Shown in pieces: positions 1-35,154 of a stretch of DNA of 35,154 bases. The position numbers and the translations under genes were made by a program. The notes beneath the pieces were generated by a model. That model saw nothing but the letters and a program-made list of their open reading frames with translations, was not told the DNA's origin and did no database searches. Every line of letters begins with the position of its first letter. The first letter of the stretch is position 1. The stretch covers positions 1 to 35,154 of the forward strand of contig NZ_JABXFD010000164.1 of the NCBI RefSeq assembly GCF_013372625.1. The letters are read 5' to 3'. The stretch is from Actinomadura sp. BRA 177 (GTDB lineage Bacteria; Actinomycetota; Actinomycetes; Streptosporangiales; Streptosporangiaceae).

Positions 1-240
1 CTCCGGGCGGGTGGTGGCGGTTCGGTGGGCGGTGGCGGTTCGCTGGGCGAACTCGGCGGCGGCGGTTCGGCGGGCGAACTCGGCGGCCAGGGCGCGGCCC
101 AGGACGTCGTCGTCGGGGCGGTGGCGTTCCAGGTATTCGAGGGCCTCGGCGAGTTCGGCGGTGGTCAGCCGTCGCACCGGTTTGCCGGTCCAGCGCGGGG
201 GGCGGCGGCCGGCGGGCGCCGTGCGCGGTCCTGAGTTCAC
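1..240 (-). CDS. Hypothetical protein, 3' end outside the window (partial)
   Basis: An open leftward frame of 80 codons runs off the left edge, so the C-terminus is missing. The GTG at 240 is preferred because AAAGGG lies about 8 nt upstream; an in-frame ATG at 273 has no ribosome site. The product is Arg/Ala-rich, with a charged helical stretch (TAELAEALEYLERHRPDDD) followed by repeated AAEFARRT / AAEFAQRT segments, suggesting a helical, nucleic-acid-associated or scaffolding protein. I do not recognise a family. It is divergent from the small gene at 326. Confidence 0.5.
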   Translation of the reverse strand, partial: MNSGPRTAPAGRRPPRWTGKPVRRLTTAELAEALEYLERHRPDDDVLGRALAAEFARRTAAAEFAQRTATAHRTATTRPE

Positions 241-325
241 GTGTCCAGCCCTTTCATTTCCGGTGTCGGTCATGCGGCGGCGCGGCGGCGGCGGCCGCAT
301 TCGCCGGGTCGAATAGGATCGCCGC

Positions 326-508
326 GTGCATTGGTGGAGCCAGCAGGCGTGCGACGCGGCCGCGGAGGCGCAGGCCGCCGATCCCTCGCCGGGAAATCTC
401 ATGGCGGCCGCCCAGGTGCAGGCGCTCGTTTCGCTTGCGGAGGCGCTGCACCGCATTGCGGCGACATTGGAAGAGCGGGACGACAACGACACCGTCCGGC
501 CGATATAG
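326..508 (+). CDS. Small hypothetical protein (60 aa)
   Basis: GTG start with a weak AGGAT ribosome site 7 nt upstream. The product begins HWWSQQACDAAAEAQ and has one amphipathic helix (about residues 26-48, AAAQVQALVSLAEALHRIAA) followed by an acidic tail. It has no signal peptide or membrane segment. It is followed by a strong hairpin terminator at 524-562, which supports it being a transcribed unit. Family unknown. Confidence 0.5.
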   Translation: MHWWSQQACDAAAEAQAADPSPGNLMAAAQVQALVSLAEALHRIAATLEERDDNDTVRPI

Positions 509-523
509 GGGCCGTTTCCGCGA

Positions 524-562
524 AAATACCGGTGCGCCCGGAAGGGGGACGCACCGGTATTT
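524..562. terminator. Bidirectional hairpin terminator
   Basis: A perfect 13-bp stem (524-536 with 550-562) with a 13-nt loop; the stem is AAATACCGGTGCG and its complement. The A/T-rich base of the stem gives a short T run in either direction. It separates the rightward gene ending at 508 from the leftward gene ending at 572, so it probably serves both. Confidence 0.7.
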
Positions 563-571
563 CATGAAGTG

Positions 572-1360
572 TCAGACGTCGCTGAACGATTTGCGTTCCG
601 TCCGTCCGTTGCTGCTCGCGGCGAGCCGGGACGTCTTGGTGGGGCGGGTCGGCGCGGGCTCCACGAGGTGGTCGGTGTCGGGCGCCGGGGCGCGCTCCTC
701 GGGCACGGCGGGGCGGGGCTCCTCCCGGGGCCGGTCCCGCAGCCGCCGCGCCGCCTGGCGGAGGGCGCGCTCGCCGACGAGGCGGGTCAGCTCCAGGCCC
801 CAGCAGTCCAGCTTGTCGGCGTCGGTGAGGTCGTCGCGGTGGCTGAGCTCGGCGGCGAGCCCGCCGAGCCGCTGCGCCTCGGCGAGGTCGAACTCGCGCA
901 TGAGGTGGCAGCACAGTTCGGCGAGGGCGGCGTGGTCGCGGTCGAACGACAGCCCGGACAGGTCGTTGTGCGACAGCCTGCTGAGGGCGCGCTTGCGCTC
1001 CAGCTCGCCGTCGGCGATCCGGAGGATGCCGTTCAGGAGGGTGACGGGGCCGGTGCCGGCGGCCCTGCTCTGGGCGGGGGCGAACGACATCCGCAGGACG
1101 GCCGCGGAGCCGAGCCCGGCGGCGATCACCCGGATCACCATGAGGCTCGCCGGGGGCGTGCCGGCGGGCAGCCCGAACGTCCAGCCGGCCGCGATGACCG
1201 CGATCAGCGCGACGATGGACGCGCTGGCGTTGACGAGGACGAACAGCAGGCCGCCCGGCGACAGGAGGGCGGAGACGGGCTTGTCGCGGTAGCGCGCGAC
1301 GAGCTCGGCGAGGCCGATCGCGCCGCCGATCAGGGCGGCGAGAAGCATCTCGATGGTCAT
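572..1360 (-). CDS. Membrane protein of unknown function (262 aa)
   Basis: The N-terminal third contains three predicted membrane segments (about residues 5-22, 33-60 and 70-95), including an MgtC-like-looking LIGGAIGLAELVARY stretch. This is followed by a long soluble region (about 100-262) that is helical and charged, and a Pro/Arg-rich tail. ATG start with GGAAG 5 nt upstream; that site overlaps the stop codon of the 82-aa gene before it, so the two are co-transcribed and probably translationally coupled. I cannot assign a family. The design of a membrane anchor plus a helical cytosolic domain would fit a sensor or effector, but that is inference. Confidence 0.75.
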   Translation of the reverse strand: MTIEMLLAALIGGAIGLAELVARYRDKPVSALLSPGGLLFVLVNASASIVALIAVIAAGWTFGLPAGTPPASLMVIRVIAAGLGSAAVLRMSFAPAQSRAAGTGPVTLLNGILRIADGELERKRALSRLSHNDLSGLSFDRDHAALAELCCHLMREFDLAEAQRLGGLAAELSHRDDLTDADKLDCWGLELTRLVGERALRQAARRLRDRPREEPRPAVPEERAPAPDTDHLVEPAPTRPTKTSRLAASSNGRTERKSFSDV

Positions 1361-1367
1361 GACTTCC

Positions 1368-1616
1368 TTACGCGCTGCGGGCGGTCAGCCGGCCGAACGG
1401 GGACTCCTCGCGGCGGTCGCGGCGGGCGAGCAGGGTGGCCGGACGCTGCCGGGCGGCCAGTTCGGCGCGCTCGACCTCCAGGAACACCAGCAGCCATTCC
1501 GCGGGGCCGGCGGCGAGGCCGGTGTGGGTGCGCAGCGCCTGCTCGCGGGCGCCGAGAAAGGCCAGCAGCCAGCCGGCGGGCCCGGCCGTCCCGGCGGCTC
1601 GAATTCGTGAATACAT
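1368..1616 (-). CDS. Small protein with an internal WLLxFL repeat (82 aa)
   Basis: ATG at 1616 with AAAGG 8 nt upstream; the frame stays open further upstream but without a better start. The protein contains two copies of one motif about 22 residues apart: AGPAGWLLAFLGARE and AGPAEWLLVFLEVER, each predicting a short amphipathic helix. The rest is Arg-rich. It is the first gene of a two-gene operon; its TAA is 7 nt before the ATG of the membrane-protein gene. Family not recognised. Confidence 0.6.
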   Translation of the reverse strand: MYSRIRAAGTAGPAGWLLAFLGAREQALRTHTGLAAGPAEWLLVFLEVERAELAARQRPATLLARRDRREESPFGRLTARSA

Positions 1617-1998
1617 GCGGACGACCTTTGCGCAGGCGGCCCCGTAAGTCGACTTCCGCCGGGTCAAGTTTTCGCGGCGGGGGAAGGATGGCGGACCATT
1701 GCCGTTAGGTCGGGAACGTCCGGTCGGTTCCGCTGATCTCCGGCCTGTTGGGAGGTAATCCCGTGCCGTTTTGGCGCGCCAGGGAATTCCTTTGCGAAAA
1801 ATTCTGGTTCGGTGCCCGGACGTCCGGTGCGGGAAGATCTCTTTTCCTGGAGCGGGCGGCCGGCGAGGCCGCCGGGGAGCCGTGCCGGACGGCCGGGCGA
1901 CACGCCGCGCGACTGTCAGTGCGGTGACAATCACCGGCCGCCGAAACTTTCCGTGCCCGCCTATCGCCGGACGGTCGCCGCGTCCGACCCTGTGGACC
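1617..1998. other. Intergenic region between divergent genes
   Basis: 382 nt between the leftward 82-aa gene and the rightward PucR-like regulator, so it must carry both promoters. The PucR-like frame is open without a convincing start before 1999 (a GTG at 1924 is possible). I see a small CGGACGTCCG palindrome near 1818-1827 but no clear -35/-10 pair, RNA gene or other element. Confidence 0.4.
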
Positions 1999-3228
1999 AT
2001 GAGCCGGAGCAGATCGTCCGCCGCCGCGGACTTCCCGCTGTCCGGGGTTCCGGCGGACGTCGCCGACCCGATGCTGCCGCACCTGGAGGCGGTGGCGGTG
2101 GAGATGGTGGCGGAGATCCAGGGCCTCGTCCCGGAGTACGCGCGCCCGCCGGAGAGCCGCTACGGCCGGCGGATGCGGTGGGCCGTCGAGGAGACCGTCC
2201 GGCAGTTCGTGGACGCGATCGGCCGCCCCGACATGGACTGGAAGAAGGTCACCGGCATCTTCGAGGGCATCGGCGCGTACGAGGCGCGCCAGGGCCGGAG
2301 CCTGGACGGGCTGCAGACGGCGATCCGGGTGAGCGGGCAGGTCGCGTGCCGCCGGTTCATCAAGGACGCGCGCAGGCTCGGCTGGTCGCTGGACACGCTC
2401 GGCAGCTTCACCGAGTCGCTGTTCGTGTTCCTGGAGCGCATCGCGGGCGCGGCCGGGCACGGCTACGCGCGGGCGCAGGGCGAGATCGCGGGCGAGCGCG
2501 AGCGGTTCCGGCGGCGGCTCCGCGACCTGCTGGTGATGGAGCCGCCGGCGAGCGCGGAGGCGATCGGGGAGCTGGCGCGGTCGGCGGGCTGGCCCGTGCC
2601 GCGGACGCTGGCGGCCGTCGCCGTCCGGCCGGAGCCGGACCAGGCGGTCCCGGTGCTGCCGCCGGTGTTCCTCGCCGACTGGGACGCGGCCGAGCCGTAC
2701 CTGATCTGCCCGGACCCGGACGGCCCCGGGCGGGACCGGATGCTCGCCCTCCTCAAGGGCACGCGGTCTGCGGCGATCGGCCCGGCCGTCCCGCTCGTCC
2801 GGGCAGGGCTGTCGCTGCGCTGGGCGCGGCGGGGGCTCGCGCTCGTCGAGCGGGGCGTCCTGCCGGGCAAGGAGCCGCTGCGCTGCCTGGACCATCTGCC
2901 GAGCCTGATCGCGGCGCAGAGCGAGGAGCTGATCGACGTGGCGCTCGGCGGCCGGCTCGCGGCGCTGATGAAGCTGCCGCCGCACCGGCGGGACGCGCTG
3001 TCGCGGACGCTGCTGACCTACATGGAGTGCCGCGACAACGCGGTGGCGGCGGCGGAGCGGCTGCTGGTGCACGAGCAGACCGTCCGGTACCGGATCCGGC
3101 GGCTGGAGGAGACGCTCGGCGGGATGATGCTCGACCCGGACCGGCGCATCGAGCTGCTGCTGCTCCTGCACTATCTGGTCCGCCTCGATCCGGGCGACCG
3201 GCGGCTGTCCCCTGCGGAGGACGCGTGA
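1999..3228 (+). CDS. PucR/CdaR-like transcriptional regulator
   Basis: 409 aa. The C-terminus (about 340-395, ECRDNAVAAAERLLVHEQTV then RYRIRRLEETLG) is the PucR-type helix-turn-helix (HTH_30). The N-terminal about 170 residues are helical and match the usual actinobacterial RsbRD/PucR-like N-terminal region. The middle is the degenerate GGDEF-like regulatory domain typical of CdaR-family proteins. Such proteins are cytoplasmic DNA-binding regulators, often with unknown ligands. ATG at 1999 is preferred although its ribosome site is weak; GTG at 1924 would add 25 residues. It converges on the cutinase gene with a shared terminator. Target genes cannot be read from the sequence. Confidence 0.85.
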   Translation: MSRSRSSAAADFPLSGVPADVADPMLPHLEAVAVEMVAEIQGLVPEYARPPESRYGRRMRWAVEETVRQFVDAIGRPDMDWKKVTGIFEGIGAYEARQGRSLDGLQTAIRVSGQVACRRFIKDARRLGWSLDTLGSFTESLFVFLERIAGAAGHGYARAQGEIAGERERFRRRLRDLLVMEPPASAEAIGELARSAGWPVPRTLAAVAVRPEPDQAVPVLPPVFLADWDAAEPYLICPDPDGPGRDRMLALLKGTRSAAIGPAVPLVRAGLSLRWARRGLALVERGVLPGKEPLRCLDHLPSLIAAQSEELIDVALGGRLAALMKLPPHRRDALSRTLLTYMECRDNAVAAAERLLVHEQTVRYRIRRLEETLGGMMLDPDRRIELLLLLHYLVRLDPGDRRLSPAEDA

Positions 3229-3229
3229 G

Positions 3230-3269
3230 GACGGCGACGATGGCTGGGGCGTCAGCCATCGTCGCCGTC
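3230..3269. terminator. Bidirectional hairpin terminator
   Basis: A perfect 17-bp stem (3230-3246 with 3253-3269) and a 6-nt GGGCGT loop. It starts one base after the regulator stop codon and lies 14 nt beyond the stop of the leftward cutinase gene, so it can end both transcripts. Confidence 0.85.
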
Positions 3270-3283
3270 TGGACCGGCGGTCG

Positions 3284-4192
3284 TCAGCCCGTGGGGCAGG
3301 TGCCCTCGTAGGCGGCGATGTTGTTGTCCGGCGTGGGCTCCGGGCAGAGGAACTTGTCGTAGCGGACGTCATTGTCGACGAACCGCTTCATCCACGCGAT
3401 CGCGTATTTCGCGATGGTCGTATTGGGTGAGTTGAAGGTCATGTGCCCGGCGTTCTTCAGTTCCAGGTACGCCTTTTCGGGCACGCCGGTGAGGCCCGTG
3501 TAGTACGAGTGCGCCATCGAGTCGGCGGGCGCGATGAAGTCGTTGTCCGCGCCCATGACCATGGTCGGGGTCCGGACGTCCTTGAAGTCGTAGTTGAGGT
3601 CCCACGGCGCGAGCGGCACGGCGGCCTGCAGCGACGTCCGCTTCTTCTCCGCCTCCAGCGTCCCGCCGCCGCCCATGGAGTGGCCCATGACGGCGAGGCG
3701 GGACGTGTCGATGCGGTTCTTCACGCTGCTCTTGCCGGTCAGGTAGTCGAGCGCGGCGAGGAGCTGGTCGCCGCGCGCGGCGGGGACGTCGAACAGGCTG
3801 TTGGTCTCCAGCGTCATGACGACGAAGCCCTGGGAGGCGAGGCGCGGCCCGTACCAGTCGATCAGGGCCTGCGGGGAGACGAAGCCGGGCGAGACGGCGA
3901 TCGCGCCGAAGGTGCCCTGGCTGAGGTCGGTCGGCGCGTAGATCGTGCCCTTATTGAAGCCGGATCCGCTGCCGGCCGGGACGTCGATCTTCTCGATGGC
4001 GAACGGGCCCTTCTCCGCCGTGATGCTCGCCTCGGTCGGCGCGGGGCCGCGCTCGTAGGGGTTCGCGGCGAGCTGGACGGCACCGGTCGGACGGGCGGGA
4101 GCGGCGGCGGCCGCGGGAGCCAGGGCGGCGCCCGCGGCCAGCACGGCGGCCGCGGGAAGCACTCTGAACGCATTCGTCAGATGCCTGTTCAT
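3284..4192 (-). CDS. Secreted cutinase / polyester-hydrolase-like alpha/beta hydrolase
   Basis: 302 aa with a Sec-type signal peptide (about 1-32, ending in an Ala-rich stretch). The catalytic triad of the bacterial cutinase/PET-hydrolase family is visible: Ser172 in GHSMGGGG, Asp218 in ADNDFIAP and His250 in NAGHM. Other family marks are the oxyanion segment SPGFVS (aromatic at 104), the substrate-site Trp197 in LAPWD, the signature AWMKRFVDND near 266-275, and a C-terminal Cys283-Cys299 pair that would form the usual disulfide. Family members hydrolyse ester bonds in cutin, triglycerides and synthetic polyesters outside the cell. ATG with GAAGGG 8 nt upstream. The exact substrate is not deducible. 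Confidence 0.93.
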   Translation of the reverse strand: MNRHLTNAFRVLPAAAVLAAGAALAPAAAAAPARPTGAVQLAANPYERGPAPTEASITAEKGPFAIEKIDVPAGSGSGFNKGTIYAPTDLSQGTFGAIAVSPGFVSPQALIDWYGPRLASQGFVVMTLETNSLFDVPAARGDQLLAALDYLTGKSSVKNRIDTSRLAVMGHSMGGGGTLEAEKKRTSLQAAVPLAPWDLNYDFKDVRTPTMVMGADNDFIAPADSMAHSYYTGLTGVPEKAYLELKNAGHMTFNSPNTTIAKYAIAWMKRFVDNDVRYDKFLCPEPTPDNNIAAYEGTCPTG

Positions 4193-4640
4193 CGGGCGTA
4201 CCCTTCACTAGCCAAATCGCGAACGGGGGGATTCGCGATGCGAGAATTGTGGGACGCCCGTCCCGCAATTACTGCTGCGCCGGCGACGCGTTCTCGCCCG
4301 CGGTCTTATAGTCAACTTACAAACGGTTCGTCGACCGACAAACGGACGGAGGGGTCACTCCCCCCGAAGTGACCCCTCTCCCCCCGTTCCGCCGGGCCGG
4401 GTCCCGGGTGCGCTCACAGGACCGGCCGCTCCCCCCGAAGCGGCTCGCACCGGCCGTCCGGCGGATGTGAAGAACGTAGCGAGGGACCCGCGGCCGGATC
4501 GAGGCTTCGGCCGGCGCATGCGACGAGCGGGCGACTGTGTGCGACGAACGGAACACGCTCCGCGTTCATCGCGCATCGCGGGCAGAATGGTCCGTGCACG
4601 GTCGTGCGAGGGATACCGGACGGTTTGGGAGGCACGGACG
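4193..4640. other. Intergenic region between cutinase gene and def
   Basis: 448 nt between two divergent genes. It holds a perfect 11-bp hairpin (listed separately) and, on the minus strand near 4308-4313, a TATAAG that could be a -10 box for the cutinase gene. The def frame is open from 4467 but the good ribosome site is at the downstream ATG. No RNA gene is recognised. Confidence 0.35.
4349..4378. other. Hairpin in a divergent promoter region
   Basis: A perfect 11-bp stem (GAGGGGTCACT at 4349-4359 with its complement at 4368-4378) and an 8-nt loop containing six C. It is not downstream of any gene I can see, so it could be an operator, a leader-RNA structure for def, or the terminator of an unannotated small transcript. 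Confidence 0.45.
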
Positions 4641-5174
4641 ATGGCGGGACGCGTGCGGCCGATCACGCTGGTGGGGACGCCCGTCCTGCACCAGGCGTGC
4701 CGGCCTGTCGATGACTTCGGCGAGGCGTTGCGGGAGCTGGCCGACGACATGTTCGCCAGCATGTACGAGGCGGAGGGCGTCGGCCTCGCCGCGAACCAGA
4801 TCGGCGTTGACCTGCGCGTCTTCGTCTACGACTGCCCCGACGCGGACGGGGAGCGGCGCAAGGGCGTCGTCGTCAACCCCGTCCTGGAACTGCCGGCGTT
4901 GGACGACCGGCGGTTGGACGACGACGAAGAAGGCTGCCTTTCCGTGCCGGGGCCTCATGCGCGCCTGGCACGTCCCGACCGTGCCGTCGTGCACGGCTTC
5001 GACGTCACCGGAACCGAGGTCACGGTAGAGGGGACGGGGTTGCTCGCCCGCTGCCTCCAGCACGAGACAGACCACCTTGAGGGCAGGCTCTACATCGACC
5101 GGCTTTCGGCCAGAGCCCGCAAGAAGGTGCTCAAGGAGTACGAGGCTCTGCGTGCGGAGAGTCAGGCGAGCTAG
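4641..5174 (+). CDS. def: Peptide deformylase
   Basis: 177 aa. It removes the formyl group from the N-terminal methionine of new proteins, using a bound divalent metal. All three family motifs are present: GVGLAANQ (about 46-53), EGCLS with metal ligand Cys99, and HETDH (141-145) with metal ligands His141 and His145 and catalytic Glu142. ATG at 4641 is chosen because GGGAGG lies about 8 nt upstream; the upstream in-frame extension to 4467 lacks family similarity. Its stop codon shares a CTAG tetranucleotide with the stop of the convergent hydrolase gene. Actinomycetes often carry more than one def, so this may not be the only one. Confidence 0.95.
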
Positions 5175-6757
5175 CCGTCCCACACCGGGAGATGGACGAC
5201 CGACGGGTGGTCCTTATCGCGCAGGATCTCGAAGCGGGTGCGGCGCGACGCGACGGCTTGCCCGGCGGGCTCGCCGGTGCCGTGGTTGCGGGCGAACCTG
5301 GGGAACGCGCCGCCCGCCAGCATGACGCGCAGCCGGTGGCCGCGCAGGAAGCGGTACGCGGTCGGATGCATCTCGATCTCGGCCTTGACCACCCCGTCGG
5401 CCCTGATGCGCAGCATGCCGTCGGTGACGTTGCGGGAGACACCGTCGCGGTCGACGTCGCAGAGGCGGATGAACAGGTCGCCCTGGCCGGTGCTCGTCCG
5501 GACATGGATCGTCGCCGAAACCGGGCCGATCAGGTCGAAGTCGCCGTCCAAGGGTGAACCGGTCAGGACAACCACGTCGTCACGGCGTTCGATCGGTGTG
5601 TTGTCACGCTGACGGCCTTTGCCGGGTGAGAGGAGCGGGCCTCCAACGGTCGGTGTGGGGTCGAGAGGGTCGTAGGTGAACGTGGCGGGCTCCGCGTTAG
5701 GGGGCTCGTCCAAGCGGAGGCTTCGGCCTAGGTAGAGCGGCGTGGGTTTGGTCTCGGGCGGCGGCCACTGGTCGAAATCGAGCCAGCGGTCGGCCTTCTG
5801 CAGATGGAGCCTCACCGGAGCTTGGCGGAGTTGGGCCTTGTCGCCGTTCAAGTGGGCGTTCAGCCAGGACACCTGGTCGGAGACCATCGCGCGGAGGGCT
5901 TTCGTGTCGTGTCCCCATGGGCCGATGGTGATGCGCACCTGGCGCCCGGCCTCGTGCAGGGCGGTGAAGTCGCGTAGCTGGCCGCGCAGGAAGAGGTCCC
6001 ACCAGCCCGTCACCATCGTGGTCGGCGCGGTCGTGTCGGGGACGGCGGCACTGTGGTCGGTCGCCGTCCAGAAGCCGTCGCCCGGTTCGGCATGGGCGGT
6101 GACGTCACGGAGGAACGATTCGGGACGTCCGATGGCCGCCGTGTCCGCTTCCCCTACTGGGAGATGCCGCATCGCCTGTCGGACGCGTCTGTTGTGGAGC
6201 GGTCTTCTCTTCTCCCCCTGCGTGCCCATCAGCGAAGACCAGACGAGCGTGTTGTGAAGGGCGAGCGCACCACCCGGATAGAAGGAACTCACGAATTCGG
6301 ACGCGGTGATGCCGAGGCCCATCGCCTCTAGGGGAGGGTCCGCGTAGGGCGCGAGGGCCCATTCGGTGAAGCCGAGGTAGCTCGCGCCCACCATGGCGAC
6401 CCTGCCGTCACACCATGGCTGGTCGCGAAGCCATTTGAGTGTCGCGAGGCCGTCGTCCTTCTCGTTGTGGAAGGCATGGAACTCGCCGCCGGAGCCGAGC
6501 ACGCCGCGCACGTTCTGAACGACGACCTGGAAGCCGCGCCTTGCGAGGACGCCGGCGTACAGCCGCATCACCGGTTGCCGCTTGCCGTAAGGGGTCCGCA
6601 TCAGCACGGCGGGCATCGGCCCAGCCCCGCGCGGACGGTACAGGTCGGCGATAAGGACGATCCCGTCCGGCATGGGTACGGGCAGGTCTCGCCTGATCTG
6701 GACGTCCAGCGGGGGCGCCTCTGGGAGGCCGAAGAGGCGGTCTACAAGTCGTCCCAT
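5171..6757 (-). CDS. CocE/NonD-family (X-Pro dipeptidyl-peptidase S15) hydrolase
   Basis: 528 aa, the expected length for the family. It has an alpha/beta-hydrolase core with nucleophile Ser126 in GASYLGF, the acid in [10 protein letters not shown] and the base His in IGPWGHD, followed by the C-terminal jelly-roll domain (about 340-528). Members are serine esterases or peptidases (cocaine esterase, glutaryl-7-ACA acylase, X-Pro peptidase); the substrate here is unknown. No signal peptide, so probably cytoplasmic. ATG at 6757 is chosen; a GTG at 6760 is adjacent. It begins 5 nt after the stop of the preceding gene, so the two form an operon. The last 4 nt overlap def. Confidence 0.9.
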
Positions 6758-6762
6758 CACGG

Positions 6763-7878
6763 TTATGAGGCTACGAGGCGCTCGTACTCGTAGAGAACAC
6801 CGGCGAACTCGCCCGTCGGCATCTCGCAGGTGTGGCCGGGCAGCCACAGATGCTCCAGCCGGACGGTCTGGACGTCCACCCGCAGGTGGCAGGCGTTCCC
6901 CGTGTGCTCCCAGCCGGGACGCGCCGTCCGGACGACCTCCAGATGGTGGCGGTGGCTCTGCACATCATGGAGCAGAAACGCCGTCAGCACGTGGCGCGGC
7001 CCGTTCACGGCCTTGGCGAACGTCACCGCCGTCGACGCGGCCGCCTCCAGATCGACCCCGGAATCGGCCAGTTCGGGGAAGAGCACCCGAACGTGCCGGA
7101 CGACCCCTTCGATCTCGATCGGCAGGCACGGGAGCCGTAGGACGGAGTCCGGGTCGATGTAGCCGTGCAAACGGACACCGGCGACGACGCCCATCCACGC
7201 TCCTGGGACGGCGCTGATGAAACGGGCTTGAGTCATGGTGTTGCCCAGCTCCGCCATAAGACGCTCTGGGTCGATCCCACGCGGCATGAACGTCTTGGTG
7301 CCGCCGCGTAGGCGCGTACCGGTCTCGTCCAGCACGGCGAGGTCGGCCCAGCACGCGCCTGAGCCGGTCTGCAGAACGCCGTGCGGAAGGCAGTCGTCCG
7401 GGTGCGGGGTGAGGCCGGCCATGTCCTCCAGCATGGCGCGCGGTGACTGGATCAGGCCCCAGCCCTGCGTCCGGTGGGAGACCGAGCCGAGGGCGAGGGA
7501 ACTCGCCATCGGCTCGCCGTTGCGCGGCTTGCCCAGCACGCGCTCAAGGCTGCGGCGGCTCCGCAGCGCGCCGATCTCCTGGAGGTACTCGTCCAGGCAC
7601 TGCCGCAGGACGTCCGGGTCGAGGTCGCAGGACGCCCATCCGCCGACGTCCCGCACGTGGACGGTCGTGCCGTCGAAGTCGAGGCGGTGGTAGCGGTAGA
7701 GCTCCTGCCAGGGGCCGGACGGACCGCCGCCCAGCCGTCCCTGGGCCCGCGCGATCGCGGAGACGTCCTCGCCCAGGTCGTTGATGAGAAAGTCGCGCAG
7801 CGGAGCGTGCAGGGGGTCGGTCTCCACCGCGACCCGCCCGCCGTCGCTGCGGAACCGCACCGGAAGCGATAGCGCCAT
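6763..7878 (-). CDS. Hypothetical protein, 371 aa, two-part architecture
   Basis: I do not recognise this family. The N-terminal about 105 residues (LPVRFRSDGG through CLDEYLQEIGAL) read as a compact alpha/beta domain containing YRYHRLDFDGTTVHVRDVG. The remainder (about 120-371) is a second globular region rich in beta strands, with HRTQGWGLI, a central GGTKTFMPRGIDP and a His-rich LLHDVQSHRHHLEV patch. No signal peptide or membrane helix. ATG start without a clear ribosome site. It sits 59 nt after the PfpI gene and 5 nt before the CocE-type hydrolase, so it is likely co-expressed with the hydrolase. The His patch could bind a metal; that is speculation. Confidence 0.75.
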   Translation of the reverse strand: MALSLPVRFRSDGGRVAVETDPLHAPLRDFLINDLGEDVSAIARAQGRLGGGPSGPWQELYRYHRLDFDGTTVHVRDVGGWASCDLDPDVLRQCLDEYLQEIGALRSRRSLERVLGKPRNGEPMASSLALGSVSHRTQGWGLIQSPRAMLEDMAGLTPHPDDCLPHGVLQTGSGACWADLAVLDETGTRLRGGTKTFMPRGIDPERLMAELGNTMTQARFISAVPGAWMGVVAGVRLHGYIDPDSVLRLPCLPIEIEGVVRHVRVLFPELADSGVDLEAAASTAVTFAKAVNGPRHVLTAFLLHDVQSHRHHLEVVRTARPGWEHTGNACHLRVDVQTVRLEHLWLPGHTCEMPTGEFAGVLYEYERLVAS

Positions 7879-7937
7879 TTGCGTGATTATGCCGATAAGC
7901 GAAGATCATCACTGGTATGGAGGAATGTTCGTTCCGA

Positions 7938-8540
7938 TCACGCGGGTTCGTCGGCCATGTACGGGGGCGCCGGCTCGTACTGGATGTAGCGGCGGACCGC
8001 CCGTGCGTGGTCGCGGCCGTGGAGGCGTCCGACCAGCCAGAGCGCCATGTCGATGCCTGCGGAGACGCCCTGGCTGGTGATGAGGTTGCCGTCCACGACG
8101 TAGCGCACGTCGCGTACGACGGTCACGTCACCGCGTGCTTCTAGGGCGTCCTCCGATGACCAGTGGGTGGCGACCCTTCGTCCCTTGGCGGGGCCTGCGG
8201 CGTGCAGCAGGATCGAGCCGGTGCACACGCTCGTCACCCAATCGACCTGTTCGGCCGTCTTCGCTATCCAGCCCGTGACGGACGGGTTGTGCGGCTGGGT
8301 TTCTCTTGCGCCTCGTCCACCGGGGACTAGGAGGACGTCCAGCTTCGGGTGGTCGTCCAAGGTGTGGTCTGGCACGACCTTCAGCCCCTTGGCGCAGCGC
8401 ACCGGTCCCGACTGTTCGGCGACCAGGAATGCTCTGTCGTCCTGATTTCGCAGCATCGCCGATGCCGTGAACACCTCCCAAGGGCCCACGAAGTCGAGTT
8501 CCTCCGCGTCCTCGAACACCAGCAGCCCGTACGTGGTCAT
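7938..8540 (-). CDS. DJ-1/PfpI family protein (isonitrile-hydratase-like)
   Basis: 200 aa with the class I glutamine-amidotransferase-like fold. The nucleophile elbow has Cys106 in TSVCTGS, the family Asp/Glu region is LDFVGPWEVF (15-24), and the downstream THW and GVSAGIDMAL segments match InhA-type isonitrile hydratases and related proteins. The enzymatic reaction cannot be fixed from sequence. ATG at 8540 lies inside the end of the GlxA-type gene (a 4-nt ATGA overlap), so translation is coupled and the pair may act together, the regulator controlling its own operon. Confidence 0.88.
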   Translation of the reverse strand: MTTYGLLVFEDAEELDFVGPWEVFTASAMLRNQDDRAFLVAEQSGPVRCAKGLKVVPDHTLDDHPKLDVLLVPGGRGARETQPHNPSVTGWIAKTAEQVDWVTSVCTGSILLHAAGPAKGRRVATHWSSEDALEARGDVTVVRDVRYVVDGNLITSQGVSAGIDMALWLVGRLHGRDHARAVRRYIQYEPAPPYMADEPA

Positions 8541-9487
8541 GCGAACTCCTTCGTTCCTCTGAATCGATCCCTGTAGTCGGACGGCGCAACACCGACATGC
8601 CGGTGGAAAGCCCTGCGCAACGTCTCGCCGGTGCCGAATCCCAGGCGCCGGGCCAGCGTCTCCACGGGCTCGTCGCCCTCCGCCAGCACCCGCCGCGCCG
8701 CCTCGATCCGGACACGCTCGACATACGCGGCGGGCGGCACGCCGATCTCGGCGGTGAACCTCCGCTGCAGGTGCCGCGCGCTGAGCCCGGACCGTCCGGC
8801 CAGGTCGGCGATGCTGTGCCGCGCGCCCGGATCAGCCTGCACGGACTCCACCGCCACGCGGATCGGGTCGGTCGCGGGCTGCCCCGACCACAGCGGGACG
8901 CTGAACTGCGACTGGCTGCCCGGCCGCCGCAGGAACATCACCAGCTCACGCGCGACCGCGTGCGCCACGTCCCGGCCGTGGTCGTCCTCCACGAGGGCCA
9001 ACGCCAGGTCCATGCCGGCCGTGACGCCGGCGGACGTCCAGATGTGCCCGTCCCTGATGAAGATCGGGTCGCAGTCGACGTCGAGCCGCGGATACTCGGT
9101 CCTGAGCTGTCGCTCGCGGCCCCAGTGCGTGGTGACGCGGCGCCCGTCCAGGGCCCCGGTCTCGGCGAGCAGCAGCGCCCCGCTGCACACGGACGCGACC
9201 CGCCGCGCGGTCTTCGCGACCTCCGCGACCCAGCTGACCAGCGCCGCGTCCTCCCGCGCCCGGTCGATCCCGGTGCCGCCGGCCACGACGAGCGTGTCGA
9301 CGCTCTGCGCGGGGACGTCGCGAATGCCGGATCCCGCATGCACCGGCAGCCCGCTGGACGACCGCACCGGACCCGCCTCCGGCCCGACGAGCAGGCATTC
9401 GTACCGGCCGGTGTGCTGGAAGACCTCGTGCGGGCCGGTCAGGTCCAGTGCCTGGAACCCGTCATAGATCACGAACGCGACGCGCAT
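8537..9487 (-). CDS. GlxA-family AraC-type transcriptional regulator with DJ-1/PfpI domain
   Basis: 316 aa. Residues about 1-170 form a DJ-1/PfpI-like ligand domain (LTGPHEVF near 16-23, Cys101 in SVCSGA, GVTAGMDLAL). Residues about 225-310 form the two-HTH AraC/XylS DNA-binding domain (IADLAGRSGLSARHLQRRF and the second helix pair GFGTGETLRRAF). GlxA-type regulators are typically activators responding to small amphiphilic metabolites. First gene of a leftward block; it overlaps the next gene by ATGA. Confidence 0.93.
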   Translation of the reverse strand: MRVAFVIYDGFQALDLTGPHEVFQHTGRYECLLVGPEAGPVRSSSGLPVHAGSGIRDVPAQSVDTLVVAGGTGIDRAREDAALVSWVAEVAKTARRVASVCSGALLLAETGALDGRRVTTHWGRERQLRTEYPRLDVDCDPIFIRDGHIWTSAGVTAGMDLALALVEDDHGRDVAHAVARELVMFLRRPGSQSQFSVPLWSGQPATDPIRVAVESVQADPGARHSIADLAGRSGLSARHLQRRFTAEIGVPPAAYVERVRIEAARRVLAEGDEPVETLARRLGFGTGETLRRAFHRHVGVAPSDYRDRFRGTKEFA

Positions 9488-9541
9488 GCCTTCAGGCTGT
9501 GCCCGCGCCGGTCATGGCGTCAATGACACACACCCCACAGA

Positions 9542-10879
9542 TCACGCCACCTTCTCGCACACCGTGTCACTCGCCCGGCTCTCCCCGCGCTGGACGGGAA
9601 TGCCGCCGGACGTCCGCATCCGCGTGAAATCAGGCCCGATGACCAGCTCGACCACCCCGGCGGGCGCCTTCGCACGCGGCGCGACCTTTGCGCCGGGCAG
9701 CAGCTTGGCGAGCGCCTGCGCCTGCACCTCGGCGCCCGTCCCGTAGCGGACGTAGGTGTGCCGCGTCCGGGAGGCGAGGTTGCCGACGCCGGTGACCTGC
9801 CAGCCGCCGTCCCGGAGCTGCGCCGCGACCTGCGCGGCACGTCCCTCCACCCCGGACGCGTTGTACACCCGCACCTTCCCCGGCGGCACGCCCACCGCCT
9901 TCTCCTGCGCGGGCACCACCACGTCCTTGCGGATCGCGTCGAAGAACCTGTCGGACGCCGGATGGGTCAGGGCCACGCGGTTCGGGTTCGGCGCATAGGC
10001 GCCCGACGGCACGGTGACGAAGCGGAGCTTGCCTGCGCTCAGGTCGCGCATGCCCTGCGCTATTTTCAGCATCTCCGCGACGGTCAGCGCCTTGTCCGTC
10101 GTCAGCGACTCGGCAGTCGCGTTGAGCAGCTCGTTCAGACGTCCGGGATCGGTGAGAACACCCTTGCTCATCGCTTCCTTGGCCAGCGCACCGAAGAAGT
10201 GCTGCTGACGCTTGATGCGTGCGGTATCGCTCTTGTCGCCGAACCCCTTACGGCTGCGGACGTACGCCAGAGCCTGCTCGCCCTTCAACCTGTGGTTGCC
10301 CTTGGTGAGGTTGAGGCCGGAGTCCTTGTCGTGGACGTCGCCCTTAACGCACACGGGGACGCCACCGACCGCGGTGGCGATCCGCTTGAAGCCCACGAGG
10401 TCCACCTGCACGAAGTGGTCGATATGGATTTTCGTGAGCTGCTCGATGGTCTTCATCGTGCACGTGGGTCCCGCATGGGCGATCGCCTGGTTCAGCATGG
10501 CGATGCTGTTGCCGGGCACCTTCGTCCCGTCCTTGCGCGTGCACGTCGGTATGGGCACCATCAGGTCGCGCGGGAAGCTGACGGCCAGCGCCTGCCCACC
10601 ACCCGGCGACAGATGCAGCAGCACCATCGTGTCGGACGCGGGCGGCTTGTTCCGCAACCCCTTCCCGTACTGGGCGTTGGCGCCCTCCCGGGTGTCGGAG
10701 CCGATCACGATGATGTTCCGCGCGCCGTTCAGCTTCTTCGGCCGGTTCCCGCCGAGCAGCTTGTCCACGTCCTCGTGCTGGACCGCGTTCTGCAGCTTCC
10801 AGTAGTACCCGTACGCGGACAGGCTGCCCGTCACCAGCACCGCCGCCGCCGCGACGGCCACCCAAGCCAGCAGCTTCAT
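9542..10879 (-). CDS. LCP-family (LytR-CpsA-Psr) protein with LytR_C domain
   Basis: 445 aa. One N-terminal membrane anchor (about 4-25), then an LCP catalytic domain (about 55-290: IGSDTREG, SDTMVLLHL, SFPRDLMVPIP, YVRSRKGFGDKSD and RIKRQQHF), and a C-terminal LytR_C domain (about 330-420, KVRVYNASGVEGRAAQVAAQL). LCP proteins act outside the membrane and transfer lipid-linked glycopolymers to peptidoglycan; in actinomycetes this includes arabinogalactan-like or teichoic-type polymers. ATG with GGGAGG 5 nt upstream. Monocistronic in this window. Confidence 0.93.
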   Translation of the reverse strand: MKLLAWVAVAAAAVLVTGSLSAYGYYWKLQNAVQHEDVDKLLGGNRPKKLNGARNIIVIGSDTREGANAQYGKGLRNKPPASDTMVLLHLSPGGGQALAVSFPRDLMVPIPTCTRKDGTKVPGNSIAMLNQAIAHAGPTCTMKTIEQLTKIHIDHFVQVDLVGFKRIATAVGGVPVCVKGDVHDKDSGLNLTKGNHRLKGEQALAYVRSRKGFGDKSDTARIKRQQHFFGALAKEAMSKGVLTDPGRLNELLNATAESLTTDKALTVAEMLKIAQGMRDLSAGKLRFVTVPSGAYAPNPNRVALTHPASDRFFDAIRKDVVVPAQEKAVGVPPGKVRVYNASGVEGRAAQVAAQLRDGGWQVTGVGNLASRTRHTYVRYGTGAEVQAQALAKLLPGAKVAPRAKAPAGVVELVIGPDFTRMRTSGGIPVQRGESRASDTVCEKVA

Positions 10880-10945
10880 GGAGCCTCCCGGCGATGTATC
10901 TCCACTCGCCGCCGCCCGGGTTCACGGACCGGCCGAAATTAATGG

Positions 10946-10976
10946 TTGACACCGCCGGGCGATCTATGGCTAACTC
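10946..10976 (+). promoter_or_regulatory. Candidate sigma-70-type promoter
   Basis: A consensus TTGACA at 10946-10951 is followed 18-19 nt later by CTAACT/TAACTC, an acceptable actinomycete -10. It points at the small basic-protein gene starting at 11160, giving a leader of about 180 nt. That leader contains a minimal start-stop ORF (ATG AAG CTT TGA, 10982-10993). The divergent LCP gene starts at 10879. Confidence 0.45.
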
Positions 10977-11159
10977 TTACGCATGAAGCTTTGATTCTTC
11001 TCCGGTTGAGCCGCCTCCGGCGCCGTCGCGGGCCCGCTCCCGATCACTTCACAAGCGCACTCCTTCACTGTGTGACCTGCACTGTTGCCGTGCGCCCCTT
11101 TCTCTTTTTCATCGGTCCTTTCGCGGCCGAATTCAAGCCTGCCCGGAGGTGTTGCCTTC

Positions 11160-11312
11160 ATGCGTGCCATTGACAACCCCGAATCCACGCCCTTCTCCAA
11201 CGCCAAGAAGAAGGGCAAGCGGAAGAAGTCCGATCCCCGGTCGGCCAATTTCGCGAACAACCGCCGCAACGCCCGGCAGATGCCCGTCCGGCAGCTCCAG
11301 CGGGGCCGCTGA
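11160..11312 (+). CDS. Small basic protein of unknown function (50 aa)
   Basis: ATG at 11160 with GGAGG about 11 nt upstream. The product is strongly basic and probably disordered, with a Lys cluster NAKKKGKRKKSDPR at about 14-27 followed by RRNARQMPVRQLQRGR. It looks like a ribosome-, RNA- or DNA-associated small protein; no family is recognised. It is preceded by a long leader with a consensus-like promoter, which suggests a regulated or strongly expressed transcript. Confidence 0.65.
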   Translation: MRAIDNPESTPFSNAKKKGKRKKSDPRSANFANNRRNARQMPVRQLQRGR

Positions 11313-11335
11313 CCGGCGTCCCCCGGCCCCGCCCG

Positions 11336-11830
11336 CTACTCGGCCGGCGGGGCCGGGAACTCGGCCCACACCACCGTCCGCGGCCCGTCCGCCCGGAACC
11401 CCCACCGCGCCGAGAGCGCTTCCACGATCCGCATCCCGCGCCCGGTCTCCGCCCCGACCTCGGCCTTGACGTGCGGCCGCCCGCCCGCCGCGCCGTCGTC
11501 GGCGACCTCCAGCCGGAGCACTCCGTCGCCCGCCGAGAGGACGACGGTCACCCGTCCGTCCCGCAACCCCGACGCCGTGTGCGTGACCGCGTTCGCGACC
11601 ATCTCGCTGACCGCCGTGACCAGGTCGTCCACCGAGGGAAGATCGGCCAGGTCACGAACGAAGTTCCGCGCGACCCCGACCGACCGCCGGACCCCCGGCA
11701 ATGTGATCTCGCCGAGCACCACGTGGCTCCGCGCGTCCCCCACAGCACCGCCTCCCCCACACCCGGCGGGACCGGCCCCAGGGCCCGGCCCGCCGGCCTC
11801 GGCAGTTCGCAACGCGTCCTCGGCACCCAC
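11336..11830 (-). CDS. ATP-binding protein, HATPase_c_2 (RsbW/SpoIIAB-like)
   Basis: 164 aa. The GHKL ATP-binding core is visible as the N-box SEMVANAVTH (about 89-98), the VADDG element, and the G-box ETGRGMRIVEALSARWGF near 128-145. Such small proteins in actinomycetes are anti-sigma-factor-like kinases of unknown partners. The first about 35 residues are a Gly/Ala/Pro-rich extension. GTG at 11830 is supported by GGAGGGGG about 8 nt upstream. No anti-anti-sigma partner is adjacent. Confidence 0.88.
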   Translation of the reverse strand: MGAEDALRTAEAGGPGPGAGPAGCGGGGAVGDARSHVVLGEITLPGVRRSVGVARNFVRDLADLPSVDDLVTAVSEMVANAVTHTASGLRDGRVTVVLSAGDGVLRLEVADDGAAGGRPHVKAEVGAETGRGMRIVEALSARWGFRADGPRTVVWAEFPAPPAE

Positions 11831-11988
11831 CCGACGGCCCCCTCCACGTCCGGAAAGTCGCCCGTCACCCCCGCTGTACGGTTAGGCCCCCGCCTTCCGT
11901 TCACGCCGCCCGCTTCCGCTCAGCCGAAGCGAACCGGGAAGATCTACGGCGAATCCGGTGTTATCCCTTGATCGGGCGAAAGGGAGTC

Positions 11989-12873
11989 ATGAGCGAGGAC
12001 CTGGGGTACGGGTGGCAGAGCGAGCTGCTTGATCTGCCCGCCTACCTGAAGCGGACCGGGTACGACGGCGATCTGGCGCCGACCGAGGCGACGCTGCGGG
12101 CGCTGCACCGGGCGCATGTCGCGGCCATCCCGTTCGAGAACCTGGAGATCATGCTCGGGCGGCCGATCGAGCTGTCACTGGACGCCGTCCAGGCGAAGCT
12201 GGTCGGACGGCCGCGCGGCGGCTACTGCTTCGAGCACAACCGGCTGTTCGCGGCGGTGCTGGAGAAGCTCGGGTACGAGGTCACGGCGCTGGCCGGGCGG
12301 GTCACGCTGGGCTCGACGCACCTCCGGCCGACGACGCACACGCTGCTGCACGTCCGTCCGCCCGGCCAGTCGCGCGATGAGCCGGGCTGGCTGTCCGACG
12401 TGGGGTTCGGCGCCGGGCCGCTGGAGCCGCTGCCGTTCGCGGACGGCGAGGAGGTCGTCCAGGACGGCGGCTGGGCTTTCCGGCTCCAGCGGGGCCGCAC
12501 CATCAGGACGTGGAGCCCCCACACGGCCGGCTGGGAACTGCACCAGCGCGGCGGCGACGGCTGGGTACAGCGGCACGTGTTCGCGATGAACGAGATGCTC
12601 CGCATCGACTTCGACGTGCTGAACTACTACGTCTCGACCAATCCGCGGTCACCGTTCACGGCCCGTCCGTTCACGCAGAAGTTCACGCCCGACACTCTCC
12701 ACGTCCTCGACGGGACGACGCTGACCGTCAGCCGTCCGCACGGCCCGTCCGAGACGCGTGACCTCAAGCCGGAGGAGCTGCCGGACGTGCTGGCCACGCA
12801 CTTCGAGATCGTCCTGGACGAGGACGAGGCGCACGGCCTCATCGAGTTCGTCCGCGGCGCCGGGGAGGGTTGA
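11989..12873 (+). CDS. Arylamine N-acetyltransferase
   Basis: 294 aa, typical for the NAT family, which moves an acetyl group from acetyl-CoA to arylamines, hydrazines or related amines. The catalytic triad is present: Cys80 in RGGYCFEHN, His117 in TTHTLLH and Asp137 in LSDVGFG. Some actinomycete NAT homologues act as amide synthases in antibiotic clusters, but no biosynthetic genes are next to this one, so a detoxification or general role is more likely. ATG at 11989 follows AAAGGGAG very closely (2-3 nt spacing). Confidence 0.94.
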   Translation: MSEDLGYGWQSELLDLPAYLKRTGYDGDLAPTEATLRALHRAHVAAIPFENLEIMLGRPIELSLDAVQAKLVGRPRGGYCFEHNRLFAAVLEKLGYEVTALAGRVTLGSTHLRPTTHTLLHVRPPGQSRDEPGWLSDVGFGAGPLEPLPFADGEEVVQDGGWAFRLQRGRTIRTWSPHTAGWELHQRGGDGWVQRHVFAMNEMLRIDFDVLNYYVSTNPRSPFTARPFTQKFTPDTLHVLDGTTLTVSRPHGPSETRDLKPEELPDVLATHFEIVLDEDEAHGLIEFVRGAGEG

Positions 12874-12924
12874 ACTCCGCCGGCCGGGTATCGCCTCCCT
12901 TCGACCCTTACGAGGAGGATGATC

Positions 12925-13476
12925 ATGGCCGAGACGGCCGAGAACGTCGTCGACCTGCTGCTCGCACAGCACGATGAGATCCGCCGGCTGGCGTCGACGG
13001 TGGAGAACAGCAGCGGCAAGACCCGCAAGGACGCCTTCGACCAGCTGCGGGAACTCCTCGCCGTGCACGAGACCGCGGAGGAGGAGGTCGTCCACCCGTT
13101 CGCGCGCCGCGCCATCGGCGACGACACCCACGTGGTGGACGACCGGCTGGAGGAGGAGAACGAGGCCAAGGGCGTCCTGTCCGAGCTGGAGAAGATGGAC
13201 ACCGACTCCCCCGCCTTCATGGAGAAGTTCTCCCAGTTCCACAAGGACGTCGAGGCGCACGCCACGCACGAGGAGAAGGAGGAGTTCCCGCGCATCCGGG
13301 AGGACGCCACGCGCGAGCAGATGCGCGGCATGGCCAAGGCCGTGCGCGTCGCCGAGGCGGCCGCGCCGACGCACCCGCACCAGGGGACCGAGTCGCCCGC
13401 CAAGAACCTCGCGGTCGGCCCGATCGCCGCCGTCGCCGACCGCGTCCGCGACGCCATCGGCAAGATCCGCAGCTGA
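12925..13476 (+). CDS. Hemerythrin HHE-domain protein
   Basis: 183 aa. The iron-binding His pattern is seen at His16 (LAQHDEI), His48 and His57 (VHETAEEEVVHP), His106, and His112/His115 (HKDVEAHATHEEKEEFP), consistent with a four-helix di-iron O2/NO-sensing or scavenging fold. ATG at 12925 is chosen over 12919 because AGGAGG then lies 5 nt upstream. It is followed by a GC-rich hairpin and the small acidic protein. Role (redox stress, oxygen handling) is inferred from the family. Confidence 0.92.
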   Translation: MAETAENVVDLLLAQHDEIRRLASTVENSSGKTRKDAFDQLRELLAVHETAEEEVVHPFARRAIGDDTHVVDDRLEEENEAKGVLSELEKMDTDSPAFMEKFSQFHKDVEAHATHEEKEEFPRIREDATREQMRGMAKAVRVAEAAAPTHPHQGTESPAKNLAVGPIAAVADRVRDAIGKIRS

Positions 13477-13486
13477 CGAGCACGGG

Positions 13487-13510
13487 GCGCCCCCCGGCTG
13501 CGGGGGGCGC
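13487..13510. terminator. GC hairpin between hemerythrin gene and acidic-protein gene
   Basis: A 9-bp stem (GCGCCCCCC at 13487-13495 with 13502-13510) and a 6-nt loop, directly after the hemerythrin stop and just before the next ribosome site. There is no T run. It may attenuate rather than end transcription into the next gene. Confidence 0.5.
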
Positions 13511-13524
13511 GCGAGGAGGAAGCG

Positions 13525-13707
13525 ATGAGCAAGCGCGACGAGGACAAGCCGCTCGCCGACCGGCGCGCCGAGGCGGACGCGCCGCAGGACGAGGAGCCGG
13601 ACTTCGCGGAGGAGCGCACCCCCGGCCCCACCGACCCGCCGATCGCCGAGGCCGAGACCCCGGGCGGCGAGGACGACGGCTACAGCCCGCAGACCCGGGT
13701 CCCGTAG
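13525..13707 (+). CDS. Small acidic protein (60 aa)
   Basis: ATG preceded by GAGGAGGAAGCG, a strong ribosome site. The product is highly acidic, Pro/Glu/Asp-rich and probably disordered (DEEPDFAEERTPGPTDPP). No family is recognised. It follows the hemerythrin gene at 48 nt and converges on mgtC-like with only a 4-nt gap. Confidence 0.6.
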   Translation: MSKRDEDKPLADRRAEADAPQDEEPDFAEERTPGPTDPPIAEAETPGGEDDGYSPQTRVP

Positions 13708-13711
13708 CGGC

Positions 13712-14488
13712 TCACGCGCTGTCGTCGTCGCGGTCGGAGCCGACCGTGACGCCGACGACGTCCTCCAGTTCGCTCAGGTGCGCGATGAGGTCCGGGATCG
13801 AGCCCGTCCCCTCCAGCACCAGCGACACGACGGCGTTGCCGGCGCGCCGCCGCTCGGGCGGCTCCCGCCGGTCGCGGCGCTCGTCCCGGCCCCGGTCGGA
13901 GTCGTCCGGCAGGTAGTCGCGGTCGACGCTGACGTCCAGGATCACGAACCCGCGCTGCGTGCACTCCATCAGGACCCGGCGCAGCGCGCCCCGCCCGTCC
14001 CGGTACACGAGCCGCATCCGGGCGAGGCCCGCCGGGCGGAACCGGTGCATCGGCAGCCGCCGCGTCAGCGCGCTCAGCCCGTAGACGACGAGGAAGTGCA
14101 TGGCCGTCACCGCGATCGCCAGCACCCACAGCCCGCCGCCCGCCGCCATGCCGACCGCCGCCGTCACCCACACGACCGCCGCGGTCGTCAGCCCGCGCAC
14201 CGCGTCCCGCCGGACGAAGATCAGCCCGCCGCCGATGAACCCGATGCCGGACACGATCTGCGCCGCCACCCGGGACGGGTCGAGCGACACGTTCCCCGGG
14301 ACGTTCTCGAACCCGTACTTGCTGACCAGCATGAACAGGGCCGCGCCGACGCCGACGAGGGTGTGCGTGCGCAGCCCCGCGCTCTTGTTGCGCAGCCCCC
14401 GCTCCAGGCCGATGGCGGCCGACAGCACCATCGCCAGCAGCAGCTCACCGATCTCGACGAGCCCCTGGCCCGGCGACAGCTCGATCAC
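13712..14488 (-). CDS. MgtC/SapB-family membrane protein
   Basis: 258 aa. The N-terminal half has the MgtC family pattern: [20 protein letters not shown] (about 19-38), [17 protein letters not shown], a conserved [11 protein letters not shown] (about 81-91) and [18 protein letters not shown], giving about four or five membrane helices. The C-terminal region (about 150-258) resembles an ACT-like cytosolic domain, interrupted by an Arg/Asp-rich insert at about 200-220. MgtC proteins are linked to growth in low Mg2+ and to regulation of ATP synthase or P-type ATPases. GTG start; the nearest GGGAGGG is about 12 nt upstream. Confidence 0.9.
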
Positions 14489-14529
14489 CTTTTGTCTCTA
14501 CCCTCCCGCCGCGTCCCACAAGCCACGCA

Positions 14530-14569
14530 CGGGCGGGCCGTCCCGGTCTGCCCCGGGACGGCCCGCCCG
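14530..14569. terminator. Strong hairpin terminator
   Basis: A perfect 17-bp stem (14530-14546 with 14553-14569) and a 6-nt loop. It lies 7 nt past the stop of the leftward disordered small-protein gene, so it ends the DUF3140 operon before mgtC-like. Confidence 0.8.
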
Positions 14570-14576
14570 CATCCGC

Positions 14577-14768
14577 TTACGAGGGGTACGGCGACCGCTG
14601 GTCCGGCGGGGTACCGCCGCCCTCACCGCCGCCCTTGTTCCCCTTGTCGGTGTGCTTCGCGTGGCCCTTCTTCCGCGTCATCTTCGGGTCGGTGGCCTCC
14701 GGCGCCGGCTCCTCGGTCACCGAGGTCCGCTCCGACCGCCTCATCTCGGGCTGCTGCGGGTTCGGCAT
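14577..14768 (-). CDS. Small disordered protein (63 aa)
   Basis: ATG at 14768 with GGAGG 7 nt upstream. The sequence is low-complexity: an acidic/Pro middle (VTEEPAPEATDP), a Lys/His block (TRKKGHAKHTDKGNKGG) and a Gly/Pro tail. There is no recognisable fold. Its start lies 11 nt after the DUF3140 stop, so it is the second gene of that operon. Confidence 0.55.
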   Translation of the reverse strand: MPNPQQPEMRRSERTSVTEEPAPEATDPKMTRKKGHAKHTDKGNKGGGEGGGTPPDQRSPYPS

Positions 14769-14779
14769 GATCTCGCCTC

Positions 14780-15139
14780 CTATGCGCTGGACGGCTCGGG
14801 ACGCAGCGGGTCGTGCCCCACGCTCATCAGCGCGTGCCGCCACTCCTCGTCCCGCTCCGCGTTCGGCGGGCGGTGCTCCAGGTGGTCCTCCACGAAGTCC
14901 ACGACCTCCACCATGACCTCGGCGTCGTCGCTGGTCAGGTCGACCTTCCGCTTGCGCAGGACGTCCACGACGCGGGCGCCGAGCGCGTCGACCCCGGGTC
15001 CGGGCCCCGGCTGGGGGAACGCCACCTCGCCGGACGCGTCCGTGAGCAGCCAGGTCCGCAGCTCGTCGGAGGTCATGTTCACGAGCCGGTGGAAGTCCTC
15101 CCAGGCCAGCTCCACCTCAGCCGATATGCGTTCGTTCAT
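14780..15139 (-). CDS. DUF3140 domain-containing protein
   Basis: 119 aa. The N-terminal pattern WEDFHRLVNMTSDELRTWLLTD followed by RVVDVLRKRKVDLTSDD and a helical C-terminus matches the DUF3140 family as I know it: small soluble proteins of actinobacteria and other bacteria with no established function, often found among general stress genes. ATG with AGGGAG about 7 nt upstream. First gene of a two-gene operon ending at the 17-bp terminator. Confidence 0.8.
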   Translation of the reverse strand: MNERISAEVELAWEDFHRLVNMTSDELRTWLLTDASGEVAFPQPGPGPGVDALGARVVDVLRKRKVDLTSDDAEVMVEVVDFVEDHLEHRPPNAERDEEWRHALMSVGHDPLRPEPSSA

Positions 15140-15211
15140 CGGTCACTCCCTGTCGGCCGGTCATGCCCGCCCTACCCGGTGACCGCCGCCCCATTCCCCC
15201 ATCGCGTCACA

Positions 15212-16036
15212 TCACGGGACATCCCGACCGACGTAGTCCTCCAGGCGCGCGACGGCGAAGCCCTGCTTGCGGATGCGCTTGAGCATGTGGGCGAACATCT
15301 CGGTCATCGACTCGCCCTTGAGCTGCTCCGGGCCCCTGAAGTGCGCCAGCAGGATGTCGCCCGGATGCAGCTTCTTGTTGACGTCGTCGTACTGCATGTC
15401 GTGGATCTGCATGGAGGCACGCCACATGACGATCCCGTCGATGCCGCACTCGCGGGCCGCCTGCTGCGTGGCCCAGTTCCACCGTCCGTAGGGCGGCCTG
15501 AGCAGCGTGGGTTCCGTCCCGTACTGCTTGGTCAGAACCTTCTGGTTTCCGCAGATCTCTCGCTTCTGGCCGTCCAACCCAAGGATCGGCAGGACAGGAT
15601 GGGTCAGCGTGTGGTTCTGGACGTGGTTCCCCAAGGCCTGCAGGGGCTTGAAGTACGCGTAGTCGTCCTGGATAACGTTGTCGGTGAGGAACATGGTGAC
15701 GGGCACCTTCAGGTCCGTCAGCATCTGGACGAACCTGGGGTCCTTCTCCTGCCCGTCGTCGATCGTGATGAAGACGACCCGCTCCTCTGTCGGAACCCGG
15801 TCGAAGACCTTCACGGGCCCCTTTCGTCCAAGCTTGAGAGGCTTGTCCACTGGCGGTTCCGGTGCCGGCGGCAACGGCTTGAGCCCCCACTCGCCCCACA
15901 CGGCGGCCTCGTCCCGCACCACAGGCGTCGCACTCGGTTTCACCGTCCGCGCGACCTTGCCCGCCTCGGACGGCTCGCACGCTCCCAGCACCGCGACCAG
16001 CAGACCGGCCCCGACCACCACACGAAAAGCCCGCAC
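15212..16036 (-). CDS. Polysaccharide deacetylase family lipoprotein (NodB homology)
   Basis: 274 aa from the GTG at 16036, chosen because GGGGGAGG lies 8 nt upstream and it gives a short clean lipoprotein signal with Cys20 in AVLGAC. A TTG at 16066 would add 10 residues. The NodB domain shows the metal/catalytic Asp pair in TIDDG (Asp93, Asp94), the H-x3-H metal site NHTLTH (His142, His146) and RPPYG (180-184). Such enzymes remove acetyl groups from chitin-like polymers or peptidoglycan at the cell surface. A Pro-rich linker spans about 53-65. Divergent from purC. Confidence 0.88.
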   Translation of the reverse strand: MRAFRVVVGAGLLVAVLGACEPSEAGKVARTVKPSATPVVRDEAAVWGEWGLKPLPPAPEPPVDKPLKLGRKGPVKVFDRVPTEERVVFITIDDGQEKDPRFVQMLTDLKVPVTMFLTDNVIQDDYAYFKPLQALGNHVQNHTLTHPVLPILGLDGQKREICGNQKVLTKQYGTEPTLLRPPYGRWNWATQQAARECGIDGIVMWRASMQIHDMQYDDVNKKLHPGDILLAHFRGPEQLKGESMTEMFAHMLKRIRKQGFAVARLEDYVGRDVP

Positions 16037-16141
16037 CCCGAAGGCCTCCCCCACCCGACTGATCAAAACCTATCGGCCCTCGTGAGGCGGCCGGGCGCCG
16101 CTGTGCCAGACTCCTATCCGGCAATCGAGCTGAGGAGCGTC

Positions 16142-16972
16142 ATGGAGCTGATCCACTCGGGGAAGGTGCGGGACGTCTACGCGGACGGCGACGAGCTGAT
16201 CCTGGTGGCGTCCGACCGGGTGAGCGTCTACGACGTCGTGCTGCCGACGCGGATCCCCGACAAGGGCAAGATCCTCACGCAGCTCTCCCTGTGGTGGTTC
16301 GAGCAGCTCGCCGACATCATCCCGAACCACGTCGTCTCCGAGGTCGTCCCCGCCGAATGGGCGGGCCGCGCCATCCGCTGCCGCCGCCTCACCATGCTCC
16401 CCGTCGAGTGGATCGCCCGCGGCTACCTCACCGGCCTCGGCCTCAAGGAGTACGAGAAGAACGGCACCGTCTCCGGCATCACGCTCCCGGACGGCCTGGT
16501 CGACGCCTCGCGCCTCCCCGAGCCGATCTTCACCCCCACCACCAAGGCCACCGAGGGCCACGACGAGTTCATCACCTACACCGACGTCGTGGACGAGATC
16601 GGCGACGACACCGCCGCCCGCCTCAAGGACGTCACGCTGGACATCTACAAGCGCGGCGCCGCCCTGGCCGCTGAGCGCGGCATCATCATCGCCGACACCA
16701 AACTGGAGTTCGGCCGCGCCGCCGACGGCACCCTGGTGTTGGGCGACGAGGTCCTGACGCCCGACTCGTCCCGCTTCTGGCCCGCCAACGACTGGCAGCC
16801 GGGCCGCCCCCAGCACTCCCTGGACAAGCAGTACGTCCGCGACTGGAGCAGCACCCTCGACTGGGACCGCACCCCACCCGGCCCGGCGATCCCCCAGGAA
16901 GTGGTAGACGCCACCCGAGCCCGCTACACAGAGGTATACGAACGCCTAACCGGCACCCCCTGGACGTCCTGA
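16142..16972 (+). CDS. purC: Phosphoribosylaminoimidazole-succinocarboxamide synthase
   Basis: 276 aa. It ligates aspartate to CAIR with ATP in purine synthesis. Family motifs: GKVRDVYADGD (7-17), ASDRVSVYDVVLP (23-35), LPVEWIARGYLTG (about 86-98) and IIADTKLEFG near 185-194. ATG with GAGGAG close upstream. No other pur gene is adjacent in the window. It converges on the YccF gene with a 5-nt gap and no hairpin between them. Confidence 0.96.
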   Translation: MELIHSGKVRDVYADGDELILVASDRVSVYDVVLPTRIPDKGKILTQLSLWWFEQLADIIPNHVVSEVVPAEWAGRAIRCRRLTMLPVEWIARGYLTGLGLKEYEKNGTVSGITLPDGLVDASRLPEPIFTPTTKATEGHDEFITYTDVVDEIGDDTAARLKDVTLDIYKRGAALAAERGIIIADTKLEFGRAADGTLVLGDEVLTPDSSRFWPANDWQPGRPQHSLDKQYVRDWSSTLDWDRTPPGPAIPQEVVDATRARYTEVYERLTGTPWTS

Positions 16973-16977
16973 CCCGG

Positions 16978-17367
16978 TCAGAAGGTGGAGGTGTCGCGGG
17001 AGGGGACGATCTCGGTGCCGAGGGGGGTCAGGGAGATCGGGATCAGCTTGAAGTTGGCGATGCCGAACGGGATGCCGATGATCGTGATGCAGAGCAGGGC
17101 GCCGGTGACCAGGTGGCCGAGGGCCAGCCACCAGCCGGCGACGATGATCCAGATGATGTTGCCGATGAGGGAGCCGACGCCCGCGTTGCGCTTCGGGACG
17201 GTCGTCCTGCCGAACGGCCAGAGGGCGAAGCCCGCGATGCGGAACGCGGCGATGCCGAACGGGATCGTGATGATGAGGATGCAGCAGATGATCCCGGCGA
17301 CGACATAGCTCAGCGCCATCCAGAACCCCGCCAGGACCAGCCAGATGACGTTCAACAGCGTGCGCAC
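16978..17367 (-). CDS. YccF-domain membrane protein
   Basis: 129 aa with two YccF-type repeats, each with the hallmark IPFGIA (IITIPFGIAAFR at about 32-43 and IIGIPFGIANFK at about 96-107), and about four membrane helices. The family is an inner-membrane protein of unknown function. GTG at 17367 with GGGAGG 5 nt upstream. Confidence 0.9.
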   Translation of the reverse strand: MRTLLNVIWLVLAGFWMALSYVVAGIICCILIITIPFGIAAFRIAGFALWPFGRTTVPKRNAGVGSLIGNIIWIIVAGWWLALGHLVTGALLCITIIGIPFGIANFKLIPISLTPLGTEIVPSRDTSTF

Positions 17368-17457
17368 GGCAACCTCCCGACGGCATTAGGGCCATGATCA
17401 GCCTATGCGCCGCCGCCCGCCCCGCGCGCCCCGATCGATCAACTCCGCACACCGGGG

Positions 17458-17772
17458 TCAGAGGTGGCCGTTCAGGGCGGCGAGCAGGGCGCGCTTGGGC
17501 TTGGCGCCGATGATCTGCTGGACGACCTCGCCGTCGCGGTAGAGGTTGAGGGTCGGGAAGCCCATGACGCCGTACCGGGCCACGATGTCGGGGTGGTCGT
17601 CGCCGTTGATCTTCGCGACGGTCAGCCGGTCGCCGTGCTCGGCCTCGATCTGCTCAAGGATCGGCGCGATCATCTTGCACGGCGGGCACCAGTCCGCCCA
17701 GAATTCGACCAGTACCGGCTTGCCGCCGCCGAGCACCTGCTCGTCGAAGTTCTCGCTGGTCAGGGTTAGCAT
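17458..17772 (-). CDS. trxA: Thioredoxin with WCPPC active site
   Basis: 104 aa, thioredoxin length. The redox site is Cys29-Pro-Pro-Cys32 instead of the usual CGPC; the cis-Pro (Pro73 in MGFPT) and the FWADW strand are standard. It reduces protein disulfides in the cytoplasm. The X-X dipeptide is known to tune redox potential in this family, so CPPC may shift its reactivity. ATG at 17772 with GGAGG 6 nt upstream. The start lies inside the open frame of the merR gene, so the two are probably coupled. Confidence 0.94.
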   Translation of the reverse strand: MLTLTSENFDEQVLGGGKPVLVEFWADWCPPCKMIAPILEQIEAEHGDRLTVAKINGDDHPDIVARYGVMGFPTLNLYRDGEVVQQIIGAKPKRALLAALNGHL

Positions 17773-18148
17773 TCGTCGCCTCCATGGAGAGGGCGCAGCC
17801 CGGGCAGGCCCGCGCCAACTGGTCAGCCACGTCCGCGCGCAGGCGGATCAGGGTGCGGATCTCGGTGTCGATCTCCGCGAGCTTGCGCCGGTAGACCGCC
17901 ACCGATTCGGGGCAGGACGCGCCGTCGGCGTGGCCCGCGCGCAGGCAGTCGACGAACGGGCGGGTGTCGTCCAGCGTGAACCCGGCGGCGAGCAGCGAGC
18001 GGATCTCCGAGACGAGCCGGAGATCGGACTCCTCGTACTGCCGGTAGCCGTTGGACGCGCGCCGCGCCGGCAGCAGCCCCTGCTGCTCGTAGTAGCGCAG
18101 CGTGCGGGTGCTGACGCCCGCGCGTTCAGCGAGTTCCCCGATCCGCAT
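17654..18148 (-). CDS. MerR-family regulator, C-terminus overlapping trxA
   Basis: 164 aa as read. The N-terminal MerR winged helix is clear (MRIGELAERAGVSTRTLRYYEQ, then RRASNGYRQYEESDL), followed by a coiled-coil dimerisation helix. Four cysteines (68, 79, 115 and 118, the last two in ACPGC) could form a metal or redox site. ATG at 18148 with GGGAGG 5 nt upstream. Unusually there is no stop before trxA, and the last about 40 codons are read out of frame through trxA (119-nt overlap). A single extra nucleotide near the end would instead give a TAA at 17768-17766, overlapping the trxA start. The natural C-terminus is therefore uncertain. Confidence 0.82.
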   Translation of the reverse strand: MRIGELAERAGVSTRTLRYYEQQGLLPARRASNGYRQYEESDLRLVSEIRSLLAAGFTLDDTRPFVDCLRAGHADGASCPESVAVYRRKLAEIDTEIRTLIRLRADVADQLARACPGCALSMEATNANPDQRELRRAGARRRQAGTGRILGGLVPAVQDDRADP

Positions 18149-18173
18149 CCGTCCTCCCTTGTGGCCGTTCGCG

Positions 18174-18205
18174 ACGCTATCCCCTGACACCGGCGTCAAG
18201 GTCAA
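18174..18205 (-). promoter_or_regulatory. MerR-type promoter with long spacer
   Basis: Read leftward: TTGACC (18205-18200), a 20-nt spacer and TAGCGT (18179-18174), about 25 nt before the merR ATG. The spacer contains an imperfect dyad, CCTTGAC and GTCAGGG. Promoters controlled by MerR-family activators typically have 19-20-nt spacers with the operator dyad between the two boxes, so this is likely an autoregulated promoter for merR-trxA. Confidence 0.55.
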
Positions 18206-18216
18206 GCCCGGTTTCC

Positions 18217-18254
18217 GGGGACGGGCCCGGCGGCGCGGTGCCGGGCCCGTCCCC
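18217..18254. terminator. Hairpin terminator after the chitinase gene
   Basis: A perfect 14-bp stem (GGGGACGGGCCCGG at 18217-18230 with 18241-18254) and a 10-nt loop, 6 nt past the chitinase stop on the minus strand. Confidence 0.75.
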
Positions 18255-18260
18255 AGGCCG

Positions 18261-19613
18261 TCACCGGCCCTGCAGGCCGCGGACGTTGTTACCGAACGTC
18301 CAGCCCTTCGAGCCGTCCCAGTTGATGGACCAGGTCATCAGACCCTTCAACTGCCCGTTGAAGTGATTCCATGCCTGGCCGACGAGACCGGTCGACATGT
18401 AGCCGCCGCCTGCGCCCGGCTGCGCGGGCAGCCCCGGCACCTGCTTGTCGTAAGGCACCCGAATCGTCGTGCCCTGGATGACGAGCCCGTTGTTGAGGCA
18501 TTCGGTCTGCTTCACGAAGCCCTCGACCGTCCCGGCGGAGTAGGAGTCACCGGAGCACCCGTACATGCTGCCGTTGTAGTACTGCATGTTGAGCCACCAC
18601 AGCCGGCCGTTGTCCGCGTACTTCTTGACGATCGGCAGGTACGCGCCCCAGATGGAGCCGTAGGTGACGCTGCCGCCGGTCACGTACGCGGTCTCCGGCG
18701 CCATCGTGAGCCCGAAGTTGGACGGCATCTGCCCGAGCACACCGTCGATGATGCGGATCAGGTTGGCCTGCGACGTCGACAGCTGGTTGATGTTGCCACT
18801 GCCGGTCAGCCCGGTCTCGATGTCGATGTCGATGCCGTCGAAGTTGTACTTCTTCAGGATCGGCACAACCGTCTGGACGAACCGGTCGGCGACGCTGCTT
18901 GAACTGAGGTCGATGCCCGCCGTCGCACCACCGATCGACATCAGGATGGTGGCGCCCGCGGCCTTCGCCGCGCACATCTCGGCGGGGGTGGCGACCTTGA
19001 CCGTCGAGTCCATGCCGTCCTCCCACAGGACGGTGCCGTCTGACCGGATGACGGGGAACGCCGCGTTGATCACGTTGTAGCCGTGCTGCTTGATCACGGG
19101 GTTGTCGATCGGCGTCCAGCCGAACGGCGGGTGGACGCCGTTGGACGCGCCGTCCCAGTTCTCCCAGTAGCCCTGCAGCACCTTGCCGGCGGGCTTCGAC
19201 TTCACCGCACAGGTGTCGTCCCCGGGCGGCTGCGTGGTGGGAGGCGTGGTCGGCGGCGTCGTAGGCGGCGTGGTGGGCGGCGTGGTCGGCGGCGTAGTCG
19301 GGGGCGTGGACCCATCACACGCACCGAGCTCGCGCCACAGTGTCGGAGTGGACGCAGGGTTCCAGTTGGCGCCGGGCCACGCGGTGTGCGCGACGAGCGC
19401 CTCGTAGCCCTTGCCGCTGTAGGCGACCTTGTCACCCACCTTGTAACTGTTGCCCTCGGCCCAGGCCGGATACGTGCAGGCGGCCAGGACGGTGGGCTGA
19501 GCGGACGACGGCGCGGACAGCACCACCAGCGCGCCCAGCGACAGCACCAGCGCCGCAAAGGCCGACGCCAGCGCCGCGATGGCCGGTGACCATCGCTTGT
19601 ACGTGATTCTCAC
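18261..19613 (-). CDS. Secreted GH18 chitinase with N-terminal chitin-binding module
   Basis: 450 aa. Signal peptide (about 1-45), a CBM5/12-type module (about 47-98, YPAWAEGNSYKVGDKVAYSG and aromatic residues in ANWNP and LWRELG), a (PPTT)n linker (about 102-129), and a GH18 barrel (about 142-450). The catalytic DxxDxDxE motif is intact as DGIDIDIE, with acid Glu266; MSIGGA (225-230) is the conserved strand 3. It cleaves chitin outside the cell. GTG at 19613 is supported by GGAGGAG 9 nt upstream. The linker DNA (about 19229-19315) is a 12-nt-period tandem repeat and may vary in copy number. Confidence 0.94.
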   Translation of the reverse strand: MRITYKRWSPAIAALASAFAALVLSLGALVVLSAPSSAQPTVLAACTYPAWAEGNSYKVGDKVAYSGKGYEALVAHTAWPGANWNPASTPTLWRELGACDGSTPPTTPPTTPPTTPPTTPPTTPPTTQPPGDDTCAVKSKPAGKVLQGYWENWDGASNGVHPPFGWTPIDNPVIKQHGYNVINAAFPVIRSDGTVLWEDGMDSTVKVATPAEMCAAKAAGATILMSIGGATAGIDLSSSSVADRFVQTVVPILKKYNFDGIDIDIETGLTGSGNINQLSTSQANLIRIIDGVLGQMPSNFGLTMAPETAYVTGGSVTYGSIWGAYLPIVKKYADNGRLWWLNMQYYNGSMYGCSGDSYSAGTVEGFVKQTECLNNGLVIQGTTIRVPYDKQVPGLPAQPGAGGGYMSTGLVGQAWNHFNGQLKGLMTWSINWDGSKGWTFGNNVRGLQGR

Positions 19614-19848
19614 GGGGGACGACTCCTCCAGAACGGGGACAGAGGAGCCGGCGCAAGAGCCGAACAAGCCCCGCGAACGCGAGACCCTCCCAGGCGCAAG
19701 GCGCAAACAACCGGCATGGACGCCACGAGCAGCCTAACCGCCCCGTCCCATCTCGGGAAGACCAAGGCACGGCCCCTCCGCCACGGGCGGACTGCTAGCT
19801 TGCGAAGGACGGCGTCACCATCGCCGCCTTCACGAGGAGACCTCCATC

Positions 19849-20376
19849 ATGGCGATGCGCGAGGCGTTCGCTGCGCTCGATGTGATGCCCGGATTCCGCG
19901 CCGAGCTGGTAGGTGGAGAGATCATCGTGTCGCCGCCTCCCGACGGGCAGCACGAGACGATCGTCGTGGCCGTCGACGACTGGGTCCGGGACGTCCACGG
20001 CCTGCGGCTGCACCGCAACCTGACGCTGATCAGCCCTGAGGGCGAATACGTCCCCGACGGCATCGCCGCCCCCAAGGGCGCGTTCGCCGGACGCGACTGG
20101 CACAGCAAGCCCGATGGGGTGGTCATGGTCCTGGAGGTGACCTCCGGTCGGCGGGGGGAGCGCAAGGCCGCCGAACGTGACCGCGGCCCGAAACGCCGGG
20201 GGTACGCCGCCGCCGACATCCCGCTGTACCTGCTGATCGACCGGCTGGACGGCAAGGCCACGATCTTCTCCGAGCCCCGCGGCGACGACTACACGCACAG
20301 CGCGTCGGCCGTCCTCGGCGACGACCTGACCATCCCGGCCCCGTTCGAAGGCGTCCTCCCCACGGGCGGCTTCTGA
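19849..20376 (+). CDS. Uma2-family (DUF820) restriction-endonuclease-fold protein
   Basis: 175 aa. The PD-(D/E)xK-like core is visible as Asp70 (VPDGI), Glu96 (VLEVTS) and Lys115 (GPKRRGY), followed by YAAADIPLYLLIDR typical of Uma2 proteins. The family is abundant in actinomycetes and cyanobacteria; its cellular role is not established. ATG with GAGGAGACC upstream. It begins the accessory stretch that runs to about 25.5 kb. Confidence 0.9.
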   Translation: MAMREAFAALDVMPGFRAELVGGEIIVSPPPDGQHETIVVAVDDWVRDVHGLRLHRNLTLISPEGEYVPDGIAAPKGAFAGRDWHSKPDGVVMVLEVTSGRRGERKAAERDRGPKRRGYAAADIPLYLLIDRLDGKATIFSEPRGDDYTHSASAVLGDDLTIPAPFEGVLPTGGF

Positions 20377-20438
20377 CACGCCGGCCGCACCCGCAACCCA
20401 CGCCCTCACGTCGCGCAACGCCACCCAGGAAAGGCGAT

Positions 20439-20466
20439 GGGGAGCGGCCCTCACGGGCGGCTCCCC
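20439..20466. terminator. Imperfect hairpin terminator
   Basis: A 12-bp stem with one internal mismatch (GGGGAGCGGCCC at 20439-20450 with 20455-20466) and a TCAC loop, between the convergent Uma2 and HATPase genes. Confidence 0.55.
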
Positions 20467-20521
20467 TGCCTTAGCTTGATCAACGTTCACCCTAGCGGCA
20501 GGTTCCACGCTCCGCTGGTCT

Positions 20522-20917
20522 TTATGTGCGGTCGATGATCGCGAAGACGACCTTGCCGGCCTGGCCGGCGAGGGGGCGGACGCCCCAGCGGCGGGAGAAC
20601 TGGCCGACGATGAACAGGCCCCGGCCGACCTCGCTGACCATGTCGGTCTCCTGGACGTGCGGCAGGTCGCAGGTGGCGTCCTGGACCTCCATCCACAGGG
20701 CGTCGTCCTCCGTGCGGTCCAGCCGCAGCGTCACGTCCCCGTCCTTCTCGGACGCGTAGCGCAGCGCGTTGGTGACCAACTCGCTGGCCACCAGGCACGG
20801 GACGAAGTCGTCCATCCCGTACCGGCCGGTGACCAGCCGCACGAACTCCCGAACCTCCGCGACGACCTTGAGGTCCTGCTTCACCACCATCTCGTTCTCC
20901 GCCGCACCCTGGCCCAT
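20522..20917 (-). CDS. ATP-binding protein, HATPase_c_2 (anti-sigma-like)
   Basis: 131 aa. The GHKL core shows the N-box ASELVTNALRYA (about 44-55), VQDAT, and the G-box EVGRGLFIVGQFSRRWGV (about 96-113). It is divergent from the XRE-DUF5753 regulator, the standard whiJ/abaA-like arrangement in streptomycetes and relatives (HATPase, XRE, DUF397), which affects development and antibiotic production in those species. ATG with GAGGAG about 7 nt upstream. Confidence 0.9.
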   Translation of the reverse strand: MGQGAAENEMVVKQDLKVVAEVREFVRLVTGRYGMDDFVPCLVASELVTNALRYASEKDGDVTLRLDRTEDDALWMEVQDATCDLPHVQETDMVSEVGRGLFIVGQFSRRWGVRPLAGQAGKVVFAIIDRT

Positions 20918-20932
20918 GACCGCTCCTCACTC

Positions 20933-20952
20933 TGTGTGGCGAACACCACACA
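20933..20952. promoter_or_regulatory. Inverted repeat near the HATPase start
   Basis: TGTGTGG and CCACACA (7-bp arms, 6-nt spacer) lie 16-35 nt upstream of the HATPase ATG, where a repressor would block its promoter. No binding protein is identified. Confidence 0.35.
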
Positions 20953-20979
20953 TGTTGCAAGGTTTCGCAGTACGATGCT

Positions 20980-21011
20980 GTTACCAGGCTTGTCTGGTGA
21001 CGACTGGTGAC
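20980..21011. promoter_or_regulatory. Three related half-sites upstream of the XRE regulator
   Basis: GTTACCAG (20980-20987) forms a near-perfect inverted repeat with CTGGTGAC (20994-21001), which is repeated directly as CTGGTGAC at 21004-21011, a 10-nt phase. Helically phased half-sites between a divergent HATPase gene and an XRE gene suggest an operator for the XRE protein. Confidence 0.4.
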
Positions 21012-21058
21012 AGGCGTGTCTTCTCGGCGAGGTACCAAGGAAGGGAAACTTCGCGATC

Positions 21059-21868
21059 ATGCCCCCACGACGCCAACGCCCCAAGGAGTCCCCCGCCCTG
21101 ATCGCGTTCGGTGGACAGATGCGCCGGATGCGAGAGGCGAAGGGCATCACCCAGCAATCCATCGCCGACCACACGAACATCAGCAAGGCCCAGGTGAGCC
21201 GCATCGAGAACGGCACTCGGCGGGCCACGCGCTCATTCGTGGAGCAGGTCGACCGCATCCTCGGTTCGGACGGAGCCCTGATCAAACTCTGGGAGGACCT
21301 GAACAGGAACGGTCATCCGGTCCCGATCTGGTTCGACTGGCCCAAGATCGAAGCGGACGCGGCGATGCTCATATCGTGGGAGCCGATGCTGATCGCGGGC
21401 CTCGCCCAGACTCCGGCCTACGCGTCCGCCCTCCTGCAGGGCAACGAAGAAGCCGTAGCAGCGCGGCTCGCTCGCCAAGAGATCCTCACGAGAAACGACG
21501 GACGCACCCCACCGGAACTCGTGCTGCTGGTCGACGAGCAGGCACTTCGCCGTCCGGTCGGCACGGCCGAGACCATGAGGGAGCAACTCCAGCACCTGCT
21601 GGACCTGAGCATGTTGCCCAACATCACGGTTCAAGTAGTGTTGGAAAGCGGCGAGCACGACGGCAACATGGGCGCGTTCACCATCGCCACGATGGACGAT
21701 CGAAGCGAGGTCGCGTATATCGAGACGGCGATCCACGCCATCACGACCGACGACCCAACAGACCTGTCCACGCTGGCGCGTACTCTCAACGCCCTCCGTT
21801 CACGGACACTCACCGAAGAGATGTCGCGCGAGCTGATCAGAAAGGTGGTCCAGGAAAGATGGACCTGA
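21059..21868 (+). CDS. XRE-family regulator with DUF5753 (WhiJ/Scr1-like)
   Basis: 269 aa. The N-terminal HTH is at about 17-70 (FGGQMRRMREAKGITQQSIADH, ISKAQVSRIENGTR). The C-terminal DUF5753 domain (about 90-265) starts with WFDWPKIEADA and contains WEPMLIAGLAQTPAYASALL. These proteins act with a partner DUF397 protein; the XRE-DUF397 pair Scr1/Scr2 and the WhiJ locus of Streptomyces regulate antibiotic production and development. Here the next gene is DUF397, overlapping by 10 nt. The ribosome site is distant (GGAAGGG about 13 nt upstream). Confidence 0.93.
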   Translation: MPPRRQRPKESPALIAFGGQMRRMREAKGITQQSIADHTNISKAQVSRIENGTRRATRSFVEQVDRILGSDGALIKLWEDLNRNGHPVPIWFDWPKIEADAAMLISWEPMLIAGLAQTPAYASALLQGNEEAVAARLARQEILTRNDGRTPPELVLLVDEQALRRPVGTAETMREQLQHLLDLSMLPNITVQVVLESGEHDGNMGAFTIATMDDRSEVAYIETAIHAITTDDPTDLSTLARTLNALRSRTLTEEMSRELIRKVVQERWT

Positions 21869-22050
21869 GAAACACTAAGTGGCGCAAGAGCAGCTACACC
21901 GGCTCCAACGGCGGCAACTGCGTCGAACTGGCGGACGTGGCCGGCGCGGTGGTGGCGGTGCGGGACAGCAAGGACCCGGACGGCCCCGTCCTCCTCCTCA
22001 CCCGCGCGGCCCTGCGGACGGCCGTCCAGTCCGCCACCGACACCCACTGA
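21859..22050 (+). CDS. DUF397 protein, copy 1 (partner of the XRE regulator)
   Basis: 63 aa with the single DUF397 pattern: TKWRKSSYTGSNGGNCVELADV then VAVRDSKDPDGPVLLLTRAAL. ATG at 21859 lies within the last 10 nt of the XRE gene, with AGGAAAG just upstream, so the two are translated together. It is a small acidic-to-neutral cytoplasmic partner of the regulator. It has the standard length, unlike the three longer copies downstream. Confidence 0.93.
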   Translation: MDLRNTKWRKSSYTGSNGGNCVELADVAGAVVAVRDSKDPDGPVLLLTRAALRTAVQSATDTH

Positions 22051-22203
22051 CCGTCCAGCACCAATCACCCCGGCGACCCAACCCGCCGAGCAGCGGCGAG
22101 TCGTCCCGTCCCCCCGACCCGGACGACCCGCCGCGCCCCCACGGGTAAGACCCACGTCCGTCTACCTACCCCAGAGGGAACCTCAGCGAGGCGGGCGCGC
22201 CCG

Positions 22204-22238
22204 ATGACAAGCCCGACCGCGCGCCCGACACTGGCCCC
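22204..22238 (+). promoter_or_regulatory. Promoter for DUF397 copy 2, apparently leaderless
   Basis: ATGACA (22204-22209), 17 nt, then GACACT (22227-22232), then 6 nt to the ATG. There is no ribosome site, so the transcript would begin at or next to the start codon. Confidence 0.5.
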
Positions 22239-22493
22239 ATGCCCCTGGAAAACCTCAACTGGCGCCGCAGCACCCACAACGGCCCCAACGGCGGGAACTG
22301 CGTCGAACTGGCAGGGCTCTCCTGGCACAAGAGCAGCCGCAGCACCTCCAGCGGCGGTAACTGTGTTGAGTTGGCGGACGTGGCCGGTGCGCTGGTGGCG
22401 GTGCGGGACAGCAAGGACCCGGACGGGCCCGTCCTCCTGCTGACCCGCGCGGCCCTGCGGACGGCCGTCCAGTCCGCCACCGACACCCACTGA
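22239..22493 (+). CDS. DUF397 protein, copy 2 (extended, two half-motifs)
   Basis: 84 aa. It contains two copies of the DUF397 N-terminal element (NWRRSTHNGPNGGNCVELA and HKSSRSTSSGGNCVELA) before one VAVRDSKDPDGPVLLLT segment. The C-terminal about 45 residues are nearly identical to copy 1. It has its own promoter-like block and no ribosome site. Confidence 0.88.
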   Translation: MPLENLNWRRSTHNGPNGGNCVELAGLSWHKSSRSTSSGGNCVELADVAGALVAVRDSKDPDGPVLLLTRAALRTAVQSATDTH

Positions 22494-22642
22494 CCGTCCA
22501 GCACCGACCACCCCGGCGACCCCGAACCGCTGAGCAGCGGCGAGTGTCGGGGCGTCCCGTCCCGGACGACCCGCCGCACCCCGCCCTCCCTACGGCCCGT
22601 CCACCTATCCCAGAGGGAACCTCAGCAAGGCGGGCGCGCCCG

Positions 22643-22677
22643 ATGACAAGCCCGATCGTCCGTCCGACACTGGCGCC
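22643..22677 (+). promoter_or_regulatory. Promoter for DUF397 copy 3, apparently leaderless
   Basis: ATGACA (22643-22648), 17 nt, GACACT (22666-22671), then 6 nt to the ATG; same layout as copy 2. Confidence 0.5.
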
Positions 22678-22944
22678 ATGCCCTTGGAAAACCTCAACTG
22701 GCGCCGCAGCACCCACAGCGGCCCCAACGGCGGTGAGTGCGTCGAGTTGGCAAGCTTCACCGCCACCGCCCACTGGCGCAAGAGCACACGGAGCCTGGAG
22801 AACGGCGGCAACTGCGTCCAGTTGGCCGGGATGGCCGGTGCGGTGGTGGCGGTGCGGGACAGCAAGGACCCGGATGGCCCCGTCCTCCTGCTGACGGCTG
22901 CCGCCTTCCGCGCAGCCATCCAATCCGCCGCCGACAGGCACTGA
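22678..22944 (+). CDS. DUF397 protein, copy 3 (extended)
   Basis: 88 aa. N-terminal half-motif WRRSTHSGPNGGECVELA, a variable middle (SFTATAHWRKSTRSLEN), a second GGNCVQLAGMAG and the VAVRDSKDPDGPVLLLT segment, ending AAIQSAADRH. Gly-Gly-Asn-Cys is changed to Gly-Gly-Glu-Cys in the first element. Compared with copy 2 the middle has diverged, while the promoter and the ends are conserved. Confidence 0.88.
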   Translation: MPLENLNWRRSTHSGPNGGECVELASFTATAHWRKSTRSLENGGNCVQLAGMAGAVVAVRDSKDPDGPVLLLTAAAFRAAIQSAADRH

Positions 22945-23113
22945 CCGTCCAGCACCGACCCCCCGGCGGCCCCGAACCGCTGAGCAGCGGCGAGCGGCGA
23001 GTCGTCCCCTCCATCCCCGACCCGACGACCCGCCGCGCTCCACCCTCCCCACGGGTAAGACCCACGTCCGTCCACCTACCCCAGAGGCAACCCCGGCCGA
23101 GCGGGCACGCCCG

Positions 23114-23148
23114 CTGACAAGCCCGACCGGCCGTCCGACACTGGCACC
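23114..23148 (+). promoter_or_regulatory. Promoter for DUF397 copy 4, apparently leaderless
   Basis: CTGACA (23114-23119), 17 nt, GACACT (23137-23142), 6 nt to the ATG; the spacing is the same as in copies 2 and 3. Confidence 0.5.
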
Positions 23149-23415
23149 ATGCCCCTGGAAAACCTCAACTGGCGCCGCAGCACCCACAGCGGCCCCAACG
23201 GCGGTGAGTGCGTCGAGTTGGCAAGCTTCACCACCGCCCACTGGCGCAAGAGCACACGGAGTGGCGAGAACGGCGGCAACTGCGTCCAGTTGGCCGGGAT
23301 GGCCGGTGCGGTGGTGGCGGTGCGGGACAGCAAGGACCCGGATGGCCCCGTCCTCCTGCTGACGGCTGCCGCCTTCCGCGCAGCCATCGCGAACATCTCA
23401 GCATCCAGCACCTGA
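23149..23415 (+). CDS. DUF397 protein, copy 4 (extended, altered C-terminus)
   Basis: 88 aa, almost identical to copy 3 up to AAI, then NISASST instead of QSAADRH. The last codons align with the untranslated trailer of the other copies (TCCAGCACC), as if the normal TGA had become TCA and translation now runs 4 codons further. The tnpB element begins within about 30 nt of this end, so the change may mark an insertion scar. Confidence 0.85.
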   Translation: MPLENLNWRRSTHSGPNGGECVELASFTTAHWRKSTRSGENGGNCVQLAGMAGAVVAVRDSKDPDGPVLLLTAAAFRAAIANISASST

Positions 23416-23445
23416 CGGCCCGGGCACCGATCGCCACCGGCTCCC

Positions 23446-24632
23446 CTACGCAGGCAGGAGAGCGGGTTGAGGTTCGCGGTTCACCGGCCGGGCCGACGCC
23501 CCGCCTCCCCGCGCGGCCACCGTGCGTCCCACGGCGGTGTCTCGGATGTTGCGTGCGGCGTTGACGTCGGCGTTGGCCCGGTGCCCGCAGGCGACGCACC
23601 GGAACACCGCTTGGCTCTCGCGGTTGCTCCGGGCGCGGTGCCCGCACGCATGACAGGTCTGCGACGTGTACGCCGGGTCGACCTTGACGACCCGCCCTGG
23701 CGCCTTATGCTCCAACCGGGTCACGAGTTGCCCCCACCCGGCGGCCAGGATGGCCCGGTTGAGCCCGGCCTTCTGCCGGACGCCCGCGCCGGGGACATCC
23801 AGGGTGCCTTTCGCGGACCGGGTCATAGCCCGCACGTTCAAGTCCTCGACGGCGATGACGTCGAACCGGCGCGCCAGGTCCGTCGAGGTCTTCTCCACCC
23901 AGTCCCTGCGGCGGTCGGCCTCACGCGCCTTGAGCCGCGCGATGGCGGCCTTGACACGGGCACGGCGGTTGGACCCCCGCTTCGCGCGGGCCATGCGCCG
24001 CAGCAACCGGCCCAACCGCTTGGCCTTACCCCGCGTCAGCCCCGGCACAGTGCAGGTCTGGCCGGTCGACAACGCGGCCGACACCACCACGCCCCGGTCC
24101 ACCCCGACCGCCGCACCGTTGCCGGGCGCGGGAACGGGGACGGGCACGTGCGCGAACGCGACGTGCCAGCGTCCGGCGCGGTCGCGGGTCACCCGGAACG
24201 ACTTCACCCCCGGCGGGACGGGGCGCGACCAGCGGAACCGCACCCACCCCACCTTCGGCACCCGCACCTCACCCATGCGGCGCGACAACCGCCGCGCATC
24301 CCACGCCCGACCGCGAACCCCGACGATCCGGAACCCCTCTTGCCGCCCGGCCTTACGCCAGGTAGGGCGCCGGTGCGTGCCCGCGAAGAAGTTCGCCATC
24401 GCCTGGGCGAAGTCCTTGAGCGCCTGCTGCTGCACCGTCTGCGAACCCGCCGCCAACCACGCGAACTCGGCGCGGGCCTCGGTGAGCTGGCGGGCCCCGG
24501 CGCGGGGCCGCGGCGCGGCGTCCACCAAGCATGCTGCTCCACCGCCAGGTTCCACACGTACCGGGCGTGCGAGCAATGCTCCAGCAGCCCCGCCTCCTGG
24601 GCAGGGGTCGGGCACAGCCGGTACCTGGACAC
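23446..24632 (-). pseudogene. tnpB: tnpB, RNA-guided nuclease of IS200/IS605 family, frameshifted
   Basis: Reading from GTG 24632, the N-terminus VSRYRLCPTPAQEAGLLEHC then HARYVWNLAVEQHAWW is in one frame. From about ARQLTEARAEFAWLAAG onward the protein continues in the frame one nucleotide earlier, to the TAG at 23446. The change lies between about 24490 and 24522, in a GC-rich run, and fits a 1-nt deletion. The C-part has all RuvC/zinc features: GVDRG, VIAVEDLNV, CHACG...CVACG and NADVNAARN. TnpB cuts DNA guided by a transposon-end RNA. It would be active only if the frameshift is an error or is bypassed. Confidence 0.85.
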
Positions 24633-24717
24633 GCCCCGCAACCTACCGACCGCCACCGACAAAACCAGGACCGACTAAACCCGGAAGGTCACCGTGCCGC
24701 ACCATGCCGCGCTTCCT

Positions 24718-24737
24718 CCCCGCCCTGAAGGACGGGG
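24718..24737. repeat. IS-end hairpin
   Basis: CCCCGCCC-TGAA-GGACGGGG: an 8-bp stem with one mismatch and a TGAA loop. This sequence is characteristic of IS200/IS605 ends in high-GC genomes. It lies upstream of tnpB. Confidence 0.65.
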
Positions 24738-24805
24738 TCTCCACGCTGTAGGTATCCGATGAACGACCACACCGACGCTGCACGACCTACGAACTGGACC
24801 GCGTC

Positions 24806-25186
24806 GTGACCACCCGTCCCCCGGCCGAGGCGGGCGTACGAGCCCGCGAGATGAAGCTCTACCGGCGCTATTTCGATCTGGTCGCCGCCGGCCGCAAGAC
24901 CATCGAGATCCGCGTGCAGTACCCCAAACTGCGGAAGCTGGAGGCGGGTGACCACATCCGATTCATATGCGGCCGAGACGACGTCCTGACCCAGGTCAAA
25001 AGGGTCGCTCGCTACTCCTCGTTCGAGGAGATGCTCGACTCGGAAGACCCGGTCAACGTCAACCCCGACAGCCCACGCGACCAGCAACTCGCCAACATCC
25101 GCCGCATCTACGGTCCCGAGAAGGAAGCCCTCGGCGTGCTGGCCATCGAAATCTCGCTCGTCGGGCCCGCAGAACCGAACGTCTAA
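24806..25186 (+). CDS. ASCH-domain protein
   Basis: 126 aa. The ASCH beta-barrel pattern is clear from about residue 17: YRRYFDLVAAGRKTIEIRV (the GxKxxExR signature), LEAGDHIRFICG, VTRV-like VKRVARYSSFEEML and KEALGVLAIEI. ASCH proteins bind or process RNA and modified nucleotides; a few have been shown to be amidohydrolases or nucleases. GTG at 24806 gives the first residues; an ATG at 24851 (MKLYRRYF) is an alternative and neither has a strong ribosome site. It lies immediately beyond the IS end, so its native promoter may have been displaced. Confidence 0.85.
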   Translation: MTTRPPAEAGVRAREMKLYRRYFDLVAAGRKTIEIRVQYPKLRKLEAGDHIRFICGRDDVLTQVKRVARYSSFEEMLDSEDPVNVNPDSPRDQQLANIRRIYGPEKEALGVLAIEISLVGPAEPNV

Positions 25187-25205
25187 TGCGAAGACAGGAC
25201 GATGA

Positions 25206-25304
25206 ATAACGTGGGTGGTCCGGGACGGCAGGGCGCCCTCCGTTTCCGTCCTCCTGCTGACCCGTGCGGTTACGTGCCCTGCGTCCATGCTCCTACGGTC
25301 GTGA
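25206..25304 (+). pseudogene. Fossil of a DUF397 gene (3' part)
   Basis: Translated from 25209, the region gives TWVVRDGRAPSVSVLLLTRAV, which aligns with VAVRDSKDPDGPVLLLTRAA of the DUF397 copies. The DNA GTCCTCCTGCTGACCCG is the same as in copy 2. The 5' half, with the WRKS and GGNCVE elements, is gone, and a TGA precedes it. A degraded fifth copy, separated from the array by the tnpB element and the ASCH gene. Confidence 0.6.
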
Positions 25305-25354
25305 TCGCGCTTTGATGTAGGGAGAGGTTCAGGTCGGGGTCCGGAGGTGACGGG

Positions 25355-25531
25355 TTGAGGCGGGGCTTGTGGGGGCGGCTTCCGGTGCTCGTTGCCGGTT
25401 TCCTGGTCATAGTGGCTGTGGGTGGTTTCGGCAGCACGCTTTTCTGGTCGGTCGGGTTCGTCGCGTGGGCGTGCGCGTGTGTAGGGCCGGCGTCCTTACC
25501 GAGATCTGGTTGCGCCGGCGTGAGCGGTTGA
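25355..25531 (+). CDS. Small membrane protein, possibly frameshifted
   Basis: TTG start with CGGAGG 7 nt upstream. The first about 45 residues hold two hydrophobic segments (LPVLVAGFLVIVAVGG and TLFWSVGFVAWACACV). After about 25480 this frame becomes unconvincing and stops at 25531, while the frame one nucleotide earlier gives a plausible basic tail (EIWLRRRERLRGWDELDR) ending at 25572. A 1-nt deletion near 25485-25500 would join them into a protein of about 72 aa. No family is recognised. Confidence 0.4.
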   Translation: MRRGLWGRLPVLVAGFLVIVAVGGFGSTLFWSVGFVAWACACVGPASLPRSGCAGVSG

Positions 25532-25760
25532 GGGGGTGGGACGAACTGGATCGGCCCGCGTGCACGACATAGGCGCGGGGCGCGGGAGCGCGCTGGCCTC
25601 CGGGAGGACTCGGGCTAGCGAGGGTCCAGGACGAGGGCGCGGCTCGGGTGGTGGCCTTTGAGCGTCCAATCGGCGATGGGAAGGGCCACATCGGCCGGGC
25701 GGTACATCGTCGTCCTTCGGGTAGACCGGCAGGGACGCGGTAACGCTAGGAGGCGCTTTC
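25532..25760. other. Intergenic region before the HxlR regulator
   Basis: It holds one possible leftward short ORF (30 codons, listed separately) and the HxlR ribosome site. No terminator hairpin or RNA gene is visible. Confidence 0.3.
25615..25707 (-). CDS. Possible 30-aa peptide divergent from the HxlR gene
   Basis: ATG at 25707 with AAGGA about 6 nt upstream; product MYRPADVALPIADWTLKGHH followed by PSRALVLDPR. It has a protein-like composition and sits divergently next to an HxlR-type gene, where the regulated gene is often found. It is too short to assign and could be chance. Confidence 0.25.
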   Translation of the reverse strand: MYRPADVALPIADWTLKGHHPSRALVLDPR

Positions 25761-26120
25761 GTGAGTCACCGAACGGCCGGCCATCCCGGGTTGCCCGACG
25801 ATGCGCGGGGCGATGCGGCCGAGCCGAGTGCGTCGTGTCCGGAGGAGGTCACGCTCGACGTGCTTCGCGGACGTTGGACGACGCTGGTGGTCCGGGAGCT
25901 TCTGCGGGGCGACCGGTCGTTCACCGACCTTCGGCAGGCGTTGCCCATGCTGTCGGACAAGGCGCTGGCCGACCGGCTGGCGCATCTCGTCCAGTCCGGG
26001 GTGCTGGAGCGGCGGCGGCAACCCGGATGGCCGCCACGGACCCAGTACGTCCTCACCCAGCATGGACGGCGGCTCGGCCCGGTGCTCCAGGTGCTCGGTG
26101 ATTGGGGCGACGCGCTCTAG
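25761..26120 (+). CDS. HxlR-family transcriptional regulator
   Basis: 119 aa. The family's winged-helix pattern is clear: Cys26 in ASCPEEVTLDVL, GRWTTLVVRELLRGDRSFTD, MLSDKALADRLAHLVQSGVLERR and a C-terminal TQHGRRLGPVLQVLGDWG. HxlR proteins are redox- or ligand-responsive repressors or activators, usually of a nearby enzyme gene. GTG at 25761 with AGGAGG 7 nt upstream. Its TAG shares CTAG with the stop of the convergent Thg1 gene. Confidence 0.93.
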   Translation: MSHRTAGHPGLPDDARGDAAEPSASCPEEVTLDVLRGRWTTLVVRELLRGDRSFTDLRQALPMLSDKALADRLAHLVQSGVLERRRQPGWPPRTQYVLTQHGRRLGPVLQVLGDWGDAL

Positions 26121-26844
26121 TCCGGTTGGAGGAGGGTCCGGACGAGGTCGCGGTAGGCGCCTTTCATCGGGAGGTCTCGTTCGGTGTGGATGCGGTTGCG
26201 GGTGGCGGTTACGTCCAGGTCGGGGCTTGGTTTCTTCTCCCACCAGAGGCCGACGCCCCGGCGTTGCCAGGCTGGGACTTTGTTGAAGTTGATTCCTCGT
26301 GCGTAGAGCAGTTCGTTCTTGGCGGAGATCGAAGTGCGTTCCAGTTCGCGGGTCGCCTGGCGGGGAGTGCGGCCCTCGTTGCGGAGTGTCCAGTAGCACC
26401 AGCCGTTCAGGGCGCAGCGGGCTGCGTCGGCTTGGCGCCAGGAAAGGTAGTCGACGACTTCGTCGAGTGTGGTGCCCATCCAGATTCGGCTGTCGAAGGT
26501 TGCCGGTTCGCCTGCGGCGTGGGTGAAGGCAGCCGTTGCGATGCTTGCGGAGAGGGAGACCAGTTTCTCCACCTCGCGGCTGAAGAGGTCGAAGGACGGG
26601 TCGAGGACGAGGGAGATCTCGTCGCTTTCGGTGTAGGCGTAGCGGCCGCCGAGCTCGGTGAGGAGGGCTTTCGCGGCGTCCGTCATGAGGGTCGAGAAGC
26701 GCAGGTCGAAGGGCTTGTCGAAGCGGGTTCGGTGAAGCGGGAGAAGGAGCGGCCGTCTACGCGGATGACTGTCCAGACGCCGGGGAGCAGGGTCAGGGAG
26801 TGGAACCATTCGCGGGCGCGCATTCGCGTCTCAAGGTTCTTCAT
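26117..26844 (-). pseudogene. Thg1-family 3'-5' nucleotidyltransferase, frameshifted
   Basis: ATG 26844 begins MKNLETRMRAREWFHSLTLL and reaches VDGRSFSRFTE; the protein then continues one nucleotide earlier in frame as TRFDKPFDLRF to the end at 26117, about 242 aa in all. The joint lies at about 26725-26736 and fits a 1-nt deletion. Metal-binding residues of the Thg1 palm are present: Asp in RVDGRSF and the Asp-Glu of ESDEIS. NELLYARGINFNKVPAWQRR is the bacterial Thg1-like signature. The family adds nucleotides to RNA 5' ends in the 3'-5' direction, repairing tRNAs. The start overlaps the kinase stop by 14 nt. Confidence 0.85.
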
Positions 26845-27298
26845 CGGGCATCTCTCTGACTTCGAAGGCGAAGTGCGCGGTCGGCGTCACTGTGAACAGT
26901 GTGTCGAAGCCGTCTGAGCGATGTGGGCGGCGGAGGCGTTTCAAGGTGGCATAGACGCCGACGTCCGGCACCTGGATTTCGGGTGGGCGGAGGGCGTTGC
27001 GGCGCATCGAGAGGGCGACGTCGGGTGGGAACCAGTAGGCGGTGATGTGGGCGCCATGGCGGCGGCCCAAGGTTATGAGCGGTTCCCATTCGTCCGGGGA
27101 CGGGTTCGTGTTGTCCACCGCTACATCTTGGGCGAGGGACAGGGCCTCGGAGATCAGGCGTAGTTGGCGGGTCTGCTTGCGGCGAGCGCTTCTCGGGAAA
27201 AGGTCCTTGCTGACGTGGATATGGCCGGACAGGTGTTGTTTGTAGAACGTCGTCTTTCCGGAGGCTTGGAGGCCTATCAGGATCGCGAGGTCAGGCAA
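26831..27298 (-). CDS. P-loop polynucleotide-kinase-like protein
   Basis: 155 aa. Walker A is GLQASGKTT (9-17, with Lys15 and Thr16), followed by a VDNTN signature (61-65) typical of the T4 Pnk/Pnkp-like and zeta-toxin group. A lid segment carries Arg residues (ALSMRRNALRPPEIQ) and is followed by VPDVGVYATLKRL. The likely reaction is ATP-dependent 5'-OH phosphorylation of RNA. TTG at 27298 is required because the P-loop starts at residue 9; it overlaps the stop of the nitronate monooxygenase gene (TTGCCTGA). It lies just before a Thg1-family gene, so an RNA 5'-end repair role is likely. Confidence 0.85.
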   Translation of the reverse strand: MPDLAILIGLQASGKTTFYKQHLSGHIHVSKDLFPRSARRKQTRQLRLISEALSLAQDVAVDNTNPSPDEWEPLITLGRRHGAHITAYWFPPDVALSMRRNALRPPEIQVPDVGVYATLKRLRRPHRSDGFDTLFTVTPTAHFAFEVREMPDEEP

Positions 27299-28283
27299 GG
27301 AGGTCCCGGACGAGGTCGGCGGCGGGCGTTTCCGTGGTTTTGTGGAAGGACTCGCCCGCCCACAAGTTGACGCCCTCCGGGTCGCCTTGCGCAGCGGATG
27401 CCTTGCGCAGGGGCGAAGTCACGTAGTGGACGTCCGGGTAAGCGGCCGGTGCGTGCGGCGAGTGTTCGGTGAGGAAGCGGTTGACCAGGCCACGGGCGAG
27501 CCGTCCGCTGAAGGCCCGGGTCAGCGCGGTGGACGTGAAGCGTGAGTCCGCTAGGGCGGCCTTGTGGATGGCGCTGGCACCGCTCTCCGGGCAGCGGACG
27601 AAGGCCGTTCCCAACTGGGCTGCAACCGCGCCCAGACCGAGCACTTCGGTGACGTCGGCGGACGAGGCCAGACCACCGGCGGCGATGAGGGGCTGTGAGG
27701 TCATCGCGCGCACGGAGTGAAGCAGCACCCGCAGCGGCAGCGGCTCGTCGGACGCGTTGGTGAACGATCCCCGGTGTCCGCCCGCCTCGGAACCCTGCAG
27801 GCAGAGGGCGTCGGCGGCGGACGCCTGGCGGGCCTCGTCCACCGAGGTCACGGTGACGATCACGACCACGTCCCGGCCCTGGAACGCCTTCATGACGTCC
27901 GGTGACGGGCAGCCGAACGTGAAGCTCACGAAGGCAGGCGGGGAAGAGAGGAGGTCGGCGATCTTGGCCTCGTAGGCGTCGTCGCGGGCCGCAGGGGTGC
28001 CCGGGGCGACGCCGAGGCGTTCGGCTTCGGGGGCGAGACGGTCGCGGTAGGCGGCGACTTCGGCGGGGTCGATTTCGTCCGAAGACGGCATGAAGACGTT
28101 CATCCCGAAGGGGCGGGAGGTCAGTTTCCGGGTCGCGGCGATGTCGGCGCGCATAGCTTCGGGTGTTTTGTAGCCGGCGGCGAGGAACCCCAGGCCGCCC
28201 GCGTTCGAGACGGCGGCGGCCAGTTCGGGCGTCGACGGGCCGCCCGCCATCGGTGCCTGCACGATCGGAACGTCTGTCCACAT
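27291..28283 (-). CDS. Nitronate monooxygenase family (2-nitropropane dioxygenase-like) flavoprotein
   Basis: 330 aa. An FMN TIM-barrel: VPIVQAPMAGGPSTPELAAA at the N-terminus, GGLGFLAAGY (about 29-38), the FMN-phosphate signature GSEAGGHRGS near 170-179, and PLIAAGGLASS near 205-215. The family oxidises nitronates or reduces other substrates with FMN; some members are quinone reductases, so the substrate is not fixed. ATG at 28283 with GAGG upstream. First gene of a three-gene overlapping operon with the kinase and the Thg1-like gene; a role in RNA repair is not evident and it may be only co-transcribed. Confidence 0.9.
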   Translation of the reverse strand: MWTDVPIVQAPMAGGPSTPELAAAVSNAGGLGFLAAGYKTPEAMRADIAATRKLTSRPFGMNVFMPSSDEIDPAEVAAYRDRLAPEAERLGVAPGTPAARDDAYEAKIADLLSSPPAFVSFTFGCPSPDVMKAFQGRDVVVIVTVTSVDEARQASAADALCLQGSEAGGHRGSFTNASDEPLPLRVLLHSVRAMTSQPLIAAGGLASSADVTEVLGLGAVAAQLGTAFVRCPESGASAIHKAALADSRFTSTALTRAFSGRLARGLVNRFLTEHSPHAPAAYPDVHYVTSPLRKASAAQGDPEGVNLWAGESFHKTTETPAADLVRDLLA

Positions 28284-28386
28284 GGCGTTACCTCGCCTCC
28301 GCCCCTGACTCTTCCTCGTGATCCGCACGATAATCCGGTGGGAAGGCCGGGCGCCGACCCGGGGGTCACCGACGGAAGGGGACGGC

Positions 28387-29295
28387 ATGCGGGTGCTGCT
28401 GCACTACGACATGGATCATGAGGAGCCCGGCCTCGACATCGTGAACTGCGACGAGCAGGACGACGTGCGGTTCAAGGAGTTGCTGCCGGACGCCGAGGTC
28501 ATCTGGCATGTCCTGCGCCCCCTCACCGCCGCCGACATGGACCGGGCGCCGAAGCTCAAGCTGATCCAGAAGCTCGGCACCGGGGTCAACACGATCGACC
28601 TGGACGCGGCGAAGGAGCGCGGGATCGCGGTCGCGAACATGCCGGGGCAGAACGCGCAGGCGGTCGCCGAGACGTCCCTGCTGCTGATGCTGGCGGCGCT
28701 GCGCCGGGTCGTCCCGTTCGACGCGCGGACGCGGCGCGGGGAAGGCTGGCCCGCCGACCGCGGCCTGGTCGGCGGGGAGATCGCCGGGCGGACGGTCGGG
28801 CTCCTCGGCGGCGGCGAGATCGCCACGCTGCTGCGGGGCATGCTGGAGGCGATCGGCGCGCACGTCCTCTACACGTCGCGGCGGCCCCGGCGCGACGACC
28901 CGGCCTGGCGGGAGCTGGACGATCTGCTGCGGGCGAGCGACATCGTGTCGGTGCACATCCCGCTGACGGACGAGACCCACCACCTGCTCGACACCGAGAA
29001 GCTCGCATTGCTCCCAAACGGCGTGATCGTCGTGAACACGGCGCGCGGCGCGGTCATCGATGAGGCGGCGCTGGTGGCGGCGCTCACGGCGAAAAGGCTG
29101 GGCGGCGCCGGGCTCGACGTGTTCGAAACGGAGCCGGTGGACGCGTCCAACCCGCTCCTGGCCTTGGACAACGTGGTCGTCATGCCGCACGTCGCCTGGC
29201 TGACGCGCGAGACCTGGGACCGGTACTTCGCCGTCGCGGCGCAGAACTGCCGCCGCCTGGCCCGCGGCGACGGCCTCCTCCACCGCGTCGTCTAG
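28387..29295 (+). CDS. D-isomer-specific 2-hydroxyacid dehydrogenase
   Basis: 302 aa. An NAD-binding Rossmann loop GLLGGGEIA (138-146) and the catalytic residues Arg220 (NTARGA), Glu249 (ETEPVD) and His268 (MPHVAW) are all present. It interconverts 2-hydroxy and 2-oxo acids; phosphoglycerate dehydrogenase-type and glyoxylate/hydroxypyruvate reductase-type activities are both possible. ATG with AAGGGGA 4-5 nt upstream. Divergent from the nitronate monooxygenase operon; its stop shares CTAG with the alcohol dehydrogenase gene. Confidence 0.93.
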   Translation: MRVLLHYDMDHEEPGLDIVNCDEQDDVRFKELLPDAEVIWHVLRPLTAADMDRAPKLKLIQKLGTGVNTIDLDAAKERGIAVANMPGQNAQAVAETSLLLMLAALRRVVPFDARTRRGEGWPADRGLVGGEIAGRTVGLLGGGEIATLLRGMLEAIGAHVLYTSRRPRRDDPAWRELDDLLRASDIVSVHIPLTDETHHLLDTEKLALLPNGVIVVNTARGAVIDEAALVAALTAKRLGGAGLDVFETEPVDASNPLLALDNVVVMPHVAWLTRETWDRYFAVAAQNCRRLARGDGLLHRVV

Positions 29296-30386
29296 GGGAT
29301 CAGGACGGGCTTCACGACCTTGCCGGACGTGGTGTCCGCCTCGGCCTCGTTGATCTTGTCGAGCGGGTAGGTGGTGATCAGCCGGTCGAACGGGAACCGG
29401 CCCTGCCGCCACAGCTCGATCAGCTTCGGGATGAACGTCTGCGGGACGGCGTCGCCCTCGATGATGCCCTTGACCGTCCGGCCCATGAGCAGGAGGTTCG
29501 CGTCGAGGGTGTACTCGGCGGCGCCGACGCCGACGAGGCCGCAGACGCCGGTGGTGCGCAGCGACGCGACGGCCGTCGAGACGACCGCGGGGACGGCGGT
29601 GGTGTCGAACGAGTACTGCACGCCCTCGCCGCCGGAGATCGCCCGGATCTGTCCGGCGATGTCGTCGTCCGCCCCGTTCAGGACGTGCGTGGCGCCCAGC
29701 TCGCGGGCCAGGTCGAGCCGCGACTCGTGCAGGTCGACGGCGACGATCGTGGCGGCGCCCGCGACCCGCGCGGCCATCACGGCGGACAGCCCGACCGCGC
29801 CCGCACCGAAGATCGCGATGCTGTCGCCGGCGCGGACGCCGAGGGAGATCAGCACCGAGCCGGCGCCCGTCTGGATGCCGCAGCCGAGCGGGCCGAGCTG
29901 ATCGAGCGGGACGTCCCGGGACACGGGCACGACATTCCGGACGGTCCCGAGCGCGTGGCTCGCGAACGACGACTGCCCGAACCAGCGGGTGTGGACGGCC
30001 TCGCCGTCGCCGGTGGTGGCGCGCGGCGTGCCGTCCAGCGGCATCGCGAGCATGTTGAGCGCCATCATCTGCGGGCAGGCGCCGGGGTTCCCGGCACGGC
30101 AGTTGTCGCAGGTCCCGCACGAGTCGAACGACATGACCACGTGGTCGCCGACGGTGATGCCGGTGACGTCCGGGCCGACCGCCTCGACCACGCCGGAGCC
30201 CTCGTGGCCGAGCACGACGGGCTTGGCGACCAGGTCGCCCGGGACCCGGCCGAGCATGTCGGTGTGGCACATCCCGGTGCCCGCGATCTTGACGAGGACC
30301 TCGCCGGGGCCGGGGTCGGCCAGGTCGAGGGACTCGATCGTGTAGGGGGCGTCTGCGGCGCGCAGCACCGCGGCGTTGATCTGCAC
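29292..30386 (-). CDS. Zinc-dependent NAD(P) alcohol dehydrogenase (MDR, aryl-alcohol type)
   Basis: 364 aa. Catalytic-zinc ligands Cys40 (GMCHTD), His61 (GHEGSG) and Cys169 (LGCGIQTGAG), structural-zinc cysteines at 90, 93, 96 and 104 (CGTCDNCRAGNPGAC), and the Rossmann motif GAGAVGLSAV near 195-204. The sequence is of the benzyl-alcohol dehydrogenase type, oxidising primary alcohols to aldehydes. GTG at 30386 with AAGGA 8 nt upstream. Last gene of the P450-ADH pair; a heptamer tandem repeat lies between the two. Confidence 0.92.
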   Translation of the reverse strand: MQINAAVLRAADAPYTIESLDLADPGPGEVLVKIAGTGMCHTDMLGRVPGDLVAKPVVLGHEGSGVVEAVGPDVTGITVGDHVVMSFDSCGTCDNCRAGNPGACPQMMALNMLAMPLDGTPRATTGDGEAVHTRWFGQSSFASHALGTVRNVVPVSRDVPLDQLGPLGCGIQTGAGSVLISLGVRAGDSIAIFGAGAVGLSAVMAARVAGAATIVAVDLHESRLDLARELGATHVLNGADDDIAGQIRAISGGEGVQYSFDTTAVPAVVSTAVASLRTTGVCGLVGVGAAEYTLDANLLLMGRTVKGIIEGDAVPQTFIPKLIELWRQGRFPFDRLITTYPLDKINEAEADTTSGKVVKPVLIP

Positions 30387-30395
30387 CAGTGATTC

Positions 30396-30423
30396 CTTCG
30401 GGCTTCGGGCTTCGGGCTTCAGG
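30396..30423. repeat. Heptamer tandem repeat (CTTCGGG)n
   Basis: Three perfect CTTCGGG units and a fourth CTTCAGG, in the gap between the P450 stop (inside the repeat, 30421-30419) and the ADH ribosome site on the minus strand. Copy-number change would alter the spacing between the two genes without touching the coding frames of the ADH. Confidence 0.7.
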
Positions 30424-31666
30424 CGATGGAGTATCGGATCGGAAGGCGCTTCAGGCCCCCGACGAACGTGGTGGCGGTGCTTTCCGGTGTCCCGGCGATT
30501 TCGATCGAGTCGAGGCGGGGCAGGAGTTCCTCGAAGAACGCGCGGATCTCCATGCGGGCGAGGGCCGCGCCGAGGCAGTAGTGGACGCCGAATCCGAACG
30601 CCAGATGCTTGTTCGGGTCGCGGCCGGCGTCGAACCGGAAGGGCTCGTCGAAAACGTCCTCGTCCCGGTTCGCGGACGGGTAGGAGAGCAGGACTGATTG
30701 ACCCTTACGAATGGTCGTGCCGCGCAGGTTGTAATCCTCGGTGGCGGTGCGCATGAACTCCTTGACGGGCGTCACCCAGCGGATCATCTCGTCCACCGCG
30801 AAGGGCATCAGCTTCGGCTCGCCGCGGAGCCGTTCGAGCTGGTCAGGGTGCTCGATGAGGGCCTGCAGGCCGCCGGAGATCGTCGCGCTGGTCGTGTCGT
30901 GGCCGGCCGTCGCGATGATGACGTAGTACGAGGCGGTGTCGAAGTCGTTGAGCGGCTCGCCGTCGATCCGCGCGTTCGCGATGGCAGACGCGAGGTCGTC
31001 TGTCGGGTTCTTGCGGCGCGCCTCCGTCAACTCCTGGAAGTAGGCGAAGAAGTCGAGCAGGACCTGGAGCTTCTCCTCGTTCGTCGTCCCGCGCTGGAAT
31101 TCGGCGTCGTCGCCGCCGAAAAGCTCCTGCGTCAGTTTCAGCATGCGGCCGAAGTCGCTTTCGGGGAGCCCGAGCAGCGAGAGGATCACATACAGCGGGA
31201 AATGGACGGCGACCTCCTGCGCGAAGTCGCATTCGCCGCCGAGGTCGACCATCCGGTCGACGTACCGCTTCGCCAGTACCTTGATGCGCGGCTCCAGCGC
31301 CCGCATCGCGCGCGGCCGGAACCAGTCCGCGCCGATCGCCCGGATGACCCGGTGGTCGGGATCGTCCATGTGGATCAGCGTGCGCAGCGCGATGCCCTGC
31401 TCGGCCCGCTGCCGGTTCAGCTCGTCGAACTCGGCGGTGCCGAGCAGCGGGCGCGGCCCGTTCAGGAAGATCTGGTGGTTGCGCTCGACCTCCAGGACGT
31501 CCTCGTGCCGGGTGATCGCCCAGAACGGGGTGTAGTCGGGGGCGTCCACCCAGTGCACCGGCGACTCGCGGCGCAGCAGCGCGAGCGACGCGTGGAACCG
31601 CCGGTCGTCCGCGTAGGCCTTCGGGTCGGCGAGGTCGAGCCCCGCGCGTTCCACGGTGAGCGTCAT
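30419..31666 (-). CDS. Cytochrome P450
   Basis: 415 aa, soluble bacterial P450. I-helix AGHDTT (254-259), the EMIR ExxR motif (293-296) and the heme loop FGFGVHYCLGAALAR with heme-ligand Cys364. It needs external ferredoxin and reductase, neither of which is adjacent. The location between a crotonase and an alcohol dehydrogenase suggests oxidation of a lipid-like or terpenoid chain; the CYP family is not identified. ATG with GAGGAG about 8 nt upstream. Confidence 0.95.
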   Translation of the reverse strand: MTLTVERAGLDLADPKAYADDRRFHASLALLRRESPVHWVDAPDYTPFWAITRHEDVLEVERNHQIFLNGPRPLLGTAEFDELNRQRAEQGIALRTLIHMDDPDHRVIRAIGADWFRPRAMRALEPRIKVLAKRYVDRMVDLGGECDFAQEVAVHFPLYVILSLLGLPESDFGRMLKLTQELFGGDDAEFQRGTTNEEKLQVLLDFFAYFQELTEARRKNPTDDLASAIANARIDGEPLNDFDTASYYVIIATAGHDTTSATISGGLQALIEHPDQLERLRGEPKLMPFAVDEMIRWVTPVKEFMRTATEDYNLRGTTIRKGQSVLLSYPSANRDEDVFDEPFRFDAGRDPNKHLAFGFGVHYCLGAALARMEIRAFFEELLPRLDSIEIAGTPESTATTFVGGLKRLPIRYSIA

Positions 31667-31742
31667 CGCTCTGCTCCTCGATCGGTGACTGCCGCCACTC
31701 AGGAACCTACGGGCCCGAATCTCGTTCGGTCAACGTTCTCCG

Positions 31743-31766
31743 GCCCGGCGCCGGGGTCGGCCGGGC
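31743..31766. terminator. Weak hairpin after the crotonase gene
   Basis: A 7-bp stem (GCCCGGC at 31743-31749 with 31760-31766) directly past the crotonase stop on the minus strand, without a T run. Confidence 0.35.
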
Positions 31767-32534
31767 TCAGATGTCGGTGAAGTCGCCGTGCCGGCCGCGG
31801 CCGTCCGCAAACCGCGCGGCACCTTCCACGGCATCGCCCAGCGAGCCTATTCCGTAGCGGTACTCGACGGCGATCGCCTCGTCCTCCGGCAGGCCCTCCG
31901 CGTCCAGCACCGACATGCGGTCGTTGCGCAGGCACGTCTGCGGGAACCCGGCCAGCTCGGCGGCGAGCGCCTCGGCGGCCTCCCGCGAGGTGCCCGGCGG
32001 GACGAGCCGGTTCGCGAGCCCGATCTCGAACGCCTCGCGCGCGGTCACGGGACGTCCGGTGAGGATCAGGTCCATCGCGCGGCTCGTGCCGATCAGCCGG
32101 GGCAGCCGGAACGTCCCGCCGTCCACGAGGGGGACGCCCCAGCGGCGGCAGTAGATCCCGAATGTCGCATCCTCTTCGACGACACGGAGGTCGCACCAGA
32201 GGGCCAACTCCATGCCGCCGGCGACGGCGTGGCCCGCGACCGCCGCGATCACCGGCTTGGACAGCCGCATGCGCGTGCAGCCGAGCGGGCCGTCCGCCGG
32301 GGGCGGGTCGACGCGAGGGCTACGGTCGGTGCCGATCGACTTGAGGTCGGCGCCGGAGCTGAACGTGCCGCCCTCGCCCCACAGGACGGCGACATTCGCG
32401 TTCTCGTCCGCGTCGAACGCGCGGAATGCCTCGGCAAGTTCGCGCGCCGTCGTCCCGTCCACGGCGTTGCGGGTCTCGGGACGCGACATGATCACCGTCG
32501 TGACCGGGCCGTCCCGCTCGATCCGTACCGCCAC
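31767..32534 (-). CDS. Crotonase / enoyl-CoA hydratase family protein
   Basis: 255 aa. CoA-binding and oxyanion-hole segments SSGADLKSI (59-67) and GHAVAGGMELALWCD (101-115) are present. The first acid position of enoyl-CoA hydratase is kept (Glu109), but the second, normally in a FGQPE-type segment, is replaced (FGIYCRRWGVPLVDGGT), so classical hydration is doubtful. This CRRWGVPL form is a known crotonase subgroup of uncertain reaction. GTG at 32534 with AAGGAGG 4 nt upstream. It is 232 nt from the P450 stop in the same direction of transcription. Confidence 0.9.
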   Translation of the reverse strand: MAVRIERDGPVTTVIMSRPETRNAVDGTTARELAEAFRAFDADENANVAVLWGEGGTFSSGADLKSIGTDRSPRVDPPPADGPLGCTRMRLSKPVIAAVAGHAVAGGMELALWCDLRVVEEDATFGIYCRRWGVPLVDGGTFRLPRLIGTSRAMDLILTGRPVTAREAFEIGLANRLVPPGTSREAAEALAAELAGFPQTCLRNDRMSVLDAEGLPEDEAIAVEYRYGIGSLGDAVEGAARFADGRGRHGDFTDI

Positions 32535-32651
32535 GCGACCTCCTTGTCGCCGATGAACGCGCCGTCCCGCCCGACTCTAGAACCACCCGCGTCCACCATG
32601 CCCGTGCCCGTCGCGGCCGCGTTTCCCGCCGACATGCCGGTGCGTTCACTT

Positions 32652-32697
32652 GCGGCGTGTTGCCCTTGTGAGCACTCCGGAAAGGGCAACACGCCGC
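32652..32697. terminator. Strong hairpin terminator after the acyl-CoA dehydrogenase gene
   Basis: A perfect 16-bp stem (GCGGCGTGTTGCCCTT at 32652-32667 with 32682-32697) and a 14-nt loop, 11 nt past the stop of the leftward gene. It separates that gene from the crotonase transcript. Confidence 0.8.
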
Positions 32698-32708
32698 CGG
32701 TCAACGCG

Positions 32709-34469
32709 CTAGTTGCCGGTGAAAGCGCCGTCCGCCAGGTCCGCGAACCGTTCGAGGTCCTCGGCCGGGGCGTCGATCGTGCGCAGCGGACCGGCGTCGG
32801 CAAGATGCTTCCGGGCGTAGAGGCGGGCGACGAGCGCCTTGCGGTCGGCACCGGAATCCTTGCGCTCCCAGCCCGCCTGCTCCAGCAGCAGCGCTGCCGC
32901 GTAGACGTCCGCCATGTACTGGGCGAGCGGGAAGAGCCGCGCTTCGGCGACGGTTCTGTCGAGGCCGCGCCACGTTTCTATGGCCTGACGGAGATGCCCG
33001 ATGCGCTCGTTGACCAGGTCGGCGGTCGCCTCATCCCCGGCCGGCGCCTCCTGCACGGCCTGGGTGAGCCTTTCGAGGAACGGCTCGTGCGCGTCCTGCC
33101 GCTCGATGGCGCGGCGGACGTCCAGGCACAGGATGTTGTCGCCGCCCTCCCAAATGGGATTGACCTGCGCGTCCCGGAGAATACGCGCGACCGGCCATTG
33201 CTCGATGTAGCCGTTCCCGCCGTGGATCTCGATGGCGTCGCTGGCCGCCGTAACGCCCAGCCTGGACGCCCGCAGCTTGATCAGCGCGGCGCCGATCCTG
33301 AGCCTCGGACGTCCCAGATAGCCGTCGAACACGAGCGCCTGGGCGGCCTCTGTCTCGACGATCAGCTCGGCCAGCTTGCGCCGCATGAGCGGCTGATCGA
33401 TGAGCGCGGCCCCGAACGCCTCCCGCGCCCCCGCGTAGCAGAGCGACTCGACCAGAGCCCTTCGCGCGCACCCGAGGCCCATCATCGAGATGCCGAGCCG
33501 CGCGCCGTTCGTCAGTTCCATCATGCGGGCGAGGCCCTTGCCGTCCCCGCCCTGCCCGGCGCTGGACGACGGGGCCAGCAGGAACGCCTCCGCGTCCGTG
33601 AACTCGATCTCGGCCGACGCCACCGACTTCGTGCCGAGCTTGTCCTTGAGCCGCCGGACCCGGACGCCATTACGCGACCCGTCCCGCCGCTCCTTCAGGA
33701 CGAGGAACGGCGCGATGCCACGCACCCCGTCCACACCGCCCTCGGGCTTGGCCAGCACGACAAAAGCCGACCCGTTGGCATTGGACGCGAACCATTTGAA
33801 CCCGTTGACCCGCCAAGCATCGCCGTCCCTGGACGCGGTCGACTCCAGCGCACCCAGGTCGGACCCGCCCGACCGTTCCGTCAGCATCTGTGCGGCCTCG
33901 CCGGACATCTCCCCGGCCGCGAACAGCTCCCGCACCCGCTCCTTGACGTCCTCGGGCGCGAACATCTCCGTCAGCTGGACGACCATGTCGCCGCCGGTGC
34001 CGAGCGCGCACGCCATGCCGATGTCGGCCTGGTCGAGCAGGTAGCTCCAGGCCACGCCCAGGGGCGCGGGATCGACCCCGTTGGCCTTGGCCTCCGCGAC
34101 GAAATCGGGCCGCGTGAACGACGTCGCGACGAGATCCCTTCTGGCCGCCTCGAACGACGGCGGCATGACGACCTCGCTGACGTCGCGTCCCCACCGGTCG
34201 TACTTCTCCAGCCGCGGCGGATTCCGATCGGTCTCCTCCGCCCGCTCGGCGATCGGCCCGCCCATCAGCGCGCCCATCTCCTTCAGCCGCGGCTCGGCCC
34301 ACCCGAACCCGTCCCCGAGGTGCCGCCGCATGAGGAACCGCAGCGTGGGGTCGCAGTCGTACCAGTTGCGGCCCATGGCCCCCTGGTAGCGCTCGGTCGC
34401 GTACCGGCGCGCCTTCTCCGCGTCACCGAACGGCAGCCGGTCGAACGGCTCGATCAGATAGGACGTCAT
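32709..34469 (-). CDS. Acyl-CoA dehydrogenase (AidB-like subgroup)
   Basis: 586 aa, longer than a typical 380-aa acyl-CoA dehydrogenase. The FAD-binding/active core shows MSGEAAQMLTERSGGSDLG (the TERxGGSD motif of AidB-like proteins), a substrate/FAD segment ARLGISMMGLGCARRAL, and the C-terminal helical domain with IEIHGGNGYIEQWPVARILRDAQ and NPIWEGGDNI. It oxidises acyl-CoA thioesters with FAD; AidB-like members may also bind DNA. ATG without a strong ribosome site. Divergent from the PaaX-type gene by 85 nt, so it is a likely target. Confidence 0.93.
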   Translation of the reverse strand: MTSYLIEPFDRLPFGDAEKARRYATERYQGAMGRNWYDCDPTLRFLMRRHLGDGFGWAEPRLKEMGALMGGPIAERAEETDRNPPRLEKYDRWGRDVSEVVMPPSFEAARRDLVATSFTRPDFVAEAKANGVDPAPLGVAWSYLLDQADIGMACALGTGGDMVVQLTEMFAPEDVKERVRELFAAGEMSGEAAQMLTERSGGSDLGALESTASRDGDAWRVNGFKWFASNANGSAFVVLAKPEGGVDGVRGIAPFLVLKERRDGSRNGVRVRRLKDKLGTKSVASAEIEFTDAEAFLLAPSSSAGQGGDGKGLARMMELTNGARLGISMMGLGCARRALVESLCYAGAREAFGAALIDQPLMRRKLAELIVETEAAQALVFDGYLGRPRLRIGAALIKLRASRLGVTAASDAIEIHGGNGYIEQWPVARILRDAQVNPIWEGGDNILCLDVRRAIERQDAHEPFLERLTQAVQEAPAGDEATADLVNERIGHLRQAIETWRGLDRTVAEARLFPLAQYMADVYAAALLLEQAGWERKDSGADRKALVARLYARKHLADAGPLRTIDAPAEDLERFADLADGAFTGN

Positions 34470-34554
34470 GCCCCGACATTACGCTTCTTCATCACATGAC
34501 GGAAGCCTGTAAGACACCTGATCCGAGAGCTTCCCGGTAGGGTCGAGGTCAGCC

Positions 34555-35154
34555 ATGGACGACCTGGAGATCCGCCCGCTCACCGCCCGCTCGGTCGTGC
34601 TGAGCACGCTGCTCGGCGTCCACCCGCCGCGCCTCCCGGCCCGCTACCTCGTCCGCGTCGGCGACCTGTTCGGCATCGCCGAGGGGACGGTCCGCGTGGC
34701 GCTCTCCCGCATGGTGGCCGCGGGCGACCTCGTCCAGTCCAACGGCGAGTACACGCTCACCGACCGCCTTCTCGACCGCCAGACCCGCCAGGACGAGAGC
34801 CGCCTCCCCTCAACCCGCCCGTGGGACGGCACCTGGGAGATCGCGGTCATCACGGCCGAACGCCGCCCCGCCGCCGACCGCGCCGCGCTCCGCCAAGCCA
34901 TGTCCGCGCTCCGCCTCGCCGAACTCCGCGAGGGCACCTGGCTGCGTCCCGCCAACCTGACCCGCACCCGCCCGGACCCGGTCGTCCGCCAGTGCACCTT
35001 CCTGACGGGCCGCCCCGAAGAAGACCCCGCGCTCCTCGCCGCCACCCTCTGGGACCTGGACGCCTGGACGACCAAGGCCGAGGCCCTCCGCACCGCCCTG
35101 GGAACGGCCACCGACATCGCCGACCGCTTCACCCTGGCCGCCGCCGTCCTACGC
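34555..35154 (+). CDS. PaaX-family transcriptional regulator (partial)
   Basis: 200 codons are present; the C-terminus lies outside the window. The N-terminal winged helix is typical: TARSVVLSTLLGVHPPRLPA, DLFGIAEGTVRVALSRMVAAGDL and YTLTDRLLDRQ. The PaaX_C-like region begins near WDGTWEIAVITAERR. PaaX represses phenylacetate catabolism when no phenylacetyl-CoA is bound; relatives respond to other acyl-CoAs. Its divergence from an acyl-CoA dehydrogenase gene suggests it controls the leftward catabolic genes by sensing a CoA thioester. Confidence 0.9.
   Translation, partial: MDDLEIRPLTARSVVLSTLLGVHPPRLPARYLVRVGDLFGIAEGTVRVALSRMVAAGDLVQSNGEYTLTDRLLDRQTRQDESRLPSTRPWDGTWEIAVITAERRPAADRAALRQAMSALRLAELREGTWLRPANLTRTRPDPVVRQCTFLTGRPEEDPALLAATLWDLDAWTTKAEALRTALGTATDIADRFTLAAAVLR

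Follow-up and report, generated by a model that had tools for sequence, protein, structure and literature searches.

The window analysed here (35,154 nucleotides of contig NZ_JABXFD010000164.1 from Actinomadura sp. BRA 177) contains one gene for a WhiJ-like regulator (21059–21868, forward strand, 269 aa), in which an XRE HTH domain (PF13560, E-value 1.9e-16) is combined with DUF5753 (PF19054, E-value 1e-43), followed on the same strand by four tandem DUF397 genes: copy 1 (21859–22050, 63 aa, PF04149 score of 73.8 bits), copy 2 (22239–22493, 84 aa, 94.3 bits), copy 3 (22678–22944, 88 aa, 94.3 bits) and copy 4 (23149–23415, 88 aa, 98.3 bits). All four proteins belong to the DUF397 family, with E-values from 1.3e-20 to 2.8e-28 and scores far above the PF04149 cut-off of 24 bits. 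The four frames are intact and no second XRE gene is interspersed, so that the locus is of the tandem XRE-(n)DUF397 type, in agreement with the preliminary description of this DNA, which also held that copy 1 is coupled to the regulator; indeed, the first 10 nt of copy 1 coincide with the 3' end of the XRE gene. Divergently from the regulator, a gene for an AbaA/RsbW-like HATPase (20522–20917, reverse strand; PF02518, E-value 3.1e-7) is encoded, a relative of which is present at 64 of the 70 related XRE loci (the best 70 regulator matches in 65 genomes of the genus). The intergenic region between the two genes (20918–21058) contains inverted and direct repeats that appear conserved by eye in an alignment of 30 loci, and likely harbors the promoters and a putative operator. 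Judging by this gene content, namely an XRE HTH regulator, an adjacent DUF397 gene and a neighboring HATPase, this is an AbaA/WhiJ/BldB-type cluster of the standard kind.

The AbaA/WhiJ/BldB clusters of Streptomyces similarly comprise adjacent HATPase, XRE and DUF397 genes (PMC10294661; PMC4255298, in part), but those of S. venezuelae contain a single bldB paralog each, compared to the four DUF397 genes of the Actinomadura locus. Regulators of the WhiJ type are DNA-binding proteins that are modulated by the product of the neighboring DUF397 gene: deletion of whiJ suppresses the phenotype of a SCO4542 deletion (PMC4255298, in part), and iosA is activated by WhiJ9 upon loss of BldB (PMC10294661). 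The bldB9 gene has its own promoter inside whiJ9 (PMC10294661), apart from that of whiJ9 itself, an arrangement comparable to the separate putative promoters of copies 2–4 described below. Another characterized pair is Scr1/Scr2 (SCO4441/SCO4442), an XRE regulator and a 63-aa DUF397 protein that is required for Scr1 (PMC6262351, in part); this system involves a single partner, compared to four putative ones at the Actinomadura locus, and its effect on antibiotic production depends on both proteins. BldB paralogs are numerous: the median genome has 19 and A. craniellae has 94 (PMC10294661).

The four copies form a family of direct repeats with spacings of 443, 451 and 468 nt, in accord with the distance of about 440–470 nt given in the preliminary description. 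The conserved non-coding parts noted there are recovered as well: a mostly non-coding block at 22137–22322 recurs at 22576 (82% identity) and 23047 (88%), far beyond chance. The non-coding part of the repeat unit recurs only within the array when compared to the genome assembly, the remaining matches being short or located on the coding part. Within the coding parts, the copies differ by indels of 12, 3 and 3 nt.

Immediately upstream of copies 2, 3 and 4, the repeat unit includes the exact arrangement TGACA-N17-GACACT-N6-ATG, which, with the pattern used, is absent elsewhere in the genome; GACACTGNNNNNATG occurs 3 times in the window, compared to a mean of 0.05 in shuffled windows. The units span 22205–22238 (TGACA at 22205, GACACT at 22227–22232, 6 nt from the ATG), 22644–22677 and 23115–23148, all on the forward strand. 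In actinobacterial leaderless genes, a -10 element TANNNT is located a few bases 5' of the start codon (PMC3160421 and PMC4895711, both in part), and leaderless transcripts account for about one fifth of the primary transcription starts in S. coelicolor (PMC4895711, in part). The distance of 6 nt between GACACT and the ATG is suggestive of leaderless transcripts, and the unit looks like a leaderless-type promoter. However, GACACT has G in place of the first T of TANNNT, and a strict sigma-70 scan detected no promoter, so that the assignment stays a prediction.

A scan of 65 genomes of the genus with a relaxed pattern (TGAC-N16-20-GACACTG-N4-CATG) identified 18 occurrences in 12 genomes, compared to none for the reversed pattern used as the control. 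At 15 of these 18 sites, a DUF397 frame starts; 13 of these frames encode the whole domain, and two short ones (G029 and G045) contain only its N-terminal part. Two further sites precede a gene for an alpha/beta-hydrolase-like protein, and one apparently is a chance match. In other species, too, the TGACA/GACACT unit is found at this kind of position. By hand comparison, at least 13 of the 15 pattern-bearing DUF397 genes have an XRE gene of the same subfamily no more than about 2 kb upstream; for the other two, a contig end is close by or no such gene is in view. Further upstream, most, although not all, of the 15 genes have in common a block around GTCCACCTANCCCA and AGG-N2-ACC; given that these were preselected by the relaxed pattern, only positions outside the pattern count as evidence. 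A search for an operator of the regulator in the spacers yielded, by eye, only a short likeness (GGNRAC) to the repeats of the HATPase-XRE intergenic region, too weak to be retained, and the promoter-bearing genes follow regulators of quite different identity, which would argue against a cognate operator.

Examination of 27 extra DUF397 copies at related XRE loci, chosen without regard to the pattern and sorted by eye, reveals two types of upstream sequence. The promoter unit precedes 16 of them, whereas 10 have a remnant of the regulator 3' end instead, with an AAAGG-type Shine-Dalgarno sequence, and one has neither (this set includes two copies without a whole domain and excludes the third copy of locus L059, which is whole but for which no start codon was found). 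As far as can be predicted from these upstream regions, the copies with the promoter unit would be made on their own and those with the remnant together with the operon.

Copy 1 is followed by a stem-forming inverted repeat (22093–22134, forward strand), a possible transcription end point. As part of a longer hairpin, this stem has a predicted energy of -35.3 kcal/mol, compared to a mean of -15.8 and a best value of -22.7 for 30 shuffled sequences, and the first copies of five related loci are also followed by a stem that exceeds all 30 shuffles; the search grid was coarser for the shuffled sequences than for the real ones, a bias in favor of the latter. No excess over shuffles is seen for the stems in spacers 2 and 3 or for those at the loci of KC06, A. 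latina and K4S16, which have a single copy. No T-run terminator is found on the array strand, including the copy 1 stem, and the arms of this stem are conserved in sequence, with pair covariation not above controls. In S. clavuligerus, bidirectional end points with strong stems were described at 10 of 24 XRE-DUF397 pairs (PMC8269248, in part), which is a parallel to, rather than a test of, the copy 1 stem.

A search of the assembly (8.03 Mb, 735 contigs) with the PF04149 profile detects 96 matches, 80 of which are near full length and fall into 56 loci when same-strand matches with gaps of up to 700 nt are joined. These loci include 40 with a single copy, 10 double, 4 triple and 2 fourfold ones (16 of 56 multi-copy). 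The second fourfold array is located on contig 160; its domains are separated by about 70 nt and, by eye, it lacks the TGACA/GACACT unit. Among the best 70 regulator matches in the 65 genomes of the genus, 65 loci (the window included) are uncut by contig ends, and counting DUF397 genes within 1.5 kb gives one, two, three and four copies at 47, 13, 3 and 2 loci, respectively. Thus, the earlier statement that XRE-DUF397 loci usually have one partner holds both for the subfamily (47/65) and for the genome (40/56), and the comparison among relatives, proposed there as a check, yields a range from one to four. The other fourfold locus of this survey, G015, also has the TGACA/GACACT type of promoter. 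The 33 named related loci come from Actinomadura (30), Spirillospora (2) and Streptomyces (1).

Several partners for one regulator are a known kind of arrangement. S. clavuligerus has 24 XRE genes with 33 DUF397 genes, including five tandem units, which resemble the Actinomadura locus in that tandem DUF397 genes follow one XRE gene; the authors expected a single XRE protein to meet DUF397 multimers and reported alternative starts 5' of most DUF397 genes and higher RNA levels of DUF397 than of XRE (PMC8269248, in part). The Actinomadura array differs from these units by its four copies and the long spacers with putative promoters, and the accessible part of that report mentions neither an N-terminal repeat nor a conserved leaderless promoter unit. 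In S. pratensis, a local duplication of bldB without its XRE partner (Sfla_2921-2923; PMC4239341, in part) comprises two copies, compared to four here. Therefore, the suggestion in the preliminary description that this regulator has extra partners stands insofar as several DUF397 genes accompany one XRE gene, but not as an exceptional feature, given these two Streptomyces papers, the other loci of the same genome and the genus survey. The Actinomadura array is best regarded as a natural case of an ordinary habit of the family, not as a new system. What seems to be undescribed so far are the conserved promoter unit and the growing protein repeats: in the literature search, the only paper that mentions both DUF397 and leaderless is PMC10294661, where the term refers to iosA, and no description of an N-terminal DUF397 repeat was found in a search that covered mostly less than full text and journals open without subscription.

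The repeat concerns the N-termini of copies 2–4, which start with MPLENLNWRRS and contain two copies of the N-terminal DUF397 half-motif. Accordingly, PF04149 aligns with each of these proteins in two stretches, compared to one in copy 1, so that each has one extra half-motif and the doubled N-terminal motif reported previously is real. At the loci of the best 70 regulator matches, extra half-motifs are found in 15 of the 26 extra copies that have a whole domain, versus 4 of 69 first copies; the Fisher p value of 8e-8, computed with 15/25 (the third copy of L059 left out), overstates the significance because related sequences are not independent. The number of extra half-motifs varies, with one in the window, two in A. 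spongiicola and three in A. fibrosa. Elsewhere in the genome of Actinomadura sp. BRA 177, a protein encoded on contig 168 has three extra units by the profile, or four by eye if a degenerate one is counted. A search of 296 genomes of the phylum with a profile of the doubled form indicates that the doubling extends beyond Actinomadura: among the matches listed, 11 of 26 loci outside the window have the doubled motif, and these 11 come from five genomes of a single other family; the share is biased inasmuch as the 26 are the best matches to the doubled profile itself.

An AlphaFold2 model of copy 1 (pLDDT 83.8) has strands at residues 22–27, 31–36 and 44–48 and a helix at residues 49–62. In terms of this model, the half-motif corresponds to the N-terminal loop together with the first long strand of the DUF397 domain, and an extra half-motif probably extends the edge of the beta-sheet by a further loop and strand, a view that derives from the copy 1 model and the motif boundaries. 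The model of copy 3, built from 19 sequences, is uninformative on the half-motif (mean pLDDT 54, residues 9–46 below 50). Searches with copy 1 and with a 48-sequence profile identify no solved structure related in sequence at an E-value of 1. In a VIA-align comparison, the best match of the copy 1 model is the PC4 homolog 5a4n, with a Z score at a commonly seen level (Z 5.3, rmsd 2.9, 56 aligned residues), and Foldseek reports nothing below an E-value of 1.2.

The extra copies do not appear to be a requirement of this type of regulator. The nearest relative, a regulator from A. latina with 96% identity, is accompanied by one DUF397 copy, which implies that copies 2–4 are dispensable for the type; with regulators 94% identical to that of the window, Actinomadura sp. 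KC06 has one copy and A. spongiicola has two. In a tree of the upstream and N-terminal DNA (no support values), copies 2–4 cluster together and so do the three of G015, a pattern suggestive of either concerted evolution or independent amplification within each lineage. For the C-terminal domain, the grouping of copies 3 and 4 has a support of 0.999, while copy 2 shares 90% identity with copy 1, so that copy 2 appears to be a mosaic. The comparison of dN/dS among the copies, likewise proposed in advance, gave 0.34 for copies 2 and 3 (Nd 26.7, Sd 21.3; Fisher p 0.0015, with rounded counts), 0.51 for copies 2 and 4 (p 0.053, not significant), 0.56 for copies 1 and 2 (p 0.17, not significant) and 0.79 for copies 3 and 4 (1.00 in the shared domain). 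By this measure, copies 2 and 3 are under purifying selection. Decayed DUF397 pieces are found elsewhere in the genome and in the genus.

Taken together, these observations fit dosage control or altered partners, both of which are compatible with the anatomy of the array. Our preferred reading, held with moderate confidence, is that, after tandem duplication, separately expressed extra DUF397 partners tune the regulator through dosage and composition. Under this scenario, the DUF397 partner would have been amplified by tandem duplication within an AbaA/WhiJ/BldB-type cluster. Copy 1 would be made together with the regulator via the translational overlap, and copies 2–4 would be separate transcription units, each with its own leaderless-type promoter, set apart by the stem between copies 1 and 2; we infer that their transcription would start at the ATG. 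They could then supply DUF397 protein independently of the regulator promoter, and, at the expression levels that we infer, this would result in partner excess and mixed oligomers. By analogy with WhiJ/SCO4542, WhiJ9/BldB9 and Scr1/Scr2, the DUF397 protein would control the activity of the XRE regulator by binding to it, conceivably with an effect on the HATPase gene, and the extra half-motif may alter oligomerization or the choice of partner.

The same anatomy could result from neutral or transient amplification, in which unequal recombination between the repeats generates copies, copies 3 and 4 persist merely for lack of time to be lost, and their expression has no consequence. The dN/dS of 0.79 to 1.00 between these two copies, the lability of copy number among loci with regulators 94–96% identical to the present one (A. 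latina, KC06 and A. spongiicola) and the decayed DUF397 pieces in the genome and genus are all in keeping with such turnover. Yet, in all three extra copies, both the frame and the promoter unit are intact, copies 2 and 3 evolve under purifying selection, and the promoter unit is conserved at equivalent places in other species, so that this explanation is considered unlikely. More doubtful is a scenario in which copies 2–4 act mainly in trans, as partners of other WhiJ-type regulators or DUF397 proteins rather than of the adjacent regulator. Such partners are plentiful, with 56 DUF397 loci in the genome; BldB, which has no adjacent XRE gene, hetero-oligomerizes with most of its paralogs in S. 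venezuelae (PMC10294661); and the putative promoters of copies 2–4 are separate from that of the regulator. The proximity of most promoter-bearing DUF397 genes (at least 13 of 15) to an XRE gene of the subfamily, about 2 kb or less upstream, nevertheless argues for a link to the local regulator. Finally, XRE-DUF397 pairs were once proposed to be type II toxin-antitoxin systems (PMC2701414, in part), in which case the surplus copies would be toxins or decoys; however, not one of fourteen S. coelicolor pairs showed the behavior of such a system (PMC10364602, in part), Scr2 is not toxic (PMC6262351 and PMC10364602, both in part), and extra toxin genes with promoters of their own would be hard to tolerate, which makes this reading highly improbable.

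Mycelial actinobacteria encode DUF397/BldB proteins in large numbers, with a bearing on both development and antibiotic production. Where a single regulator is accompanied by several partners, with separate, recognizable promoters and countable N-terminal units, stoichiometry and oligomer composition become accessible to testing by simple deletions. A broader conjecture, speculative and improbable in its entirety, is that the DUF397 genes of Actinomadura form a modular series in which both the copy number (one to four) and the number of N-terminal units (one to four, perhaps five) vary between species. The promoter-driven, repeat-extended proteins would then determine, as multivalent or capped partners, how large and how active the assemblies of WhiJ-type regulators are, and the conserved block 60–80 nt upstream of the start could be a shared activator site, possibly for the XRE protein. 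If so, development or antibiotic production might be retuned through changes in copy number and repeat number.

On the right-hand side, the array is bordered by a TnpB (IS605 OrfB) element on the reverse strand (23442–24615, with tnpB at 23446–24615; PF07282, PF01385), which is outside the DUF397 system. The C-terminal tail of copy 4 is unlike that of copies 1–3, and the insertion element was considered as its source and rejected: homology to other copies of the element in the genus mostly begins 26–30 nt past the copy 4 stop codon (about 23441–23445), with a few weaker matches starting elsewhere.

A second array, in which four DUF397 genes follow a single XRE gene, is present in the same genome on contig 160 (locus L154, 2039-2927); the intergenic gaps between the DUF397 genes are about 25 nt, and the sequences upstream of copies 2-4 are near-identical. 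On contig 168 (locus L168, 1824-2237), the same genome encodes a DUF397 protein in which the profile detects three additional half-motifs at the N terminus, or four if a degenerate one recognized by eye is included; this is a natural repeat protein made of the DUF397 half-motif. Close to arrays, some DUF397 copies are broken or carry an internal deletion (L153, L171, L074 6061-6777 and L087 7169-7306), a sign of continuing copy birth and loss.

The four-copy array in the window is adjoined by an IS605-type tnpB (23442-24615, minus strand), 26-30 nt past the stop codon of copy 4. This gene looks broken, because its N-terminal part is apparently in a different frame (24204-24662). Close relatives of the tnpB 3' end are multi-copy in several genomes of the genus but not in the strain's own genome.

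The region between the HATPase and XRE genes (20918-21058) contains a TGTGTG-N-CACACA palindrome and GTTACCA/TGGTGAC repeats, both conserved across approximately 30 loci, which are candidate operators. In two genomes (loci L109 and L113), the leaderless-type promoter pattern of the DUF397 copies precedes an alpha/beta-hydrolase-like gene, presumably proline iminopeptidase-like, which is probably another leaderless gene.

Elsewhere, the window encodes a PETase-like hydrolase at 3284-4192 (minus strand), which matches PF12740 at E 3.1e-103. A chitinase-like protein of family GH18 that carries CBM5/12 is encoded at 18261-19706 (minus strand).
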